Assembly: GCF_004135385.1 (NCBI RefSeq)
Contig: NZ_CP035493.1
Location: 1,612,001-1,676,000, forward strand
Source: Xylanimonas protaetiae
Lineage (GTDB): Bacteria > Actinomycetota > Actinomycetes > Actinomycetales > Cellulomonadaceae
Length of the DNA: 64,000 bases
Direction of reading: 5' to 3'
Translations under genes and position numbers: made by a program
Notes under the pieces: generated by a model
What the model was told of the DNA's origin: nothing
Seen by the model: only the letters and a program-made list of their open reading frames with translations
The model's database searches: none
Shown here: positions 1-64,000 of the stretch, in pieces
Position numbering within the stretch: position 1 is the first letter of the stretch
How the letters are laid out: the number at the start of each line of letters is the position of its first letter

Positions 1-714
1 ATCGCCGGCTACGCGGGCTGGATCGCCCAGGACCTCCTGTGGGGCTGGGGCGGCTCCTGGTCGGCGAAGGACTCGTTCGACGTCACCGCGGACTCCGCGA
101 AGTCGGTCGAGGCGCTGCAGTTCCTCCAGGACTCGATCTACACGGACAAGTGGGCCGCGCAGGCCGCCAAGGACGCGGGCGCGGACCTCGCCGCGGGTGG
201 TACGTCGGCCACGATCGCGTCGTCGGGCTCCTTCGCGGGCATCCAGAAGACGCTCGACTCCGCGGGCAACCCGTTCGAGCTCGGTGCCGCGCCGCTGCCC
301 GGCGGCCCCGCCGCGTCCGACGGCGTCAGCCCCACGGGCGGCACCGGCGTCGCGATCCCGAAGGGCATCCCGGCCGCGAACCAGCTCGCGGCCGCCGAGT
401 TCATCGCGTTCCTGACGAACCCGGAGAACACCGTGAAGTTCTCGGGCGCCACGGGCTACATCCCCGTGGACAAGTCGGCCGACACGACCGCGCTGCGCGC
501 GGCGAAGCCGGTCATCGGCGTCGCCATCGACCAGGCGGACGCGACGCGCTCGCAGGACTGGGCCCGCGTGTTCCTGCCCGGTGGCGACCAGGCCATGAAC
601 AGCGCGATCCAGTCGATCGCCACCCAGCAGGTGCCCGTCAAGGACGCGATGACGGACCTCAAGGGCAAGCTCGAGCAGATCTACACGACCCAGGTCGAGC
701 CGAACCTCAAGTGA
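1..714 (+). CDS. ABC transporter sugar-binding protein, C-terminal part
   Basis: Frame 1 is open from the first base to a TGA at 712-714 and gives the last 237 residues of an extracellular solute-binding protein of the UgpB/MalE type (cluster B). Recognisable parts are the Trp-rich stretch near the cut (WGWGGSW), the domain-closing segment VSPTGGTGVAIPKG and the helix AAEFIAFLTNPENTVKFS followed by GYIPV, which is typical of carbohydrate-binding proteins. The N-terminus with signal peptide and lipobox lies before the window. It would capture a sugar or oligosaccharide outside the membrane for a CUT1 ABC importer. The substrate cannot be read from this part. A strong hairpin follows directly, so it is probably the last gene of its operon. 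Confidence 0.85.
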   Translation: MAGYAGWIAQDLLWGWGGSWSAKDSFDVTADSAKSVEALQFLQDSIYTDKWAAQAAKDAGADLAAGGTSATIASSGSFAGIQKTLDSAGNPFELGAAPLPGGPAASDGVSPTGGTGVAIPKGIPAANQLAAAEFIAFLTNPENTVKFSGATGYIPVDKSADTTALRAAKPVIGVAIDQADATRSQDWARVFLPGGDQAMNSAIQSIATQQVPVKDAMTDLKGKLEQIYTTQVEPNLK

Positions 715-723
715 CGCGCGCCC

Positions 724-759
724 GGGGCGGCAGGTCCCTCCCGAGGGGCCTGCCGCCCC
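724..759. terminator. Bidirectional hairpin terminator
   Basis: An 11-bp perfect stem (724-734 with 749-759) continues inward through a G-T pair and three more pairs. It lies between the stop of the binding protein and the stop of the convergent HAD gene, so it can serve both. There is no U-run, as is usual for high-GC actinobacteria. Confidence 0.75.
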
Positions 760-769
760 GGCGTCCGTC

Positions 770-1417
770 CTAGCGGCCCAGCAGCTCGAGGGCGGTCTCG
801 GCGAGGTCCGCGACGTGGTCGATGACCCGCACCGCGCCCGCCTGCGCGAGCTCGTCGCCCGTCGGGTAGCCCCACGAGACCCCGAGCGTGCGGATGCCGT
901 GCTCGCGCGCGCCGACGACGTCGTACACGCGGTCGCCGACCATGAGTGCCGGGCCGCCCGACCAGCCGAGCGCCGCGAGCGCCGTGCCGATCACCTGCGC
1001 CTTCGAGCCGCTCTCGTCGAGCGGGGCGCCGAAGACGGCGTCGACCAGCGGGGCCAGGCCGAACCGCTCCGCGATCGGCACCGCGAACACCTCGGGCTTC
1101 GACGTCGCGACGGCGAGCGTGCAGCCCGCCGCGCGGAGCCGCTCCAGCTGGGCGGGGATCCCGTCGAACACGGCGTTGTCCCACATGCCCGTCTCGCGGA
1201 ACATCTCGCGGTACGCCGCGATGCCCTCCGGCACGCGGGCGGCCGGGACGCCGTGCGCGAGCAGCGAGTCGCCGATCGGCGGGCCGACGAACGACCGGAG
1301 GGCCGCGGCGTCCGGCACCGGCAGGCCGAGCCGGCGGTAGGCATGGGCCGCCGACGCCGTGATGCCGGGCGCCGAGTCCATGAGGGTGCCGTCGAGGTCG
1401 AGCAGGACGAGGTGCAC
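770..1417 (-). CDS. HAD hydrolase, phosphoglycolate phosphatase-like
   Basis: A 215-residue HAD-superfamily phosphatase with a helical cap of subclass I. Motif I is DLDGT at residues 7-11 (Asp7 nucleophile, Asp9 acid/base), motif II is Thr105-Ser106, the motif III lysine is probably Lys139, and motif IV is GDRVYD at 161-166. Length and cap placement fit the Gph/PGP-like group, which removes phosphate from small metabolites such as phosphoglycolate. The substrate is not fixed by the motifs. Start is GTG. The gene begins 10 nt after the epimerase-like gene on the same strand, so the two are probably cotranscribed. Confidence 0.85.
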   Translation of the reverse strand: MHLVLLDLDGTLMDSAPGITASAAHAYRRLGLPVPDAAALRSFVGPPIGDSLLAHGVPAARVPEGIAAYREMFRETGMWDNAVFDGIPAQLERLRAAGCTLAVATSKPEVFAVPIAERFGLAPLVDAVFGAPLDESGSKAQVIGTALAALGWSGGPALMVGDRVYDVVGAREHGIRTLGVSWGYPTGDELAQAGAVRVIDHVADLAETALELLGR

Positions 1418-1427
1418 CGCGCCCCGC

Positions 1428-2432
1428 TCAGACCGAGCGGGCGTGGGCGACGAGCCGGTCGAAGCCGGCGTCCTGCCGCGCGTCGACCCGCTGCGCCTCC
1501 GGGTGGGCGTCGTACCAGGCGACCTGCTCGAACGCGGCCTCGTCGTACGTGATCGTCGTGCCGAACTCGGGCACGAGCGCCGTGACCTTCGAGCAGTCGA
1601 ACACCACGGAGTGCGCCTTGTCGCCCAGCAGGCCCGGGCCGTCCTCGGGCAGCACGCGGTCGATCGTCTCGCTCGCGACGTGCACGAGGTCCGGGGCGTC
1701 GACGCCGGCCGCGGCCGCCAGCCACGTGTAGATCTGGTCCCAGGTAGGAGCGTGCGTGCCCGTGATCTGGAAGGTGTCGCCGACGGCGAGCGGGTTGCCG
1801 AGCAGGCCGACGAAGCCGACCGCGAAGTCCTCCGTGTGCGTCAGCGTCCACTGCGTGGTGCCGTCCCCGTGCACGACGACGGGCTTGCCCGCGCGCAGGC
1901 GGGCGACGTCGGTCCAGCCGCCCAGGGTGGGGATGAGCGTGCGGTCGTACGTGTGCGACGGGCGCACGATCGTGGCCGGGAACCCGTTCTCGCGCAGCTC
2001 GCGGACCAGCAGGTCCTCGCACGCGATCTTGTCGCGCGAGTACTGCCAGAACGGGTTGACCAGCGGCGTCGACTCCGTGATGGGCAGGCGTCCGACGGGC
2101 TTCTGGTACGCCGACGCGCTGGAGATGAACACGTACTGGCCGGTCCGGCCGGTGAAGCGCGCGACGTCGCGGGCCACGTGGTCGGTGCCGAACGCGCGGA
2201 ACTGGGCGACGACGTCGAAGTCGCGCCCGGCCAGCACGGCGTCCACGGCGTCGTGGTCGGTGGCGTCGGCGACGAGGGTCTCGACGTCGTCGGGCAGGGG
2301 GCGCTGGGAGGACTTGCCGCGGTTGAGCAGCGTGACGCGGTGGCCCTGCTCGACGGCGCGAGCGACGCTCGCGTGGCTGATGATGCCGCTGCCGCCGACG
2401 AACAGGACGGACTTCGGGTTGCGGGAGGTCAT
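1428..2432 (-). CDS. NAD-dependent epimerase/dehydratase family protein
   Basis: A 334-residue extended short-chain dehydrogenase. The Rossmann glycine motif is GGSGIIS near residues 13-19 and the active-site pair is Tyr131-xxx-Lys135, preceded by the strand FISSAS. Length and motifs fit NAD(P)-dependent sugar-nucleotide epimerases and isoflavone-reductase-like proteins. The sugar or other substrate cannot be told. The frame is open further upstream, but the ATG at 2430-2432 is chosen because the family N-terminus (KSVLFVGGSG) follows at once and residues further upstream are low-complexity Ser/Arg. It sits 5' of the HAD gene and probably shares its transcript. Confidence 0.85.
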   Translation of the reverse strand: MTSRNPKSVLFVGGSGIISHASVARAVEQGHRVTLLNRGKSSQRPLPDDVETLVADATDHDAVDAVLAGRDFDVVAQFRAFGTDHVARDVARFTGRTGQYVFISSASAYQKPVGRLPITESTPLVNPFWQYSRDKIACEDLLVRELRENGFPATIVRPSHTYDRTLIPTLGGWTDVARLRAGKPVVVHGDGTTQWTLTHTEDFAVGFVGLLGNPLAVGDTFQITGTHAPTWDQIYTWLAAAAGVDAPDLVHVASETIDRVLPEDGPGLLGDKAHSVVFDCSKVTALVPEFGTTITYDEAAFEQVAWYDAHPEAQRVDARQDAGFDRLVAHARSV

Positions 2433-2472
2433 GGCCCCATCCCACCACGCGGCGGGGCCGCGTGGTCGCGGC

Positions 2473-2838
2473 TCAGGTCGCCTGGTTGCGGACCGGCGGC
2501 CTGCGGAAGAGCAGGAAGCCCGCGACGCCGATCGAGACGAGCGAGCTGAACGCGACGATGCCGACGAGCAGCAGGCTGCCCGCGAAGTCGGCCTCGTCCT
2601 CGGACTCGACGTCCTCTCCGACGCCGTCACCGCCGGGCACGATGCCGGTGTCCTCGGCGGCGGGCTCGGCGTCCACCTCGCCCGGGACGGGCTCGGTCTC
2701 GGCGACGGCGACGGCGACGACGGCCGCGACGTCGGCGGCGGCTGCGGGGGCCGCCGCGACCGCCCCGCCCACCGGGACGACCGCGAGCAGCCCCGCAAGA
2801 GCAGCGGCGCTGATGCGGGAGAGGGTGCGGTTCTTCAT
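2473..2838 (-). CDS. Small secreted/membrane protein, Ala/Val-rich
   Basis: A 121-residue protein of unknown function. It starts with a signal peptide (MKNRTLSR, then a long Ala/Leu/Val core, possible AXA cleavage near residues 30-35). A low-complexity acidic middle rich in Pro, Glu and Asp follows. Near the C-terminus there is one transmembrane helix (about residues 88-110, SLLLVGIVAFSS region) and a short basic tail (RRPP). This gives an outward acidic segment anchored by its C-terminal helix. The ATG at 2836-2838 is preferred over an in-frame start 20 codons earlier because the signal peptide begins there. No domain is recognised. Confidence 0.7.
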   Translation of the reverse strand: MKNRTLSRISAAALAGLLAVVPVGGAVAAAPAAAADVAAVVAVAVAETEPVPGEVDAEPAAEDTGIVPGGDGVGEDVESEDEADFAGSLLLVGIVAFSSLVSIGVAGFLLFRRPPVRNQAT

Positions 2839-2928
2839 GACGTGAACGGTACGTTCGGGCACCCGTTCGACGACGCCCTTTGGCGCAACGCGTGCCATCC
2901 CTTGACCTTCGCCGCGGCGGGCCGGTCG

Positions 2929-3963
2929 TCAGGCGGGCGCCGTCGTCGACTCCCGCACCACGAGCTCGGTCGCGAGGTTGATGCGCCGCGTCGAGGGCTG
3001 CCGCCCCTCGATGAGGTCGATGAGCATGCCCGTGGCCATCGCGCCCATCTCGGCGAGCGGCTGGCGCACCGTCGTGAGGGCCGGCGTCGCCCACGCGGCG
3101 AGCGACAGGTCGTCGTAGCCGACGACGGAGACGTCGCGGGGGACGTTGAGGCCCAGCTCGTGGGCCGCGCGCAGCACGCCGAGCGCGGCCATGTCCGAGC
3201 CCGCGAAGATCGCCGTCGGGCGGTCGGCGCGCGTGAGCAGGTCGTGGGCGGCGCGGTACCCCGACTCGACGTAGAAGTTGCCGGGCAGGATGAGGTCGTC
3301 GTCCATCGCCACGCCGGCCTCGGCGTGCGCGGACCGGAAACCGTCGAGGCGCGCGCGCGAGCACAGCATGTCGGCCGGGCCGCTCACGGCGGCGATGCGC
3401 CGGTGGCCGAGGGCCAGCAGGTGCCGGGTGGCGATGAGGCCGCCGTTCCAGTTGTCGGAGCCGACGGTGTGGACGTCCGGCGTCGGCTCGCCGTCGGTGT
3501 CGATGACGACGAACGGGATGCCGCGACGTTCGAGCTGGCGCTGCTGCGCGGGCGTCAGGCGCGACGACACGGTGAGGACGCCCAGCGGCGGTCGCAGCAG
3601 CGTCGCGTCGAGCCACGTCCGGGGGAGGCGGTGGACGCCGCCGAGCTCGGACAGGATCACGCTCAGGCGGCCCGCGGCCGCGGTGTCCTCGACGCCGCGG
3701 ATGATCTCCATCGACCACGACGAGCCGAGCCGGTGGAACACGAGGTCGATCAGCCCCGTGCCGGCCTGCGGGGGCGCCGCCTTGCGGCGCTGGTAGTGGT
3801 GGCGCTCGAGTGCTTCCTCGACGCGGGCGCGCGTCTCGGCCGCGACGTCGGAGCGCCCGTTGAGCACCTTCGACACCGTGGGCACGGAGACCCCGAGCTC
3901 CTGCGCGATCTGCGCGATGGTCGCCCCGCGGTCCGGCGGAGGTTCCAGCGTGAGTGACGTCAT
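2929..3963 (-). CDS. LacI-family transcriptional regulator (oligosaccharide locus)
   Basis: A 344-residue LacI/GalR repressor. The helix-turn-helix is at about residues 15-35 (IAQIAQELGVSVPTVSKVLNG), followed by the hinge and a periplasmic-binding-protein-like sensor domain with the usual GYDD and PALTTVRQP segments near the C-terminus. It is divergent from the LplB/LplC-type permeases. The shared region holds four TTTCGA-core sites of LacI type, so it most likely represses both itself and the transporter until the imported sugar binds. With GH67 downstream of the transporter, the effector is probably a xylan-derived oligosaccharide (inference). Confidence 0.9.
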   Translation of the reverse strand: MTSLTLEPPPDRGATIAQIAQELGVSVPTVSKVLNGRSDVAAETRARVEEALERHHYQRRKAAPPQAGTGLIDLVFHRLGSSWSMEIIRGVEDTAAAGRLSVILSELGGVHRLPRTWLDATLLRPPLGVLTVSSRLTPAQQRQLERRGIPFVVIDTDGEPTPDVHTVGSDNWNGGLIATRHLLALGHRRIAAVSGPADMLCSRARLDGFRSAHAEAGVAMDDDLILPGNFYVESGYRAAHDLLTRADRPTAIFAGSDMAALGVLRAAHELGLNVPRDVSVVGYDDLSLAAWATPALTTVRQPLAEMGAMATGMLIDLIEGRQPSTRRINLATELVVRESTTAPA

Positions 3964-3980
3964 CGTCTTCCTTGGTTCGC

Positions 3981-4166
3981 AACTTTCGAGGGCACACGGT
4001 ACACCGAGCGACGAACTTTCGAGCGATACGCGCCCTGATCAGGGCCTTCGAAATCGTTATACGCCCGTGACCGGGCCGGGAGGCGCCACGCGTTGACGCA
4101 GATTCGGCCACGGGGCTAACGTCTGGCCTCGCAAGCGATCGAACCCGTTGATCGCAAGTTTCGAAA
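3981..4166. promoter_or_regulatory. Cluster of four TTTCGA-core LacI-type operators
   Basis: AACTTTCGAG occurs twice exactly (3981-3990 and 4014-4023). CTTCGAAA is at 4046-4053 and TTTCGAAA at 4159-4166. All share a central CG with A/T-rich arms, the plan of LacI-family sites. The third lies beside a minus-strand -10 candidate (TATAAC, 4056-4061) for the regulator. The fourth lies downstream of the transporter promoter, inside its leader. Base composition here is clearly lower in GC than the surroundings. Confidence 0.7.
4093..4122 (+). promoter_or_regulatory. Candidate promoter of the permease operon
   Basis: TTGACG (4093-4098) and TAACGT (4117-4122) are separated by 18 bp and fit the -35/-10 pattern of the housekeeping sigma factor. 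Start of transcription would be near 4129, leaving a leader of about 75 nt that contains the operator at 4159-4166 and the ribosome site at 4191-4198. Confidence 0.5.
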
Positions 4167-4204
4167 TCCAGGCTCACGATGCCGTGACCGAGGTGGAGTG
4201 CAGA

Positions 4205-5221
4205 GTGGCGCATCAGAACGAGGTGGTCGACCTCGCGACGACGGGGGTGAGCTCGGGGACGAGCCTCGCTGCCGCCGGCGCAGGTCCCGGGCACCGAGTG
4301 GAGCAGAAGCTCCGCAACACGAACACGTGGGGCACCGCCCTGCGCCGGGACTGGCGGCTGTACACCTTCGTGGTGGTGCCGATCCTGTTCCTGCTGGTGT
4401 TCCGGTACGCGCCGATGTTCGGAAACATCATCGCGTTCCGGAAGTTCCGGCCGGGCGGCAGCCCCCTCGGCGAGGAGTGGAGCGGCTTCCACTACTTCGA
4501 GATGTTCCTGACGAACGGCCAGTTCTGGACCGTCTTCTGGAACACCGTGATCCTGGGCGGCCTGTGGCTGCTCATCGGGTTCCCGCTGCCGATCATCCTC
4601 GCGCTCCTCCTCAACGAGGTCCGCTCGCGCAAGTTCAAGCGCACGGTGCAGACGGTCACGTACCTGCCGCACTTCCTGTCGATCGTGATCGTCGCGGGCA
4701 TCGTGTTCCAGCTCACCAACGCCGACGGCACGATCAACCAGATCCTGCACTTCTTCCACGTCGAGCCGATCACGTTCATGCAGAAGCCGGAGTGGTTCCG
4801 CTCGGTCTACATCGTCTCCGAGGCCTGGCAGACGGTGGGCTGGGGAACGATCCTCTACCTCGCCGCGCTGACCACGATCGACGACCAGCTCTACGAGGCC
4901 GCCCGGATCGACGGCGCCAACCGGTGGAAGCAGACCTGGCACATCACGCTCCCGGGTATCCGCCCGACGATCATGGTGCTGCTCATCCTCAACATCGGCT
5001 CGTTCATGGCCGTCGGGTTCGAGAAGGTCTACCTCCTGCAGAACCCCACCATCTACTCGACCGCCGACGTGATCACCACGTACCTCTTCCGGGTGGGCGT
5101 CAACTCCGGCCAGTACTCGTACGCGACGGCCATCGGCCTCTTCGAGGCAGTGATCGGCCTTGTCCTCGTTCTTTCCGCGAACTTCACGTCGCGCCGACTG
5201 GTGGGATCTTCGCTGTGGTGA
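4205..5221 (+). CDS. ABC transporter permease, LplB/YteP type
   Basis: A 338-residue inner-membrane permease with six predicted helices and the cytoplasmic EAA loop YEAARIDGANRW...PGI that contacts the ATPase. It belongs to the LplB group of CUT1 transporters, which import complex oligosaccharides including aldouronates in Paenibacillus. GTG at 4205 is chosen because AGGTGGAG (4191-4198) sits 6 nt before it; an earlier in-frame ATG at 4148 lies next to the operator and has no ribosome site. The next permease overlaps its stop. No ATPase is encoded here; such systems often borrow a shared MsmK-type ATPase. Confidence 0.9.
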   Translation: MAHQNEVVDLATTGVSSGTSLAAAGAGPGHRVEQKLRNTNTWGTALRRDWRLYTFVVVPILFLLVFRYAPMFGNIIAFRKFRPGGSPLGEEWSGFHYFEMFLTNGQFWTVFWNTVILGGLWLLIGFPLPIILALLLNEVRSRKFKRTVQTVTYLPHFLSIVIVAGIVFQLTNADGTINQILHFFHVEPITFMQKPEWFRSVYIVSEAWQTVGWGTILYLAALTTIDDQLYEAARIDGANRWKQTWHITLPGIRPTIMVLLILNIGSFMAVGFEKVYLLQNPTIYSTADVITTYLFRVGVNSGQYSYATAIGLFEAVIGLVLVLSANFTSRRLVGSSLW

Positions 5222-6147
5222 CCGACTTTGACACCGCCCCGGACATCGCGCATGTCCGTTCCTCGCTCACGCAGATCAAGCCCACGCCGGGCACGGTCGC
5301 GTTCCGCGTCTTCAACACGATCTTCCTGACGCTGCTCTCGCTGGTGACGATCTACCCGTTCGTCAACCTGGTCGCCAAGGCGTTCTCGTCCGACGGCGAG
5401 ATCGCCGCCGGGCACGTCAACCTGTGGCCTCGCGGCTTCACGACGACGACGTTCCACTTCGTGCTGACCGACCCGATGTTCTGGCTGAACTACCGCAACA
5501 CGCTCGTGTACACGGTGCTCGGCACCGTGATCGCCATGGCGATCACGACGACGTTCGCCTACGCGATCAGCCGCCCGAACCTGCGCGGCCGCGGGTTCTT
5601 CGTCGGCATCGCCGTGTTCACGATGTTCTTCGGCGGCGGCCTGATCCCGAACTACATCCTGGTCACGCAGTGGCTGCACATGCGCAACACCATCTGGGCG
5701 ATCGTCCTGCCCGGTGCGCTGAGCGTGTTCAACCTGCTGGTGATGAAGTCGTTCTTCGAGAACTTCCCCACGGAGCTCGAGGAAGCCGCGTCGCTCGACG
5801 GCCTGTCCACCTACGGCGTGTTCTTCCGCGTCGTGATGCCGCTGTCGAAGGCCGTCCTGGCGACCATGACCCTCTTCTATGCCGTCGGTGCGTGGAACAG
5901 CTGGTTCGGCGCCTTCCTCTACCTCGACGACAAGACCAAGTTCCCCGTGATGATGTACCTGCGAAACCTCATCGCCGGCGCCACGGGATCCGTGGACATC
6001 GCGGGTAACGCGAACGACGCCGTGCAGATCGGCCAGAACATCCAGTCGGTGACCATGCTGCTCACCGTCCTGCCGATCGTCTGCGTCTACCCGTTCGTCC
6101 AGAAGTACTTCGTCTCGGGCGTGATGCTCGGTTCCGTCAAGGGCTGA
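5215..6147 (+). CDS. ABC transporter permease, LplC/YtcP type
   Basis: A 310-residue permease with six predicted helices and an EAA loop (LEEAASLDGLSTYGVFFRVVMPL). It is the partner of the preceding gene and would form the membrane channel of an oligosaccharide importer. Two adjacent GTG codons (5215 and 5218) can start it. The first is favoured by GGTGGGA at 5200-5206, and either overlaps the upstream TGA at 5219-5221, which suggests translational coupling. The family members end, as here, with a short VKG tail. Confidence 0.9.
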   Translation: MVTDFDTAPDIAHVRSSLTQIKPTPGTVAFRVFNTIFLTLLSLVTIYPFVNLVAKAFSSDGEIAAGHVNLWPRGFTTTTFHFVLTDPMFWLNYRNTLVYTVLGTVIAMAITTTFAYAISRPNLRGRGFFVGIAVFTMFFGGGLIPNYILVTQWLHMRNTIWAIVLPGALSVFNLLVMKSFFENFPTELEEAASLDGLSTYGVFFRVVMPLSKAVLATMTLFYAVGAWNSWFGAFLYLDDKTKFPVMMYLRNLIAGATGSVDIAGNANDAVQIGQNIQSVTMLLTVLPIVCVYPFVQKYFVSGVMLGSVKG

Positions 6148-6211
6148 CGGAACCCATTTCCCCGGGCGAGGACGCCCACGTCGGACAACGACGTTCCAAC
6201 GAAGGAGAACC

Positions 6212-7900
6212 ATGAAGAACATCCGCAGGAGCTCGGCTGCGGTGGCGACGGTCGCCACTCTCGCCCTGGCCCTGACCGCCTGCTCGTCCGGCGGGGACAA
6301 CGACGCCGCGGCGAACGACACGCCCGCCGCGTCGCCCTCGGCCGAGGAGCTCATCAAGCCGGAGCAGTCCGTCGGCGCCATGGAGGACTTCAAGGTCGGC
6401 ACGACCTTCAAGGCCACCGAGCCCGTGGACTTCTCGCTGATGTACCGCGACCACCCGAACTACCCGGTGAAGGAGGACTGGGAGTTCTTCACCGCGCTCA
6501 AGGCGAACCAGAACGTCTCGTTCACCCGCACCGACATCCCGCTGTCCGACTGGGACAACAAGCGCGCGCTGCTCTTCGGCGCCGGCGACTTCCCGGACAT
6601 CACCTCGGTCATGTACCCGGGCCAGGAGTCGCAGTTCGTCGCCTCCGGTGCGCTCCTGCCGGTCTCCGACTACCTCCAGTACATGCCGAACTTCTCGGAC
6701 AAGGTCGAGAAGTGGGGCCTGTCGGGCGAGCTCGACGCCCTGCGCCAGTCCGACGGCAAGTTCTACCTGCTGCCCGGCCTGCGCGAGGTCCCGGACGTCC
6801 AGTACACCGTGTGCCCGAACGACGACATGTGGAAGGCCGCCGGCATCACGGAGGACCCGAAGACGTGGGACGAGTTCGCCGCTGACCTGAAGAAGGTCAA
6901 GGACGCCAACCCGACCATCAAGTTCGCGATGTCCGAGCGCTGGAACACCTCGTCGAACTGGGGCCCGCTGGGCGCCCTCATGCAGACCATGGGCCCGACC
7001 TTCAACACCGTGGGCGGCTGGGGCTACGCGCCGACGTCGTTCAACAAGAAGGACGGCAAGTTCGAGCTGACGGCCACGTCGGCCGGCACCAAGGACATGG
7101 TCACCTACCTGGCCGGCCTGGTCTCCGACGGCCTGCTCGACCCGCAGATCACGCAGGACGACGACACCGCGAACGCCAAGTTCCTCAACGGCGAGTCGGC
7201 CACGATCTCCTGCAACACGCAGGGCATCACGAACGACATCCGCAAGAAGGCCGCTGACACCGGCAAGACGATCAACACGCACCTCATGGTCATCCCCGGC
7301 GGCCCCGCCGGGAACGTGATCGCCGGCTCGCGTCTCGCCCAGGGTGTCGTGCTCAACGCCGACGTCGCCGAGAAGCCGTACTTCAAGGCGCTGCTGCAGT
7401 TCGTCGACTGGCTGTACTTCTCCGACGAGGGCATCGAGTTCGCCGTGTGGGGCGACGCCAACACCTTCACCAAGGACGCCTCGGGCGCCCGCGTGCTCAA
7501 CGCCGACATCAACGGCAACAACCAGAACCCGGACGGCGCCAAGAAGCTCCAGGCCGACTTCGGCTTCTACAACGGCGTGTTCATGGCCGGCACCGGTTCG
7601 ACCGCCGACCTGGTCCAGTCGACCATGAACGACGAGATCCGTGGCTGGACCAAGACCATCATCGACGGCTCGGACCTGCGTCCGGCGAACCCGCCGACCC
7701 CGATGGACGCGGACACCCGTGAGGCCCTGGCCCTCCTGGAGACCCAGGTCCACGACGCCGCGCAGACGGGCATCGCCTCGTTCATCACCGGTGAGAAGCC
7801 GCTGAGCGACTGGGACGCGTTCGTCAGCCAGCTCGACGGCCTCGGCGGCTCGCAGATCGTCGACGACTACAACACGGCCTACCAGGCGGCCAAGAAGTAG
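6212..7900 (+). CDS. Extracellular oligosaccharide-binding lipoprotein, LplA type
   Basis: A 562-residue solute-binding lipoprotein. The signal peptide ends in the lipobox LTAC (Cys at about residue 27) followed by a Ser/Gly/Asp linker. The length, larger than ordinary sugar-binding proteins (about 430), is typical of the LplA/YtcQ group that binds long or branched oligosaccharides. AAGGAG lies 7 nt before the ATG. It is the third gene of the permease operon, 64 nt after the second permease. The convergent alpha-glucuronidase suggests that the cargo is a methylglucuronic-acid-substituted xylo-oligosaccharide (inference). Confidence 0.9.
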   Translation: MKNIRRSSAAVATVATLALALTACSSGGDNDAAANDTPAASPSAEELIKPEQSVGAMEDFKVGTTFKATEPVDFSLMYRDHPNYPVKEDWEFFTALKANQNVSFTRTDIPLSDWDNKRALLFGAGDFPDITSVMYPGQESQFVASGALLPVSDYLQYMPNFSDKVEKWGLSGELDALRQSDGKFYLLPGLREVPDVQYTVCPNDDMWKAAGITEDPKTWDEFAADLKKVKDANPTIKFAMSERWNTSSNWGPLGALMQTMGPTFNTVGGWGYAPTSFNKKDGKFELTATSAGTKDMVTYLAGLVSDGLLDPQITQDDDTANAKFLNGESATISCNTQGITNDIRKKAADTGKTINTHLMVIPGGPAGNVIAGSRLAQGVVLNADVAEKPYFKALLQFVDWLYFSDEGIEFAVWGDANTFTKDASGARVLNADINGNNQNPDGAKKLQADFGFYNGVFMAGTGSTADLVQSTMNDEIRGWTKTIIDGSDLRPANPPTPMDADTREALALLETQVHDAAQTGIASFITGEKPLSDWDAFVSQLDGLGGSQIVDDYNTAYQAAKK

Positions 7901-7908
7901 TCCTCGCA

Positions 7909-7967
7909 CCGCACACGACACCGCCGCCCGTCCAGCAGCTGCTGACGGGCGGCGGTGTCGTGTGCGG
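7909..7967. terminator. Very long perfect hairpin between convergent genes
   Basis: A 24-bp perfect stem (7909-7932 with 7944-7967) encloses an 11-nt loop that is itself nearly self-complementary (CAGCAGCTGCT). It begins 8 nt after the binding-protein stop and ends 10 nt before the stop of the convergent GH67 gene, so it can terminate both transcripts. There is no U-run. Confidence 0.85.
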
Positions 7968-7977
7968 CACCTACATC

Positions 7978-10017
7978 TCAGTAGATCCGGCGGCCCTGCT
8001 CGTCCGGGAGGCCGGACTTCCGCAGGAAGTACGTGTTGACGATGTCGCGCCAGTCGGTCGTCGAGCCGAGCTGCTCGGCGAACCGCTCCGTGACCCGGCC
8101 GGCGACGTCGGCGGGGAACTCCGCCGCGGCCGCCTCCCACGCGGCGATCGAGGCCTCGACGCGCTCCAGGCCCTCGAAGTGCGTGTCGTACACGTGCTGG
8201 ATCACGGTCTTGCCCGAGCGCAGCACGTGCGTGTACGGCACGTGGTGGAAGAAGAGCACGAGCTCGTCGGGCACCGTGTCGAGCGACTCGTAGACCGACG
8301 CCCACGGGGCCGGGTACTGGGCGGTGTAGCCCGAGCCGGTCGCCACGGTGCGGTCGACGCCGATGCCGTCGCGGTCGGCGAAGTGGTACGTGCCCCACGG
8401 GGTGTACTCGTAGCCGTCGGGTGAGGGTCCGTAGTGGCTGTGCGGGTAGACCATGAAGCACACGCCGAGCGGGGCCGTGTACATCTCGTACGTCTCCCAC
8501 GACTCGTCGAGGATCGCGTGCACCACCTGGCGACCGGCGGCGGACAGACCCGGGAAGGTCAGGCCGATCCACTCGTCGAGGATCGCGATCGGGTCGGCGG
8601 TCGGGTCCCACGTGAGGCGGCCCCACGCGTAGAGGTTCGCCTGCGAGAACGGGTGCCCGGTCCAGAAGACGTCGTCGCCCACGTTGGAGACGGCGGCGAA
8701 GCCGCCCGCGCGACCTCCCGGGCCGCGGCCCGTCGCGATGTCCGCCATCGTGGCCGAGCCCTCGCCCCAGTAGGGGAACGACAGCAGCTCGCTCCACATG
8801 CGGCCCAGGTAGACGGCGTGCTTCTGGTGGCCCAGGTACTCGGTGGTCACCTGGAACTCGGCCGCGACGCGGGTGTTCGGCATCGCGGCGATGGCCGGCG
8901 ACGTCGCCTCGCGCACCTGGAAGTCGAGCGGCCCGTGCTTGATCTGCACGACCACGTTCTCGGCGAACGTGCCGTCGTACGGGGCGAAGTGCTGATACGC
9001 GGCCTTGGCGCGGTCGGTCTTGCGGTCGCGCCAGTTCTGCTCGTGGTTGTAGACGAAGGCCCGCCAGTGGATCAGGCCGCCGTGCTTCGCGACGGCCGCC
9101 GCGAGCATGTTCGCGCCGTCGGCGTGCGTGCGGCCGTAGACGAACGGGCCGGGCTGGCCCTCGGAGTCGGCCTTGATGACGAACCCGCCGAAGTCGGGGA
9201 TCGCGGCCCAGACGCGGTCGGCGGCGTCGGCCCACCACTGCTGCACGCCGGCGTCGAACGGGTCCGACGTCTCCAAGCCGCCCAGGCGCCCGGGCGCGGC
9301 CCACGACACCGAGACGTGCGTCTGGATGCCGTAGGGGCGGAACACGTCGGCGATGCGGACGACGTCGGGCAGCAGGTCGCCCAGCAGGCGCGTCTCGAGC
9401 GGGCCGACGTTGACGTTGTTGACGGCGACGTGGTTGATGCCCGACGCCGCGAGCAGCCGCGCGTACCGGGCCACGCGCGTGAGGTCCTCGCGGACCACGC
9501 CGTCGCGGTAGAAGATCGAGCCGCCCGAGTAGCCGCGCTCCACCTGGCCCATGACCGGGTGGACGGCGATGTTGTCCCAGTGATCGAGCATGCGCAGCGC
9601 GGTGGCGGGCGCGTGCCGCTCGACGTCCTCGCCGATCGCGGAGCCGTCGAAGGCGGCCTCGCCCAGGCGCACCAGGTGGAACAGCCCGTAGAGCAGGCCG
9701 CGCGGGTCCGCCGCCGTCACGCGCGTGACGCCGCCGCCGTGCGCGACCGTGAACGCCTCGGGGTCCTGGTCGTTGTGGGCGATGACGACGAGGGCGACGT
9801 CGGGGGCGTCCGACGCGTCGACGACGGCGCCGCCGTGCGTCGCGACGGCCGCGGCCACCTCGGCCCGGACGGTCTGGGCGACCTGCGCGGAGAGGGTGGA
9901 CCAGTCGCGCGCCGGGATCTCGACGGCGATGCGGCGCGAGCCGAGCGGCGCGAACGCGGCGTCGGGCAGCCAGGCGGGGTGGACGGCGGGGTCGGCGACC
10001 GGCGCGGGGGTGCTCAC
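7978..10017 (-). CDS. Alpha-glucuronidase, glycoside hydrolase family 67
   Basis: A 679-residue enzyme without signal peptide, so it acts in the cytoplasm. GH67 enzymes remove (4-O-methyl)glucuronic acid from the non-reducing end of xylo-oligosaccharides after import. The family hallmark GFVIKADSEGQPGP is present and its Glu is the likely general acid. KHGPLDFQVRE and TTEYLGH supply an Asp and a Glu spaced 28 residues apart, as in characterised GH67 catalytic bases. GTG at 10015-10017 follows GAGGAG. The gene is convergent with the LplA/B/C-like transporter and divergent from a second LacI regulator, consistent with an aldouronate pathway. Confidence 0.93.
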   Translation of the reverse strand: MSTPAPVADPAVHPAWLPDAAFAPLGSRRIAVEIPARDWSTLSAQVAQTVRAEVAAAVATHGGAVVDASDAPDVALVVIAHNDQDPEAFTVAHGGGVTRVTAADPRGLLYGLFHLVRLGEAAFDGSAIGEDVERHAPATALRMLDHWDNIAVHPVMGQVERGYSGGSIFYRDGVVREDLTRVARYARLLAASGINHVAVNNVNVGPLETRLLGDLLPDVVRIADVFRPYGIQTHVSVSWAAPGRLGGLETSDPFDAGVQQWWADAADRVWAAIPDFGGFVIKADSEGQPGPFVYGRTHADGANMLAAAVAKHGGLIHWRAFVYNHEQNWRDRKTDRAKAAYQHFAPYDGTFAENVVVQIKHGPLDFQVREATSPAIAAMPNTRVAAEFQVTTEYLGHQKHAVYLGRMWSELLSFPYWGEGSATMADIATGRGPGGRAGGFAAVSNVGDDVFWTGHPFSQANLYAWGRLTWDPTADPIAILDEWIGLTFPGLSAAGRQVVHAILDESWETYEMYTAPLGVCFMVYPHSHYGPSPDGYEYTPWGTYHFADRDGIGVDRTVATGSGYTAQYPAPWASVYESLDTVPDELVLFFHHVPYTHVLRSGKTVIQHVYDTHFEGLERVEASIAAWEAAAAEFPADVAGRVTERFAEQLGSTTDWRDIVNTYFLRKSGLPDEQGRRIY

Positions 10018-10063
10018 GTCGTTGTGCTCCTCGGGGGTGGGGGCGCGGCGGTCAGCCGCTGTC

Positions 10064-10082
10064 TGAGAACGTTTGCAGCATA
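10064..10082 (-). promoter_or_regulatory. Operator and -10 box for the alpha-glucuronidase gene
   Basis: Read on the minus strand, TATGCT (10082-10077) looks like a -10 box and is followed at once by TGCAAACGTTCTCA (10077-10064), a 14-bp imperfect palindrome with the central AACGTT/CG of LacI-family sites. A repressor bound here would cover the transcription start of the GH67 gene. The plus-strand CATAAT (10079-10084) could be the -10 of the divergent regulator. Confidence 0.6.
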
Positions 10083-10174
10083 ATGGCAGCCACATACGGC
10101 GGCCCCGGTGGGCAGCGGATCGGACCGCTGTCACGGCGCGCAGGGCACGGCCGGGCGACGAACGGGAGGTGCTG

Positions 10175-11143
10175 GTGGTCACGGTGCGTGACGTCGCGGC
10201 CGCGGCGGGGGTCTCGATCTCGACGGTCTCGCGCGCCCTGTCGGCCCCCGGCATGGTCGCGGCCGGCACGCGCGACCGCGTCGCCGCCATCGCCGAGCAG
10301 CTCGGCTACCAGCCCAACCGCGCCGCGGCCAGCCTCCGCGCGGGACGCAAGGGCGCCCTCGGCCTGCTGGTCCCCGACCTCGCGAACCCCTACTTCGCCG
10401 CCGTCGCCAAGGGTGTCGCCGAGCGCGCCCGGGAGCACGGGCTGGGCGTGTTCGTGGTCGACTCCGACGAAGACCCGGCCGCCGAGGTCGACCTGCTGCG
10501 CCACCTCGTCCACCAGACCGACGGCGTCATCCTCGCCTCGCCGCGGGCCATCGACGCCGACGTCGACGTGATCGGGCCGCGGCCCGTCGTCGTGGTCAAC
10601 CAGGACGGGCCGCTCGCCGTCGTCACCGACACGGACGGCGGCATGCGGCTGGCGCTCGAGCACCTGCGCGGGCTCGGCCACCGCCGCATCGCGTACGTGG
10701 GCGGGCCGGCCAGCTCGTGGTCCGACGCCCGGCGCCGCGGCGCGCTGCGCGAGGCGGCCGCCACGGGCGCCGACGTCGTCGCGCTCGGGCACTACCCGCC
10801 GACCGTCGCGGGCGGGGCCGCGGCCGCCGTCGCCGTGGCCGAGTCGGGGGCCACCGCTGCGATCACGTTCAACGACGTCGTCGCCGTCGGGCTCGTGCGG
10901 GCCGTGCGCGAGCGCGGGCTGCGCGTTCCGGAGGACCTGTCGGTGGTCGGCTGGGACGACACGTACCTGGCGGCGCTCGCGTCGCCGCCGTTGACGAGTG
11001 TCGGGTCCGACCTGCGCGAGGTGGGGCGCAGCGCGACCGACCTGCTCGTCGCGCGGCTGGGCGGCGCCCCCGGCGCCCGCGAGGTCACGGTGCTGCCGGG
11101 CACGCTGAGCGTGCGCGACTCGACCGGGCCGGCGCCGCGCTGA
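10175..11143 (+). CDS. LacI-family transcriptional regulator (GH67-linked)
   Basis: A 322-residue LacI/GalR regulator. The N-terminal helix-turn-helix reads VRDVAAAAGVSISTVSRALSAPG. The sensor domain contains DLANPYFAAVAKGV and ends in the usual GWDDTYLAALASPPLTSV. GTG at 10175 is chosen because GGGAGG ends 5 nt before it and the DNA-binding domain begins directly after; the in-frame upstream extension is low-complexity and crosses the promoter. It is divergent from the GH67 gene, whose promoter holds a LacI-type site. It probably senses an aldouronate or a related breakdown sugar (inference). Confidence 0.88.
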   Translation: MVTVRDVAAAAGVSISTVSRALSAPGMVAAGTRDRVAAIAEQLGYQPNRAAASLRAGRKGALGLLVPDLANPYFAAVAKGVAERAREHGLGVFVVDSDEDPAAEVDLLRHLVHQTDGVILASPRAIDADVDVIGPRPVVVVNQDGPLAVVTDTDGGMRLALEHLRGLGHRRIAYVGGPASSWSDARRRGALREAAATGADVVALGHYPPTVAGGAAAAVAVAESGATAAITFNDVVAVGLVRAVRERGLRVPEDLSVVGWDDTYLAALASPPLTSVGSDLREVGRSATDLLVARLGGAPGAREVTVLPGTLSVRDSTGPAPR

Positions 11144-11166
11144 CGTCGTCGGGCCGTCCGGCGGCG

Positions 11167-12378
11167 TCAGACCGGCGCGAGCTGGGCGCCCGCGCCGCGG
11201 TGCACCGTCTCGAGCACGGTCGCGTACCCGGTGAGCATGCGGACGTGGCTGAACCGCGGGCGGGCGGCGGTCAGCGCGCCCGCGAGCTCGCCGCGGCGGG
11301 CGGTCGCCTCGATCCACGTCGCCGCGATCTCCGCGGCGTCGAAGCCGGTGACGAACCCGATGCCCTCGACGATGCGCGCCGAGTCGCCCACGGGCGTCGT
11401 CACGGGGATCGCCCCGCACATCGCGCCCTCGATGAGGCACAGGGGCGCCGCCTCGCCGAACACCGACGTGAGGGCCACGACGTCGGCCGTCGCGTAGACG
11501 AGCTCCATGTCCGGGCGCACGCCGAGGGCGTGGACGCGGGCGAGCAGGTCCGGGCGGTCGCCGAACGCGAGGCCGAGCTCGACGACGAGGTCCGGGTTGG
11601 CGTCGGACATACCGGCGCCGCACATGACCACGTGCCCGGCGGGGTCGCGCTCGAGGTACTGCCGGGCGGCGGCGACGAACAGCCCGGGGTTCTTCATCGT
11701 GTCGAAGCGGGCGGCGAAGACGACGACGTGCGCGTCGACGGGCAGGCCGAACCCGCCGCGCAGCGCGCGGCGCCGGGCGTCGGAGACGGGCCGGAACCGG
11801 GCGAGGTTGATGCCGTTGGGCACGACGCGCAGCAGCGACCGGGGGACACCCGCGGCGGCGTACGCGTCGCGGGTCGACTCCGCGCAGCACACGACCGCGG
11901 CCAGCCGGCCCTCGCCGGCGGCGAGCAGCAGGTCGTCCAGGGCGGTGCCCTGGTGCTCCGGGTCGGAGCGGTGCAGGCACGCGACGACCGGACGGTCGAC
12001 GTCGAGCGCGTTCGTCAGGCGCAGCGGCTGCTCCTTGAGCGACATGACGACGTGCGCGGCGCGGACCTCGAGCGCGGCGTGGTGCAGCTCCCGCGGCGAG
12101 AACGTGCGCGGGTCGAGCCCGTCGTCGGTGGACCGGCCCAGGCTGCTCACGTGCACGCCCGCCGAGCGCAGGAGCCGGAAGCGCTGGTCGTCGGCCATGC
12201 GCTGGAGCGTGGCCTCCCGGCGGACCTCGGAGTGGATCGAGAGGGCCGCGTGCCGCTGCCTGCCGCCGGCATGGAGGCCGGCGACGACGGTCGAGTGCAG
12301 CTGCCGCGCGCCGCCCGAGAAGAAGCCTTCGTAGAGCGAGAGCACGCGCAGCCCGTGCGGGGACGAGTTCAGGGACAC
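11167..12378 (-). CDS. Glycosyltransferase family 4
   Basis: A 403-residue GT-B glycosyltransferase. The donor-binding C-terminal domain shows VPNGINLARFRP, FAARFDTMKNPG and the EX7E-type segment FGEAAPLCLIEG, all typical of GT4. The N-terminal domain contains a GFFSGGARQ loop. It would transfer a sugar from a nucleotide donor; acceptor and product are unknown. GTG at 12376-12378 is preceded by AAGGAGGTGATC, an exact complement of the 16S rRNA 3' end, so translation should be strong. A small P-loop kinase gene lies 67 nt upstream on the same strand. Confidence 0.85.
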   Translation of the reverse strand: MSLNSSPHGLRVLSLYEGFFSGGARQLHSTVVAGLHAGGRQRHAALSIHSEVRREATLQRMADDQRFRLLRSAGVHVSSLGRSTDDGLDPRTFSPRELHHAALEVRAAHVVMSLKEQPLRLTNALDVDRPVVACLHRSDPEHQGTALDDLLLAAGEGRLAAVVCCAESTRDAYAAAGVPRSLLRVVPNGINLARFRPVSDARRRALRGGFGLPVDAHVVVFAARFDTMKNPGLFVAAARQYLERDPAGHVVMCGAGMSDANPDLVVELGLAFGDRPDLLARVHALGVRPDMELVYATADVVALTSVFGEAAPLCLIEGAMCGAIPVTTPVGDSARIVEGIGFVTGFDAAEIAATWIEATARRGELAGALTAARPRFSHVRMLTGYATVLETVHRGAGAQLAPV

Positions 12379-12445
12379 GGGATCACCTCCTTGGTGCCAG
12401 GGTCAGCGGCGCCGATGTGGTGCCTGTGTCGCAGAGGTTAACTCT

Positions 12446-13090
12446 CTATGACGACTTGGTGGAATCTTGACTTGCCAGGGCCCGGATCGCGGCCTCCGCC
12501 TCGGCGACGGAGTCCGCCCGGCAGCCCAGGGCCACCCACCCCCGGACCAGGGCCGGCTCGGCCTGCATGAGGGCCCACCCGCGGCGGATCAGCGTGGGGA
12601 TGGGCTTGCGCGCCTCGGCGACATCGCGCAGCAGCCGGAACCAGAACGTCACCACGCGGGGGCGGTGCAGGCAGATCGCGTCGGCCAGGATGCCCGCCTC
12701 GCGGCACGCCGCGACGAGCTGCGCGGCAAAGATCCCCTCTGCGATCACCACAGGACAGCCCGCCGAATCGACAAGACCCGTCCCCGTGCGGGAGTTGGAG
12801 GGGATGTCGTAGACGGGCACCGGGGTGCGGCCCTCGGCCGCGAGCGTGCACAGGGCTGCCAGCGCGCCCGCGCCGTCCCACGAGCGCGGGTCGTCCCAGT
12901 CGACGATGCCGAACCGGTGCGGCAGGTCGGGGTGGTCGCCGTCCAGGTAGAAGTCGTCGAGCCGCACCACGGGCAGGCCCAGCCGGCGCGTCAGCGCCGT
13001 CTTGCCGCTGCCCGACGGGCCAGTCAGCAGCACCACGCGGACGCGCGGGTGCGGGACGGCAGAGGGCGGCGGGGTGGTCACGCCCGCCAT
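12446..13090 (-). CDS. Uridine kinase-like P-loop protein
   Basis: A 214-residue P-loop kinase. The Walker A motif is GPSGSGKTALTRRL at about residues 24-37, followed by the substrate-site stretch RLDDFYLDGDHPDLP and, mid-protein, VVIAEGIFAAQL. This order is the uridine kinase/phosphoribulokinase pattern, which phosphorylates nucleosides or small sugars with ATP. Actinobacterial members are usually annotated uridine kinase, but their substrate is seldom tested. ATG at 13088-13090 is taken; a GTG three codons further in is also possible. It is divergent from the FadR-type gene and upstream of the GT4 gene. Confidence 0.75.
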   Translation of the reverse strand: MAGVTTPPPSAVPHPRVRVVLLTGPSGSGKTALTRRLGLPVVRLDDFYLDGDHPDLPHRFGIVDWDDPRSWDGAGALAALCTLAAEGRTPVPVYDIPSNSRTGTGLVDSAGCPVVIAEGIFAAQLVAACREAGILADAICLHRPRVVTFWFRLLRDVAEARKPIPTLIRRGWALMQAEPALVRGWVALGCRADSVAEAEAAIRALASQDSTKSS

Positions 13091-13177
13091 TGTCGGGCAC
13101 GGCGCGGGTGCCCGCCGACGCGTGGCAGGCCGCATCGGCCAGCGCCGTGGTCCCCCCGTGTGGTCCGTCCACAGCAC

Positions 13178-13183
13178 TAGACT
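13178..13183 (+). promoter_or_regulatory. -10 box of a leaderless transcript
   Basis: TAGACT lies 6 nt before the GTG at 13190, and there is no Shine-Dalgarno sequence in between. This spacing places the transcription start on or next to the start codon. Confidence 0.55.
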
Positions 13184-13189
13184 TGGGTG

Positions 13190-13894
13190 GTGCGTACCCA
13201 CGAGCGAGTCCTGGCCCAGATCGAGGAGAACCTGCGCACCGGCGCGTGGGCCCTCGGTGAGCGACTGCCCGGCGAGCGAGCCCTGGCCGAGCAGATGGGC
13301 GTCTCGCGCCCGTCGGTCCGGGAGGCCGTGCGCGTGCTGGAGGCCATGGGCATCGTCCGCACGGCCGTCGGCTCCGGCCCGGACGCCGGCGCGACCGTCG
13401 TCGACCGACCCGCCGCGGGGCTCGGCGCCGCCGTCCGCCTGCACATCGCGTCCGGCACGCTGCCCGTCCGCGACGTCGTCGCGACGCGTGCCGCCCTCGA
13501 GACGTGGGCCGTGGGCCAGGCCGCCGCGCGCTTCGACCCCGAGACGGACCTGGGTGAGATCGAGCGCCTGCTCGCGGAGATGGACGACCCGGACCTCACG
13601 GCCGCGGAGTTCGTGCAGCTCGACCAGCAGTTCCACCTCGCGCTCGTGCAGCTGGGCGGCAACCAGCTCGTCGAGGCGATCCTCGGCGGCCTGCGCACGG
13701 CCGTCGGCGACTACGTCACCGCGGGCGTCGAGCGCATCGAGTCCTGGGCCCCCCTGAGCGGCCGGCTGTGCACCGAGCACCAGGCGCTGCTCGCCGCCGT
13801 CGTCGGGCGCGACGCCGGTCAGGCCGAGAAGCTCGCGCACGACCACATCTGGGGCTTCTACGCGCAGACGGGCCTCGCCTCCGAGGCCGACTGA
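13190..13894 (+). CDS. FadR-type GntR-family regulator
   Basis: A 234-residue GntR regulator of the FadR/FCD group. The winged helix-turn-helix is at about residues 6-65 (LPGERALAEQMGVSRPSVREAVRVLEAMGIV). The C-terminal FCD helical domain carries the metal/ligand residues in FVQLDQQFHLAL and a later EHQALLAAV. Such proteins usually respond to organic acids or sugar acids. GTG codons at 13187 and 13190 are both in frame; 13190 is preferred from the -10 spacing. A target is not evident: the next gene lies 39 nt downstream on the same strand and may be controlled with it. Confidence 0.87.
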   Translation: MRTHERVLAQIEENLRTGAWALGERLPGERALAEQMGVSRPSVREAVRVLEAMGIVRTAVGSGPDAGATVVDRPAAGLGAAVRLHIASGTLPVRDVVATRAALETWAVGQAAARFDPETDLGEIERLLAEMDDPDLTAAEFVQLDQQFHLALVQLGGNQLVEAILGGLRTAVGDYVTAGVERIESWAPLSGRLCTEHQALLAAVVGRDAGQAEKLAHDHIWGFYAQTGLASEAD

Positions 13895-13933
13895 CCCGGA
13901 ACAAACCACCCGGGGGTACCCGTTGACGCGGGC

Positions 13934-16279
13934 ATGACGGACTACGGCCACGACCTGGCCTTCGGCAGCTTCATCACGCCCACCCACCAGGACCCGCGGC
14001 AGCCCGTCCGGCTCGCGCAGCTCAGCGAGGAGGTCGGCCTCGACCTCGCGACGTTCCAGGACCACCCCTACCAGCCCGCGTTCCTCGACACGTGGACCCT
14101 GCTGACCTGGGTGGCCGCGGCCACCGAGCGCATCACCGTGTCCGGCAACGTGCTCAACCTGCCGCTGCGGCCGCCGGCCGTGCTCGCCCGGGCGGTCGCG
14201 TCGCTCGACCTGCTCAGCGGCGGCCGCGCGGCCCTCGCGCTCGGCGCCGGCGGCTTCTGGGACCCGATCGTCGCCATGGGCGGCACGCGCCTGACGCCCG
14301 GCGAGTCGGTCGACGCGCTGAGCGAGGCCATCGACGTCGTCCGTGAGCTGTGGGACACCGCCGACCGCCGGGCCGTGCGCGTCGAGGGCGAGCACCACCG
14401 CGTCGTCGGCGCCAAGCGTGGGCCCGCGCCCGCGCACGACGTCCCCGTCTGGCTCGGCGCGTACAAGCCGCGCATGCTGCGGCTCGTCGGGGCGAAGGCG
14501 GACGGCTGGCTGCCGTCCGCGCCCTACCTCAAGGACGGCGATCTGGCCCGCGGCAACGCCGTCATCGACGAGGCGGCCCTTGCCGCCGGGCGCGAGCCCG
14601 CCGAGATCCGCCGCCTGCTCAACCTGGCCGCCCCCGCCGGGGGCACCGAGCAGTGGGTCGACGAGCTCGTGCGTCTCGCGCTCGAGGACGGCGTCGGCAC
14701 GTTCATCGCCATGGGCGACGACCCCGACACCATCCGCCGCTTCGGCCAGGAGGTCGCGCCCGCCGTGCGCGAGGCCGTCGCCGCCGAGCGCGCGTCGCGC
14801 GGCACCGTGCCCGCCGCGTCGCGCCGCGGCGCCGCCGCCGTCGCGCTGCGGCGCGAGGGCATCGCGTACGACGACGTCCCGCGGTCGTTACAGCACCGGG
14901 CGGTCGAGCCGGGGGACAAGGCCTACGCCGGGCTCCGGCACAACTACCTGCGCTCGGGCGCCCCCGGCCTGGTGCTGCGGCCGCGCGACGCCGAGGAGGT
15001 CGCGGAGGCGATCGGATTTGCGCGCGCCCAGGCCGGCGCGGGCCGCGGCGCCGGCGGGGTCGGCGGGGTCGGCGGGGCCGGAGGGGTCGGCGGGGCCGGC
15101 GGGGCCAGCGCGGGCCCGGCCGACGCCGGCCACCGCGGCGTCGAGCTCGGCGTGCGGTCCGGCGGGCACGGCATCAGCGGGCGGTCCACCAACGACGGCG
15201 GCGTCGTCGTCGACCTCGGCGCGCTGAACGGCATCGAGGTGCTCGACGAGGCGACGCGCCGCGTGCGCGTCGGGGCCGGGGCGACGTGGGGCGAGGTCGC
15301 CGCCGCGCTCCAGCCGCACGGCTGGGCCATCACGTCGGGCGACTACGGCGGCGTCGGCGTCGGCGGTCTCGCGACGACGGCCGGCATCGGCCTGCTCGGC
15401 CGGTCGCAGGGCCTGACGATCGACCACGTCGTCGCCGCCGACGTCGTCACCGCCGACGGGCGCCTCGTGCGCGCCTCGGCCGACGAGAACCCCGAGCTGT
15501 TCTGGGGGCTGCGCGGCGCCGGGGCCAACCTCGGCGTCGTTACCTCCTTCGAGCTCGAGGCGGGGGCGCTCGGCGACGTCGTCTACTCCCAGATGACGCT
15601 CGACGCCGCCGACGCCGCCGGGCTGCTCCAGCGGTGGGGAGCCGTCGTCGAGGCCGCCCCGCGCGAGCTGACCTCGTTCCTCATCCTGTCGCCCGCCCGA
15701 CGCGGGCAGCAGCCCGTCGCCCAGCTCATGACCGTGTGGGCCGGGGACGACACCGACGCCGCGATCACCCAGCTCGAAGCCCTCGCCGACACCGGGCCAC
15801 TCCTCCAGCACCAGGCATACCTGCTGCCGTACACCGGCGTCGTGCAGCCCGCCGAGAAGCACCACGCGGGCGGGGGAGACCCCGCGGTCCGGTCCACGCT
15901 CGTCACCCACCTGACGGACGACGTCGCGCGCTCCTTCGAGAAGGTCGCCTGGTCGGGCGAGGCGTACTTCCTGCAGGTGCGGGCCACCGGTGGCGCGGCG
16001 CACGACGTCGCCCCGGACGCCACCGCCTACGCGCACCGGCACCAGAACTTCCTGCTCACGGCCATGGGTTCGTCGCAGCCGCGGCTCGACCCGCTCTGGG
16101 ACGAGGTGATGGGCCCGCACGCCGACGGCCTGTACCTGTCGTTCGACACCGACACCCGCCCCGAGCGGCTGGCGGACGCGTTCCCGGGCCGCACGCTGGA
16201 CCGCCTCCGCGCGCTGAAGGCGCAGTGGGACCCGGAGTGCCTGTTCCGCTCCAACTTCCCGATCCCGCCGGCCCCCTGA
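13934..16279 (+). CDS. Fusion: luciferase-like monooxygenase plus FAD-binding oxidase
   Basis: A 781-residue two-enzyme fusion. Residues 1 to about 290 are a TIM-barrel luciferase-like (F420- or FMN-dependent) oxidoreductase with the sequence GGRAALALGAGGFWDP and the binding loop VWLGAYKPRML. Residues about 330-781 are a vanillyl-alcohol-oxidase-type FAD domain: VRSGGHGISGRS (candidate His link to FAD), YGGVGVGGLATTAGIG, NPELFWGLRGAGANLGVVTSF, and a BBE-like end DPECLFRSNFPI. The usual second (cysteinyl) FAD link of BBE oxidases appears replaced by Tyr. A Gly-rich repeat interrupts the FAD domain. The role is unknown; it follows the FadR-type regulator. Confidence 0.85.
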   Translation: MTDYGHDLAFGSFITPTHQDPRQPVRLAQLSEEVGLDLATFQDHPYQPAFLDTWTLLTWVAAATERITVSGNVLNLPLRPPAVLARAVASLDLLSGGRAALALGAGGFWDPIVAMGGTRLTPGESVDALSEAIDVVRELWDTADRRAVRVEGEHHRVVGAKRGPAPAHDVPVWLGAYKPRMLRLVGAKADGWLPSAPYLKDGDLARGNAVIDEAALAAGREPAEIRRLLNLAAPAGGTEQWVDELVRLALEDGVGTFIAMGDDPDTIRRFGQEVAPAVREAVAAERASRGTVPAASRRGAAAVALRREGIAYDDVPRSLQHRAVEPGDKAYAGLRHNYLRSGAPGLVLRPRDAEEVAEAIGFARAQAGAGRGAGGVGGVGGAGGVGGAGGASAGPADAGHRGVELGVRSGGHGISGRSTNDGGVVVDLGALNGIEVLDEATRRVRVGAGATWGEVAAALQPHGWAITSGDYGGVGVGGLATTAGIGLLGRSQGLTIDHVVAADVVTADGRLVRASADENPELFWGLRGAGANLGVVTSFELEAGALGDVVYSQMTLDAADAAGLLQRWGAVVEAAPRELTSFLILSPARRGQQPVAQLMTVWAGDDTDAAITQLEALADTGPLLQHQAYLLPYTGVVQPAEKHHAGGGDPAVRSTLVTHLTDDVARSFEKVAWSGEAYFLQVRATGGAAHDVAPDATAYAHRHQNFLLTAMGSSQPRLDPLWDEVMGPHADGLYLSFDTDTRPERLADAFPGRTLDRLRALKAQWDPECLFRSNFPIPPAP
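15053..15106 (+). repeat. Six 9-bp tandem repeats coding Gly-Gly-Val/Ala
   Basis: Six in-frame units of GGCGGGGTC or GGCGGGGCC encode residues 374-391 as (Gly-Gly-Val/Ala)6. In relatives of the FAD domain this point is a short turn between a helix and the strand leading to RSGGH, so the repeat is a length-variable insert in the fold. Confidence 0.85.
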
Positions 16280-16313
16280 CGGGACCCGCGCGGCCGAACG
16301 GGGATCGGCCCAG

Positions 16314-16387
16314 CGATCGGAACGTGGGTTCGGGATCGGAACGTGCATCGCAAAGCACGTTCCGATCCCGAACCCACGTTCCGATCG
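16314..16387. repeat. 33-bp perfect inverted repeat (intergenic hairpin)
   Basis: Arms 16314-16346 and 16355-16387 are exactly complementary with an 8-nt loop. Each arm carries GATCGGAACGTG twice at a 19-bp period. It starts 35 nt after the fusion-gene stop, in a 266-bp gap before the MFS gene. It may terminate transcription but is far longer than needed. The rest of the gap is GC-rich and shows no gene. Confidence 0.85.
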
Positions 16388-16545
16388 GGCGTCGCGGGCG
16401 TCGGAGGCGTCGCAGGCGGGCTGGCGCGGCGCGGCTGGCGCGGCGCGGGTGGGGCGGGGCCGGTTCGGGCGGGGGGAGCGGGTCGAACGCGACACGGGGG
16501 ACCGGCAGGTTTGGTGCGGGTCGGGCGTTCGGGGATGTTGGGGGC

Positions 16546-17868
16546 ATGGGTCGACATGACACGGCACCGCTCGGTCCCCGCTTCGTGCGGGTGCTGACCG
16601 CCACCGGGCTGTCCAACCTCGCCGACGGCGTCTCCAAGGTCGCGGTGCCGCTCGTCGCCGTGCGGTTCACCGACTCGCCCCTCGCGCTCGGCGGGCTCGG
16701 CGTCGCCATGACGCTGCCGTGGCTGCTGCTCTCGCTGCCCGCCGGCGCGCTCGCCGACCGGCTCGACCGCCGGCGCATCATGCTCGCCGCCAACGGCGCG
16801 CGCGCCCTCGTCGCGGGCCTGCTGGCCGTCGTGCTGGCGGCCGGCGTCGAGTCCATCGCGCTGCTCTACGCGGCCGCGCTGCTGGCTGGGATCGCCGAGG
16901 TGCTCTACGACACGAGCAGCCAGTCGATCCTGCCGCAGGTGGTGCGCCGCCCCGACCTGCCCCGCGCCAACGCGCGGCTCTACGGCGTCGAGATGGTCGC
17001 CAACCAGTTCGCCGGGCCGCCGCTCGGCGGCCTGCTGGTCGGCGTCGCCGCCGCTCTCGCGCTCGGCGCGCCCGCGGCGCTGTGGGCGCTCGCGGTGGTC
17101 GCACTCGCGAGCGTGCGCGGCGAGTTCCGCGTCGCCCGCACCGGCCCGACGACGACGGTGCGCGCGGACATCGGCGAGGGCCTGCGCTACCTGGCACGGC
17201 ACCGCGTGCTGCGGACGCTCGCGGCCATGACGGGCCTGGCGAACCTCGCGTCGAGCATGGTGTTCGCGGTGTTCGTGCTGTTCGCCGTCGGGCCGTCGTC
17301 GCCCCTGGGGCTGACCGACGCGACCTACGGCATCCTGCTCGCCACGACGTCGGTCGGGGCCGTGCTGGGGTCGCTGCTCGCGACGCGCGTGGCCGCGACG
17401 TTCGGGCGTGCGGCCTCGCTCGCGTTCGGCGTCGTGACCTTCACGGTCATGGCAGGAACCCCGGCCGTCACCACGAACCCGTGGGTCGTCGGGGCGGTCT
17501 TCCTGGTCTCGGGGCTCGGGGTCATGGTGTGGAACGTCATCGCCGTCTCGCTGCGGCAGCAGGTCACCCCCGACGCGCTCCTGGGCCGCACCAACGCCTG
17601 CTACCGCCTGCTCGCCTGGGGACTCCAGCCCGTCGGGGCGTTCCTCGGCGGCGTGATCGGGCAGGCGTTCGGGCTGCGCCCGGTGTTCGTCGTCGCGGCG
17701 TCGCTCTCGGCCCTGACGGCCCTCGGGCTGCTCGTCGTCACCAACCGGGCGATCGCCGACGCCGAGGCCGCGGCGGAGGCGGGCGCCCAGGCCGAGCCGG
17801 GCGCGGCCGCCGCGGTGGGGTCCGACGCCGAGGCCACAGTGGCGTCGCGCGAACCCGGCGAAGGCTGA
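16546..17868 (+). CDS. MFS transporter, EntS-like exporter group
   Basis: A 440-residue major facilitator protein with about 12 predicted helices. The loop between helices 2 and 3 carries the MFS signature GALADRLDRRRIMLAAN. The overall pattern (NLADGVSKVAVPLVAVRFT start, YDTSSQSILPQVV after helix 4) fits the EntS/MFS_3 branch, which exports siderophores or drugs. The substrate is unknown. The C-terminal 40 residues are a charged, Ala/Glu-rich cytoplasmic tail. ATG at 16546 is taken. The aldo/keto reductase starts 12 nt after it, so the two genes are likely cotranscribed. Confidence 0.85.
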   Translation: MGRHDTAPLGPRFVRVLTATGLSNLADGVSKVAVPLVAVRFTDSPLALGGLGVAMTLPWLLLSLPAGALADRLDRRRIMLAANGARALVAGLLAVVLAAGVESIALLYAAALLAGIAEVLYDTSSQSILPQVVRRPDLPRANARLYGVEMVANQFAGPPLGGLLVGVAAALALGAPAALWALAVVALASVRGEFRVARTGPTTTVRADIGEGLRYLARHRVLRTLAAMTGLANLASSMVFAVFVLFAVGPSSPLGLTDATYGILLATTSVGAVLGSLLATRVAATFGRAASLAFGVVTFTVMAGTPAVTTNPWVVGAVFLVSGLGVMVWNVIAVSLRQQVTPDALLGRTNACYRLLAWGLQPVGAFLGGVIGQAFGLRPVFVVAASLSALTALGLLVVTNRAIADAEAAAEAGAQAEPGAAAAVGSDAEATVASREPGEG

Positions 17869-17880
17869 GAGGCTGGCCCC

Positions 17881-18942
17881 ATGCCGATCGCATCCCGCTA
17901 CCTCGCCGCCGAGGATCGCTACGCGTCCATGACCTACCGCCGCACCGGCCGCTCCGGGCTCGACCTGCCCGCGCTGTCGCTGGGCCTGTGGCACAACTTC
18001 GGCGACACGACCCCGTTCCAGACGCAGCGCGACGTCGCGCGCCGGGCGTTCGACCTCGGGATCACGCACTTCGACCTGGCGAACAACTACGGCCCGCCCT
18101 ACGGCAGTGCCGAGGAGAACTTCGGCCGGATCTTCGACAAGGACCTGCACCCGTACCGCGACGAGCTGATCGTCTCGACCAAGGCCGGCTACGACATGCT
18201 GCCGGGCCCGTACGGCGACCACGGCAGCCGCAAGTACCTGCTGAGCAGCCTCGACGCGTCGCTCGAGCGCATGGGCCTCGACTACGTCGACATCTTCTAC
18301 CACCACCGCCCCGACCCGGCGACGCCGCTGGAGGAGACCATGGGGGCGCTCGCGGCGGCGGTCCACAGCGGCAAGGCGCTGTACGTCGGCGTCTCCAACT
18401 ACTCGGCCGCGCGCACGCGCGAGGCCGCGCAGATCCTCGACGACCTGGGCGCCCCCCTGCTGATCCACCAGCCGAGCTACTCGATGTTCAACCGCCACGT
18501 CGAGAACGCCTCCCTGGTGGACGGCTACGACGGCCAGCAGTCGGAGTCGCTGCTCGACGTCGTCGAGGACCTCGGCGTCGGGACCATCGTGTTCAGCCCG
18601 CTCCAGCAGGGCCTGCTCACGGGCCGCTACCTGTCGGGCTCGGCCCCGGCCGGCTCGCGTGCTGCGCGCCCCGACAGCCCGTTCCTGTCGGCGTCGAACC
18701 TCTCGGAGACCTACCTGGAGCGCGCCCGCGCCCTCGACGAGATCGCCCGGGGCCGCAACCAGACCCTGGCCCAGCTCGCCGTCTCCTGGGTGCTGCGCGA
18801 CAACCGCGTCACCTCGGCCCTGGTCGGCGCGTCGAGCGTCGCCCAGCTCGAGGACACGGTGGGCGCCCTGGCCGCACCGGCCCTCACGGCCGACGAGATC
18901 GCGGCGATCGAGCCGTACGCCGTCCACGGCACCGGCCGCTGA
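17881..18942 (+). CDS. Aldo/keto reductase, MgrA/YghZ-like
   Basis: A 353-residue NADPH-dependent aldo/keto reductase. The catalytic tetrad is visible as Asp and Tyr in FDLANNYGPPYGSAE, Lys in VSTKAGYDM and His in IFYHHRPDP; the cofactor end is IVFSPLQQGLL and ALVGASSVAQLED. The long first loop and the tandem GPYGDHGSRKY stretch are typical of the L-glyceraldehyde-3-phosphate reductase (YghZ/MgrA, AKR14) branch. That enzyme detoxifies reactive sugar phosphates or aldehydes; the exact substrate is not established here. It follows the MFS gene closely and ends before a long hairpin. Confidence 0.88.
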   Translation: MPIASRYLAAEDRYASMTYRRTGRSGLDLPALSLGLWHNFGDTTPFQTQRDVARRAFDLGITHFDLANNYGPPYGSAEENFGRIFDKDLHPYRDELIVSTKAGYDMLPGPYGDHGSRKYLLSSLDASLERMGLDYVDIFYHHRPDPATPLEETMGALAAAVHSGKALYVGVSNYSAARTREAAQILDDLGAPLLIHQPSYSMFNRHVENASLVDGYDGQQSESLLDVVEDLGVGTIVFSPLQQGLLTGRYLSGSAPAGSRAARPDSPFLSASNLSETYLERARALDEIARGRNQTLAQLAVSWVLRDNRVTSALVGASSVAQLEDTVGALAAPALTADEIAAIEPYAVHGTGR

Positions 18943-18950
18943 CCACCCCA

Positions 18951-19015
18951 CCTTTCGATGTCGTACCTCCTTGCGTTCCGGCCGCCGAAGCGCAAGGAAG
19001 TACGACATCGAAAGG
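18951..19015. repeat. 25-bp inverted repeat with one mismatch
   Basis: Arms 18951-18975 and 18991-19015 pair except at one C/A position (18967 with 18999), around a 15-nt loop. It starts 9 nt after the aldo/keto reductase stop and may act as its terminator. No U-run follows. The PfkB ribosome site begins 23 nt after it. Confidence 0.8.
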
Positions 19016-19052
19016 GAGGTTGCGGAGGACGAGGGGAGGAAGGAGACGGCCC

Positions 19053-20357
19053 ATGGTCGTGTGCTGGTTCGCCGGGCTGACGACGCTCGACGTCGTCCAC
19101 CGCGCCGTCGTGCCGCCCACGCGGAACGAGAAGGTCACCGCGACGCGCCAGGACGTCGCCGCCGGCGGCCCTGCCGCCAACGCCGCGGTCACGGCCGCCG
19201 CGCTCGGTGCACGCGCCGTCCTCGTCACCGCCCTCGGCCAGGGCCCCGTCGCCGCGGCCGCGCGCGCCGACCTCGAGGCGCACGGCGTCGAGATCCTCGA
19301 CACCGCGGCCCCCGGCTTCGCGCTCGCGGTCTCCGCCGTCCTGGTCGACGACGCCACCGGAGACCGCTCGGTCGTCAGCCCCGACGGCGCGCTCGCCGTC
19401 GCCCCCGCGCCGACGCCGGACGCGCTCGCCGCCCTGCCCCGTCCGGACGCCGTCCTCCTCGACGGCCACCACCCGAGCATCGCCCGGGCCGTCCTCGCCC
19501 ACGTCACGACGACGCCGCCGCGCCCGCGGGTCGTCCTCGACGCGGGCCGCTGGCGTCCCGTCTTCGAGGACCTCGTCCCGCAGGCCGACGTCGCCGCCCT
19601 CAGCGCCGACTTCCGCATCCCGACCCACTCCGACACCCGCGTCGCCGAGGCCGCCCTGGCGATGGGCGCCACCGCCGTCGTCATCACGCACGGCCCCCGC
19701 CCCATCGAGTGGCACACCCGCCACCACGCGACCACGCACCACCAGGAAGCACCCGACCCGCAGACAGACACAACAGACACCACGGAGCGGCCGTCCACGC
19801 CGCCGGACGCGGCGGACGGAACAGAGCGGAGGAACGCGCCGGCAGACGCAACGGAGACGACGGAGCGGAGGGACAGACGTCGTACGCGCGGTCCTATCTC
19901 TCCCGAAGTGGAGCGCCCCCTGGGGCGCGTGAACGGGACCGCGCGCACGACGTCTGTCCCTCCGCGGACGCAACCGACCCTCGCTCCAGGCGACGCCGCC
20001 CTGCGGACGCAACCGGCCCTCGCTCCAGGCGACGCCGCCCTGCGGACGCAACCGGCCCTCGCTCCAGGCGACGTCGCCCTGCGGACGCAACCGGCCCTCG
20101 CTCCAGGCGACGTCGCCCTGCGGACGCAACCGGCCCTCGCTCCAGACGAGGCCAAAGACGAGACCACCGGCTACGTCACCGTCCCCCCGGTCCAGGCCCG
20201 GGACACCCTGGGGGCCGGTGACGCCTTCCACGGCGCCCTCACCGTCGCTCTCGCCGAGGGCGAGGACCTCCCCGCGGCGACGGCCCGCGCCGCCCGGGTC
20301 GCGAGCACGCGCGTCACCCAGGTGGGCCCGCGCGCGTGGCTGGGCCTGGTGTCATGA
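19053..20357 (+). CDS. PfkB-family sugar kinase with internal repeat insertion
   Basis: A 434-residue ribokinase/PfkB-type kinase. The N-terminal signature is ARQDVAAGGPAANAAVTAAALG and the C-terminal PfkB signature DTLGAGDAFHGAL carries the catalytic Asp. Family members are about 290-320 residues. The excess lies between TAVVITHGPRPIEW (about residue 228) and GYVTVPPVQARDTLGAGD (about 375), a stretch of Thr/Arg/Pro-rich, low-complexity sequence. It contains a 101-bp palindromic element and 39-bp tandem repeats, all in frame. AGGAAGGAG precedes the ATG. The ThuA-like gene overlaps its stop by ATGA. Substrate unknown. Confidence 0.87.
   Translation: MVVCWFAGLTTLDVVHRAVVPPTRNEKVTATRQDVAAGGPAANAAVTAAALGARAVLVTALGQGPVAAAARADLEAHGVEILDTAAPGFALAVSAVLVDDATGDRSVVSPDGALAVAPAPTPDALAALPRPDAVLLDGHHPSIARAVLAHVTTTPPRPRVVLDAGRWRPVFEDLVPQADVAALSADFRIPTHSDTRVAEAALAMGATAVVITHGPRPIEWHTRHHATTHHQEAPDPQTDTTDTTERPSTPPDAADGTERRNAPADATETTERRDRRRTRGPISPEVERPLGRVNGTARTTSVPPRTQPTLAPGDAALRTQPALAPGDAALRTQPALAPGDVALRTQPALAPGDVALRTQPALAPDEAKDETTGYVTVPPVQARDTLGAGDAFHGALTVALAEGEDLPAATARAARVASTRVTQVGPRAWLGLVS
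19865..19965. repeat. 101-bp dispersed palindromic element, copy A
   Basis: 30-bp arms (19865-19894 and 19936-19965) pair with a single A/C mismatch (19884 with 19946). The 41-nt centre contains a short GC hairpin (19913-19928). A second copy at 51076-51176 has the same length and differs at 6 positions; four of these are two compensated base pairs. This copy lies inside the PfkB reading frame. Confidence 0.85.
19965..20145 (+). repeat. 39-bp tandem repeat (about 4.6 copies) in the PfkB gene
   Basis: Units begin at 19965, 20004, 20043, 20082 and 20121. Each full unit codes 13 residues of the form RTQPALAPGDAAL with only single-base differences. The fifth copy decays after about 25 bp. It starts on the last base of the palindromic element. 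Confidence 0.92.
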
Positions 20358-21043
20358 GCGAGCGGACGAGGGTCGTCATCCTCACCGGCCGTGGCCGGCA
20401 CGAGGACTCGTGGCACGACCACGCGGCGACGTCGCACGAGCTCGCGAACGTCATGGCCGCCCTCGGCGACGTCGACGTCATGGTCCGTTCGGCGTTCCTC
20501 GGCGTGCTCGTGGACCTGGACGACGTCGACCTGCTGGTGCTCAACATCGGCGGCCCGATGCCTGGGTACGTCGAGGCGGCGATCGACGGTGCCGAGGAGG
20601 ACTGGGCTGGCACCTACGACACCGTCGAGGCGTGGGCGAGGGCGGGTGGCCGCATCCTGGCGGTGCACCAGACGGCGCTGGCGCTGCCCGGCGAGGAGCG
20701 GTTCGAGGAGCTGCTGGGCGGCCGCTGGGTCGAGGGTGTGAGCGGCCACCCGGAGATCGGCCCGATGCGCCTGACGCTCGCGACGGGCGTGCACCCGCTG
20801 ACCGCCGGCCTCGGCGCGGTGTCCGCGTTCGACGAGCGCTACTGCAACCTGCGCGTCGCCCCGGGGTCGCAGGTGCTGGGGTGGGTGCACGACGACGACG
20901 GCGAGCCGCACCCGGCGCTGTGGGTGACGGAGGCGCACGGCGGCCGCACGGTCTACAGCGCGCTCGGCCACGACGCGCGGTCGTACGAGTCGCCGAGCCA
21001 CCAGGAGCTGCTGGCGTGCGCGGCGCTCTGGCTGCTGTCCTGA
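20354..21043 (+). CDS. ThuA-like domain protein
   Basis: A 229-residue ThuA-like protein (class I glutamine amidotransferase-like fold). It has the family pattern VVILTGRGRHEDSWHDH near the N-terminus, LLVLNIGGPMP, ILAVHQTALALP in the elbow region, and WVTEAHGGRTVYSALGHD near the end. ThuA members are linked to trehalose or other sugar metabolism but their reaction is mostly unproven, and the cysteine of true amidotransferases is not seen at the elbow. ATG at 20354 overlaps the PfkB stop (ATGA), so the pair is translationally coupled and probably handles one sugar. Confidence 0.8.
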   Translation: MSERTRVVILTGRGRHEDSWHDHAATSHELANVMAALGDVDVMVRSAFLGVLVDLDDVDLLVLNIGGPMPGYVEAAIDGAEEDWAGTYDTVEAWARAGGRILAVHQTALALPGEERFEELLGGRWVEGVSGHPEIGPMRLTLATGVHPLTAGLGAVSAFDERYCNLRVAPGSQVLGWVHDDDGEPHPALWVTEAHGGRTVYSALGHDARSYESPSHQELLACAALWLLS

Positions 21044-21049
21044 CGCGCC

Positions 21050-21556
21050 CTAGGGTGCGCCCGGGAACCCGAGCTGCCGCCACGCCTCGTAGGTGGCGAT
21101 CGAGGCGGCGTTGGTGAGGTTGAGCGAGCGGCGCCCCGGCAGCATCGGCAGCACGACGCGCTCGGTGACGCGCGGGTGGTCGAGCACCTCCGGCGGCAGC
21201 CCGGTGGGCTCCGGGCCGAAGAGCAGCACGTCGCCGGGCGCGTAGGCCACGTCGGCGTACGACGTCGCGGCGCCCACCTCGAACGCGAAGACGCGGCGGC
21301 CGGGCAGCGCATCCATCGCGGCGTCGAACGAGGCGTGCACCGAGAGCACGGCGAGGTCGTGGTAGTCGAGCCCGGCGCGGCGCAGCTTGGACTCCTCGAG
21401 GTCGAAGCCGAGCGGCTCGACGAGGTGCAGCCGCGCGCCCGTGACGGCGGCGAGCCGGATCGCGGACCCGGTGTTGCCGGCGATGCGCGGCTCGAAGTAG
21501 ACGATGTGCGCGAACGCCTCGCCGGGCGCCGCGGGCGCGTCGTCGTGCGGGTTCAT
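21050..21556 (-). CDS. trmL: tRNA (cytidine/uridine-34 2'-O)-methyltransferase
   Basis: A 168-residue SPOUT methyltransferase of the TrmL type. It shows the three knot motifs: N-terminal YFEPRIAGNTGSAIRLA (the conserved PxxxxNTGxxxR), central LLFGPEPTGLPPEVL, and C-terminal RSLNLTNAASIATYEAWRQ. TrmL methylates the 2'-OH of the wobble base of tRNA-Leu isoacceptors. The length fits the family. Its ATG (21554-21556) overlaps the TGA of the DUF808 gene, so the two are coupled. It is convergent with the ThuA-like gene, with only 6 nt between stops. Confidence 0.92.
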   Translation of the reverse strand: MNPHDDAPAAPGEAFAHIVYFEPRIAGNTGSAIRLAAVTGARLHLVEPLGFDLEESKLRRAGLDYHDLAVLSVHASFDAAMDALPGRRVFAFEVGAATSYADVAYAPGDVLLFGPEPTGLPPEVLDHPRVTERVVLPMLPGRRSLNLTNAASIATYEAWRQLGFPGAP

Positions 21557-22548
21557 GCGTGCGCCGCGTCGTCGTCGGCGGACGGCGCGTGGTGCTTCGG
21601 GCCGAACGGGAGCACGTGGATCACGGCGATGACGACGGCGCCGACGGCGAGCCCGACGACGGCGGAGACGAGCGTGTCGAAGAGCCAGCCGAGGGCGCCG
21701 CCGACGCCGGCGACGGCGTGATGGATGTTCTCGGCGACGTGCTCGACCCACGCGTAGGGGGCGGTCCACCCGAGCTCGTGGACGCCGTTGAGCAGGATGT
21801 GGCCGCCCACCCAGAGCATGGCGACCGTCCCGACGGTGGCGATGAAGCCGAGGATCTTCGGCATCCCGACGACGAGGCCGCGGCCCAGGGCCTGCACACC
21901 GCGCGAGCGGCGCCGGGACAGGGCGAGGCCGATGTCGTCCATCTTCACGATGAGCCCGACGACGCCGTACACGCCGGCCGTGATGACGAGCGCGACGATG
22001 ACGAGGATGACGAGCCGGTCCCAGAACGTCTCGTGGGCCACCTCGTTGAGCGAGATGACCATGATCTCGGCCGAGAGGATGAGGTCGGTGCGGACGGCAC
22101 CGCTGATCAGGGTCTTCTCGGCGGCGAAGCCCTGCGTGGCCACGGGCGCGGACGTGTCGACGGCGCCTGGTTCCTCGTGCGCGACCTCGTGCCCGCGGAT
22201 CCGCTCCCAGATCTTCTCGGCGCCCTCGTAGGACAGGTAGAGACCGCCCAGCATGAGGATGGGCGCGAGCGCCCACGGGGCCACCCACGACAGCAGCAGC
22301 GCCACCGGCAGGATGATGAGCAGCTTGTTGCGGATGGACCCGAGCGCGATCTTCTTGACGATGGGCAGCTCGCGGTCCGGGGTGACGCCCGTGACGAACT
22401 GGGGGGTCACGGCGGTGTCGTCGATGACGACGCCGGCGGCCTTCGCGGTGGCCTTCCCGGCGGCTGCGGTGACGTCGTCGAGCGAGGCGGCCGCCGCCTT
22501 CGCGATGGCGGCGACGTCGTCCAGCAGCCCCAGCAAACCTGCGCTCAT
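21553..22548 (-). CDS. DUF808 (YedI-like) integral membrane protein
   Basis: A 331-residue membrane protein of the DUF808/YedI family. The N-terminal half has amphipathic Ala-rich helices (LLDDVAAIAKAAAASLDDV), followed by the diagnostic WERIRGHE and FAAEKTLISGAVRTDLILSAEIMVISL segments. Several hydrophobic helices alternate with them, ending with a cytoplasmic His/Asp-rich tail. Function is unknown in all members. ATG at 22546-22548 starts at the conserved SAGLLGLLDDVAAI. The stop overlaps the trmL start. Confidence 0.88.
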   Translation of the reverse strand: MSAGLLGLLDDVAAIAKAAAASLDDVTAAAGKATAKAAGVVIDDTAVTPQFVTGVTPDRELPIVKKIALGSIRNKLLIILPVALLLSWVAPWALAPILMLGGLYLSYEGAEKIWERIRGHEVAHEEPGAVDTSAPVATQGFAAEKTLISGAVRTDLILSAEIMVISLNEVAHETFWDRLVILVIVALVITAGVYGVVGLIVKMDDIGLALSRRRSRGVQALGRGLVVGMPKILGFIATVGTVAMLWVGGHILLNGVHELGWTAPYAWVEHVAENIHHAVAGVGGALGWLFDTLVSAVVGLAVGAVVIAVIHVLPFGPKHHAPSADDDAAHA

Positions 22549-22651
22549 GGTCGAACCCTATGGCCCGCGCCGGGTCGGTGATGGGTCGGTCCGCGCCAGC
22601 GCGCACCGAACGGAGCAGCGGACGGGGCCGCCGTGTGAGACTCGGCCACCT

Positions 22652-22675
22652 CGTCACCGCCGGCCGGCGGTGACG
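22652..22675. promoter_or_regulatory. 24-bp perfect palindrome upstream of the flavoprotein/GT2 operon
   Basis: Both halves of CGTCACCGCCGG read identically on the two strands with no spacer. It lies 31 bp before the TTG start at 22707, in the divergent gap with the DUF808 gene. The position suits an operator. As a hairpin it would have no loop. Confidence 0.5.
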
Positions 22676-22706
22676 GCGTCCCGAGCATTGTCGCCAGGGG
22701 GTCGCT

Positions 22707-24056
22707 TTGCGCGTCGTCATCGTCGGTGGGTCCCACGCGGGGATCGCCTGTGCGCTGCGGGCCAGGGAGGAGTTCCCGGACGCCCAGGTGGTCCTGTACG
22801 AGAAGCAGGGCGTGGTCGGGTTCGTCGCCCAGTCGATCCCGCACTACCTGCGCGGTTCTCGCGACTTCCTGGTGCTCAGCAGCTCGACCACGGAGCACGA
22901 GCTGCGGGCCAAGGGCGTCGAGGTCCGCACCGAGACCGTCGTCCGCGGCGTCGACACCGCGGCCAAGACCCTGCGGTACGTCGTGAACGGCAGCGACGAG
23001 GTGCTGGACGACACGTACGACAGGCTCGTCCTGGCGACGGGGTCGTACCCGTCGATCCCGCTCGCCGCCGGCGAGTACGGCGACAAGCTCCTCGTCGTCA
23101 AGAGCTACGCGGACGCCGTGCGGATCAAGGAGCTCATGGCCACGGCCCGGCGCGTCATCGTCATCGGCGGCGGTGCGATCGGCATCGAGATGGCGAAGGT
23201 GATGTCAGACAGTCGCATCGCCACGACGCTCGTCCAGGCGTCGTCGTCGATCCTCAACCGGTATCTCGACGACGACGTCGCCGCCGAGGTCCAGGCGGCG
23301 CTCCTGGAGGCGGGCGTCGAGGTCCACACGTCCGCGCTCATCGTCGACATCAGCGAGCGGACGGTCGACGGGCGTGCCGTCGCCGCCGTCACCACGCGGT
23401 CCGGGGAGGTGTTCACGGCGGACGGCATCATCTACGCCACCGGGTTCCGGCCGAACACGATGCTGGTCGGGTCCCAGGTCACGCTGGGTGACCGCGGCGC
23501 GATCGTCGTCGACGACTACATGCGGACGTCCGTGCCGGACGTGTTCGCCGTCGGGGACTGCGCGACGACGCGCGTGTCGCACGTGGCCGAGCCCGTGTAC
23601 ATCCCGCATGCGAGCGACGCCCTGCGCCAGGGCGAGGTCGCCGCGGTCAACCTCGCGGGGCCCCGGCGCCGGATCGGCCCGTCCCAGGCGACCTACAACC
23701 TCAACATCGGGGAGCGGACGCTGTGCACGTCGGGCATCAACCACCGGCGGGCGCTGTACGAGGGGTACGACTCCGCCGTGGCGTTCGTCCGGAACGACTA
23801 CCTCGCGTCGGACAAGTTCTACAAGGCGTGGCTGACGTACGAGCGCGGCACCCACAAGATCCTGGGGATCCAGCTGCGCGGGACGGCGGACGGCATCAGC
23901 GCATACGCGGACCTCGTGTCGCTCGCGATCGAGCAGGGGCGCACGGTCGAGGACCTCGAGTTCACGGACTTCTACTTCAGGCACGGGTTCCGCAACCCGG
24001 CCGGGATCATGAACGTCCTCGCCGACGTCGTGCGCGCACAGGACCCGCTGAGGTGA
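22707..24056 (+). CDS. Nox/CoA-disulfide-reductase-like flavoprotein without redox cysteine
   Basis: A 449-residue FAD/NAD(P)H oxidoreductase of the Nox/NPXase group. It has the FAD motif VVIVGGSHAG (residues 3-12), the NAD(P)H motif VIVIGGGAIGIEMA, the second FAD motif TSVPDVFAVGDCA and a C-terminal dimerisation domain (residues about 330-449). Family members use Cys42 as peroxide- or thiol-reactive centre; here residue 42 is Gln (GFVAQSIPHYL). It could still move electrons between NAD(P)H and FAD, or only bind nucleotides. TTG is the start, with CAGGGGG upstream. It heads an operon with a GT2 polysaccharide synthase. Confidence 0.85.
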   Translation: MRVVIVGGSHAGIACALRAREEFPDAQVVLYEKQGVVGFVAQSIPHYLRGSRDFLVLSSSTTEHELRAKGVEVRTETVVRGVDTAAKTLRYVVNGSDEVLDDTYDRLVLATGSYPSIPLAAGEYGDKLLVVKSYADAVRIKELMATARRVIVIGGGAIGIEMAKVMSDSRIATTLVQASSSILNRYLDDDVAAEVQAALLEAGVEVHTSALIVDISERTVDGRAVAAVTTRSGEVFTADGIIYATGFRPNTMLVGSQVTLGDRGAIVVDDYMRTSVPDVFAVGDCATTRVSHVAEPVYIPHASDALRQGEVAAVNLAGPRRRIGPSQATYNLNIGERTLCTSGINHRRALYEGYDSAVAFVRNDYLASDKFYKAWLTYERGTHKILGIQLRGTADGISAYADLVSLAIEQGRTVEDLEFTDFYFRHGFRNPAGIMNVLADVVRAQDPLR

Positions 24057-24063
24057 TCGTCCG

Positions 24064-24720
24064 GTGACCGGGGGAGCTGCCGGGAGCAAGGACCGGGCGT
24101 ACTGCGTCGACGCCCTGGACGCGCTGCGCCGGCTGGAGGCGAACCGCTACCGCCGCAACGAGGCGGCGCGGGAGCTCGAGCGCCAGGCGCGGCGTCGCTG
24201 GACGGCGTGGTCGTTCGGTGTGGCGCTGGTCCTTCCCGTGCTGGTCTGGGCGTACTTCCTCGCCTCGGAGGCAGGGTTCGCGCACCTGCACCAGTTCCCC
24301 GCCCGGACGGCGGGCGTCCTCGTGGCGTCGGTGTTCCTCCTCGTCGTCGGGTGGGTCGCGGCCGCCGGGCTGGGGTCGACACGGCTGTTCGCCGGGGTGC
24401 GCGACCAGGCGGCGCGGGGGCCGCGCGGCCTGCACGCGCGCGAGGTCGCGGCCGCCGACGCGGCCGCGCGGCGGATCCTTGCCGAGCCCACGCTCTCCGA
24501 GGGCCGGATCCCGGACCGGTACCTGTCGCCGCGCATGGTGTCGATGCTCCTGCGGTTCTTCGACGCCGGTCAGGCGACGTTCCTCGAGTCCGCCGTCTAC
24601 ATGCTCGACGCCGAGCTCCGGGGCTCGGCGCACTACCGCAACCTCGTCCCGGCCGAGACGACGGCCTCGCGGGAACGGGAGCGGCTTGCGGGCCACCCGA
24701 CCGAGGGAGGCCAGCCGTGA
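24064..24720 (+). CDS. Unknown membrane protein in the GT2 operon
   Basis: A 218-residue protein I do not recognise. The first 45 residues are charged and probably helical (LRRLEANRYRRNEAARELERQARRR). Two transmembrane helices follow (about residues 48-68 and 82-106). A cytoplasmic C-terminal half contains RIPDRYLSPRMVSMLLRFFDAGQATFLESAVYMLD, without a known motif. GTG at 24064 is supported by GAGGTGA at 24050-24056, which overlaps the stop of the flavoprotein gene. The following gene overlaps this stop (GTGA). Its position suggests an accessory subunit of the GT2 synthase. Confidence 0.75.
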   Translation: MTGGAAGSKDRAYCVDALDALRRLEANRYRRNEAARELERQARRRWTAWSFGVALVLPVLVWAYFLASEAGFAHLHQFPARTAGVLVASVFLLVVGWVAAAGLGSTRLFAGVRDQAARGPRGLHAREVAAADAAARRILAEPTLSEGRIPDRYLSPRMVSMLLRFFDAGQATFLESAVYMLDAELRGSAHYRNLVPAETTASRERERLAGHPTEGGQP

Positions 24721-25244
24721 GCGAGCAGCAGGAGCACGGCGCCGCCAAGACCTTCGTCGAGGACCGCTACTTCGCGCGCGGCCACGGGCGGCTCAAGGTG
24801 CGCGAGACGCTCATGATCCTCGTGCTCTGGGTGGTGCTGCTGTACCCGGTCGCGGTGCTCGCCAACTCCGTGGCGCCCGACGCGCCGATCTGGTCCGCGC
24901 TCTACCACGGCGCGTACGAGGACGGGGAGGAGCTCGTCCGGTTCCTGGCGCGGGCGGTGGCGATCGTCGTCGTCGTCGTCGTCCTGCTGTCCAGCACCGC
25001 CCTGCTGCTGCGCAACAACCACCGCGAGCGGAAGGTCTACCCGGAGCGCACGACGTACGACGCGGCGGGGGCGGCACGCCGCAAGGCGGCGCTCGAGGCG
25101 ATGTACCACGACCGGTTCGGTGACGAGGACTTCCGGCGCTCGGCCCGCTACTACGCCGTGGCACCGGAGCAGAACCTGCCGACAGGGTTCGTCCACGAGC
25201 TGCTCGGCGACCTGACGGACGCCGGGCCGGAGGTGACCGAGTGA
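24717..25244 (+). CDS. Small two-helix membrane protein, PgaD-like position
   Basis: A 175-residue membrane protein. Two helices are clear: about residues 30-52 (TLMILVLWVVLLYPVAVLAN) and 78-100 (Val-rich), with a cytoplasmic C-terminal half rich in Arg, Glu and Tyr. Size and topology resemble PgaD, the small partner of the poly-N-acetylglucosamine synthase PgaC, but no sequence motif proves the relation. GTG at 24717 overlaps the preceding stop, and the next gene, the GT2 synthase, overlaps its own stop, so three genes are translationally coupled. Confidence 0.7.
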   Translation: MSEQQEHGAAKTFVEDRYFARGHGRLKVRETLMILVLWVVLLYPVAVLANSVAPDAPIWSALYHGAYEDGEELVRFLARAVAIVVVVVVLLSSTALLLRNNHRERKVYPERTTYDAAGAARRKAALEAMYHDRFGDEDFRRSARYYAVAPEQNLPTGFVHELLGDLTDAGPEVTE

Positions 25245-26587
25245 GTGCTTTCCTGGCCTGGGGCTACGAGCTCTGGTGGCGCCCCGCCGCGGTGGTGCTC
25301 TCGCTCTACCCGATCCTGGGTGCGGTCGCGTGGACCGTCGGCGGCCTGTTCTACCGGTTCTTCTACGTCGGCAAGTTTCGGCAGCAGGACTTCGTGCGGA
25401 TGGCGCCGCAGGACGAGCCGTTCGTCACGATCATGATCCCCGCGCACAACGAGGAGGTGATGATCGAGGAGACCATCGACTACCTCATGAACGACCTCGA
25501 CTACCACAACTACGAGGTGCTGGTCTGCGACGACGGGTCGAAGGACACGACGCCGGACATCCTCGAGCGCCTGTCCCTGAGGTACCCGAGGCTGCGGGTG
25601 CTGCGCATCGAGGCGAACCAGGGCAAGGCGCACGCGTTCAACATCGGGGTCGCGTTCGCGCGCGGGGAGTACATCCTGTCGAACGACGCCGACACCGTGC
25701 CCGAGCGCGACGCGCTGTGGAAGTACCTGAACTACTTCCTGAGCCCAGCCGGGCAGAACATCGGCGCCGTCACCGCCAACATGGACGTCCAGAACCGCTC
25801 GCTGCTCGTGGAGAAGTCCCAGACGGTCGAGTTCTCCAGCATCGTCGGCATCATCAAGCGGTCGCAGATCGGCGTGCTGGGCAGCATGTACGCCTACTCG
25901 GGCGCGAACACGATGTACCGCAGGGACGCGCTGTACGACGTCGGGCTGTTCCGGCAGGACCGGGCGACGGAGGACATCTCGATCTGCTGGGACCAGCAGT
26001 ACGCGGGCTGGAAGGCCGACTTCGCGCCGGACATCATGTTCTACATGAACGTGCCCAACACGCTCACCATGCTGTACCACCAGCGCAGACGGTGGGCCAA
26101 GGGCGGCACGGAGTCGTGGCTGACCAACGTCGGGCGCGTGGTGCGGCACCCCCTGCGGAACGTGCCCAAGGTGGTCCTGCTGCTCGACCAGACCGGGTCG
26201 ATCGTCTGGAGCCTCTACTACCTGCTGTTCAGCCTCTGGCTCGCGGCGCGGCTCGTGCTGTCGATCGTCACCGGGAACACCGAGGACCTCTTCCACACGG
26301 TCGACATCGTGCTGGTGTTCTCGGCCGTCATCTCGCTCGTAGGGTGGTGGCAGCTCGTCGCCGCGCTCGCGCTCGACAACCACGGAGCGAAGCTCAGATA
26401 CCTGCTGTTCGCCCCCGCGTACATGGTCTGGTACTGGCAGATGAACGCCATCACCGTCGCGACGACGCTGGTCCCGGCCGTGCGCGGCGTGCTCGGGTAC
26501 AGCGGCAAGGGCACGTGGGTGAGCCCGGTGCGGACCAGGATGACCGCCGAGACGACCGCCGAGGAGCGCGAGGACGAGCTGGTCTGA
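25241..26587 (+). CDS. Processive family 2 glycosyltransferase (polysaccharide synthase)
   Basis: A 448-residue membrane synthase like PgaC/IcaA, curdlan and hyaluronan synthases. It has an N-terminal helix, then the GT-A domain with CDDGSKD, the DXD-type NDADT, the acid TED (RATEDISICW) and the processivity motif QRRRW, followed by three or four helices from about residue 310. It would polymerise a nucleotide sugar and move the chain across the membrane. The polymer (PNAG-like, curdlan-like or other) cannot be read from the motifs. GTG overlaps the preceding stop. Its operon mates are a Nox-like flavoprotein and two membrane proteins. Confidence 0.88.
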   Translation: MSAFLAWGYELWWRPAAVVLSLYPILGAVAWTVGGLFYRFFYVGKFRQQDFVRMAPQDEPFVTIMIPAHNEEVMIEETIDYLMNDLDYHNYEVLVCDDGSKDTTPDILERLSLRYPRLRVLRIEANQGKAHAFNIGVAFARGEYILSNDADTVPERDALWKYLNYFLSPAGQNIGAVTANMDVQNRSLLVEKSQTVEFSSIVGIIKRSQIGVLGSMYAYSGANTMYRRDALYDVGLFRQDRATEDISICWDQQYAGWKADFAPDIMFYMNVPNTLTMLYHQRRRWAKGGTESWLTNVGRVVRHPLRNVPKVVLLLDQTGSIVWSLYYLLFSLWLAARLVLSIVTGNTEDLFHTVDIVLVFSAVISLVGWWQLVAALALDNHGAKLRYLLFAPAYMVWYWQMNAITVATTLVPAVRGVLGYSGKGTWVSPVRTRMTAETTAEEREDELV

Positions 26588-26592
26588 CCCGG

Positions 26593-26620
26593 CGGGGTGG
26601 GGCCGTCCGGCCCCACCCCG
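26593..26620. terminator. Hairpin terminator between convergent genes
   Basis: A 12-bp perfect stem (26593-26604 with 26609-26620) with a GTCC loop starts 5 nt after the GT2 stop and ends 7 nt before the stop of the convergent hydrolase gene. Confidence 0.85.
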
Positions 26621-26627
26621 GCGCGGT

Positions 26628-27446
26628 TCAGCCGATCCAGTCGACGAGGTCCTTCGTGAACTCCTCCTCGTAGGCGCCGTGCAGCCCGTGCGGGGCGCCC
26701 GCGTAGACCTTGAGGGTGGCGTCCTTGACGATCCGGGCCGTCTTGAGCGCGGCCGCGGCGATCGGCACGATCTGGTCGTCGTCGCCGTGCGCGACCAGCA
26801 CGGGGACGTCGATCTTCTCGAGGTCGGCCGTGTAGTCGACGGCCGAGAACTGCGCGACGCAGTCGTACGCCGGGGCCAGGCCGGCCTGCATCGACAGGCG
26901 CCAGAACTGGTCGCGCACGCCCTGCGTGAGGGTCGAGCCCTCGCGGTTGCCGCCGTAGAACGGCACTGACAGGTCCTGGTAGAACTGCGACCGGTCGCTC
27001 AGCACGCCGGCGCGGATGTCGTCGAACACGGCGAGCGGCGTGCCCTCGGGGTTCTCCGGCGTCTGGAGCATGAGCGGCGGCACGGCGCCGAGCAGCACGG
27101 CCTTGCGCACGCGCGCCGAGCCGTGGCGGCCCAGGTAGCGGGCGACCTCGCCGCCGCCCGTGGAGTGGCCCACGAGGACGACGTCGGTGAGGTCGAGCGC
27201 CTCGAGCAGGGCGGCGAGGTCGTCGGCGTAGTGGTCCATGTCGTTGCCCGTCGCGGTCTGCGTCGAGCGGCCGTGGCCGCGGCGGTCGTGCGCGATGCCG
27301 CGGAAGCCGGCGTCGGCGACCGCCTTGAGCTGGCGGTCCCACGCGTCCGCGCCGAGGGGCCAGCCGTGGCTGAAGACGACGGGGCTGCCGCTGCCCCAGT
27401 CCTTGTAGAAGAGGTCGATCCCGTCGGGCGTGGTGATGTAGGGCAT
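26628..27446 (-). CDS. Alpha/beta hydrolase, chloroperoxidase-like
   Basis: A 272-residue alpha/beta hydrolase of the cofactor-free haloperoxidase/esterase group. The oxyanion segment is FSHGWPLGADAW, the nucleophile elbow GHSTGGGEVARYLGRHG, the acid lies in VLVAHGDDDQIVP and the catalytic His in GAPHGLHGAYEEEF. Such proteins act as esterases or perhydrolases; halogenation is a side reaction. There is no signal peptide. It lies 79 nt downstream of the LuxR/AAA regulator on the same strand and may be its target. Confidence 0.9.
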   Translation of the reverse strand: MPYITTPDGIDLFYKDWGSGSPVVFSHGWPLGADAWDRQLKAVADAGFRGIAHDRRGHGRSTQTATGNDMDHYADDLAALLEALDLTDVVLVGHSTGGGEVARYLGRHGSARVRKAVLLGAVPPLMLQTPENPEGTPLAVFDDIRAGVLSDRSQFYQDLSVPFYGGNREGSTLTQGVRDQFWRLSMQAGLAPAYDCVAQFSAVDYTADLEKIDVPVLVAHGDDDQIVPIAAAALKTARIVKDATLKVYAGAPHGLHGAYEEEFTKDLVDWIG

Positions 27447-27525
27447 GGGACGTCCTTCCGTCGGGGGCCGCGGCGCGGCCGGGTAGCCCCCAGCCTGCGG
27501 CGACGCCGCCGGCCGCCGGTATCCG

Positions 27526-30213
27526 TCAGGTGACCGGTCGGGCGCCGACGACGTCGCGCAGCTGCGTGCGCGACGTGACGCCGAGCCGTGGGAACACCTG
27601 GTGGAGGTGGAAGCCGACGGTGCGCGGGGACAGGTAGAGCCGCTCGCCGATCTGCCGGTTCGTCAGGCCCGAGGCCGCCATCCGCACGATCTGGCGCTGC
27701 TGCGCCGAGAGGTCCTCGAGCGCGTCCGGGGCGGCGTCCGCCTCGCGCACGCCCGCGGCGCGCAGCTCTCCCGCGACGAACGCGGCCAGCGGGCGGGCAC
27801 CGAGCCGCGCCGCGGTCTCGGCGGCGAGCGCCAGCTCCTCGCGCGCCTCCGAGATCCGCCGCCGACGCCGCAGCCACGCACCGAGGTCGGCCCGCGCCCG
27901 GGCGCGCTCGAACGGCTCGCCGTGCAGCCCGTCGAGCGCCGCGCGGAAGAGGCGCTCGGCGGCGCCGTCGGGTGCGACGAGCCCGGCGGCGTGCGCGGCG
28001 AGGGCGTGCAGCCGCACCGACGTCCCGGGCCCGACGGCGGTGCCGAGCGCGTGGGCGGCGGCACGGGCCTCGGCCGGACGGCCCGTGCGCAGGGCGGCCG
28101 CGACGAGGTCGGGCAGCGCGTACAGCGCGAGGTGCGGGTGCGCGGGCCGTCCGTCGTCGAGCAGGAGGCGCAGGTGCTGGTAGGCGCGCTCCCAGTCGCC
28201 GGCACCGGCCGCCGCGAGGCCGAGCGCCCACCGGGCGCGCACCCCGACGGCACGCGTGACGTCCGGGTCGACGCCTGCGAGCGCCCGTGTCGCGAGGTCG
28301 GCGGCCTCGGGGTCGCCGCGCAGCGCGGCGAGGTGGGCGAGGTTGGCGCCGGCCTGCCGCGCGACCAGCTCGCCGCCCGTCGCCTCCGCGACGGAGACGG
28401 CCTCCGTCATGCGCGACCACGCCTCGTCCCAGCGGCCGGCGTCGACGAGGACGGCGCCGGCCGTGTTGGCGACGAGGGCGTTGACACCGCTCGTGCCGGG
28501 CTGCCCGAGCAGGTGCAGGAACGCCGCGGTGATGTCGACGGCGCGCGGGTGGTCGACGACGTACGCCGTGCCCGAGGTGGCGTTGAGCGCGAGGTGCCCG
28601 AGCCGGGCGGCGACCCCGTCGACGGCGGCCAGCAGGGCGTCGATCGCGGCGCCCGTGGGCACGGCTTGGCCGAGCGGGTCGGTCGAGGCGCGGATCCAGA
28701 GCGCGGCGGGGTCGTCGGCGCCGGGGGCGAGGTCGTCGAGGGCGCGGGCGGTGCGCGCGGCGAGCCGCGGGTCGCCGGCCTGGTAGGCGGCCACCGCCGC
28801 GGAGACGAGCGGGCCGAGGCCCGCGACGGGCTCGCGCACGGCGCTCAGCGCGAGGTCGACGGCGTCGGCGTGGCGGAAGGTCTGGGACAGCGCCCAGGCC
28901 GAGAGCGAGTCGACCAGGGAGCGCTGCGGCCCGACCGCGAGCGGCCGCGCGGCAGCCATGAGGTCCTCGACCCACCGGTGCTGCCCGGCGTACATGGCCG
29001 CGGTGGCCGCGCGCACGAGGCGCTCGGTGGCCGCGGCGGGGTCGGCCGTGAGCTGGGCGGCCCGCTCGAGGGCGCGGGCGGCGCCGGCCCAGCCGCCGCG
29101 GGCACGGGCGCGCTCGGCCGTGCTGTCGAGGAGGGCGGCGACCTCGGCGTCGGGCCCCGCCGTGGCGGCGGCCGTGTGCCAGGCGAAGCGGTCGGGGTCG
29201 GCCGCGACGAGCGTCGCGAGCCGGCGGTGCACGGCCGCGCGCTCGACGCCGGTGGCGCCCTGGTAGACGGCGGAGCGCACGAGCGAGTGCCGGAACGCGA
29301 GCGGCGCCGCCCCGCCGACCCGCACGAGGCCCGCGACCTCCGCGGGCGCCCAGTCGGCGAGGTCCTGGTGCGCGACGACGGCGGCCAGGTCGTCCGGCCC
29401 CGCGGCCGCCGCGAGCAGCAGCGCCTCGCGCGTGCGTGCCGGCAGCAGCTGGGTGCGCGCCGCGAACGCCCGCTCGAGCCGGGCCGTCAGCGGGGCGGGC
29501 GCGGCGTCGTCGACGGGCAGCGACCCGGCGCGCGTGAGCTCGACGAGCGCGAGCGGGTTGCCCTCCGCGTGCGCGAGGACGCGGCGGCGGTGCTCGCCGC
29601 GCGGCGCGTCGGGCAGCAGGTCGATCACGGCGCGCGCGGCCTCGGGGGCGAGCGGGCCGAGCTCGATGGTCGCCACGTGGTGGGTGTCGCGCGCCGTGGG
29701 CCGTGCGGCGCCGAGCAGCGCGACCCGCTCGCCCTCGAGGCGGGCAGCGACGAAGTCGAGGATGCGCACGCTCGCGGCGTCGGCCCAGTGCAGGTCGTCG
29801 ACGACGACGAGCACCCGGGCGTCCTCGGCGGCGTCGGACAGCAGCGTGAGGACGCCGAGGGCGAGGCGGAGGGCGTCGCCGCCGGCGTCGGGCGGCGCGT
29901 CGGTCAGGCCGAACGCGGACTCGACGGCCGCGCGCTGCCCGGCCGGGAGGGCGGCGACCCGGCCGAGCAGCGGGCGGAGCACGCGGTGCAGGCAGGCGTG
30001 GTCGGCGTCGTGCTCCTGCGCGGTGCCGGTGGCGACGAGGACGCGCTGGCCCTGGGCGCGGGCCGCGGCGGCGGCGTGCTCGAGCAGCGTCGTCTTGCCG
30101 GAGCCGGGGTCGCCGAGGACGAGCAGCGCGCCCCGGCCGCGGCCGGCGACGAGGTCGTCGAGCCGCGCGAGCTCGGGGTCGCGGCCGAGGATGCCGGGGA
30201 GAGTCACGCGCAC
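27526..30213 (-). CDS. LuxR-family regulator with AAA ATPase domain (LAL type)
   Basis: An 895-residue regulator. The N-terminal NTPase has Walker A GDPGSGKTTLL (about residues 34-44) and Walker B VLVVVDDLHWADA. A long TPR-like Ala/Leu-rich helical middle follows (about 300-790), and the C-terminus is a LuxR/GerE helix-turn-helix (LSAQQRQIVRMAASGLTNRQIGERLYLSPRTVGFHLHQVF). LAL proteins use ATP and a bound ligand to activate secondary-metabolism or sugar genes. Start is uncertain: GTG at 30213 or 30207, neither with a clear ribosome site. The alpha/beta hydrolase lies just downstream. Confidence 0.87.
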   Translation of the reverse strand: MRVTLPGILGRDPELARLDDLVAGRGRGALLVLGDPGSGKTTLLEHAAAAARAQGQRVLVATGTAQEHDADHACLHRVLRPLLGRVAALPAGQRAAVESAFGLTDAPPDAGGDALRLALGVLTLLSDAAEDARVLVVVDDLHWADAASVRILDFVAARLEGERVALLGAARPTARDTHHVATIELGPLAPEAARAVIDLLPDAPRGEHRRRVLAHAEGNPLALVELTRAGSLPVDDAAPAPLTARLERAFAARTQLLPARTREALLLAAAAGPDDLAAVVAHQDLADWAPAEVAGLVRVGGAAPLAFRHSLVRSAVYQGATGVERAAVHRRLATLVAADPDRFAWHTAAATAGPDAEVAALLDSTAERARARGGWAGAARALERAAQLTADPAAATERLVRAATAAMYAGQHRWVEDLMAAARPLAVGPQRSLVDSLSAWALSQTFRHADAVDLALSAVREPVAGLGPLVSAAVAAYQAGDPRLAARTARALDDLAPGADDPAALWIRASTDPLGQAVPTGAAIDALLAAVDGVAARLGHLALNATSGTAYVVDHPRAVDITAAFLHLLGQPGTSGVNALVANTAGAVLVDAGRWDEAWSRMTEAVSVAEATGGELVARQAGANLAHLAALRGDPEAADLATRALAGVDPDVTRAVGVRARWALGLAAAGAGDWERAYQHLRLLLDDGRPAHPHLALYALPDLVAAALRTGRPAEARAAAHALGTAVGPGTSVRLHALAAHAAGLVAPDGAAERLFRAALDGLHGEPFERARARADLGAWLRRRRRISEAREELALAAETAARLGARPLAAFVAGELRAAGVREADAAPDALEDLSAQQRQIVRMAASGLTNRQIGERLYLSPRTVGFHLHQVFPRLGVTSRTQLRDVVGARPVT

Positions 30214-30269
30214 AGCATCGCGCACGCCCCGGGGAGGATCGCGCGCACGCCCCGGGCACCTCGCCCGCG

Positions 30270-32114
30270 TCAGGGCGTCAGGCGGGCCCGCAGCGCGTCG
30301 AGCTGGGCCCGCACCCGGTCCGGCACGTGCCCGAGCTCGGCGAAGAACGCCTCCGTGAGGTCGGCCTCGTGCCGCCAGGCGGCCCGGTCCACGTGGAACA
30401 GCTCGGCGAGGTCGGCGGCCGGCAGCCCCAGGCCGTCGACGTCGAGGGCGCCGGGGGCCGGCACCCGCCCGAGGGGCGAGTCGACGGCGCCGGCGTCGGG
30501 CCGGACGTGGTGGGCGGCGTCGACCTGCTCGGCGATCCACGCGACCACGCGCGAGTTCTCGCCGAAGCCCGGCCACAGCCAGCGGCCGCCGGCGCCCTTG
30601 CGGAACCAGTTGACCTGGAAGACCGCGGGCAGGCGGGCGGGGTTCAGCCGGTCGCCCATGGTCAGCCAGTGGGCCCAGTGGTCGGGCATGGCGTAGCCGC
30701 AGAACGGCATCATCGCGAACGGGTCGCGGCGCAGCTCGCCGACGGTCCCCTCGGCCGCGGCGGTGCGCTCGGAGCTGATGGTCGCGCCGAGGAACACGCC
30801 GTGGTCCCAGCCGAACGCCTGCGTCACGAGCGGCACGTTCGTGGCCCGCCGACCGCCGAAGACGATCGCGTCGACGGGCACGCCGGCCGGGTCGTCCCAG
30901 TCGGGCGCGATCGACGGGCACTGTGCGGCGGCGACCGTGAAGCGCGAGTTGGGGTGGGCCGCCGGGCGTCCCGAGCCCGGGGTCCAGTCGGCGCCCGTCC
31001 AGTCGACCAGGTGCTCGGGAGCCTCCGGCGTCAGCCCCTCCCACCAGACGTCGCCGTCGTCGGTGAGGGCCACGTTGGTGAAGATGACGTCGTGCTCGAG
31101 CGTGGCGATCGCGGTGGGGTTCGTGTCCACGCCGGTGCCGGGCGCGACGCCGAAGAAGCCCGCCTCAGGGTTGATGGCGCGCAGCGCGCCGTCGTCGTCG
31201 GGACGCATCCACACGATGTCGTCGCCGAGCGTCTCCACCGACCAGCCGGGGAGCGTGGGCTGGAGCATCGCGAGGTTCGTCTTGCCGCACGCGCTGGGGA
31301 ACGCGGCCGCGAGGTGGTAGCGGCGGCCCGTGGGGGCGGTGACGCGGACGAGCAGCATGTGCTCCGCGAGCCAGCCCTCGTCGCGGCCCATCACGGAGGC
31401 GATGCGCAGCGCGAAGCACTTCTTGCCCAGCAGCGCGTTGCCGCCGTAGCCGGAGCCGTACGACCAGACCTCGCGGGACTCGGGGAAGTGGGCGATGTAC
31501 TTGGTGTCGTTGCACGGCCACGCGACGTCGGTGTCCGTGGGTCCGAGGGGAGCGCCCACGCTGTGCACGGCGGGCACCCACTCGTGCCCGGCGTCGATGA
31601 GGGCCAGCACGTCGCGCGAGACGCGCGTCATGACGTGCATGGACGCGACGACGTAGGGCGAGTCGGTGATCTCGACGCCGACCTGCGAGATCGGGCCGCC
31701 CAGCGGACCCATCGAGAACGGCACCACGTACAGGGTGCGGCCGCGCATCGAGCCCGCGAAGACGGCGTGCAGCTCGCGGCCCATGAGGCGCGGGTCGCGC
31801 CAGTTGTTGGTGGGGCCGGCGTCCTCCTGGCGCTCCGAGCAGATGAACGTGCGCGACTCGACGCGCGCGACGTCGGAGGGGTGCGAGCGGGCGAGGTACG
31901 AGCGTTCGCGCTTCGCGAGCCTGACGAGGGTGCCCGCGTCGACCATCTCGTCCAGCAGCCGCTGCTTCTCGACCTCCGACCCGTCGCACCAGACGACGTC
32001 GTCCGGCTGGGTGAGGGCGGCGACCTCCGCGACCCACGCCTCGACGGTGCCGTCGGTGGGGACGACGACGGCGCGGGCGGTGGTGCTGGCGTGGTGGTCG
32101 ATCGTGGTCGACAT
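30270..32114 (-). CDS. pckG: Phosphoenolpyruvate carboxykinase (GTP)
   Basis: A 614-residue GTP-dependent PEP carboxykinase, which converts oxaloacetate to PEP and CO2 at the entry to gluconeogenesis. The P-loop with the hyper-reactive cysteine reads [13 protein letters not shown]. The Mn-binding region contains GDDIVW, and the nucleotide pocket [12 protein letters not shown] and [13 protein letters not shown]. Length matches the family (about 600-620). ATG at 32112-32114 has GGAGGG upstream. It is divergent from a RamB-like regulator, which in related actinobacteria controls carbon-flow genes. Confidence 0.96.
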
Positions 32115-32197
32115 GAGAAGGACCCTCCGGGGTAGGACCATGGCTGGACGTCTTCGACGATTCCGCAACCAGAGGCGCGATTTCCACCGAAACTCTT

Positions 32198-32226
32198 GTC
32201 AAGATCAGCGGATCTTGACGTATCGT
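32198..32226 (+). promoter_or_regulatory. Promoter with overlapping inverted repeat before the RamB-like gene
   Basis: GTCAAGATC (32198-32206) and GATCTTGAC (32211-32219) form a 9-bp inverted repeat with a 4-bp spacer. TTGTCA (32197-32202) and TATCGT (32221-32226), 18 bp apart, fit -35 and -10. The repeat thus fills the promoter, as expected for autorepression. It may also act on the divergent pckG. Confidence 0.6.
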
Positions 32227-32232
32227 GAAGAG

Positions 32233-33693
32233 ATGCCCGACGTTCCCGACCTGCTGACGCTCGGCCGCCGCGTCCGCCACCTGCGCACGCGCCGCGGCCT
32301 GACCCTCGACGCGCTGGGCGCGGCCGTGGGTGCGGCGCCGTCGCTGCTCTCGCTCATCGAGAACGGCAAGCGTGAGCCCCGGCTCTCCCTGCTGCGCCAG
32401 CTCGCGGAGGCGCTGGGCGTCGACGTCGGCGAGCTGCTCGCCGCCGAGGCGCCCGACCGGCGGGCCGCCCTCGAGATCGCGCTGGAGCGCGCGCAGCGCG
32501 GCCCGCTCTTCGGGGAGCTCGGGCTGCCGCAGGTCAGGCCGTCGCAGAAGCTGCCCATGCCGGTGCTCGAGCAGCTCGTCGGCCTGCACGCCGAGCTGGC
32601 CCGGCGTGAGGAGGAGGCCATCGCGACCCCGGAGGAGGCGCGGCGGGCCAACACCGAGCTGCGGCTCGGCCGTCAGGAGCGCGGCAACTACTTCCCCGAG
32701 ATCGAGACCGTGGCCGAGCAGCTCGTCACGCGGGCCGGGTACCCGGGCGGCGGGGCCGTGTCCCACCGCACGGTCGCGCGCGTGGCCGAGGCGCTCGGCT
32801 TCAGGATCCTGCACGTCGCCGACCTGCCCCGCTCGGCCCGCACCGTCACCGACCTCAAGAACGGCCGCATCTACCTGCCGCAGGCCTCCACGCCCGGCGG
32901 GCACGGCCTGCGCTCGCTCGCCCTCCAGGCGGTCGCGCACCGCGTGCTCGGCCACGAGCGCCCGCGCTCGTACGGCGAGTTCCTGCGGCAGCGCGTCGAG
33001 ATCACGTACTTCGCGGCCGCCGCGCTCATGCCGCTCACCGCGTCGACGACGTTCCTCGCCGAGCGCAAGCGCGAGAAGGACCTCGCCGTCGAGGACTTCC
33101 GGGACGCGTTCGGCGTCACGCACGAGGCCGCCGCGATGCGCCTGACCAACCTCGCCACCGTGCACCTCGCCATGCCCCTGCACTTCCTACGCGTGGGCGC
33201 CGACGGCGCCCTGTTCCGCGGGTACGCCAACGACGGCATGCCGCTGCCGCAGGACGTCACCGGGGCGATCGAGGGCCAGCTCGTGTGCCGCAAGTGGGCC
33301 GCGCGCGCCGTGTTCGAGCGCCGCGACCGCGCCACCGAGCACTACCAGTACATCGACACGCCCGCGGGCACGTTCTGGGACTCCGTCGCCATGGGGACGC
33401 AGGGTCCCGACGACGCCGGCGGCTTCTCCGTCACGCTCGGCGTGCCGTACGCGGACGCCAAGTGGTTCCGCGGTCGTGACACCCGCGAGCGCCGCACCTC
33501 CACGTGCCCGGACCCGGCCTGCTGCCAGCGCCCGCCGGCCGACCTCGCCGACCGCTGGTCCGGCGCCGCGTGGCCGAGCGCCCGCATGCACCAGCAGATC
33601 CTCGCTGCGCTGCCCCGCGGGCGGTTCCCGGGCGTCGAGGACGCGGAGCTGTTCGCGTTCCTGGACCGGCACGCGCCCAAGGAGGGGGCGTGA
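32233..33693 (+). CDS. RamB/ScfR-type XRE regulator with ImmA/IrrE-like domain
   Basis: A 486-residue regulator. An XRE helix-turn-helix occupies residues about 9-65 (LGRRVRHLRTRRGLTLDALGAAVGAAPSLLSLIENGKREP). The middle is an ImmA/IrrE-like fold whose zinc motif is degraded (AHRVLGHERP rather than HEXXH). The C-terminus is the DUF2083-type domain with a cysteine cluster (CPDPACC). This architecture is that of RamB, which controls glyoxylate and carbon metabolism genes in corynebacteria and mycobacteria. ATG lies 6 nt after a -10 box, so the mRNA is probably almost leaderless. The PPTase gene overlaps its stop. Confidence 0.9.
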   Translation: MPDVPDLLTLGRRVRHLRTRRGLTLDALGAAVGAAPSLLSLIENGKREPRLSLLRQLAEALGVDVGELLAAEAPDRRAALEIALERAQRGPLFGELGLPQVRPSQKLPMPVLEQLVGLHAELARREEEAIATPEEARRANTELRLGRQERGNYFPEIETVAEQLVTRAGYPGGGAVSHRTVARVAEALGFRILHVADLPRSARTVTDLKNGRIYLPQASTPGGHGLRSLALQAVAHRVLGHERPRSYGEFLRQRVEITYFAAAALMPLTASTTFLAERKREKDLAVEDFRDAFGVTHEAAAMRLTNLATVHLAMPLHFLRVGADGALFRGYANDGMPLPQDVTGAIEGQLVCRKWAARAVFERRDRATEHYQYIDTPAGTFWDSVAMGTQGPDDAGGFSVTLGVPYADAKWFRGRDTRERRTSTCPDPACCQRPPADLADRWSGAAWPSARMHQQILAALPRGRFPGVEDAELFAFLDRHAPKEGA

Positions 33694-34367
33694 TCGTCCT
33701 GCGCGTGCTGGAGGTTCCCGACGATGACGGCGGCCCGCCCGCCGCGGCGCGGCGCTCGTCTCCGCTGGACGCGGCGCCGCGCTCGGCCTTGCTGGACGCG
33801 GCGCGCCGCTCGGCCCTGCTGGTCGCCGTGCTGTGCGAGGCCGGCGTCGACGTCGGCGAGCCCGTCGCGCTCGTGCGGCGGTGCCGCGTGTGCGGGTCCA
33901 CCGAGCACGGCAAGCCCGAGGTCGCGGCGGCGCTCGCGGTGGGCGTGCACGTCAGCCTCGCGCACACGCGGCGCCGGCTGGTGGCCGCCGCCGCCCGCGG
34001 GCCGGTGGGCGTGGACGTCGAGGACGTCGCCGCCGTGGCCGCGCACCCGGTCGCGGACGTCCTGCTGTCCGACGCCGAGCGCGCGGCCGGGCACCCGCTC
34101 GACGCCGAGTCCCTCACGCGCACGTGGGTGCGCAAGGAGGCCCTGCTCAAGGCCACCGGGCACGGGCTGCACGTGCCGCCGTCGGCGGTCACGCTGAGCC
34201 TCCCGGGCGACGGCGAGCCGCGGCTGCTCGGCTGGGACGGCCCGGGCGTCGCGCCGGTCCCGGGAGCGTGGACCGAGGAACGGAGCGATGGGCTCGGGCT
34301 GCCCGCGTCGTGGGTGTGCGCGGTCGCGCTCAGGCCCACGAGGCAGGCCATGCATCCGGCCGCATGA
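33690..34367 (+). CDS. 4'-phosphopantetheinyl transferase, Sfp superfamily
   Basis: A 225-residue PPTase that would load carrier proteins with the phosphopantetheine arm. The core motifs are VGVDVEDV (Mg-binding Asp and Glu) and WVRKEALLKATGHGL; VSLAHTRRRLVAA is the usual segment before them. The N-terminal 45 residues contain a short internal repeat (S-P/A-L-L-D-A-A). GTG overlaps the stop of the RamB-like gene (GTGA). About 2.4 kb downstream ends the Pls-like synthetase, whose carrier domain needs such an enzyme, so this is its most likely activator (inference). Confidence 0.87.
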   Translation: MIVLRVLEVPDDDGGPPAAARRSSPLDAAPRSALLDAARRSALLVAVLCEAGVDVGEPVALVRRCRVCGSTEHGKPEVAAALAVGVHVSLAHTRRRLVAAAARGPVGVDVEDVAAVAAHPVADVLLSDAERAAGHPLDAESLTRTWVRKEALLKATGHGLHVPPSAVTLSLPGDGEPRLLGWDGPGVAPVPGAWTEERSDGLGLPASWVCAVALRPTRQAMHPAA

Positions 34368-34400
34368 CGATGGACGCGTCCGGGATGCCCCGAGCCTCCG

Positions 34401-34440
34401 TCGACTATTTTCGACGTTCGTGGACTATCCTCGACGTCAT
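34401..34440 (+). promoter_or_regulatory. Tandem 20-bp repeat in a leaderless promoter
   Basis: GACTATTTTCGACGT (34403-34417) recurs as GACTATCCTCGACGT (34423-34437), exactly 20 bp (about two helical turns) later. TATCCT in the second copy lies 7 nt before the ATG at 34439 and fits a -10 box without leader. The winged-helix domain of the gene product is a natural binder. Confidence 0.6.
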
Positions 34441-35086
34441 GAGGATTCAGCGCCCGATGGCGGTCGTCACGCCGACGCTCGACGGCGACGTGCTGACGGT
34501 GCTGGCTCGCGCCTCCGCGGCCTTCACGCCGGGGCAGGTGTCCCGCCTGGTTCCCGGCGGCTCGGTCGACGGCATCCGCAAGGCCCTCAACCGGCTGGTC
34601 GACGAGGGGACCGTCATCGCGGACCGGGCGGGCAACGCCTACACGTACCGCCTCAACAACGAGCATCTCGCCGCCGAGCCGATCGTCGCGCTCGCTCGGC
34701 TGCGAGAGACGCTGATCGTCCGCTTGACCCAGACGGTGGCCGCATGGACGCCGGCGCCGACCTATGCGGCGATCTTCGGTTCGGCCGCTCGGGGAGAGAT
34801 GCGTTCCGACTCCGACATCGACCTGTTCCTGGTCCGCCCTGAGGCTTCCAGGGCTGACCAGTGGGACGAGCAGGTCGCAGACCTGGCCCTCGCTGCCCGC
34901 CGGTGGACCGGCAACGACGTCCGCCCGCTGGTGATGTCGCGATCCGAGGTCACAGCCGGTGTGGCCCCGACGGACGACGGCCTCGTCGAGCCGGTCCTGG
35001 AGGACATCGCCAGGGAGGGCATCGCGTTTGCCGGACCGTCCGCGTGGCTGAGCCGCCAGATCCGCACCGCCAGGAGGATCGCATGA
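34439..35086 (+). CDS. Winged-helix plus MNT-type nucleotidyltransferase
   Basis: A 215-residue protein with two parts. Residues about 10-75 form a winged-helix DNA-binding fold (FTPGQVSRLVPGGSVDGIRKALNRLVDEGTV). Residues about 105-200 form a minimal nucleotidyltransferase: FGSAARGEMRSDSDIDLFLV has the GS motif (114-115) and the metal Asp pair (126 and 128). MNT proteins in toxin-antitoxin pairs of MNT-HEPN type attach AMP to their partner. The promoter carries a tandem repeat that could be its operator. The partner gene overlaps its stop (ATGA). Confidence 0.8.
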   Translation: MRIQRPMAVVTPTLDGDVLTVLARASAAFTPGQVSRLVPGGSVDGIRKALNRLVDEGTVIADRAGNAYTYRLNNEHLAAEPIVALARLRETLIVRLTQTVAAWTPAPTYAAIFGSAARGEMRSDSDIDLFLVRPEASRADQWDEQVADLALAARRWTGNDVRPLVMSRSEVTAGVAPTDDGLVEPVLEDIAREGIAFAGPSAWLSRQIRTARRIA

Positions 35087-35343
35087 GCCCGCGCACGGTC
35101 TCCACCGACCAGCACGCCCGCAGGGGTCGCCTCGCCAAGGCCCGGCAGTTCGCTGAGGCTGCCGAGATCGTGCACGCCCTCGCTGGCGGTCAGGCCGACC
35201 TCCTCGATGCTTATGACCTGGACGTCCTGCTCGGCATGAAGACCCAGGCAGGGTACGGACACGAGCCGGTCACGCCTGAGCGGGCCGTGCGGTCGGGCAG
35301 GGCCATGGATGCGCTGCTGGTCGCAGCGGGGATCGTGGGATGA
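35083..35343 (+). CDS. Small partner protein of the nucleotidyltransferase
   Basis: An 86-residue, mostly helical protein that starts in the ATGA overlap with the nucleotidyltransferase gene. The opening LAKARQFAEAAEIVHALAGGQADLLDAYDLDVLLG resembles the first helices of HEPN-like proteins found beside MNT genes, but the RX4-6H catalytic motif of HEPN RNases is absent, so it is either an inactive or a different partner. AGGAGGATC precedes the ATG. It ends 32 nt before the stop of the convergent peptidase gene. Confidence 0.65.
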   Translation: MSPRTVSTDQHARRGRLAKARQFAEAAEIVHALAGGQADLLDAYDLDVLLGMKTQAGYGHEPVTPERAVRSGRAMDALLVAAGIVG

Positions 35344-35374
35344 GTGCTCCCGCCGCGTCCGCGGCCTCGGCTGA

Positions 35375-36751
35375 TCAGGCCGGGAGCGCCGGCAGGGGGC
35401 GGGCGTCCAGCCACGGGGTCAGGGCGCCCGCGGCCGCGGCGCCGCAGCGCTCCGCGACCAGCGCGCGGAAGTCCGACGTCGTCGCGGTGCCGTGGCGGAA
35501 CCGCTCGGTCCAGGCGTGCAGCAGGCCGAAGAAGCGGTCGTCGCCCACGACCGTGCGCAGCGCGTGCAGGGTCAGGGCGCCGCGCTTGTAGGTGCGGTCG
35601 TCGAACATCAGGTCGGGCCCGGGGTCGGTAAGCAGCAGGTCCTGGGGGAGCCCAGCCAGCCGCGCGTGGTGCTCGGCCGCGTGCTCGGCCGCCGACGGCC
35701 CGCCCGACCGCTCCGACCACAGCCACTCGGCGTAGCAGGCGAAGCCCTCGTGCAGCCAGATGTCGCTCCAGCGCGCGGCCGTCACCGAGTTGCCGAACCA
35801 CTGGTGGGCGAGCTCGTGCGCCACGAGCCGGTCCTCGGGCTTCGACCCGTCCAGGTGGTTGGCGCCGAACACGGCCGTGCCGTGCGCCTCGAGCGGGATC
35901 TCGAGCTCGTCGGGCGTGACGACGACGGTGTACGCGGCGAACGGGTACGGGCCGAAGAGCTCCTCGAAGACGGCGAGGAGCGCGCCGTGCCGGTCGAGGT
36001 CGTGCGCGACGGCGGCGGCCTGCGGGGCGGGGCGCGCCACCTGCACGAGCGGGGTGGCGCGGGCGCCGGACGACGTCGCCGGCGCCCCGCTGCGAGGTGC
36101 CTCGTCGCGGGGTGTCTCGTCGCGGGGTACGACGTCGAGCGGGACGACGTCGTACCGCCCGATCTGCACCGTCGCCAGATAGACGTTGAGCGGCTCGGTC
36201 CGCTGGAACACCCACGTGCGCGTCCCCGCCCGGCGCGTGACCTTGGCGACCGGCGCGTTCGCCACCACGGTGTACGGGGCGTCGGTGGTCAGCGTGAGGT
36301 CGATCGTGGACTTCGGCCCCAGCCGGTCGTTGCACGGGAACCAGGTGGGGGCGCCGTCGGGCTGCCCGGCGACCAGCACGCCCTCGCCCAGCTCCTCCCA
36401 GCCGGTCTCGCCCCACGGGCCCCGGCCCGGGCGGGGGTTGCCCGCGTACGTGATCGCGACCGTGGCCGTGGCACCTGGGGCGAGCGGTCGCGGCAGGCGC
36501 ACCCGCATCGACCGCTTGTTGGCCGCGAACTTCGCCGGCCTCCCGCCGACCTCCACGCGCGCGACCCGCAGCCCGATGAGGTCGAGCCGCAGGTCGGTGC
36601 ACGCCTCGACGGCGCGCACGCCGAGGCGCGCCGTGCCCTCCAGCCGGTTGGGCTCGACGCGGTAGCGCAGGTCCAGCGCGTAGTGCTCGACGACGTAGTC
36701 CGCCGAGCCGTGGTTCGGAAGATAGGGGTCCGGGTCACGACGGTGCGGCAT
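35375..36751 (-). CDS. M1-family zinc metallopeptidase
   Basis: A 458-residue M1 aminopeptidase-like protein. The zinc site HELAHQWFGN plus the downstream Glu in LHEGFACYAEWLW is complete, and the catalytic Tyr is likely in DRTYKRGALTLHAL. The N-terminal beta domain (about 1-200) is present. The typical GAMEN motif is replaced by a DELEIPLEAHG segment, so exopeptidase anchoring may differ. A Pro/Arg/Asp repeat (VPRDETPRDEAPR) forms a linker. It starts 11 nt after the Pls-like gene, on the same strand. Zinc aminopeptidases degrade epsilon-poly-lysine in Streptomyces, so a polymer-processing role is plausible (inference). Confidence 0.88.
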   Translation of the reverse strand: MPHRRDPDPYLPNHGSADYVVEHYALDLRYRVEPNRLEGTARLGVRAVEACTDLRLDLIGLRVARVEVGGRPAKFAANKRSMRVRLPRPLAPGATATVAITYAGNPRPGRGPWGETGWEELGEGVLVAGQPDGAPTWFPCNDRLGPKSTIDLTLTTDAPYTVVANAPVAKVTRRAGTRTWVFQRTEPLNVYLATVQIGRYDVVPLDVVPRDETPRDEAPRSGAPATSSGARATPLVQVARPAPQAAAVAHDLDRHGALLAVFEELFGPYPFAAYTVVVTPDELEIPLEAHGTAVFGANHLDGSKPEDRLVAHELAHQWFGNSVTAARWSDIWLHEGFACYAEWLWSERSGGPSAAEHAAEHHARLAGLPQDLLLTDPGPDLMFDDRTYKRGALTLHALRTVVGDDRFFGLLHAWTERFRHGTATTSDFRALVAERCGAAAAGALTPWLDARPLPALPA

Positions 36752-36762
36752 GGCCGGTGACT

Positions 36763-39700
36763 CTACCGATCCCGGGCAGTGGGCCGGGCCGCCCAGGGCG
36801 CGACCGGGTTGCCCTGCCAGCGCGACCCCTGCGGCAGCACCTCGCCGCGCATGACGAGCGACGCCGGGCCCGCGACGGTGCCCGCGCCGAGCCGGGCGGC
36901 GGGCAGCACCACGGAGTGCGGCCCCACGGTGGCACCTGCCTCGACGCGCACGCCGTCGAGCGACATGACGCGGTCGTGGAACAGGTGCGTCTGGAGCACC
37001 GTCCCGCGGCCGACGGCGGCGCCGTCGTCGAGCGTGACGAGGTCGCCCTCCGGCAGCCAGTACGTCTCGAGCCAGACGCCGCGGCCGATGTGCGCGCCCA
37101 TGGTGCGCAGCCAGGCCGTGAGGACGGGCGTGCCGAGCACGTGGTTGGTGAACCACGGCGCGGCGACCACCTCGGTGAACGTGTCGGCCAGCTCGTTGCG
37201 CCACACGAACGAGCTCCACAGCGGGTGCTCGGACGCGTCGAACCGGCCCACGAGCAGCCGCTTCGCGCCCGTCGTCACGGCGGCCGCGACGAGGGCGGCG
37301 ACGACGAGGGCCCCGCCGGCGGCCAGCGCGCCGAGCCCCCAGCCGCCCAGGTGTGCGACCTCCAGCACCGCGACGACGACGCCCGCGCCGAGCGCCCCGG
37401 AGACGACCGTGGCCGTCAGCCGCAGCACCTCGACCCCACCGCGCGCCCAGCGCAGCCGGGCGGGCGGCTCGTAGGTGAGGCCCTCGTCGTCGGACCCGCC
37501 GACGGTGCGGGGGAGCAGCACGGGCGGGCTGCCGATCCACGACGAGCCCTTCTTGGCCTTGTGCGGGGCCGCGGACAGCACCGCGACGAGCCCGTTCTTG
37601 GGCACCGAGCGGCCCGGCGCCGTGATGCCCGAGTTGCCGAGGAACGCGCGCCGGCCCACCTTGGCCGGGGCGACGCGCAGCCAGCCGCCGCCCAGCTCGT
37701 AGGGGGCCACCATGGTGTCGTCGGCGAGGAACGCGCCGTCGGAGGCCTCCATCATCGTCGGGATGCCCACCACGGTGGACGCCTCGACGTGGCGGCCCAT
37801 GCGCGCGCCGAGCAGACGCAGCCACGCGGGTGTGGCGATGCTCGAGTACAGCGGGAACAGCACGGTGCGGGCGGCGTCCATGACGCGCTCGGTGCACCAC
37901 GCCTGCCAGCCCGTCCGGCTGCGCACGGGGTGGAACCCGGCGCGCATGCCGAGCGCGAGCAGCCGCACGAGCACCACGGTGAGCACCGCGTAGGCCGCGA
38001 ACGCGGCGAGGATCGCGACGGGCAGCCACGCCGCCGCCGAGCGCAGCGCGTCCGCCGGGGTCGCCGCGTCGCCGGCGCCGCCCAGCAACACCAGTACGCC
38101 GGCCGCGAGCGCGAGCACCGGCTGGAGTCCCAGCAGCACGCCGCCGGCCTGGTAGGCGAGCACCCAGCCTCCGCCGCGCGCGGGCCGCTCGTCGGGCCAC
38201 GGGTGCTTGACCTCGCTGCGGCGGCGGGTCGCGGGCGACCCCTCCCAGTACTCGTTCGTCCCGGTGCCGCCGACGACGGCGGAGCCCGCCGCGATGTCCG
38301 TGCCGCGCCCGACGTGCGCCCCGGGCAGCAGCACGCTGCGTGCCCCGACGGTGGCGTCCGCCCCGACGACGACGCGGCCCACGTGCAGCACGTCGCCCTC
38401 GAGCCAGTGCCCGGACAGGTCGACCTCGGGCTCGACCGCGGCACGGTCGCCGACGGTGAGCAGCCCGGTGACGGGCGGCAGCGTGTGCAGGTCGACGCCG
38501 CGCCCGATGCGGGCGCCGAGCGCGCGGGCGTAGAGGCCGACGAGCGGGGCCGCGGCCACCGTGATGCCGCCGAGCGCCTCGACGAGCTGCTCGGCGAGCC
38601 ACAGCCGCCGGTGCGCCGAGCCGCCGCGCGGGTGGTCGCCCGGCCCGACGCCGCGCAGCAGCAGCCGGGCGGCGCCCGCGGCGAGCGCGAGGCGGCCAGG
38701 CGCCGCGACGAGCAGCAGCCAGGCGACCACAAGCCACGGCCACGACACCGCGGGCAGCGACGCGAGCACGCGCTCGGCGCCGGGCCCGAGCCACGCGTCC
38801 CCCGGGAGCCGCAGCAGCCCGACGACGATGGCGGCCCACGTGGCCCACCGCAGCCCCGCCACGAGCCGGAGCAGGATCAAGGCCACCACCTGGAAGGCCT
38901 GGGTCCCTCGGGGGGTCGGCGTGCCGGGCGGGGGCGCGGCGGCGTCGTCGTCCCCGGCGCCGTACGTCACCTGGAGGAACGTCGCGAGGTCCGCGACGGT
39001 CGGGTTGGCGTACAGGTCGGCGACCGTGGCGAGCGGGTAGCGCTCGCGCACGGCCGAGACCACCTGCGCCGCGGTCAGCGAGCCGCCGCCGAGGTCGAAG
39101 AAGTCGTCGTCGGCCGACGTCGGCGGGACGCCGAGCACGCGGCCCCACACCTCGGCCACCCACTCCTGGACGGGGTCGGCGAGGGCGGCGACGTCGTCGT
39201 CCGACGGGGTGGCCACGCCGGGGAGCGGCCACGGCAGCGCGTCACGGTCCACCTTGCCGCTCGTGCGCGTGGGGATCTCCCCGACGACGCCGAGCAGCGG
39301 CACGAGCGCGGCGGGCAGCACCTCGCGCAGGTGGGCGGTGAGCGCGGCGGCGTCGAACGACGGCGCGTGCGACGGGACGACGTACCCGACGATGACCTTG
39401 TTGCCGGCTGCGGTGGTGCGCACGGCCGCGGCCGCGGCCTCGACCTGCGGCGACGCGAGCAGGGCCGCGTCGAGCTCGCCGAGCTCGATGCGCCGCCCGC
39501 CCACCTTGACCTGGTCGTCGGCGCGCCCCAGGAACAGCAGGCCCGCGGGGTCGTTCACGACGAGGTCGCCGGACCGGTACGCGCGTTCCCAGCCGAGCGA
39601 CGGCAGCGGCGCGTACTTCTCGGCGTCCTTGGCGGGGTCGAGGTAGCGCCCCAGCCCGACGCCGCCGATGACGAGCTCGCCCGCCGCACCCTCGGGCACC

Positions 39701-40692
39701 GGCTCGCCCGCCTCGTCGACGACGACGAGGTCCCACCCGTCGAGCGGCAGCCCGATGCGCACGGGCCCGACGCCGTCGAGGATCGCGGCGCACGCGACGA
39801 CGGTCGCCTCCGTCGGGCCGTACGTGTTCCACACCTCGCGCCCGTCCGCGGCGAGGCGCGTCGCGAGCTCGGGCGGCACGGACTCGCCGCCGAAGATCAG
39901 CAGGCGGACCCTCGCCAGGTCCGCCGCGGGCAGCAGGCCCGCCAGGGTCGGCACCGTGGAGATCGCGGTGATGCCCTGCGCGGCCACCCACGGGCCCAGG
40001 TCCAGGCCGGTGCGCACGAGCGCGCGGTCCGCGGGCACGAGGCAGGCGCCGTGCCGCCAGGCCAGCCACATCTCCTCGCAGCTCGCGTCGAACGCGACCG
40101 ACAGCCCGGCGAGCACGCGGTCGCCCGGTCCCAGCGGGTCTGCCTGGAGGAAGAGGCGCGCCTCGGCGTCGACGAACGCGGCCGCGCTGCGGTGCGTGAC
40201 GGCCACGCCCTTGGGCACGCCGGTGGACCCGGACGTGAAGATGATCCAGGCGACGTCGTCGAGCCCGGGCGCGCCGGCGACCCGGGCCGCCGGGGGAGCC
40301 GCCGTCGGGACGTCGATCGCTCCGTCGTCGCCGACGACGGCGACCACGCCCGCCTCGCCGAACACGAGCTCGGCGCGCTCCTCCGGGTCGTCACGGTCGA
40401 CGGGCACGTAGGCGGCGCCCGCGTGCAGCACGGCGAGGATCGCGAGGTACAGGTCCGCGCGGCCCGACGTCGCCCGCACGCCGACGCGGTCGCCGCGGCG
40501 CACGCCGGCGTCGGCGAGCGCCCTCGCACGGGCCGTCACCTCGGCGACCACCTCGGCGTACGACCAGGCGCGGACGCCGTCGTCGATGGCGGGGGCGTCG
40601 GGGTGGGCGGCCGCCGTCGCGGCCAGGAGCTCGACCAGGGTGCGCGGGGTCGCCGCGCGATCACCGGCGAGCAGGGGGGACAGCGTGGGCAC
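36763..40692 (-). CDS. Pls/PosA-type membrane non-ribosomal peptide synthetase
   Basis: A 1309-residue synthetase with the plan of epsilon-poly-L-lysine synthetase. An adenylation domain (about 20-490) has IIFTSGSTGVPKG, NTYGPTEATVV, YRSGDLV and TSGKVDRDALP. A carrier domain has LGGGSL with Ser538 for phosphopantetheine. The C-terminal 700 residues hold about six membrane helices around three left-handed beta-helix-like domains (hexapeptide patterns such as VGADATVGARSVLLPGAHVG). No condensation or thioesterase domain is present. By GrsA positions, the ten code residues are D202, A203, E206, S245, I266, G268, T290, V298, V299 and K480, a set that fits Lys/Orn-type substrates. GTG at 40692. 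Confidence 0.9.
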   Translation of the reverse strand: MPTLSPLLAGDRAATPRTLVELLAATAAAHPDAPAIDDGVRAWSYAEVVAEVTARARALADAGVRRGDRVGVRATSGRADLYLAILAVLHAGAAYVPVDRDDPEERAELVFGEAGVVAVVGDDGAIDVPTAAPPAARVAGAPGLDDVAWIIFTSGSTGVPKGVAVTHRSAAAFVDAEARLFLQADPLGPGDRVLAGLSVAFDASCEEMWLAWRHGACLVPADRALVRTGLDLGPWVAAQGITAISTVPTLAGLLPAADLARVRLLIFGGESVPPELATRLAADGREVWNTYGPTEATVVACAAILDGVGPVRIGLPLDGWDLVVVDEAGEPVPEGAAGELVIGGVGLGRYLDPAKDAEKYAPLPSLGWERAYRSGDLVVNDPAGLLFLGRADDQVKVGGRRIELGELDAALLASPQVEAAAAAVRTTAAGNKVIVGYVVPSHAPSFDAAALTAHLREVLPAALVPLLGVVGEIPTRTSGKVDRDALPWPLPGVATPSDDDVAALADPVQEWVAEVWGRVLGVPPTSADDDFFDLGGGSLTAAQVVSAVRERYPLATVADLYANPTVADLATFLQVTYGAGDDDAAAPPPGTPTPRGTQAFQVVALILLRLVAGLRWATWAAIVVGLLRLPGDAWLGPGAERVLASLPAVSWPWLVVAWLLLVAAPGRLALAAGAARLLLRGVGPGDHPRGGSAHRRLWLAEQLVEALGGITVAAAPLVGLYARALGARIGRGVDLHTLPPVTGLLTVGDRAAVEPEVDLSGHWLEGDVLHVGRVVVGADATVGARSVLLPGAHVGRGTDIAAGSAVVGGTGTNEYWEGSPATRRRSEVKHPWPDERPARGGGWVLAYQAGGVLLGLQPVLALAAGVLVLLGGAGDAATPADALRSAAAWLPVAILAAFAAYAVLTVVLVRLLALGMRAGFHPVRSRTGWQAWCTERVMDAARTVLFPLYSSIATPAWLRLLGARMGRHVEASTVVGIPTMMEASDGAFLADDTMVAPYELGGGWLRVAPAKVGRRAFLGNSGITAPGRSVPKNGLVAVLSAAPHKAKKGSSWIGSPPVLLPRTVGGSDDEGLTYEPPARLRWARGGVEVLRLTATVVSGALGAGVVVAVLEVAHLGGWGLGALAAGGALVVAALVAAAVTTGAKRLLVGRFDASEHPLWSSFVWRNELADTFTEVVAAPWFTNHVLGTPVLTAWLRTMGAHIGRGVWLETYWLPEGDLVTLDDGAAVGRGTVLQTHLFHDRVMSLDGVRVEAGATVGPHSVVLPAARLGAGTVAGPASLVMRGEVLPQGSRWQGNPVAPWAARPTARDR

Positions 40693-40781
40693 GCGCGGTC
40701 GTCCTTCTCGAGCACGGAGGCGAGCGAACCGTCGCCGGGGGCCGACCAGTCTACGGTCGGCAGCCCGCGGGGCGTCGGGAC

Positions 40782-40808
40782 GTCTCACGTGAGACACCAC
40801 GTCTCACT
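40782..40808 (-). promoter_or_regulatory. Three GTCTCA half-sites upstream of the Pls-like gene
   Basis: GTCTCACGTGAGAC (40782-40795) is a perfect 14-bp palindrome. Its right half pairs again with GTCTCACT (40801-40808) across 5 bp to give a second inverted repeat (40790-40806). The site lies about 100 bp before the GTG of the synthetase in a 187-bp gap and suits a TetR-like or similar dimeric regulator. Confidence 0.6.
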
Positions 40809-40879
40809 CGGAGGCTACCCGCGGTGCCCGTCCGACGGCGGTCGTGGGTGCGGGCCGGCCGCCCGCACCCACGCCGGGA

Positions 40880-41707
40880 TCACCCGTGGAAGCGGGCCGG
40901 GTGGGGGCCGGTGCGCCCGTTGCGGTCGAGGGCGTCGATCGCGGCGACCTCGGCCGGGTCGAGCTCGAAGCCGAAGACGTCGAGGTTGCTCGCGATGCGG
41001 GCCGGCGTGACGGACTTGGGGATGACGACGGTGCCGTGCTGGAGGTGCCAGCGGATGACGACCTGGGCGGACGAGACGGCGTGCCGTGCCGCGGCCCGGG
41101 TGACAGCGGGCTCGTCGAGCACCGCGCCCTGCGCGAGCGGGCTCCAGGCCTCGGTCGCGATGCCGTGCCGGGCGTTCGCGGCGACGGTGTCACGGTTCTG
41201 GAGCGCGGGGTGGAGCTCGACCTGGTTGACCGCCGGCACGGTCCCGCCCAGGGCGACGACGCGGTCGAGGTGCTCCGGCAGGAAGTTGGACACGCCGATC
41301 GCGCGGGCGGTGCCGGCGGCGGCGAGCGCCTCGAGGCCCTGCCAGGTGTCGAGGTAGGCGTCGGTCGCCGGTGCCGGCCAGTGGACGAGGTAGAGGTCGA
41401 CACGCTCGAGGCCGAGGCGGTCGAGGCTGGCCTCCAGGGCGGGGCGGGCGCGGTCGCGGCCGAGGTCGTCGACCCAGAGCTTGGTGGTGACGAAGACCTC
41501 GTCGCGCGCGAGGCCGGTCGCGGCGAGGGCACGGCCCACGCCCTGCTCGTTGCCGTAGACGGCGGCGGTGTCGATGCTGCGGTAGCCGGCCTCGAGCGCG
41601 GTCTCGACCGCGCGCTGCGCCTGGTCGTCGGGCACCTGGAAGACGCCGAAGCCGAGCTGGGGCATGACGACGCCGTTGTTGAGGGTGATCTCGGGGATGA
41701 CGGGCAC
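40880..41707 (-). CDS. Aldo/keto reductase, 2,5-diketogluconate reductase-like
   Basis: A 275-residue AKR of family 5. The tetrad is Asp and Tyr in GYRSIDTAAVYGNEQGVGRAL, Lys in VTTKLWVDD and His in YLVHWPAP. The cofactor end reads VIPKSVTPARIASNLDVFGFEL. Family 5 enzymes reduce diverse aldehydes, ketones and 2,5-diketo-D-gluconate with NADPH. GTG at 41705-41707 has AAAGGAA upstream and precedes the conserved ITLNNGVVMPQLGFG. It is transcribed in the same direction as the MFS gene 76 nt upstream and may share its transcript. Confidence 0.9.
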   Translation of the reverse strand: MPVIPEITLNNGVVMPQLGFGVFQVPDDQAQRAVETALEAGYRSIDTAAVYGNEQGVGRALAATGLARDEVFVTTKLWVDDLGRDRARPALEASLDRLGLERVDLYLVHWPAPATDAYLDTWQGLEALAAAGTARAIGVSNFLPEHLDRVVALGGTVPAVNQVELHPALQNRDTVAANARHGIATEAWSPLAQGAVLDEPAVTRAAARHAVSSAQVVIRWHLQHGTVVIPKSVTPARIASNLDVFGFELDPAEVAAIDALDRNGRTGPHPARFHG

Positions 41708-41731
41708 GAGGTTCCTTTGCGATGGTGGAGC

Positions 41732-41770
41732 GACTGCGGTGGTCGGTGGAGGGACTGCGGTGGTCGGTGG
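41732..41770. repeat. Tandem direct repeat, 18 bp at 21-bp period
   Basis: GACTGCGGTGGTCGGTGG occurs exactly at 41732-41749 and 41753-41770, in the gap between the MFS and aldo/keto reductase genes. A slipped duplication or a tandem binding site are both possible. Confidence 0.8.
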
Positions 41771-41783
41771 TGGGACGAGAGGG

Positions 41784-42962
41784 TCAGAGGGCCGGCACCG
41801 GCGTGGCGGTGGCGAGCTCGCCACCGCGGACGCGGGCCGCGACGAGGTAGGCGACGAGCCCGGCGAGCGTGACGGCGGCACCGGCCCACAGCGGCGACGT
41901 GTACCCGAGCCCGGCGGCGAGCGTGAGGCCGCCGACCCAGGCGCCGAAGGCGTTGCCGATGTTGAACGCGGCGATGTTGGCTCCGGAGGCGAGGGTCGCC
42001 GCGTCGGAGGCGTGGTTCATGATCCGCATCTGGAGCCCGGGCACGGTGGCGAACCCGAAGCCGCCCATGAGCACGAGCGCCACCAGGGTGGCCACGTGCG
42101 AGGATGCCGTCAGGGCGAACCCGGCGAGGATGACGGTGAGGGCCGACATGAGCACGACGAGCGTGGCGACGAGGTTGCGGTCGGCGAAGCGTCCGCCGAG
42201 GAGGTTGCCGGCGAACAGGCCGACGCCGAACAGCACGAGCAGCCAGGGCACGGCCGAGGCGTCGAAGCCGCCCACCTCGGTGAGGGTGAAGGCGATGTAG
42301 GTGAAGGCGCCGAACATGCCGCCGTAGCCGAGCACGGTCACCAGCATGGAGAGCCACACCTGCCCGCTGCGGAAGATGCGGAACTCGGCCAGGACGCCGT
42401 GCCCGCCGCGCGCCACGGGGGTCGGCCGGACGAGGGCGAGGATGCCGACGAACGCGACGACGCCGATGGCGGTGATGGCCCAGAACGTCGAGCGCCAGCC
42501 GGCGGCCTGGCCGAGGAAGGTGCCGAGCGGGACGCCCGCGACGTTGGCGATCGTCAGGCCGGCGAACATCATGGAGATGGCCGCGGCCCGGCGGTTCTCG
42601 GGGACCAGGTCGGTGGCGACGACCGCGCCGATGCCGAAGAACGCGCCGTGGCACAGCGCGGCGACGACGCGGCCCGCGAGCATGAGCCCGTAACCGGGCG
42701 CGACGGCCGAGATCAGGTTCCCGGCGATGAACAGGAGCAGGAGCCCGAGCAGGGCCTTCTTCCGGTCGACCCGTCCCAGCAGCGCCGTGAGCGCGACGCC
42801 CCCGACGGCGACCGAGAGGGCGTAGCCGGAGATGAGGTAGCCGGCGACGGTCTCGGTCACGCCGAAGTCCGACGCCACCTCGGGCAGCAGCCCCATGATG
42901 ACGAACTCCGTCAGACCGATCCCGAACCCGCCGAGTGCCAGCGCGTAGAGAGCAGCGGGCAT
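41784..42962 (-). CDS. MFS transporter, DHA1 family (AraJ/Cmx-like)
   Basis: A 392-residue MFS permease with 12 predicted helices. It starts with the family pattern ALGGFGIGLTEFVIMGLLPEVA, has the loop 2-3 signature ALLGRVDRKKALLG and the antiporter motif C region GVPLGTFLGQAAGWR in helix 5. The DHA1 AraJ-like group exports sugars, arabinose-like compounds or drugs such as chloramphenicol by proton antiport. GGAGGATC precedes the ATG. It is divergent from a MarR gene with operator-like repeats between them, an arrangement typical of a drug efflux gene and its repressor. Confidence 0.9.
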   Translation of the reverse strand: MPAALYALALGGFGIGLTEFVIMGLLPEVASDFGVTETVAGYLISGYALSVAVGGVALTALLGRVDRKKALLGLLLLFIAGNLISAVAPGYGLMLAGRVVAALCHGAFFGIGAVVATDLVPENRRAAAISMMFAGLTIANVAGVPLGTFLGQAAGWRSTFWAITAIGVVAFVGILALVRPTPVARGGHGVLAEFRIFRSGQVWLSMLVTVLGYGGMFGAFTYIAFTLTEVGGFDASAVPWLLVLFGVGLFAGNLLGGRFADRNLVATLVVLMSALTVILAGFALTASSHVATLVALVLMGGFGFATVPGLQMRIMNHASDAATLASGANIAAFNIGNAFGAWVGGLTLAAGLGYTSPLWAGAAVTLAGLVAYLVAARVRGGELATATPVPAL

Positions 42963-43005
42963 GAGGGATCCTCCGAGTGATGGGTACTGGGCCGCGTGTG
43001 CACTA

Positions 43006-43019
43006 GTTGCAGACGCAAC
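43006..43019. promoter_or_regulatory. MarR-type operator between MFS and marR genes
   Basis: GTTGC (43006-43010) and GCAAC (43015-43019) form an inverted repeat with a 4-bp spacer. AGTTGCACGCG at 43025-43035 repeats one half-site. The 125-bp divergent region is less GC-rich than its flanks. A -10-like TAGGCT is at 43058-43063. Confidence 0.55.
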
Positions 43020-43087
43020 GAGATAGTTGCACGCGCTCGTTATGCGCGCAAGTCTGGTAGGCTGACGCTCGGCAGTGAGGAGGGCGC

Positions 43088-43531
43088 ATGGGTATCGCCG
43101 ACGATGCCGTGGAGGTCCGGGCGCGCGGCTGGCGCACGCTCGTCGCGCTCCACGGGCTCATCGAGACCAGGCTCGAACGCGAGCTCCAGGCCGCGCACGA
43201 GCTCTCCGTCGTCGAGTTCACGGTGCTCGACGCCCTCAGCCGCCAGGACGGCTGGCACATGCGGATGCAGCAGCTCGCGCGCGCCGCGGCCCTCTCCAGC
43301 AGCGCCACCACCCGGCTCGTCACCCGGCTGGAGGATCGTGGCCTGCTCACGCGCATCCTGTGCGTCGACGACCGCCGGGGGATCTACACCGAGCTCACCG
43401 CGGCGGGTCACGCCCTGCTCGACCACGCCCGGCCGACGCACGACCGCGTGCTCGAGGACGCGCTCACCGAGGCGTCCGACGTCCCCGAGCTCTCCGCGCT
43501 CGTCGACGCCATCCACGCGCCCGTCCCCTGA
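43088..43531 (+). CDS. MarR-family transcriptional regulator
   Basis: A 147-residue MarR regulator. The winged helix lies at about residues 45-110: MRMQQLARAAALSSSATTRLVTRLEDRGLLTRI with the wing DDRRGIYTELTAAG. The flanking N- and C-terminal helices make the dimer interface. GAGGAGGG precedes the ATG. It is divergent from the DHA1 transporter and the shared region has MarR-type repeats, so it probably represses the exporter and itself until an aromatic ligand or drug binds. Confidence 0.92.
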   Translation: MGIADDAVEVRARGWRTLVALHGLIETRLERELQAAHELSVVEFTVLDALSRQDGWHMRMQQLARAAALSSSATTRLVTRLEDRGLLTRILCVDDRRGIYTELTAAGHALLDHARPTHDRVLEDALTEASDVPELSALVDAIHAPVP

Positions 43532-43631
43532 CGCGGCCCGCGGCCCGGGCCCCAGCGCTCCGCGGCGGTGACGCACGACGACGGCCCCGCCGCGGAACGT
43601 CTCCGCAGGGGACCGCCGTCGAGGGGACCCG

Positions 43632-45145
43632 CTACTGCGTGTCGGCGTCCACCCAGTCGAACGTCTTGGTGACCGCCTTCTTCCACTGCCGGTACAGCCG
43701 CTCCCGCTCGCCCTGCTCCATGGACGGCGTCCAGCGCCGGTCCTCGGCCCAGTTCGCGGTCACGTCCGGCTCGCCGGACCAGAACCCGACGGCGATGCCG
43801 GCCGCGTAGGCGGCGCCGAGCGCCGTCGTCTCGGCGACGACGGGCCGCACGACGTCCACGCCGAGCTGGTCGGCCTGGAACTGCATGAGCAGCTCGTTGG
43901 CCACCATGCCGCCGTCGACCTTGAGCTCGGTGAGCTCGACGCCGGAGTCGGCACGCATGGCCTCCAGCACCTCGCGCGTCTGGAACGCCACGGCCTCCAG
44001 GGCCGCGCGCGCGATGTGGTTCTTGTTGACGTACCGGGTGAGCCCGACGAGCGCACCGCGGGCGTCCGGCCGCCAGTAGGGGCGAAGAGCCCGGAGAACG
44101 CCGGGACGAAGTACGCCCCGCCGTTGTTCTCGACCTTCCGGGCCATCCACTCGACGTCGGGCGCGTCCGAGAGGATGCCGAGGTTGTCGCGGAGCCACTG
44201 CACGAGCGACCCGGTGACGGCGATGGAGCCCTCGAGCGCGTACCGGGCCTCCTGGTCGCCGATCTTGTAGCAGACCGTGGTCAGCAGCCCGTTCTTCGAG
44301 GGGACCTTCTCCGTGCCCGTGTTGAGGAGCATGAAGTTGCCGGTGCCGTAGGTGTTCTTGGCCGTGCCGACCTCGAAGCACGCCTGTCCGAACGTGGCCG
44401 CCTGCTGGTCGCCGAGGATGCCCGCGATCGGCACGCCCGGCAGCAGGCCGCCGGGACGACCGGGCCCGTACACCTCGGACGAGGAACGGATCTCCGGCAG
44501 CATCGACAGGGGGATGCCCATGTCGGCGGCGATGTCCTCGCGCCACGAGAGCGTGTCGAGGTCCATGAGCATCGTGCGGGAGGCGTTGGTGACGTCCGTG
44601 ACGTGCACGCCGCCGTCGACGCCGCCGGTCATGTTCCACAGCACCCACGCGTCGGTGTTGCCGAACAGCAGGTCGCCGCGCTCCGCGGCCTCGCGCGTGC
44701 CGGGCACGTTGTCGAGGATCCACTTGACCTTGGGGCCGGAGAAGTAGGTGGCCAGCGGCAGGCCGACGATCGCCTTGTACTTGTCGGCGCCGGCCGCGCC
44801 GCCGAGCTCCTCGACGATGGGCTGGGTGCGGGTGTCCTGCCAGACGATCGCGTTGTAGACCGGCTTGCCCGTCGTCTTGTCCCAGACCACCGCCGTCTCG
44901 CGCTGGTTGGTGATGCCCACCGCGGCGATGTCGGTGTAGGTGACGTTCGCGCGGGTCAGGGCCAGCCCCACGGCCTCGCGCACGTTGTTCCAGATCTGGT
45001 CCGGGTTGTGCTCGACCCAGCCGGGCTGCGGGAAGATCTGGTCGTGCTCGAGCTGGCCGGTCGAGACGACCTTCCCGCTGTGGTCGAAGACCATCGCCCG
45101 CGAGCTCGTGGTGCCCTGGTCGATGGCGAGTACGTAGTCAGGCAT
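43632..45145 (-). pseudogene. glpK: Glycerol kinase, interrupted by a frameshift
   Basis: Glycerol kinase phosphorylates glycerol with ATP. Two overlapping frames together give the full protein of about 504 residues: the first runs from the ATG at 45143-45145 ([18 protein letters not shown]) to AFSGLFAP, and the second resumes with [18 protein letters not shown] and ends ...FDWVDADTQ at 43632. One base is missing near 44078-44082, where the plus strand reads AGTAGGGGCG instead of an expected AGTACGGGGCG. Apart from this the gene is intact. It is a recent mutation or a sequence error. Upstream on the same strand are glpF and glpD. Confidence 0.9.
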
Positions 45146-45187
45146 GGGGATGTGTCTCCTTCGTCAGGTCCAGCATGTCGGGGCGGG

Positions 45188-45922
45188 TCAGATGAGGGCC
45201 GAGCCGAGCAGCCCCGCCAGGACCGAGCCCACGAGCGGCCCGACGACAGGCACCCACGAGTAGCCCCAGTCGGACGAGCCCTTGCCCGGGATCGGCAGGA
45301 CGAAGTGCGCGATGCGCGGGCCGAGGTCACGGGCGGGGTTGATGGCGTACCCGGTGGGACCACCGAGCGAGGCGCCGATGCCCACCACGATGAGCGACAC
45401 GGCGAGCGGGCCGAGCTCGGACGGCGTCTTGCCGGCCACGATGACCCAGAAGACCAGCACGAACGTGCCCAGGGCCTCCGTGACCAGGTTCCAGCCGTAG
45501 GAGCGGATGGCGGGCCCGGTGGAGAACACGGCGAGCTTGGTCCCCGGGTCGGCGTCCTCGTCGAAGTGCTTCTTGTAGGCGAGGAAGGCCAGGATCGCGC
45601 CGATGAAGGCGCCGAGCAGCTCGCCGGCGTAGTAGACCAGGGCGTGCCCGAAGGTGGGCTCGATCGTGCCGGCGTCGCCCGAGAAGAAGGGCAGGTCCGC
45701 CACCCACAGGCCCGTCGTCACGGCGGGGTTGAGGTGGGCGCCGGACTTGAACGCCGCGTAGACACCGGCGAAGACTGCGAAACCCCATCCGAAGTTGATG
45801 AGGAGCCAGTCCGGGCCGAAGCCCTTGTTCTTGGGGAGGATCACGTTCGCGACCACGCCGGCACCGAGCAGGATCAGTGTCGCCGTGCCGATGACCTCCG
45901 ACCAGAATGCGTCCAGGAGCAT
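45188..45922 (-). CDS. glpF: Glycerol uptake facilitator (aquaglyceroporin)
   Basis: A 244-residue MIP channel with six helices and two half-helices. The two NPA boxes are GAHLNPAVT and GYAINPARDLGPR; the Asp after the second box (ARDLGPR) is the mark of glycerol-conducting members. It lets glycerol enter for phosphorylation by GlpK. AAAGGAACG precedes the ATG. Gaps to glpD (11 nt) and glpK (42 nt) make a glpD-glpF-glpK operon on the minus strand. Confidence 0.95.
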   Translation of the reverse strand: MLLDAFWSEVIGTATLILLGAGVVANVILPKNKGFGPDWLLINFGWGFAVFAGVYAAFKSGAHLNPAVTTGLWVADLPFFSGDAGTIEPTFGHALVYYAGELLGAFIGAILAFLAYKKHFDEDADPGTKLAVFSTGPAIRSYGWNLVTEALGTFVLVFWVIVAGKTPSELGPLAVSLIVVGIGASLGGPTGYAINPARDLGPRIAHFVLPIPGKGSSDWGYSWVPVVGPLVGSVLAGLLGSALI

Positions 45923-45933
45923 CGTCGTTCCTT

Positions 45934-47682
45934 TCAGTCAGATTCCAGCGGCACCATCCCGGCGACGTCGTCCACCGTGAGGCGGGCCGCCTGTGCGGAG
46001 GCGTCGTCGGGCAGCGTGGCCGCGGTGTCGTAGGCGTCGATCCGCGCGCGATAGGCCGCGGCCTCGGACTCCTTGGTGGCGTCGTCCCAGCCCAGCAGGG
46101 GTGCGACGACGTCGACGATCTCCGGCAGCGCGGCCAGGCCGGCGTCGGAGACCTCGTAGACGAGGCGCGTGCGGTGCAGCAGCACGTCCTCGAGGTGCAG
46201 GGCACCCTCGTGGGTGACCGCGAAGTGGATCTCGGCGCGCAGGTACGCGGGGGCGTGCTCGAGCGGCGCCGCGAGCGACGGGTCCGCCTCGCACAGCTCG
46301 ACGAGCTCGGCGAGGTCGGAGCCGTAGCGGTGCAGCAGGTGGTCCACCATGGGCGGCGTCCACCCGTACCGCTTGGCCCAGGCGCGCGCCTGCCGCTGCA
46401 CGGCCTGGAGGCCGACGGCGCCCACGAGGGGGATCGTGTTGGTGATCGAGGGCAGGGCGGCGGCGCGCTGCCCGATGGCGTGGTCGACGGCGTCCTTCGC
46501 CATGATCCGGTAGGTGGTCAGCTTGCCGCCGGCGATGACGGACAGGCCGGGGCTCGGGTTCGCGACGGTGTGCTCGCGGCTCACCTTCGCGCTGCTCGTG
46601 CCCTCCTTGGTGCCGGGCTGGAGGAGCGGGCGCAGCCCCGCGTACGTGCCGATGACGTCGTCGCGCGTGAGCGGGTGGGCGAGCACCGCGTTGGCGTGCT
46701 CGATGACGTAGTCGATGTCGGCCGCCGACGCGACGGGGTCGCGCAGGTCCTCGACCCACGGGGTGTCGGTGGTGCCGATGACCCAGTAGCGCGACCACGG
46801 GATGATGAACAGCACCGACTTCTCGGTCTGCAGGATCAGGCCGACCTTGCCGCGGATGCGCTCGCGCGGCACCACGATGTGGATGCCCTTCGAGGCGAGC
46901 ACGCGCAGGCCGCCCTCGCTGCCCGCGAGCGCCTCCGTCTTCTCGGTCCACACGCCGGTGGCGTTGATGACGGAGCGCGCGCGCACCGTGATGCGCTTGC
47001 CCGTCTCGAGGTCGACGACGACGGCGCCGTTGACCGTCCCGGTCGCCGTCTGCGTCAGCTCGACGACCTGGGTGCGCGCGGCGGCGTGGGCGCCGTACCC
47101 CGCGGCCGTGCGCACGAGGGTGGTGACCAGGCGGGCGTCGTCGACGGAGGCGTCCCAGTACTGGACCGCGCCGATCGCGGCGTCGTGCGCGAGGTCGGGG
47201 AACTTCTTGGCCATCTGGCTGCGCGTCAGGTGCCGGTGGATCGGCATCGCGCGCCTGCCCGGGGCCAGCGACGCGAGCGTGTCGTACAGCGCGATGCCCG
47301 CGCCGACGTACGCGCGCTCCCAGACGCGGTGCTCCAGCGGGTACAGGAACGCGACCGGCCGGACGAGGTGCGGGGCGAGGTGGTTGATGAGCAGGTCGCG
47401 CTCGGTGAGGGCCTCGTGCACCAGGTGGAAGTCGAGCATCTGCAGGTAGCGCAGGCCGCCGTGCACGAGCTTGGAGCTGCGGCTGGAGGTGCCGGACGCC
47501 CAGTCCTGCGCCTCGACGATCGCCGTCGACAGGCCGCGCGTGACGGCGTCGAGCGCGATGCCCGCGCCCGTGACGCCGCCGCCGACGACGAGGACGTCGA
47601 GCTCGCCCGCCGACGACGTGGACGCCTCGAGCGCCGCGAGGGCCTGCTCCCTGGAGTCGGCGGTGAGCCGGTTCGTGGCCAT
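45934..47682 (-). CDS. glpD: Aerobic glycerol-3-phosphate dehydrogenase
   Basis: A 582-residue FAD enzyme of the inner membrane face that oxidises glycerol-3-phosphate to dihydroxyacetone phosphate and passes electrons to quinone. The FAD motif is VLVVGGGVTGAGIALDA (about residues 30-46), followed by SSRSSKLVHGGLRYLQ, IIPWSRYWVIGTTDTPW, and GLSVIAGGKLTTYR; the C-terminal helical domain (about 400-582) is complete. ATG at 47680-47682 is chosen because the family N-terminus starts there; the frame is open 20 codons further into the promoter. It heads the glpDFK operon and has an inverted repeat 22 bp upstream. Confidence 0.95.
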   Translation of the reverse strand: MATNRLTADSREQALAALEASTSSAGELDVLVVGGGVTGAGIALDAVTRGLSTAIVEAQDWASGTSSRSSKLVHGGLRYLQMLDFHLVHEALTERDLLINHLAPHLVRPVAFLYPLEHRVWERAYVGAGIALYDTLASLAPGRRAMPIHRHLTRSQMAKKFPDLAHDAAIGAVQYWDASVDDARLVTTLVRTAAGYGAHAAARTQVVELTQTATGTVNGAVVVDLETGKRITVRARSVINATGVWTEKTEALAGSEGGLRVLASKGIHIVVPRERIRGKVGLILQTEKSVLFIIPWSRYWVIGTTDTPWVEDLRDPVASAADIDYVIEHANAVLAHPLTRDDVIGTYAGLRPLLQPGTKEGTSSAKVSREHTVANPSPGLSVIAGGKLTTYRIMAKDAVDHAIGQRAAALPSITNTIPLVGAVGLQAVQRQARAWAKRYGWTPPMVDHLLHRYGSDLAELVELCEADPSLAAPLEHAPAYLRAEIHFAVTHEGALHLEDVLLHRTRLVYEVSDAGLAALPEIVDVVAPLLGWDDATKESEAAAYRARIDAYDTAATLPDDASAQAARLTVDDVAGMVPLESD

Positions 47683-47703
47683 GTGGGGGACCCTTTCGCT
47701 CGT

Positions 47704-47720
47704 TGACGTTGCTAACGTCA
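47704..47720. promoter_or_regulatory. Inverted repeat TGACGTT-GCT-AACGTCA upstream of glpD
   Basis: A perfect 7-bp inverted repeat with a 3-bp spacer lies 21 bp before the glpD start, in the divergent gap with argA. It suits a dimeric glycerol-operon regulator. No such regulator gene is next to it in this window. Confidence 0.6.
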
Positions 47721-47777
47721 CACCGGCCGAGTGCCTCCGCAACCGGATCGCTGCAGCGCAGCCGTACAGTGAACGCC

Positions 47778-48275
47778 GTGCAAGCGACGATCCGGCCCGC
47801 CCTCCCCTCCGACGTCCGGCGGATCCGGGCCCTCGTCGAGCCTTACGCGGAGCGCCGCATCCTGCTCGCCAAGGAGCTCGTGGGGTACTTCGAGGCCGTG
47901 CAGGAGTTCCTCGTCGCGGAGGTCGACGGCGTCGTCGTCGGCTGCGGGGCCCTGCACGTCATGTGGGACGACCTCGCCGAGATCCGCACGCTGGCCGTCG
48001 CGCCCGAGCACCTGGGCACCGGCGTGGGGCACCAGCTCGTGAACGCCCTCGTCGAGCGGGCGCACGCGATGGGCCTGAGCCGGCTGTTCTGCCTCACCTT
48101 CGAGGTCGACTTCTTCCGCCGCCAGGGCTTCGAGGAGATCGAGGGCACGCCCGTCCCGTTCGACGTCTACGCCGAGCTGCTGCGCTCGCACGACGACGGC
48201 GTCGCCGAGTTCCTCGACCTCGCGCGGGTGAAGCCCAACACGCTGGGCAACACCCGGATGCTGCTGACGCTCTGA
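47778..48275 (+). CDS. argA: Amino-acid N-acetyltransferase (NAGS), actinobacterial ArgA
   Basis: A 165-residue GNAT enzyme like mycobacterial Rv2747. It makes N-acetylglutamate from glutamate and acetyl-CoA, the first step of arginine synthesis. The match runs the whole length: LVEPYAERRILLAKELV, VGCGALHVMWDDLAEIRTLAV, the acetyl-CoA loop GTGVGHQLV, FFRRQGFEEIEGTPV, and DLARVKPNTLGNTRMLL. It has only the GNAT domain, without the kinase-like domain of the E. coli enzyme. GTG at 47778 is chosen because TACAGT lies 7 nt before it (leaderless); a GTG three codons earlier overlaps that box. Confidence 0.92.
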   Translation: MQATIRPALPSDVRRIRALVEPYAERRILLAKELVGYFEAVQEFLVAEVDGVVVGCGALHVMWDDLAEIRTLAVAPEHLGTGVGHQLVNALVERAHAMGLSRLFCLTFEVDFFRRQGFEEIEGTPVPFDVYAELLRSHDDGVAEFLDLARVKPNTLGNTRMLLTL

Positions 48276-48419
48276 CGCGGCGCCCGCAGGCTCGGTTCCG
48301 CGCAGTTCCGCCGTTCGTTCCGGGTCAGCGCCTGGATCCCGGGGCGCCTCGCCTGGGACAATCGAGGCGAACGCAGACGTTCTGACGTTCCTGGCGACGA
48401 TGCTCGGAAGGTGATCACG

Positions 48420-48575
48420 ATGGTGCACGCGGTCGGCGCGCTGGCGACGTACAGCGATCTCGCGGAGACACAGGCGGGTGTGGGTGCGCAGGTCTTCGTG
48501 GTTCTCGGTCTGGTCGCAGCGCTGGTGGTCATCGCCGGCCTGCAGGCCGTCCTCCTGTGGAGGCCGCAGGACTGA
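48420..48575 (+). CDS. 51-residue single-helix membrane protein
   Basis: ATG at 48420 is preceded by GGAAGGTGATC (48406-48416), a strong ribosome site that closely matches the 16S rRNA tail, and the frame closes with TGA at 48573-48575. The product has a short N-terminal segment (MVHAVGALATYSDLAETQ), one transmembrane helix at about residues 23-46 (VFVVLGLVAALVVIAGL) and a tail WRPQD. A 9-bp hairpin terminator follows 6 nt after the stop, so it is a separate small transcription unit. No function can be given. Confidence 0.75.
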   Translation: MVHAVGALATYSDLAETQAGVGAQVFVVLGLVAALVVIAGLQAVLLWRPQD

Positions 48576-48581
48576 CACGAC

Positions 48582-48604
48582 GCCGCGGGGCCCCACCCCG
48601 CGGC
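48582..48604. terminator. Hairpin terminator after the small membrane protein
   Basis: A 9-bp perfect stem (48582-48590 with 48596-48604) encloses a 5-nt loop and lies 6 nt after the stop codon. The convergent mutY gene ends about 95 bp further on. Confidence 0.75.
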
Positions 48605-48699
48605 CTGCTCCACGGCGCCCGAGACCGGCGCCGGCTGGGACCTGCTGCGGCCGTGACCTGCTGTGGCCGTGGCCCGGGCGGCGGTCTGCAGGCGGCCGG

Positions 48700-49590
48700 T
48701 CAGCCGGTCGGGAGCGCGTACCGCCCGTCCGGCCGACGGGCCACGAGCCCGTCCACGACGAGCGAGCCGAGGCAGCGCTCGACCTGCGCGTCGTCGGTGC
48801 CCGCGCCGTCGAGCTCCTCGTGCGCGACCGGGGCGTGGGCCGCGCGGAGCACGGCCAGGATGCGACCGCGGCACTGCCGGTCGGTGCCGTGCCAGGCCTG
48901 GGTCCTCCGGCGGTGCGCATGCTCGTCGTCGGGGAAGCCGGCCCGTCGCCAGGCGCACAGGTCGCGCACCGGGCACTCGCCGCAGCGTGGCGACCGCGCC
49001 GTGCACACGAGCGCCCCGAGCTCCATCGAGGCGGCCGCCCAGGCGGCCGCCTCGGCGTCGTCCGCCGGCACGACGGCGGTGGCCGTCGCGCGCTCGGCCG
49101 CCGTCGGGTGCGGGGCGGGCAGCGCGACGCCGCCGACCGCCCGCGCCAGGACGCGGCGCACGTTCGTGTCGACGACGACGGAGCGCCGGCCGAACGCGAA
49201 CGCCCGGACGGCCGCCGCCGTGTACTCGCCGACGCCGGGCAGGGCACGCAGCGCCGTCTCGTCGTCGGGCACCGCGCCGCCGTGCCGCTCGACCAGCGCA
49301 CGGGCGCACTCCTGGAGGCGCAGCGCGCGGCGCGGGTAGCCGAGGCGGTCCCAGGCGCGCAGCACGTCCGCCGTGCTCGCCGCGGCGAGGTCCGCCGGCG
49401 TCGGCCACCGCTCCAGCCAGGCGCGCCACGCCGGCTCGACCCGCACGACGGGCGTCTGCTGCAGCATCACCTCGCTGACCAGCACGCCCCACGGGGTGCG
49501 GTCGGGCGCTCGCCAGGGCAGGTCCCGTCGGGCGTCGTCGAACCAGAGGACGACGCGGGTGACCAGCTCCTCGGACTCACGCACGGGCAC
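48700..49590 (-). CDS. mutY: A/G-specific adenine DNA glycosylase
   Basis: A 296-residue MutY-type glycosylase that removes adenine mispaired with 8-oxoguanine. The catalytic Glu is in VSEVMLQQTPV, the helix-hairpin-helix is LPGVGEYTAAAV with the catalytic Asp in VVVDTNVRRVLAR, and the [4Fe-4S] ligands fit C-X6-C-X2-C-X5-C (CTARSPRCGECPVRDLC). The C-terminal MutT-like oxoG-recognition domain is short or absent, as in several actinobacteria. GTG at 49590 is taken; a GTG two codons later is possible. mutY near disA and radA is conserved in mycobacteria. Confidence 0.93.
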   Translation of the reverse strand: MPVRESEELVTRVVLWFDDARRDLPWRAPDRTPWGVLVSEVMLQQTPVVRVEPAWRAWLERWPTPADLAAASTADVLRAWDRLGYPRRALRLQECARALVERHGGAVPDDETALRALPGVGEYTAAAVRAFAFGRRSVVVDTNVRRVLARAVGGVALPAPHPTAAERATATAVVPADDAEAAAWAAASMELGALVCTARSPRCGECPVRDLCAWRRAGFPDDEHAHRRRTQAWHGTDRQCRGRILAVLRAAHAPVAHEELDGAGTDDAQVERCLGSLVVDGLVARRPDGRYALPTG

Positions 49591-49699
49591 ACCGTAACCG
49601 GGCGCCGCGCCGGGGCATCGTGCCTGGCGGCGCGGCTCCCCGGCCCGACGCCGGAGGCGTCGTACGTTGTGCGCGTCCCCCTTGACGACCGGAGGTTCC

Positions 49700-51316
49700 G
49701 TGGCACCCGCAGACCGCGAGCGCACCCCGCGCGGCGCCGGCGCGCACGGGACCGGGCACGGGACGGGCCAGCGCGGGACCGGCCACGCCGGAGCCGGCCA
49801 GAACGCGTCCGGTCAGCGCGCGGCCGGTCAGCGCGCGGCCGGTCAGGGTGGAGCGGGCCGGGGCGGGTCGACGCCGGCTCAGCGCCCGGCCGGCGCGACG
49901 CAGCCGCGCCAGCACGGCAGCGGTGGCGCCTCGGCGACGCGTCAGCAGACGGCCCAGCCCGCGCAGCAGCAGGGCGCCGCGTCGGCGCCGCGTCCGTCGG
50001 GGGCGAAGCCCGGTGCGCGGCAGTCCGGAGCGGCGGGCCGTCCGTCCGGCGCGGCGCAGGCGCCGCGGCAGTCCGGGGCGAAGCCGTCGTCGGGCGCGCG
50101 CTCGGCTCCGCGCGCAACGGGCGCGAAGAGCGGTCAGCGGGTCGTCTCGGCGAACCGCCTCCAGGCGCCCGGAGCACCCGCCCCCAGGCCGAGGACCGGC
50201 GCGCGTCCCGGAGGTCCAGGCCAGCGCCCGGCGCCGCGCCGTCCCGCGCAGCCGCAGCGGCGGTTCCCCGCCATGCCGGTCGTCGTGGTCGCGCTGCTCG
50301 TGGGCGTGGGCTGGCTGACCGGCTACGGCATCGGGCAGGGCGTCGGCTGGGTGCGCGACGCGTGGCCCGACCCGGTGCCGCCGCTCGGCGCCGACAAGGT
50401 GGCCGCGCCCGAGCCGGCGGCCGTCGGCGGGCCGAGCCAGGTGTGCCCTGCGACGAGCCTCACGCTCGTGGCGAGGCCCGACGCGACGAGCGTGCAGCCC
50501 GGCGCCCTGGTCAGCTTCGACCTGTCGATCACCAACTCGGGCCGCCGCCCGTGCCTGGTGAACGGCGGCGACGCCTCCCGCCAGCTCGTGATCACGGACG
50601 CCGCGGGCGCGACCGTCTGGTCGAGCGCGCACTGCGGGGCGACGACGCGCGACCTGCTGCTGGGCCCCGGCGACGTCCGGCAGGACTCGATGCGCTGGAA
50701 CGGCAGGCCGTCGGCGGCGGGATCCTGCACGACGGGACAGGGGACGGTCGCACCGGGCGAGTTCACGGCACAGCTGGTCATGCCGAACGTGCCGGGGGCG
50801 ACCAGCACGCCGGTGACGATCACGGTCGAGGCCCCGCCGCCCCCGCCCGAGCCGACACCCCCGCCCGTCACGGAGACGCCCGCCGCGCCGACGGACACGA
50901 CGGCTCCGCCCGCCGACACGCCGCCCCCGCGGACACCCCTCCGACGGACGCCCCACCCGCCGACGCCGAGGCCGGTGCGGACGAGCCTCCCGCCGCCCAG
51001 ATCGCCGACTGACCGCAAGACCGCGAAGGCCCGGAGAAACGACCCGAGCGAGCCGGACGCAAGCCGATGCAGGGAGCGGAGGGACCGCCGTCGTGCGCGC
51101 GGTCCTGTCTCTCCCGAAGTGGAGCGCCCCCTGGGGCGCGTGAACGGGACCGCGCGCACGACGGCGGTCCCTCCGCGGACCAAGCCACACGGGCCGCGGC
51201 AAGCCGGAGCGAGCAGCGTCAGACGTACCGCTCGAGGATCGAGGACTCCGCCAGACGCGACAGCCCCTCGCGTACCGCCCGGGCCCGCTGCTCGCCGACG
51301 CCGTCGACCGCCATGA
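49700..51316 (+). CDS. Membrane-anchored protein with Pro/Ala/Gln-rich cytoplasmic tail
   Basis: GTG at 49700 follows GGAGG by 4 nt. The first 190 residues are basic low complexity ([24 protein letters not shown]; a 15-bp unit repeats at 49811-49840). One transmembrane helix follows (about 195-218, [18 protein letters not shown]). The outer domain (about 245-370) has two to four cysteines and a beta-sandwich-like pattern ([29 protein letters not shown]). A Pro/Thr-rich tail ends it. The frame as read continues to 51316, over the palindromic element and into disA antisense. A shift near 50925-50935 would end it at 51012 with a more natural tail. Its place matches Rv3587c beside disA in Mycobacterium. 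Confidence 0.7.
51076..51176. repeat. 101-bp dispersed palindromic element, copy B
   Basis: 30-bp arms (51076-51105 and 51147-51176) pair without any mismatch around the same 41-nt centre as copy A at 19865-19965. It lies between the probable end of the membrane-protein gene (51012) and the disA stop (51219). Changes relative to copy A at 51086/51166 and 51088/51164 keep the pairs (C-G for A-T). Confidence 0.88.
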
Positions 51317-52304
51317 GATCGTCCACGGAGGCGGCGAGCAGCTTCTGCAGGCCGCCGAAGTGCGCCACGAGCCGGTCGATGATCGCCCCGGGCAGGCGCG
51401 GCACCTTCGACAGGAGCCGGTACCCGTGCGGTGCCACGGCGGCGTCGAGCGCCAGCCCGGCCCCGGGCAGGTCGAGCACGCGGCCGATCTGGCCGAGGTC
51501 GAGCAGCTGGCTGGAGTCGAGGCTGGACAGGTCGGCCTGCACGTCGACGAACGACTTGCCGGCGCGGTCGAGCTCGACGTAGTCGCGCACCACGAACTCG
51601 CGGTCGGAGCCGATGCCGCCGATGAGCTCGTCGAGCTGGAGGGCGAGCAGGCGGCCGTCGACGCCGAGCTCGATGACGTAGCCGTCGATCTCCTCGGAGA
51701 TGCGGCGCACCATCTCGAGGCGCTGCACCACGGAGCAGACGTCGCGGACCGTGACGAGGTCCTCGATCTCGAGGGCGGACAGCGTGCCGGAGACCTCGTC
51801 GAGGCGGGAGCGGTAGCGCTCGAGCGTCGCGAGGGCCTGGTTGGCGCGGCCCATGATGGTGTCGGAGTCCTCGAGGACGTGGCGGGCGTCGCCGACGTAG
51901 AGCGCGACGATGCGCATGGACTGGGACACGGAGATGACGGGGAACCCGCTCTGCTTGGCGACGCGCTCGGCGGTGCGGTGCCGCGTGCCGGACTCCGAGG
52001 TCTCGATGGTCGGGTCGGGCAGCAGCTGCACGGCGGCGCGGCGGATGCGGGTCGCGTCGCGGTCGAGGACGACGGCGCCGTCCATCTTGGACAGCTCGCG
52101 CAGGCGCGTGGCGGAGAAGGCGACGTCGAGGACGAAGCCGCCGGAGCACATCTCCTCGACCTCGCGGTCGAGGCCCAGCACGATGAGCGCGCCGGTGCGG
52201 CCGCGCAGGATGCGCTCGAGGCCGTCGCGGAGCTCGGTTCCGGGTGCGACGGCGGCGAGAGTCTCTCGCAGCAGGTCGTCGCGGTGTGCGGGGGTGGATG
52301 CCAC
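51219..52304 (-). CDS. disA: DNA integrity scanning diadenylate cyclase DisA
   Basis: A 361-residue DisA. It joins two ATP to c-di-AMP and scans DNA for branched structures. The cyclase domain (about 1-145) has the DGA motif at 75-77 (KMDGAVVLD) and RHR at 108-110 ([14 protein letters not shown]). A helical linker follows, and the C-terminal RuvA-like helix-hairpin-helix ([46 protein letters not shown]) binds DNA. GTG at 52302-52304 lies 6 nt after TAGGAT on the coding strand with no Shine-Dalgarno, so its mRNA is probably leaderless. radA lies just upstream on the same strand. Confidence 0.97.
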
Positions 52305-52382
52305 GGGAGAATCCTAGAGGTCAAGAGTCCGTATGGGCAGGGGAATGCGCGTGTCCGGTCCGGTGGCTGGCGCCGGTCGGCG

Positions 52383-53819
52383 TCAGCGGTCGGACCGGCC
52401 GAGCGCGACGGCGTCGATCGCCTCGGCGACGTGGGCGGCATCGAGGAGCTCGATGCCGGGCGCCGTGCGGGCCGAGAGCCCCGCGCGCGTGCCGGGCGGG
52501 ACGACCGCGCGGACGAACCCGAGCCGGGCCGCCTCGGAGAGCCGGCGGTCGATGCCGGACACGGGGCGCACGTCCCCGGCGAGCCCCACCTCCCCGAACG
52601 CGACGGTCCCGGCGGGCACGGCGTCGCCCGTGCGGGCGGAGACGATGGCGAGCGCGGCCGCGAGGTCGGCCGCGGGCTCGGTCGCCCGGGCGCCGCCCAC
52701 GGTGGACAGGTACACGTCCTGGTCGGCGAGGCGCAGCGACGCGTGCCGGTGCAGCACCGCGAGGATCTGCGCGAGCCGCGAGGACTCGAGCCCGTTGGTG
52801 GTGCGGCGCGGGTTCGGCAGCGCGGAGGGCGCGACGAGCGACTGGATCTCCAGGGCGAGCGGGCGCCGGCCCTCGAGCGTGACGGTCACGCACGACCCGG
52901 GGACGCCCGCCCCGAGGTGGGACAGGAACAGCCCGGACGGGTCGGTCAGCCCGGTGATGCCCGTCTCCGTCAGCTCGAAGCAGCCGACCTCGTCGGTGGG
53001 CCCGAACCGGTTCTTCACGGCCCGCACCATGCGCAGCCGTGAGTGCCGGTCGCCCTCGAACTGGCACACGACGTCGACGAGGTGCTCCAGCGTGCGCGGG
53101 CCGGCCACGGTGCCGTCCTTGGTGACGTGGCCGACGAGCAGCACGGGCACCTGCCGCTCCTTGGCGACGGCGATGAGCGCGGCCGCGACCTCCCGCACCT
53201 GCGAGACGCCGCCGGCGATGCCGTCGACCTCCGCCGACGCGACGGTCTGCACCGAGTCGACGACGAGGAGCGCCGGGGCCGTGGCCTCGACGTGGCCCAG
53301 CACGGTCCCGAGGTCGGTCTCGGCCGCGAGCAGCAGCGTCGGGGCCAGCGCGCGGACGCGCTCGGCCCGCAGGCGCACCTGCCCGGCCGACTCCTCGCCG
53401 GTCACGTACAGCACGGTGCGCGGGCCGCCGGCGTCGGTGCCGCGCGCGAACCTCGACGCCGTCTCGAGGAGCAGCGTCGACTTGCCGACACCGGGCTCGC
53501 CCGCGAGCAGCACGACGGCCCCGGGCACGAGCCCGCCGCCCAGCACCCGGTCGAGCTCGCCGACGCCCGTGGGTGTGGCCTTGGCAGCGTCGACGTCGAT
53601 CTCCGCGATCGGCAGGGCCGCCGACCGCACGGGGGCCACGGCCACGGTGCGCGGCCCGGCGGCGGCCGGGCCGTCCTCGGCCACGGTGCCCCAGGCCTGG
53701 CACTCGCCGCAGCGCCCGGCCCACTTGGCGGTCGCCCAGCCGCACTCGGTGCAGCGGAACGCGGGGCGGGCGGCCTTGGCGGCGGCCGACCGGCCGCGCG
53801 ACGTCGTCGTGGTGCTCAC
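52383..53819 (-). CDS. radA: DNA repair protein RadA
   Basis: A 478-residue RadA/Sms. It has the N-terminal zinc finger (Cys23, Cys26, Cys37, Cys40), the RecA-like ATPase with Walker A GEPGVGKST (107-115), the RadA-specific KNRFG motif (VKNRFGPTDEVG) and a C-terminal Lon-protease-like domain (SALPNPRRTTNGLESSRLAQILAVL region onward). It helps branch migration in recombination and repair. GTG at 53819 is 6 nt after TACGGT on the coding strand, again without Shine-Dalgarno. disA begins 78 nt after its stop and has its own promoter. Confidence 0.97.
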   Translation of the reverse strand: MSTTTTSRGRSAAAKAARPAFRCTECGWATAKWAGRCGECQAWGTVAEDGPAAAGPRTVAVAPVRSAALPIAEIDVDAAKATPTGVGELDRVLGGGLVPGAVVLLAGEPGVGKSTLLLETASRFARGTDAGGPRTVLYVTGEESAGQVRLRAERVRALAPTLLLAAETDLGTVLGHVEATAPALLVVDSVQTVASAEVDGIAGGVSQVREVAAALIAVAKERQVPVLLVGHVTKDGTVAGPRTLEHLVDVVCQFEGDRHSRLRMVRAVKNRFGPTDEVGCFELTETGITGLTDPSGLFLSHLGAGVPGSCVTVTLEGRRPLALEIQSLVAPSALPNPRRTTNGLESSRLAQILAVLHRHASLRLADQDVYLSTVGGARATEPAADLAAALAIVSARTGDAVPAGTVAFGEVGLAGDVRPVSGIDRRLSEAARLGFVRAVVPPGTRAGLSARTAPGIELLDAAHVAEAIDAVALGRSDR

Positions 53820-53910
53820 GACAGCACCGTATGGGCCGCCCCCGACACGCCTCCGCGGCGTCGGCGCCCAGGCTGGCTAGGCTGCCGCCAACCGACCAGG
53901 GAGGCACGGG

Positions 53911-54558
53911 ATGTCCGTCGACCATCAGCAGCCGAGGTCCCGCGCGGCGATGCGCGGCAACCGGCCCTCGGCCGCGGTGTTCCGCCGCCGGCGCATCGCC
54001 GTCGCGGTGGCGGCCGGCGTGCTCGTGCTCGGCGTCGCGGCCCTGACCGCGTTCGTGTGGCCCGGGTACGCCGTCCCCGAGCCGCTGCCGACCCCCACCG
54101 TGACCATCACGGCGCCGGCGCCCACGCCGACCACGACCCCGGCGGAGCGCACGGGCGAGCAGACCGCCCTCACGGGCGCTCTCCCGGACGTCGTCCGGCA
54201 GTTCACGCAGCAGGGCATCCAGGACCTCCCGGAGTGGCAGGACGACCACCACGCGACCGAGGCCTGGACCGTCACGTACGCGGACGCCGTCGGTTCCGAC
54301 GCCGCGACGATCACCGTCCAGGTGGGCCAGTGGGCCGACGACGCCATGGCGCAGTCGTTCGCGGACGCGCAGGTCGCCGCCGCCGGCACGGCCGCCAACA
54401 CGGGCGACGTCACGGTCGACGGCACGGTGACGGGCACCTACGCGCTCTTCCCCGCGGGGGACGGCGCGGTCATCTGGTGGCGCAACGGGACGGTCGTGAT
54501 CCGCGCCGAGGGGCCGGCCGACCAGCTCGAGGACTTCTACGCCGAGTACCCGCTCTGA
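53911..54558 (+). CDS. Membrane-anchored secreted protein of unknown function
   Basis: A 215-residue protein with a basic N-terminus (MRGNRPSAAVFRRRR), a signal anchor helix (about residues 29-52), a Pro/Thr linker (PTPTVTITAPAPTPTTTP) and an outer domain of about 130 residues rich in Asp, Ala and Trp (EAWTVTYADAVGSDAATITVQVGQW, GAVIWWRNGTVVIRAEGP). No cysteine or known motif is seen; a fold of mixed sheet, as in small actinobacterial surface proteins, is possible. AGGGAGG precedes the ATG, and TAGGCT (53878-53883) is a -10 candidate. It is divergent from radA. Confidence 0.8.
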   Translation: MSVDHQQPRSRAAMRGNRPSAAVFRRRRIAVAVAAGVLVLGVAALTAFVWPGYAVPEPLPTPTVTITAPAPTPTTTPAERTGEQTALTGALPDVVRQFTQQGIQDLPEWQDDHHATEAWTVTYADAVGSDAATITVQVGQWADDAMAQSFADAQVAAAGTAANTGDVTVDGTVTGTYALFPAGDGAVIWWRNGTVVIRAEGPADQLEDFYAEYPL

Positions 54559-54577
54559 GCGGGCTACCGTTGCGCCT

Positions 54578-55402
54578 GTGAACCTCGAGAACACCCGTAT
54601 CGCGCTGCTCGGCACCGGCAACATGGGCGAGGCGGTGCTCGCCGGGTCGCTGCGCGCGGGCGTCGTCCCGGCCCACGTCGTCGCCACCGGACGCCGCGCG
54701 GGGCGGGTCGCCGAGGTCGCCGAGAGGCACGGCGTGCGCGGCATCCTCGACAACGTCGAGGCCGTCCGCGACGCCGACGTCGTCGTCGTCGCCGTGAAGC
54801 CGAAGGACGTCGCGGGGCTCCTCGCGAGCGTCGGCGACGCGCTCGCCCCGCACGCCGTCGTCGTGTCCGTGGCGGCCGGGCTCTCGGCCGCGTTCTTCGA
54901 GGACCGGCTGCCCGCCGGGCAGCCGGTCGTGCGGGTCATGCCCAACACGCCCGCCGCCATCGGCGCCGGGATGAGCGCCGTCAGCGCCGGCACGCACGCG
55001 TCCGCCGCCGACGTCGCCACGGTGCTGGCGATCCTGTCGGGCACGGGCGACGCCGTCGAGGTGCCCGAGGCGTACCAGGCCGCGGCGGGCGCCCTGGCGG
55101 GCTCCGGGCCCGCCTACATGTTCTACGTGCTCGACGCGCTCGCCGAGGCGGGCGTCGCGGTCGGGCTGTCGCGCGAGCTGGCCACGCGCCTCGCCGTGCA
55201 GACCATGCTCGGCTCGGCGCGCCTCGTCGCCGAGACGGGCGAGCACCCGGCGCTCGCGCGCGAGCGCGTGACGTCGCCGGGCGGCACCACCGTGCAGGGC
55301 CTGCGGGCGCTCGACGCGGCCGGCGTGCGCGCGGCGTTCATCGCCGCCGTCGAGGCGGCCCGCGACCGCACGAACGAGATCGCGGCCGAGCTGGAGGCCT
55401 GA
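54578..55402 (+). CDS. proC: Pyrroline-5-carboxylate reductase
   Basis: A 274-residue ProC, the last enzyme of proline synthesis, which reduces pyrroline-5-carboxylate with NAD(P)H. The Rossmann motif is IALLGTGNMGEAVLAG (residues 7-22), followed by VVVAVKPKDV, RVMPNTPAAIGAGMSA and the C-terminal signature ALAGSGPAYMFYVLDAL...VTSPGGTTVQGLRAL, where substrate binds. Length is typical. GTG at 54578 lies 7 nt after TACCGT with no Shine-Dalgarno, so the mRNA is probably leaderless. The upstream gene ends 19 nt before it. Confidence 0.96.
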   Translation: MNLENTRIALLGTGNMGEAVLAGSLRAGVVPAHVVATGRRAGRVAEVAERHGVRGILDNVEAVRDADVVVVAVKPKDVAGLLASVGDALAPHAVVVSVAAGLSAAFFEDRLPAGQPVVRVMPNTPAAIGAGMSAVSAGTHASAADVATVLAILSGTGDAVEVPEAYQAAAGALAGSGPAYMFYVLDALAEAGVAVGLSRELATRLAVQTMLGSARLVAETGEHPALARERVTSPGGTTVQGLRALDAAGVRAAFIAAVEAARDRTNEIAAELEA

Positions 55403-55497
55403 GCCGGCGGGGTGCCGTTGCGGCACGTCCACGGGCCGGAGCCGACAGGACGCCCCGCCCCCACGTGCGCAGACGCGTTCCGCGTACGATGCGGGCT

Positions 55498-55539
55498 GTG
55501 ACTCACACGGACGCGCTCCCGGCCGCGGTCGCACCATGA
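55498..55539 (+). CDS. Putative 13-residue leaderless upstream ORF
   Basis: TACGAT (55485-55490) lies 7 nt before the GTG at 55498, as in other leaderless genes of this window. The frame codes MTHTDALPAAVAP and stops with TGA at 55537-55539, which overlaps the ATG of the LacI gene (ATGA, 55536-55539). That ATG has no Shine-Dalgarno of its own, so coupling from this short frame would explain its translation. Confidence 0.5.
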   Translation: MTHTDALPAAVAP

Positions 55540-56567
55540 CGGCCCGCCGGCGTCGCCCGTCGATGGCGGACGTCGCAGCCCGCGCCGGGGTCTCGCACCA
55601 GACGGTCTCGCGAGTCCTCAACGACCACCCGAGCGTCCGCGACGAGACGCGCGCACGCGTCCTGGCCGTGATCAGCGAGCTGGGGTACCGCCGCAACGTC
55701 GCCGCCCGAGCCCTGGTGACGGCGCGGTCCAGCACGGTCGGCGTGGTGACGCCGGGGTCGGGGCTGTACGGCCCGGCGAGCACGGTCATCGCCATCGAAG
55801 AGGCGGCGCGGGAGCGCGGCTACTTCACGTCGGTCGCCACGCTCTCCAGCTACGACGCCCCGACGATGCGACGAGTCCTCGACCACTTCATGGACCAGGC
55901 GGTGGAGGGGATCCTCGTCGTCGCCCCGCAGTCCGCGGTGGCGGAGGCCGTCGACCAGTTCCAGGCGCCCGTCCCGGTGATCCTCGTGGCCGCCCGTGAG
56001 CAGGTCGAGGGCGTGTCCACGATCCCGGTCTCGGTGGACCAGCGCCTGGGGGCGAGGCTCGCGGTCAACCATCTGCTGGGGCTCGGGCACCGCACCGTCG
56101 AGCACGTCAGCGGTCCGCTCGACTGGTTCGACGCCGTCGAGCGCCTCACCGGGTGGCGTGAGGCGCTGCTGGCGCACGGCGCGCCGGTGCCCGAGCCGAT
56201 CCCTGCCTCGTGGTCCGCCAGCGACGGGTACACGATCGGGCTGCGCCTGGCGGAGCAGGTGCGCTCCGGCTCCGGGCCTACCGCCGTGTTCGCCGGCAAC
56301 GACCAGCTCGCGCTGGGCATGCTGCGCGCGTTCTGGGAGCAGGGCGTGGTGGTCCCCCGTGACGTGTCCGTCGTCGGGTTCGACGACGTCGACGGGGCGG
56401 CACACTTCATCCCGCCGCTGAGCACCGTGCGCCAGCCTTTCGCGGCGCTCGGCGGCCACGCGCTGGGGCTGTTGCTGACGGCGGTCGACGGCGGCGTCCT
56501 GGTGCCGGCGCGCATCGAGCCGGAGCTCGTCCTGCGGGCCAGCACCGGGGTGCCCCGCCCGCGCTGA
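55536..56567 (+). CDS. LacI-family regulator of the arabinose-type locus
   Basis: A 343-residue LacI/GalR repressor. The helix-turn-helix is MADVAARAGVSHQTVSRVLNDHPSV (about residues 9-33), the hinge YRRNVAARALVT, and the sensor domain ends with GFDDVDGAAHFIPPLSTVRQPF. It precedes the CUT2 importer genes in the same direction. Three TGTKANCGCTAACA sites lie only before the importer and kinase genes, so these are its likely targets, with an arabinose-pathway sugar as inducer (inference). No such site is found before the gene itself. Confidence 0.92.
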   Translation: MTARRRRPSMADVAARAGVSHQTVSRVLNDHPSVRDETRARVLAVISELGYRRNVAARALVTARSSTVGVVTPGSGLYGPASTVIAIEEAARERGYFTSVATLSSYDAPTMRRVLDHFMDQAVEGILVVAPQSAVAEAVDQFQAPVPVILVAAREQVEGVSTIPVSVDQRLGARLAVNHLLGLGHRTVEHVSGPLDWFDAVERLTGWREALLAHGAPVPEPIPASWSASDGYTIGLRLAEQVRSGSGPTAVFAGNDQLALGMLRAFWEQGVVVPRDVSVVGFDDVDGAAHFIPPLSTVRQPFAALGGHALGLLLTAVDGGVLVPARIEPELVLRASTGVPRPR

Positions 56568-56589
56568 CGACGCCGCTGGGCCCTGCGTC

Positions 56590-56751
56590 GTGTTACCGCT
56601 AACACATCGCGCGCGGACCGTCGGCGTCCGCTCGCTCGTCCGGCGCGGTCCGTGCCTCCGCGCACGCCCCGTGAGCGAGCTTTTCCGGGCCGAGGTTGTT
56701 ACCGAACGGTGATCCCGAGGTCTCGCCACGCCGTCATGTGATCGCTAACAT
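56590..56751 (+). promoter_or_regulatory. Two LacI operators upstream of the importer operon
   Basis: GTGTTACCGCTAACAC (56590-56605) and ATGTGATCGCTAACAT (56736-56751) share the core TGTKAYCGCTAACA. Their centres are 146 bp apart, about 14 helical turns, which allows looping. TAACAT at the end of the second site (56746-56751) could be the -10 box; transcription would then start near 56758, leaving a 74-nt leader before the binding-protein gene. Confidence 0.75.
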
Positions 56752-56831
56752 CGCTGACGGCACAACGGCGTCGAGGCCGTTGTCGGGGTCGGGACGGGCC
56801 CCGCTGAACGTCCATGTCTCAAGGAGGAGCA

Positions 56832-57842
56832 ATGGTTACTGGGGGAATGCGCCATGCCGGCATCGCTGCCGTCGCCGCGTTCACGATGGCGGCGCTGGCG
56901 GCCTGCGGTGGTGGGAACGGTGACGACGCCGGCGGCTCGGGCGACGCCGGCGGGGACGGCGACCTGACCACCATCGGGTTCGTGGCCGTCGGGCCGGAGG
57001 GCGCCTGGCGCAACGCCAACGAGCAGAACGTCCAGGACACGTTCACCAAGGAGGCCGGCTTCGACCTGAAGTACGCGCCGGCCGCCAACCTCGACCAGAA
57101 GTCGCAGATCGACGCGTTCACCGCGTTCGTCGACGAGGGCGTGGACCTGATCCTGCTGTCGGCGACCGAGGCCACGGGCTGGGAGGACTCGCTCCAGCGG
57201 GCCCAGGAGGCGGAGATCCCCGTGATCCTCGTCGACCGCGGCATCGAGCCGGACGACACCTCGCTCTACGTGACGCGCCTCGCGCCGAACAACGTCGCCG
57301 TGGCGGCGAACATCGCCAACTGGCTGGTCGACAACCACCCTGAGGGCGGCGAGTACATCACGATCGAGGGCCCGGCGGGCGTCGGCGTCGTCGACGAGCG
57401 CAACCAGGGCTTCGACGAGGTCATCAGCAAGCACCCCGAGTGGGTCAAGGTCGGCGCGCAGACCGCCAACTGGGCCGTCGACGAGGGCAAGTCCGTCACG
57501 GAGACGTTCCTGAAGTCGAACCCCGACCTCAAGTTCGTCTTCGCCCAGAACGACGAGATGGGCCTGGGCGCCTCCGAGGCCGTGCTCGAGGCGGGCAAGA
57601 CCGTCGGTCCCGACGGCGTCCTCATCGCCACGATCGACGGCACGAAGAACGCGATGACGGCGCTGTCGGAGGGTCGCCTCTCCTTCGTCGCCGAGTACAA
57701 CCCGCTGTTCGGCGACCAGCTCCTGGACGCCGTCAAGAAGGCGCTGGCCGGTGAGGACCAGCCGTCCTCCATCGAGGTCACCTCCACGACCTTCGACTCG
57801 CCCGAGGCCGCCAAGGCGGCCCTTCCGGACCGCAAGTACTGA
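56832..57842 (+). CDS. Sugar-binding lipoprotein of a CUT2 importer (YtfQ-like)
   Basis: A 336-residue periplasmic-binding-protein-like lipoprotein. The signal peptide ends in the lipobox LAAC, followed by a Gly/Asp linker. The type I binding fold (Peripla_BP_4) shows FVAVGPEGAWRNANEQ, ILVDRGI, FVFAQNDEMGLGASEAV and IATIDGTKNAMTAL. The pattern resembles YtfQ, which binds galactofuranose, and actinobacterial arabinose-binding relatives. AAGGAGGAGC lies 1-11 nt before the ATG at 56832; an ATG six codons earlier would put that site inside the gene. First gene of the importer operon. Confidence 0.9.
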   Translation: MVTGGMRHAGIAAVAAFTMAALAACGGGNGDDAGGSGDAGGDGDLTTIGFVAVGPEGAWRNANEQNVQDTFTKEAGFDLKYAPAANLDQKSQIDAFTAFVDEGVDLILLSATEATGWEDSLQRAQEAEIPVILVDRGIEPDDTSLYVTRLAPNNVAVAANIANWLVDNHPEGGEYITIEGPAGVGVVDERNQGFDEVISKHPEWVKVGAQTANWAVDEGKSVTETFLKSNPDLKFVFAQNDEMGLGASEAVLEAGKTVGPDGVLIATIDGTKNAMTALSEGRLSFVAEYNPLFGDQLLDAVKKALAGEDQPSSIEVTSTTFDSPEAAKAALPDRKY

Positions 57843-57848
57843 GCCGTC

Positions 57849-57916
57849 GTCACGGGTTCTGCCCGTGACCACCTGCTCATCGGTGCGGGGCGTGCCCACG
57901 GGTGCGCCCCGCACCG
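57849..57916 (+). terminator. Two hairpins after the binding-protein gene
   Basis: An 8-bp stem (57849-57856 with 57862-57869) is followed by a 12-bp perfect stem (57881-57892 with 57905-57916). They lie between the binding-protein and ATPase genes. Such hairpins commonly protect the abundant upstream mRNA part and lower expression of downstream transporter genes. Confidence 0.7.
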
Positions 57917-57950
57917 ACGGAACGACCTGACGGCAAGCGGAGGCACGACC

Positions 57951-59492
57951 ATGGACGAGGCGAGCGAGCCCGTCGTCGAGATGCGGGGCATCTCGATCAC
58001 CTTCCCCGGCGTCAAGGCGCTGGACGACGTCGACTTCCGGCTGTTCCCCGGTGAGGTGCACACCCTCATGGGCGAGAACGGCGCCGGGAAGTCGACGCTG
58101 ATCAAGGCGCTCACCGGGGTGTACGCCATCGACTCCGGGACCATCACGGTCTCCGGCGTCGAGACCCGGCTCGGCGGCACGGCGGACGCGCAGCGCGCGG
58201 GGATCTCCACCGTCTACCAGGAGGTCAACCTGGTGACGAACCTCAGCATCGGCGAGAACGTGATGCTGGGGCACGAGGTGCGAGGGGTCCTCGGCGTGAG
58301 CTGGAAGGCCACGCACGCCGCCGCGGCCGAGGCGCTCGAGAGCATGGGGCTGGGCCACCTCGACACGAGGCAGCCGCTGTCGACGCTGTCGATCGCCATG
58401 CAGCAGCTCGTGGCGCTCAGCCGGGCCATGGTGCTCGACTCCAAGGTGCTCGTCCTCGACGAGCCGACGTCGTCGCTGGACGCCAACGAGGTGGAGACCC
58501 TGTTCGGGGTCGTCCGCCGGCTGCGCGACCAGGGCGTCGCGATCCTGTTCGTCTCGCACTTCCTCGACCAGGTGTACGCCGTCAGCGACCGCATCACGGT
58601 GCTGCGCAACGGCCGGTACATCGGCGAGCACCTCGCCAAGGACCTGCCCCGCAACGAGCTCATCTCGCTCATGATCGGCAAGGAGCTCGGCACCCTCGCG
58701 GGCCTGGGCTCGAACCGGCAGAGCCCGGAGCGCGCCGAGGGCGCCGTCCCGCTCCTGGCAGCGCGCGGCGTCGGCAAGCGGGGAGTCATCGCGCCGACCG
58801 ACGTGGACGTCTACCCCGGCGAGATCGTCGGGTTCGCGGGCCTGCTCGGCTCGGGTCGGACGGAGCTCGCGCGCCTGCTCTACGGGGCCGACAAGGCGGA
58901 CACGGGGACGATCGAGGTCAAGGGCGAGCCGGTCTCGCTCGGCTCGCCGATCGCGGGCCTGTCCGCAGGCATCGCCTACTCGACGGAGAACCGGCGCGAC
59001 GAGGGGATCGTCGGCGACCTCTCGGTCCACGAGAACCTCGTCCTCGCCGTCCAGGCGGGACGCGGCTGGATGCGGCCGCTGCCGGGCAAGGACGCCGACG
59101 CGATCGTCGGCACGTACGTCCGGGAGCTGAACGTCCGCCCGGCCGACCCGCACCGCATGGTCAAGAACCTCTCCGGGGGCAACCAGCAGAAGGTGCTCCT
59201 GGGCCGCTGGCTGGCCACCCACCCGGAGCTGCTCATCCTGGACGAGCCCACCCGCGGCATCGACATCGGCGCCAAGGCGGAGATCCAGGCAGCCGTCGTC
59301 AGGCTGGCCGAGCAAGGGACGGCGGTCATCTTCATCTCCTCGGAGCTCGAGGAGGTGGTGCGTCTGTGCGACCGCATCGTCGTGCTCAAGGACCGCGAGA
59401 AGATCGCCGAGCTCGTCGCCGGGCCCGACGTCACCGTCGAGTCCATCGTCGAGACGATCGCCACCCACAACGTCGAGGGAGCGGCAGCATGA
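57951..59492 (+). CDS. CUT2 sugar ABC transporter ATPase with two cassettes
   Basis: A 513-residue fused ATPase of the MglA/RbsA/YtfR type. The first cassette has Walker A GENGAGKSTLIKAL, a shortened signature (LSIAMQQ) and Walker B VLVLDEPTSSL. The second has a degenerate Walker A (GLLGSGRTEL), the full signature LSGGNQQKVLLGRW and Walker B LLILDEPTRGID. This asymmetry is normal for the family. It powers import of a pentose or furanose sugar with the two following permeases. The ATPase stop and the next start overlap (ATGA). Confidence 0.95.
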   Translation: MDEASEPVVEMRGISITFPGVKALDDVDFRLFPGEVHTLMGENGAGKSTLIKALTGVYAIDSGTITVSGVETRLGGTADAQRAGISTVYQEVNLVTNLSIGENVMLGHEVRGVLGVSWKATHAAAAEALESMGLGHLDTRQPLSTLSIAMQQLVALSRAMVLDSKVLVLDEPTSSLDANEVETLFGVVRRLRDQGVAILFVSHFLDQVYAVSDRITVLRNGRYIGEHLAKDLPRNELISLMIGKELGTLAGLGSNRQSPERAEGAVPLLAARGVGKRGVIAPTDVDVYPGEIVGFAGLLGSGRTELARLLYGADKADTGTIEVKGEPVSLGSPIAGLSAGIAYSTENRRDEGIVGDLSVHENLVLAVQAGRGWMRPLPGKDADAIVGTYVRELNVRPADPHRMVKNLSGGNQQKVLLGRWLATHPELLILDEPTRGIDIGAKAEIQAAVVRLAEQGTAVIFISSELEEVVRLCDRIVVLKDREKIAELVAGPDVTVESIVETIATHNVEGAAA

Positions 59493-60592
59493 GCCTGGTC
59501 GTCGGGCTGGTCCTGTTCGCCGCGTTCATCGCGGCGGGCGCGGTCTTCAAGCTCTACCGGAACCAGTGGTTCTGGGGCGTGGTGGCCATCATCGTGCTGC
59601 TCTGCCTCAACCTCCTCAAGGACCCGGGCTACCTCGCGATCGACTACGTGGACTCCACCGGGCGTCTGGTGGGCAACCTCCTCGACATCGTCCGCTGGGC
59701 CGCGCCGACCATGCTCATCGCGACCGGCATGGCTCTCGTCATCGCGACCCGCGGCATCGACCTGTCGGTCGGCTCGTCGATGGTGGCGGGCGGCGCCGCG
59801 TCGCTGCAGCTCCTCTCGGCGGCGAACCCGACGTCCGCGGGCGACGCCGCGGTCGCCGTCCTCCTCGCGATCCTCACCGGCGGGGCGATCGGCGCGGTCA
59901 ACGGCCTGCTCGTCACCTACGTCAAGCTCCAGCCGTTCATCACGACGCTGGTCATGATGATGGCCGGCCGGGGCATCGCCAAGGTGATCACCGACGGCCA
60001 GAACACCTCGGCCACCAACGCCCCGTTCAAGTGGCTCGTCAACGGCACCGTGCTGGGGTTCCCGGTGGTGTTCCTCGTCGCGCTCGCCGTCGTCGGGATC
60101 GTCGGCCTGTGGGTGCGCCGGTCCGCGTTCGGCCTCGTGGTCGAGGCGATCGGCATCAACCCGAAGGCGGCCTGGATGGCCGGCATCCGCCCCGCCGGGA
60201 TCCTCCTGACGGTCTACGTCGTCTCGGGCGTGCTGGCGGCGCTCGCCGGCGTCTTCTCCGTCGGCTCGGTGATGGTGGTCGACGTGTCCAAGACGGGCTA
60301 CCAGGCCGAGCTGGACGCGATCCTCGCGGTGGTCGTGGGCGGGACGTCGCTCGCGGGCGGCAAGTTCTCGATCCGCGGGGCCCTGGTCGGTGCCCTGCTG
60401 ATCGCCACCCTCGACAAGACCGTCCTCTTCCTCGGCGTCTCCGGCGCCGCGACGCCGGCGTTCAAGGCCGTGGTCATCGTCGTGCTCTGCCTGCTCCAGT
60501 CGCAGCGCGTGCGCGGCCTGTTCGCCCGACGGCGTCGGCGCACCGCCGTCGAGACTGCCGCTGAGCCCGTGAAGGGGAGCGTGACGGTATGA
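59489..60592 (+). CDS. CUT2 sugar ABC transporter permease (YtfT-like)
   Basis: A 367-residue permease with about 9-10 helices. The family core reads ATGMALVIATRGIDLSVGSSMV and later LDAILAVVVGGTSLAGGKFSIRGALVGALL, with GIRPAGILLTVYVVSGVLAALAGV between them. It pairs with the next permease as in the YtfT/YjfF heterodimer of the galactofuranose importer. The start ATG overlaps the ATPase stop and its stop overlaps the next start, so the three genes are coupled. The C-terminal 30 residues are a basic cytoplasmic tail. Confidence 0.93.
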   Translation: MSLVVGLVLFAAFIAAGAVFKLYRNQWFWGVVAIIVLLCLNLLKDPGYLAIDYVDSTGRLVGNLLDIVRWAAPTMLIATGMALVIATRGIDLSVGSSMVAGGAASLQLLSAANPTSAGDAAVAVLLAILTGGAIGAVNGLLVTYVKLQPFITTLVMMMAGRGIAKVITDGQNTSATNAPFKWLVNGTVLGFPVVFLVALAVVGIVGLWVRRSAFGLVVEAIGINPKAAWMAGIRPAGILLTVYVVSGVLAALAGVFSVGSVMVVDVSKTGYQAELDAILAVVVGGTSLAGGKFSIRGALVGALLIATLDKTVLFLGVSGAATPAFKAVVIVVLCLLQSQRVRGLFARRRRRTAVETAAEPVKGSVTV

Positions 60593-61638
60593 GCGTCCAA
60601 CCCGCATCCGTCGTCGACCGGTCCGCGGCCCGCCTCGGCACCCGCCGCCGGCTCGTGCAGAAGCTGACGACCAACCCGTCGACGCTGCCGACCTTGGCGT
60701 CGCTCGTCATCTTCGTCGGCATGCTGGCGTACGGGGAGTCCGCCTACGGCCGGATCGTCCAGTACTCCACGCTCTCGAACCTGTTCATCAACAACGCGCA
60801 CATCATCATCCTCGCCGCGGGTCTGACGATGGTGATCCTGACCGGCGGGATCGACCTGTCCGTCGGTGCCGTGGTGGCTCTCACGTCGGTCGCGGGCGTC
60901 ATGTCGGTGAACGCGGGGCTGGACCCGTGGCTCGCCGTCGGGCTCATGGTTCTCATCGGGTCCGCCTTCGGGCTGTTCTCCGGCATCCTGATCCAGTACT
61001 TCAACGTCCAGCCGTTCATCGCGACGCTGTCGTCGATGTTCCTGGCCCGCGGGCTCGCCGCGATCCTGTCCACGGACGCCGAGCAGCTCGACCCGGACGC
61101 GTCGATCCGGGTGCTGGCCGAGACGATCACGATCGTCGACGGGCCGAAGGTGAACGACCTGGAGACCACGGCCGGAGTCATCATCGCTCTGCTGGTCGTC
61201 GCCGGGGTCTTCTTCCTGCTGCACCGCACGCGCCTGGGCCGCACCGCCTACGCCATCGGCGGCTCCGAGCAGTCCGCCCTGCTCATGGGCCTGCCGGTCA
61301 ACCGGACGAAGCTGTGGCTGTACACCCTGAGCGGCACGCTGGCCGGCCTGGCGTCGGTGGTCTACACCACGCGCATCGGCGTGGGGCAGAACATCATCGG
61401 CGAGGGCTGGGAGATGCAGGCGATCGCCGCGGCGGTGATCGGCGGCACCCTGCTGACCGGCGGCGCCGGGTTCGTGCTCGGGTCCGTGGTGGGTGCTCTC
61501 GTGCTGGGTCTGATGAACGTGCTCATCACGCGCGACGGCACCATCCCGCCGGCGTGGACGACGATCATCACCGGCGGGGTCCTGCTCGTCTTCGTGCTCA
61601 TCCAGCGCGCCGTGACCGCGGTCCGGCGCCGCACCTGA
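60589..61638 (+). CDS. CUT2 sugar ABC transporter permease (YjfF-like)
   Basis: A 349-residue permease, partner of the preceding one. The core motif is AAGLTMVILTGGIDLSVGAVVALTSV, followed by FNVQPFIATLSSMFLARGLA and AIAAAVIGGTLLTGGAGFVLGSVVGAL. About nine helices are predicted. Its ATG overlaps the previous stop. It is the last gene of the importer transcript, since a hairpin terminator follows and the kinase gene has its own promoter with operator. Confidence 0.93.
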   Translation: MSVQPASVVDRSAARLGTRRRLVQKLTTNPSTLPTLASLVIFVGMLAYGESAYGRIVQYSTLSNLFINNAHIIILAAGLTMVILTGGIDLSVGAVVALTSVAGVMSVNAGLDPWLAVGLMVLIGSAFGLFSGILIQYFNVQPFIATLSSMFLARGLAAILSTDAEQLDPDASIRVLAETITIVDGPKVNDLETTAGVIIALLVVAGVFFLLHRTRLGRTAYAIGGSEQSALLMGLPVNRTKLWLYTLSGTLAGLASVVYTTRIGVGQNIIGEGWEMQAIAAAVIGGTLLTGGAGFVLGSVVGALVLGLMNVLITRDGTIPPAWTTIITGGVLLVFVLIQRAVTAVRRRT

Positions 61639-61646
61639 GCCGTCCC

Positions 61647-61679
61647 GGCCCGGCGCGACCCGCGGGGTCGTGCCGGGCC
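61647..61679 (+). terminator. Hairpin terminator after the importer operon
   Basis: A 15-bp stem (61647-61661 with 61665-61679), containing one G-T wobble, begins 8 nt after the permease stop. Confidence 0.75.
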
Positions 61680-61792
61680 CGTGCGCTCCGGCCGAGCGGC
61701 CGCACGATGCCGCGGCGACGTGCCGCGCCCCAGGAAGGGTGCAAGCGACGATGGCGACGACGGTCAGTTCCGGTCAGGACGCCCGAAGGATC

Positions 61793-61821
61793 GTGTCAGA
61801 CGGTCGTGTGAACGCTAACAT
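61793..61821 (+). promoter_or_regulatory. Operator over the -10 box of the kinase gene
   Basis: TGTGAACGCTAACAT (61807-61821) matches the two operators before the importer. Its last six bases, TAACAT (61816-61821), lie 6 nt before the GTG at 61828 and fit a leaderless -10. GTGTCA (61793-61798) at a 17-bp spacing could be the -35. A bound repressor would block RNA polymerase directly. Confidence 0.75.
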
Positions 61822-61827
61822 TCCGGA

Positions 61828-63435
61828 GTGATCACCGTTCAGAGCGCCGCCGCCGCCGTCGTCGCCGGCCACACGACCCTGGGTGTCGAGCTCGGCTCGA
61901 CGAACATCAAAGCCTGCCTCGTCGGACCGGGTGCGGCGACGCTCGCCGTGGGCTCCCACACGTGGGAGAACCAGTTCGTCGACCGGGTGTGGACCTACTC
62001 GCTCGACGCCGTCCGCGAGGGCCTGGCCGGTGCGTTCGCCGCCCTCGGCGCCGACGTCCGGCAGCGCTACGGGGTGCCGCTGACGACGGTGGGCGCGCTG
62101 GGCGTCTCGGCGATGATGCACGGCTACCTGGCCTTCGACGCCGACGACCGGCTGCTGGTCCCGTTCCGCACGTGGCGCAACACCTCGACGGGACCGGCCG
62201 CCGCCGAGCTGACCGCGGCCCTCGGGTTCAACGTGCCCCTGCGCTGGTCGGCCGCCCACCTCTACCAGGCGGTGCTCGACGGCGAGGAGCACGTCGGGCA
62301 GATCGCCCATCTGACGACGCTCGCCGGGTACGTGCACTGGCTGCTGACGGGGGAGCGCGTGCTCGGCGTCGGCGACGCCTCCGGCATGTTCCCGATCGAC
62401 CCGGCCACGGGCTCCTACGACGGCGCCATGCTCGCCACGTTCGACGGCCTCGCCGCCGGTCACGGCTTCGCCACCCCGCTGCGCGCGCTGCTGCCCGACG
62501 TGCTGCCCGCCGGCGCGACGGCGGGGCACCTGACCCCCGCGGGCGCCGCGCTGCTCGACCCCACCGGCACGCTCGCCGCCGGCGTCCCGCTCTGCCCGCC
62601 GGAGGGCGACGCCGGCACCGGCATGGTCGCCACGAACGCCGTCGCGCCCCGCACCGGGAACGTCTCGGCCGGGACGAGCATCTTCGCGATGGTCGTGCTC
62701 GAGCGGGCGCTCGCGCAGGTGCACGAGGAGATCGACGTCGTCACCACGCCCGCGGGCGACCCCGTCGCGATGGTGCACTGCAACAACGGCTCGTCCGAGC
62801 TCGGCGCGTGGGCCGGGGTGTTCGGCGAGTTCGCCACGGCGATCGGCTCCGACGTCGGCGACGACGCCGTCTTCGCCGCGCTGCTCGCCGCAGCGCTGGA
62901 GGGCGAGCCGGACGGCGGCGGCGTGCTCGCCTACAACTACCTGTCAGGCGAGACGATCACCGGCCTCGACGAGGGCCGGCCGCTGGTCGTCCGCACCCCG
63001 GGCTCGCGCCTGACGCTCGCGAACTTCGCGCGCACGCAGGTCTACTCGATCTTCGGCACGCTGGCGCTCGGCATGCGGACGCTCGCCGCCGAGGGGGTGG
63101 CGGTCGACTCGCTGCTCGCGCACGGCGGCCTGTTCCGCACGCAGGGTGTGGCGCAGAGCCTGCTGGCGGCCGCGGTGAGGGCGCCGGTCGCCGTCGCGTC
63201 GACCGCGGGCGAGGGCGGCTCCTGGGGCATCGCCGTCCTGGCGGCCTACACGGCGGCCGTCGCCGCGGGGGAGACCCGCCCCCTCGCCGCGTGGCTCGAC
63301 GAGCAGGTGTTCGCCGACGCGCAGACCGTGGTGGCCCAGCCCGACCCGCGCGACGTCGCGGGCCTCGAGGCCTACCTCGAGACGTACTCGGCCGGACTGG
63401 CCATCCAGCGCGCCGCCGTCGGCGCCATCCACTGA
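61828..63435 (+). CDS. FGGY-family sugar kinase, probable L-ribulokinase
   Basis: A 535-residue FGGY kinase. The ATP-side opening is TLGVELGSTNIKACLVGPG, the substrate-side segment VSAMMHGYLAFDADDRLLVPFRTWRNT, and the C-terminal half contains GNVSAGTSIFAMVVLE and LAHGGLFRTQGVAQSLLAAAV. FGGY kinases phosphorylate sugars such as ribulose, xylulose or glycerol. Directly downstream lies araD, and the operator matches the importer, so L-ribulose is the likely substrate (inference); D-xylulose is the alternative. GTG at 61828 has GGAG immediately before it, too close to act, so a leaderless start is preferred. Confidence 0.85.
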   Translation: MITVQSAAAAVVAGHTTLGVELGSTNIKACLVGPGAATLAVGSHTWENQFVDRVWTYSLDAVREGLAGAFAALGADVRQRYGVPLTTVGALGVSAMMHGYLAFDADDRLLVPFRTWRNTSTGPAAAELTAALGFNVPLRWSAAHLYQAVLDGEEHVGQIAHLTTLAGYVHWLLTGERVLGVGDASGMFPIDPATGSYDGAMLATFDGLAAGHGFATPLRALLPDVLPAGATAGHLTPAGAALLDPTGTLAAGVPLCPPEGDAGTGMVATNAVAPRTGNVSAGTSIFAMVVLERALAQVHEEIDVVTTPAGDPVAMVHCNNGSSELGAWAGVFGEFATAIGSDVGDDAVFAALLAAALEGEPDGGGVLAYNYLSGETITGLDEGRPLVVRTPGSRLTLANFARTQVYSIFGTLALGMRTLAAEGVAVDSLLAHGGLFRTQGVAQSLLAAAVRAPVAVASTAGEGGSWGIAVLAAYTAAVAAGETRPLAAWLDEQVFADAQTVVAQPDPRDVAGLEAYLETYSAGLAIQRAAVGAIH

Positions 63436-63453
63436 ACCTCGGAGGACCCGAAG

Positions 63454-64000
63454 ATGAGCGTTCCCACGTCGATGCGGGCTGCGGTCGACGCGGCCAAGGC
63501 GCGTGTCGCCGCCCTGCACGCCGAGCTGCCCCGCTGGGAGCTCGTCGTGTGGACCGCGGGCAACGTCTCCGAGAGGGTCGGTGACTACCTCGTCATCAAG
63601 CCGTCGGGCGTGAGGTACGACGACCTCGACGCCGACGCCATGGTCGTGTGCGACCTCGACGGGAACCTCGTCGAGGGGGCGCGCTCGCCGTCGTCGGACA
63701 CCGCCGCGCACGCCTACGTGTACCGGCACATGGACCACGTCGGCGGCGTCGTGCACACGCACTCGACGTACGCGGCCGCCTGGGCGGCCCGCGGCGAGGA
63801 GATCCCCTGCGTGCTGACGATGATGGCCGACGAGTTCGGCGGGCCCGTCCCTGTCGGGCCGTTCGCGATCATCGGCGACGACTCGATCGGCCGCGGCATC
63901 GTCGAGACCCTCGACGGTCACCGCAGCCCCGCGGTGCTCATGCAGAACCACGGGCCGTTCACCGTGGGACGCGACGCGAGGTCCGCGGTGAAGGCCGCCG
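63454..64000 (+). CDS. araD: L-ribulose-5-phosphate 4-epimerase, N-terminal part
   Basis: The first 182 codons of a class II aldolase/AraD protein run off the window. Seen are TAGNVSERVGDYLVIKPSGVRYDDL (phosphate-binding GN and KPSG loops), SSDTAAHAYVYRHMDHVGGVVHTHSTYAAAWA with the zinc histidines in HTHS, and LMQNHGPFTVG with a third zinc histidine. AraD converts L-ribulose-5-phosphate to D-xylulose-5-phosphate. GGAGGA precedes the ATG. It follows the FGGY kinase by 18 nt in the same transcript. About 50 residues of the usual 230 are missing. Confidence 0.93.
   Translation, partial: MSVPTSMRAAVDAAKARVAALHAELPRWELVVWTAGNVSERVGDYLVIKPSGVRYDDLDADAMVVCDLDGNLVEGARSPSSDTAAHAYVYRHMDHVGGVVHTHSTYAAAWAARGEEIPCVLTMMADEFGGPVPVGPFAIIGDDSIGRGIVETLDGHRSPAVLMQNHGPFTVGRDARSAVKAA

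Follow-up and report, generated by a model that had tools for sequence, protein, structure and literature searches.

The M1 metallopeptidase encoded directly downstream of a Pls-type synthetase in Xylanimonas protaetiae probably acts in the cytosol as a PldII-like enzyme, hydrolysing ε-poly-lysine within the producing cell for self-protection, which is the most likely of the roles considered here. Poly-lysine is a natural antimicrobial and a commercial food preservative. The gene pair lies in a 64,000-nucleotide stretch of contig NZ_CP035493.1 (positions 1,612,001 to 1,676,000), referred to below as the window. Linkage of pls to a peptidase gene is already known, both from pls-pldII of Streptomyces albulus and from a pls-peptidase operon reported in Corynebacterium variabile in 2021 (PMC8117764), and the window peptidase is apparently a cytosolic variant of this theme. 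The proposed role is supported by the operon arrangement, membership of the pls-linked group of M1 enzymes, intact zinc, catalytic and amine-anchor residues, the lack of a signal peptide and an acidic approach to the active site.

The peptidase and its partner synthetase

The peptidase gene, which begins with ATG and had been correctly delimited in an earlier note on this DNA (Table 1), encodes a member of peptidase family M1. The protein scores 93.6 bits against PF01433 and 43.1 bits against PF17900 (cut-offs 27.7 and 25.8, respectively), and residues 312–335 (HELAHQWFGN...E, spaced HExxH-18-E) constitute the zinc site of the family. An AlphaFold2 model (pLDDT 93.2, pTM 0.91) adopts the M1 fold, all 50 listed PDB matches being M1 enzymes. 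The top matches are entries for the two-domain M1 of D. radiodurans (6a8z, 6iff, 6ifg and 6kp0; Z 49.3–49.7, rmsd 2.4, 425–427 residues aligned, 33% identity), which has the same architecture but carries Glu at the position of Q130 and Ala at that of P286. These are followed by F3, LTA4H and larger aminopeptidases (Z ~40–43), and although the LTA4H/aminopeptidase N family shares the N-terminal and catalytic folds and the HExxH-18-E spacing, the window enzyme lacks both the C-terminal helical (capping) domain and a literal GGMEN/GAMEN. Gln is found at the amine site (Q130), as in LTA4H, and by homology to LTA4H and PepN this residue is presumably the equivalent of their amine-binding Gln/Glu; Y388, invariant in 52 of 52 aligned rows, is likewise presumed to be the catalytic Tyr. 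Two PF01433 matches were detected in the genome (3.86 Mb, one contig), namely the window M1 and a PepN-like frame of 878 residues in which GAMEN occurs literally.

The upstream gene, from whose TAG the peptidase ATG is separated by 11 nt, has a choice of two possible GTG starts (40800 and 40692) and matches TIGR02353, the Pls/PosA profile, with 656.4 bits (cut-off 423.1); PF00501 and PF00550 also score over their cut-offs. Its A domain aligns with the ε-poly-L-lysine synthase structure 7wew with 623.8 bits over residues 50–528, and the ten code positions (D-A-E-S-I-G-T-V-V-K), read from this alignment by eye with GrsA numbering, are identical in the two proteins. Lysine-activating members of the family have Ala at pocket position 2 and conserve Asp at position 1 and Glu at position 3 (PMC10522769), and the window pocket, with Ala, Asp and Glu at the respective positions, fits this pattern, making lysine the predicted substrate. 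The peptidase could instead act on another cationic homopolymer (of ornithine, diaminobutyrate or β-lysine) made by a synthetase that merely resembles Pls, given that the family makes several polymers and that the size of the substrate depends on pocket position 2 (PMC10522769). This is improbable, however, as position 2 is Ala and the pocket equals that of 7wew at each code position, and as three other actinomycete synthetases have been reported in a different gene context (PMC8117764). With this 7wew-like pocket and the shared operon arrangement, the earlier proposal that a poly-lysine-type synthetase is coupled to a zinc peptidase, encoded 11 nt downstream of the Pls-like gene, is upheld.

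Table 1. Features of the pls-M1 region in the window
Feature	Position	Strand	Remarks
4'-phosphopantetheinyl transferase	33504..34367	+	PF01648, 44.4 bits
M1 peptidase	35375..36751	-	458 aa; two-domain (N-terminal saddle and thermolysin-like catalytic domain); without export signal
Y388	35588..35590	-	presumed catalytic Tyr equivalent
E335	35747..35749	-	third zinc ligand
HELAH zinc site	35804..35818	-	H312, E313, H316
GAMEN-equivalent segment	35879..35914	-	PDELEIPLEAHG; residues 280–291, with P286 and E288
Q130	36362..36364	-	presumed equivalent of the amine-binding Gln/Glu of LTA4H/PepN
Spacer, synthetase TAG to M1 ATG	36752..36762	-	11 nt
Pls-type synthetase	36763..40800	-	A domain, T domain and membrane/tandem acyltransferase-like C-terminal part; complete

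The 4'-phosphopantetheinyl transferase encoded beyond the peptidase gene is an enzyme of the type that would be able to load the T domain of the synthetase, and homologues lie close to the pair in 13 of the 80 loci that ranked highest among 590 relatives, some of these loci being truncated by contig ends. In a Cellulosimicrobium locus (L033) the match to this enzyme starts ~180 nt beyond the M1 frame. Between the transferase and M1 genes of the window, within 34439–35343 (+), lies a gene for a nucleotidyltransferase (NTP_transf_2, 28.7 bits vs a cut-off of 21) overlapped by a small ORF without a Pfam match. On the other side, an aldo-keto reductase gene separates the synthetase from an upstream MFS efflux gene (41784–42962, -), the product of which resembles Cmx/CmrA chloramphenicol exporters (337 bits, under the cut-off of 400).

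Linkage of pls and M1 genes across actinobacteria

Relatives were collected with a profile built from eight linked M1s. Of 590 relatives the best 80, all from named actinobacteria, were inspected for their neighbours, and in 80 of 80 a synthetase gene is located upstream on the same strand; these loci were ranked by likeness to members without an export signal and so cannot gauge the share of such members, for which the class draw can be used. In that draw, spread evenly over the class and comprising 148 genomes, a linked-type M1 was detected in 24 and a synthetase of at least 54% identity in the same 24, where linked-type M1s were those scoring at least 570 bits and the rest scored no more than 407, a threshold set after the gap had been seen. 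The two genes are adjacent in 23 of the 24, a count that takes in one genome (G266) with 377 nt between its two matches; in the remaining genome (G276) they lie on separate contigs, away from the edges of both, and were scored as not adjacent. In a phylum draw of 149 genomes, eight exceeded the family cut-off, and all eight have the M1 next to the synthetase. The named loci and the genome-draw set may share species, and the intergenic gap values of three loci (L043, L080 and L098) are frame-reading artefacts. The earlier note had asked whether linkage to pls is conserved across actinobacteria, and these counts answer that it is.

The window M1 is 56% identical to a Cellulosimicrobium homologue and the gene pair is conserved across the class, which is far beyond chance. 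Chance linkage was rejected on the counts (80/80 among the best 80 of 590; 24/24 for co-occurrence and 23/24 for adjacency). M1 enzymes are common, and an ordinary housekeeping aminopeptidase that came to lie beside pls by accident might be envisaged, although aminopeptidase N profiles match the window protein far under their cut-off (TIGR02412, 100.4 vs 591.2 bits). The near-complete co-occurrence and adjacency, together with a Pro that is confined to linked enzymes (see below), render such a placement highly improbable.

Six more class-draw genomes contain divergent synthetases (27–39% identity). Three of these (G167, G193 and G222) are without a linked-type M1, and in the other three (G162, G224 and G278) an M1 of another subgroup is encoded downstream. 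In the latter loci (L114, L113 and L115, respectively) a short gene, with a BPL_N domain in L113, the locus covered by the Pfam check, is found between the synthetase gene (34–36% identity) and that of the M1, which is of the ordinary LETQ type and nested among unlinked M1s in the tree. These loci apparently represent an independent synthetase-peptidase pairing. The pair has loosened in the lineage of Gordonia soli (L065, 899 nt) and G276 (L116 and L117), where both genes are kept, and a pls-M1 pair on a contig labelled as a Bifidobacterium breve MAG (L037) groups with Mycobacterium in the tree, the contig probably being mis-binned.

A match was found in 160 Streptomyces genomes, adjacency having been checked in 26 fetched loci and in five genomes of the class draw. 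The A domains of the 26 are 70–94% identical to 7wew; no 100% match to 7wew was present among the Streptomyces matches, the best being 94%. An M1 gene is present in 23 of the 26 loci, so that a neighbouring peptidase is evidently dispensable in some cases. All three exceptions (L177, L178 and L182, with no M1 within the 5 kb fetched) belong to the 23 loci whose A domain is at least 75% identical to 7wew, the other 20 of which encode an M1 with a twin-arginine (Tat-type) N-terminus. The three loci at 70–71% identity comprise one Tat-type and two signal-less M1s.

Residues that mark the linked enzymes and export signals that divide them

According to the earlier note, the exopeptidase anchor GAMEN has been replaced in the window enzyme, and this was taken as a hint that the cut site may be adapted to isopeptide chains. 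The first part is accurate to the letter, since no literal GAMEN occurs in the window M1, which reads TPDELEIPLEAHG with IPLEA at the motif; the anchor Glu itself, however, is kept as E288. In an alignment of 165 M1s (106 signal-less linked, 21 Tat linked, three linked to divergent synthetases and 35 unlinked) every row has this Glu, the zinc ligands and E313, the rows having been chosen by the zinc motif, and the catalytic Tyr is present in 164. All 35 unlinked two-domain M1s read [LM]-E-[TNSV]-Q at the motif, and LETA stands there in the D. radiodurans crystal sequence, so that absence of GAMEN is a wider trait of two-domain M1s. Its absence therefore leaves membership of family M1 intact, and as a marker of isopeptide cleavage it was rejected.

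The linked group is instead marked by other features of the aligned sequences. A Pro two residues before the GAMEN Glu (P286) occurs in 127 of 127 linked rows vs 0 of 38 others. Gln at position 130 is likewise found in 127/127 linked rows, the 35 unlinked rows having Glu in 21 and Gln in 14, and Cys at position 140 in 127/127 vs 3/35. Net acid over the nine residues before E288 averages 3.66 (80 rows) and 3.67 (24 rows) in signal-less members, 2.71 in Tat members (21 rows) and 0.94 in unlinked enzymes (35 rows). In known M1 structures the equivalents of positions 130, 288 and 335 hold the substrate amine, and their conservation, E288 included, means that the amine anchor is kept in the window enzyme.

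A tree of 105 M1s, in which the 80 named loci are represented by 20, was built by a quick method with SH-aLRT as sole support measure and rooted at the midpoint. Linked M1s of the main kind fall on one side of a branch with SH-aLRT 100 and form two halves, one of 21 members that begin with a twin-arginine signal (SH-aLRT 99) and one of 46 members without it, including the window enzyme (98). All 24 class-draw M1 rows are of the signal-less kind. The Tat half corresponds to PldII, as pldII of S. albulus adjoins pls with a 4-nt overlap (PMC4361855), the same overlap was found in six of six Tat-half loci checked, and Thr194 and Glu281 of published PldII appear as T194 and E281 in five of eight Tat-half rows numbered from the overlapping start. 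The published model of PldII has zinc bound at D44/T45/D173/K174 and takes T194/E281 as the active site (PMC9223678). In L159–L163 (467–470 residues), however, the M1 zinc motif HExxH starts at residue 321 and the GAMEN Glu is residue 297, so the site as published is probably wrong.

The window M1 resembles PldII in its location directly downstream of pls, in belonging to the same tree group and in P286, Q130, C140, E288, the zinc site and Y388. It differs from the PldII half, to which it is 38–41% identical (six loci), in having an 11-nt spacer rather than the overlap, LEAHG rather than VENQT after P286, and no signal. There is no room for one, as 11 nt separate the synthetase stop from the ATG and the conserved domain is reached within a few residues (MPHRRDPDPYLP). 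Neither the signal screens nor a twin-arginine screen gave a convincing export signal among the 106 signal-less rows. The first signal screen was positive in 2/89 linked vs 32/38 other rows, and a second, which under-calls Tat, was positive in 4/80 named-locus, 0/24 class-draw, 7/23 Streptomyces and 36/38 other rows; the four linked positives fall in the mature domain, as seen from the printed segments. The twin-arginine screen was positive in 21/21 Tat rows, a consistency check rather than independent evidence because the Tat group was named after its segments had been read, and in 4/106 signal-less, 20/35 unlinked and 0/3 divergent rows. Among the four signal-less positives the twin arginine of the window lies upstream of the ATG, those of L067 and L099 look alike, and that of L009 is weak. 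Because PldII is an exported, outer-face enzyme and the window M1 belongs to the signal-less half, the latter is PldII-like rather than PldII, and the published location should not be assumed for it. Literature searches listed no assay of a signal-less member and, judged by titles and abstract beginnings, no report of a localization split among pls-linked M1s. The C. variabile peptidase gene is likewise in an operon with pls outside Streptomyces, and the Results of PMC8117764 describe no assay of its product.

Proposed role inside the producer

PldII has been shown to degrade ε-poly-lysine (PMC8117764, PMC9223678), repression of pldII lowered the MIC of ε-poly-lysine for the producer (PMC9223678), and the S. 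albulus enzymes are regarded in the literature as a means of self-protection (PMC8117764, PMC9223678, PMC8506220, PMC9205021), in agreement with one of two functions that the earlier note had suggested. The activity of PldII has been reported as endo-type and on the outer face of the membrane (PMC8506220, PMC9205021); given this location, its role may not carry over to the window enzyme. The latter would be made together with the synthetase and would hydrolyse ε-poly-lysine, the lack of a signal peptide pointing to action in the cytosol, where it could clear polymer that is retained by the predicted producer or re-enters it, affording self-protection and the recovery of lysine.

The second suggested function, the setting of chain length, is contested in print. 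A peptidase that trims the nascent or finished polymer could fix its size, and CRISPRi repression of pldII in S. albulus yielded chains with a degree of polymerization above 40 (PMC9223678). Inactivation of Pld and PldII, in contrast, is reported in a review to have left production and the degree of polymerization unchanged (PMC8506220), with a similar account in a second review (PMC9205021), and length appears to be set by Pls, in which linker mutations shorten the chain (PMC8506220). In view of these conflicting data chain-length control is possible but unlikely to be what the window peptidase does.

Most actinobacteria that carry the pair might instead use it in an intracellular make-and-break cycle, storing or buffering lysine as a polycation that is made at the membrane and broken in the cytosol, with no antimicrobial export; exported use with a Tat-type PldII would then be the special case of one Streptomyces lineage. 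Such a cycle would accord with the 106 signal-less rows, which come from many families and show no convincing sign of export, and with C. variabile, in cultures of which ε-poly-lysine was not detected although its pls works in Streptomyces coelicolor (PMC8117764). The 26–35-mers made by C. variabile pls in S. coelicolor were, however, recovered from culture extracts, and the lack of product in C. variabile is explained by missing expression, no Pls protein having been detected in its sample (PMC8117764). We consider the cycle doubtful.

Hydrolysis of ε-poly-lysine for self-protection within the cytosol, which remains the preferred role of the window enzyme, would be compatible with its aminopeptidase fold. 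The bonds of ε-poly-lysine join the α-carboxyl of one residue to the side-chain amine of the next, and every residue keeps a free α-amine. With a free α-amine beside each scissile carbonyl, every bond would look N-terminal to an anchor composed of Q130, E288 and E335, and an aminopeptidase site could attack the chain at any of its bonds with no need to lose its anchor. Internal cutting would require only an S1 pocket that is open for the rest of the polymer, as which the side chain continues, and the absence of a C-terminal capping domain and the change of GAM to IPL may provide such an opening. The acidic approach to the active site suits a polycationic substrate, and Pro286 would remove a backbone amide from strand pairing with ordinary peptides. 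This mechanism, which we infer from the chemistry of the polymer and the kept anchor, would reconcile an aminopeptidase fold with the endo-type activity reported for PldII.

The coupled poly-lysine-degrading enzyme has so far been described from one exported Streptomyces type. The signal-less enzymes raise a testable question, namely whether self-protection of the producer takes place inside or outside the cell, and the free α-amine argument would offer a simple chemical reason for internal cutting by an aminopeptidase fold.

Follow-up and report, generated by a model that had tools for sequence, protein, structure and literature searches.

Within a 64,000-nucleotide stretch of Xylanimonas protaetiae DNA, analysed as a whole and referred to here as the window, the gene pls and the M1 zinc peptidase gene beside it very probably encode an epsilon-poly-L-lysine synthetase together with its PldII-type peptidase (Table 1). 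Pls is a well-studied enzyme and its operon has been described before; the window adds an orthologue, and such pairs are known from many actinobacteria. Epsilon-poly-lysine itself is an approved food preservative. A 2021 paper (PMC8117764) already described the Pls–peptidase operon and its occurrence across non-filamentous actinobacteria; our own observations concern the intactness of the gene, the order of its domains, the pocket residues, the predicted fold and the conservation of the operon at the locus described here.

Table 1 Features of the pls locus (coordinates are positions in the window)
Feature	Coordinates	Strand	Description
pls, epsilon-poly-L-lysine synthetase orthologue	36763..40692	minus	1309 aa, GTG start; TIGR02353 656 bits; A domain 66% identical to 7WEW
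Adenylation (A) domain	39217..40653	minus	residues about 14-492; D-A-E-S-I-G-T-V-V plus Lys480
Thiolation (T, carrier) domain	38974..39165	minus	residues 510-573; PF00550, E 2e-14
Membrane polymerisation domain	36802..38892	minus	residues 601-1297; TIGR02353, hydropathy peaks, AlphaFold2, Foldseek
M1 zinc peptidase, PldII-type partner	35375..36751	minus	458 aa; PF01433 + PF17900
Nucleotidyltransferase-domain protein and overlapping 86-residue ORF	34457-35343	plus	PF01909, weak PaaX-like helix-turn-helix match; between PPTase and peptidase
4'-phosphopantetheinyl transferase (PPTase)	33690..34367	plus	PF01648; faces peptidase gene

The original prediction had described a 1309-residue protein with an A–T–membrane plan and neither condensation nor thioesterase domain, and the intact frame, Pfam and TIGR02353 all bear this out. 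The pls frame runs uninterrupted from its GTG start on the minus strand (the strand had been left unstated), and a Pfam scan of the entire 1309-residue protein returned AMP-binding (residues 24–347), PP-binding (510–573) and hexapeptide-repeat (774–806) matches and no condensation or thioesterase domain. The NCBIfam model TIGR02353 (Pls/PosA terminal domain; cut-off 423.1 bits) spans residues 601–1297 at 656.5 bits, covering profile positions 3–695 of 695. The phosphopantetheine serine of the carrier domain, Ser538, lies in LGGGSL and is invariant in the alignment of relatives; the same alignment shows every core motif of the A and T domains, as well as the membrane domain, to be intact and conserved. 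End-to-end alignment with these relatives, at 57–83% identity, puts the match far from chance. No second Pls copy was found, the 3.86 Mb genome holding a single TIGR02353 match over the cut-off. Two other identities were rejected: a conventional non-ribosomal peptide synthetase (NRPS) for a mixed peptide, since pls has no condensation or thioesterase domain, and a DltA-like protein or acyl-CoA ligase, on account of much weaker scores. That pls is a degraded or non-functional relict is extremely improbable; the gene is broken across two frames in another member of the genus (G006), but the copy in the window reads through all 1309 residues in one frame and retains catalytic Lys480, Ser538 and the motifs of the A domain.

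Judged from its sequence, lysine is the best-supported substrate of the A domain. The specificity residues, located via flanking motifs and checked in the same columns of 7WEW (the crystallized A domain of S. albulus Pls), are D202, A203, E206, S245, I266, G268, T290, V298 and V299 plus Lys480, and 7WEW carries the same DAESIGTVV and Lys. The code D-A-E-S-I-G-T-V-V-K, read by hand in the original prediction, was therefore correct, and the comparison with S. albulus Pls proposed there gives a pairwise A-domain identity of 66% (483 columns) with all nine specificity residues equal. These nine are constant in all 15 aligned family and order members; a motif script recovered the same set in 69 of 80 named loci, the other 11 being partly uncaptured and showing no conflict.

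The original prediction had named Lys, Orn or Dab as possible monomers. An enzyme of the same kind acting on another diamino acid, and so making delta-poly-ornithine, gamma-poly-Dab or beta-poly-Dap, would belong to the same family and share the charged Glu that is common to all Pls/PosA enzymes at the third specificity position (PMC10522769), yet we consider such an activity very unlikely here. The ornithine enzyme PosA has the code DMEHNGTVSK, in which Met218 limits pocket length; lysine-activating enzymes have Ala at this position and the Dap (PDAP) synthetase has Phe, and the PosA substitution M218A brings a nearly tenfold efficiency gain for lysine (PMC10522769). The PosA-type Met does not occur at the chain-length position of the enzyme in the window, which has Ala203. 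The nearest solved structure to the A domain is 7WEW at 624 bits, against 168 bits for PosA (8g95), and the tested paralogues of other specificity have no M1 peptidase beside them.

We built a maximum-likelihood tree from 37 A domains. One clade of 32, with 99/99 support, unites 7WEW with the copy in the window and 30 relatives; outside it fall three paralogues of other specificity, L137 and an unrelated NRPS from this genome. The branches to two of the tips are very long and most of the order within the Pls clade is unresolved, so the tree supports clade membership only. Three things favour lysine over ornithine and Dab: a pocket identical to the one in the lysine enzyme, the grouping of the A domain with Pls in the tree, and an M1 peptidase that accompanies only the lysine clade. 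The lysine option of the original prediction emerges as much better supported than the ornithine and Dab options, and its broader forecast of a Pls-type enzyme making a cationic isopeptide is well supported.

The peptidase gene begins 11 bp downstream of the pls stop codon, and its product has a complete zinc motif (HELAH-18-E, at residue 312). Among 30 relatives from the genus, family and order (the window's copy counted), 29 have such a gene 3' of pls in the same orientation, as do all 80 named actinobacterial loci, which were kept from at least 584 confirmed relatives; in five of the 80, a gap of 0.6–2.2 kb separates the two genes. This extra sequence occurs in L060, L069, L072, L078 and L095 (Williamsia, Tsukamurella). 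As a control, two Streptomyces-type genomes were found to have a Pls copy adjoining an M1 gene and a second TIGR02353 copy without one, and in another relative, too, the M1 peptidase is absent beside two TIGR02353 copies. Among the paralogues tested, the M1 gene thus accompanies the lysine clade alone.

By family and position, the peptidase is assigned to the PldII type, and the pair is the pls–pldII operon published for Streptomyces and C. variabile (PMC8117764). In S. albulus, translation of pldII is described as coupled to that of pls, self-protection requires the gene, and PldII is reported to lie outside the cell membrane (PMC9223678). Against this location, and counting against the favoured explanation, hydropathy analysis revealed no hydrophobic segment in the window's M1 peptidase. 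It is improbable that the conserved set of pls, M1 gene and facing PPTase gene in this family would yield a lysine polymer trimmed intracellularly by a cytosolic peptidase, with altered chain length or a surface role in place of a secreted antimicrobial. At the GAMEN position of classical M1 aminopeptidases the window's peptidase reads IPLEAHG; the corresponding stretch of its closest solved relative, 6a8z, is LALETAG, likewise non-canonical.

The paper describing PosA noted that no structural information existed on its membrane domain (PMC10522769), and our analysis found none. AlphaFold2 was run on the C-terminal 720 residues of the pls protein with 23 relatives; in the resulting model (mean pLDDT 85.7, pTM 0.87) long helices form three pairs, and three stretches of short, regular strands have the character of left-handed beta-helix (hexapeptide) domains, C1–C3. 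Hydropathy peaks in the membrane domain accompany the helix pairs. The best PDB matches found with Foldseek are hexapeptide acetyltransferases, with global TM-scores that are low because they cover only part of the model. The modelled fold agrees with the layout described for the PosA model, namely three helix pairs and three beta-helix domains.

A PPTase and an M1 peptidase had both been placed close to pls by the original prediction, and both are real. According to a profile search, 18 of the 80 named loci, most of them from Micrococcales, have a PPTase gene that converges on the peptidase gene. The genome has two further PPTase-family genes; it is plausible, as we infer, that the neighbouring PPTase loads the Pls carrier domain. 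Because five of six close relatives have just a short gap between the PPTase and peptidase genes, the nucleotidyltransferase segment between them looks like an insertion, possibly of an MNT-HEPN-type pair; an 86-residue ORF overlaps the nucleotidyltransferase gene. In a relative of the same genus (L123 of G002, 5364–6937), the PPTase was not found at its usual place, which is taken by other ORFs, among them an apparent helix-turn-helix regulator and a glyoxalase-like protein. Elsewhere, genome G000 holds a separate NRPS (L002, C1:3346682-3348460) with an adjoining PPTase-domain gene, its sequence resembling a C-A-T-TE (EntF-type) siderophore synthetase. Between pls and glpK (40880–43531) lie aldo/keto reductase, MFS transporter and MarR regulator genes, none of which was found at the corresponding place in six close relatives. 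The minus-strand glpK is frameshifted at about 44078–44105, a relative's 504-residue GlpK matching in two overlapping frames, 45145–44078 and 44105–43635; this may reflect true damage to the gene or an error in sequencing.

Relatives of pls are widespread, the 80 loci kept for analysis including Cellulomonas, Cellulosimicrobium, Rhodococcus, Nocardia, Mycobacterium, Microbacterium, Curtobacterium and Arthrobacter; the nearest named relative among the matches listed is Cellulomonas sp. PhB143. Counted from a table, the gene is present in about 31 of the 91 genomes in the window's family. Within the genus it is patchy, which also counts against the favoured explanation, as it occurs in three other species and is missing from at least two near-complete genomes. 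A report of epsilon-poly-lysine from Cellulomonas was not found in the open-access literature, which is weak evidence of absence. The C. variabile pls makes epsilon-poly-lysine with chains of 26 to 35 residues in S. coelicolor, and native C. variabile yields no detectable polymer although its gene is functional (PMC8117764); by this analogy pls may be silent in the present organism under laboratory culture. The wide occurrence in non-filamentous actinobacteria, the patchiness within the genus and the unseen native production would also suit a Pls-derived enzyme that releases no free antimicrobial and serves, for example, to make a short cationic chain held at the surface, or in stress or attachment. 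We regard this as highly improbable, since the membrane domain and all core motifs of the A and T domains have been conserved intact and the C. variabile orthologue gives chains of the stated length in its Streptomyces host.

Set beside known systems, the epsilon-poly-L-lysine synthetase proposed here has in common with S. albulus Pls/PldII its domain order, specificity residues, A-domain identity and adjacent peptidase gene; it differs in genus, in a peptidase without obvious membrane segment and in the PPTase gene adjoining the pair. With C. variabile Pls, likened from its published description, it shares a non-filamentous actinobacterial host and the operon, but the C. variabile product is proven by heterologous expression (PMC8117764), whereas the product here is predicted. 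PosA of A. baumannii (PMC10522769; 8G95) is likewise a TIGR02353 protein with an A–T–membrane plan and three predicted beta-helix domains, but differs in its pocket, is a much weaker match and stands alone without a peptidase gene.

With chemistry, product and self-protection role taken from published orthologues, a PPTase, probably the neighbouring one, would attach phosphopantetheine to the T domain; L-lysine, activated to lysyl-AMP by the A domain, would be passed by that domain to the carrier; and the membrane domain, with its six helices and three beta-helix domains, would couple the lysyl thioester to the epsilon-amine of free lysine or the growing chain. Lysine addition would repeat with no thioesterase involved, and the polymer, a cationic antimicrobial, would then be exported; by cutting polymer, the M1 peptidase would protect the producer. 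We infer polymer production by this strain, and service of Pls by this PPTase.

A known antimicrobial polymer is thus predicted for one more, Cellulomonas-related genus, and the system is not a new one. Its practical value would lie in a further candidate source of epsilon-poly-lysine and a candidate dedicated PPTase, with the known mechanism unchanged, and the genus provides species both with and without the operon.
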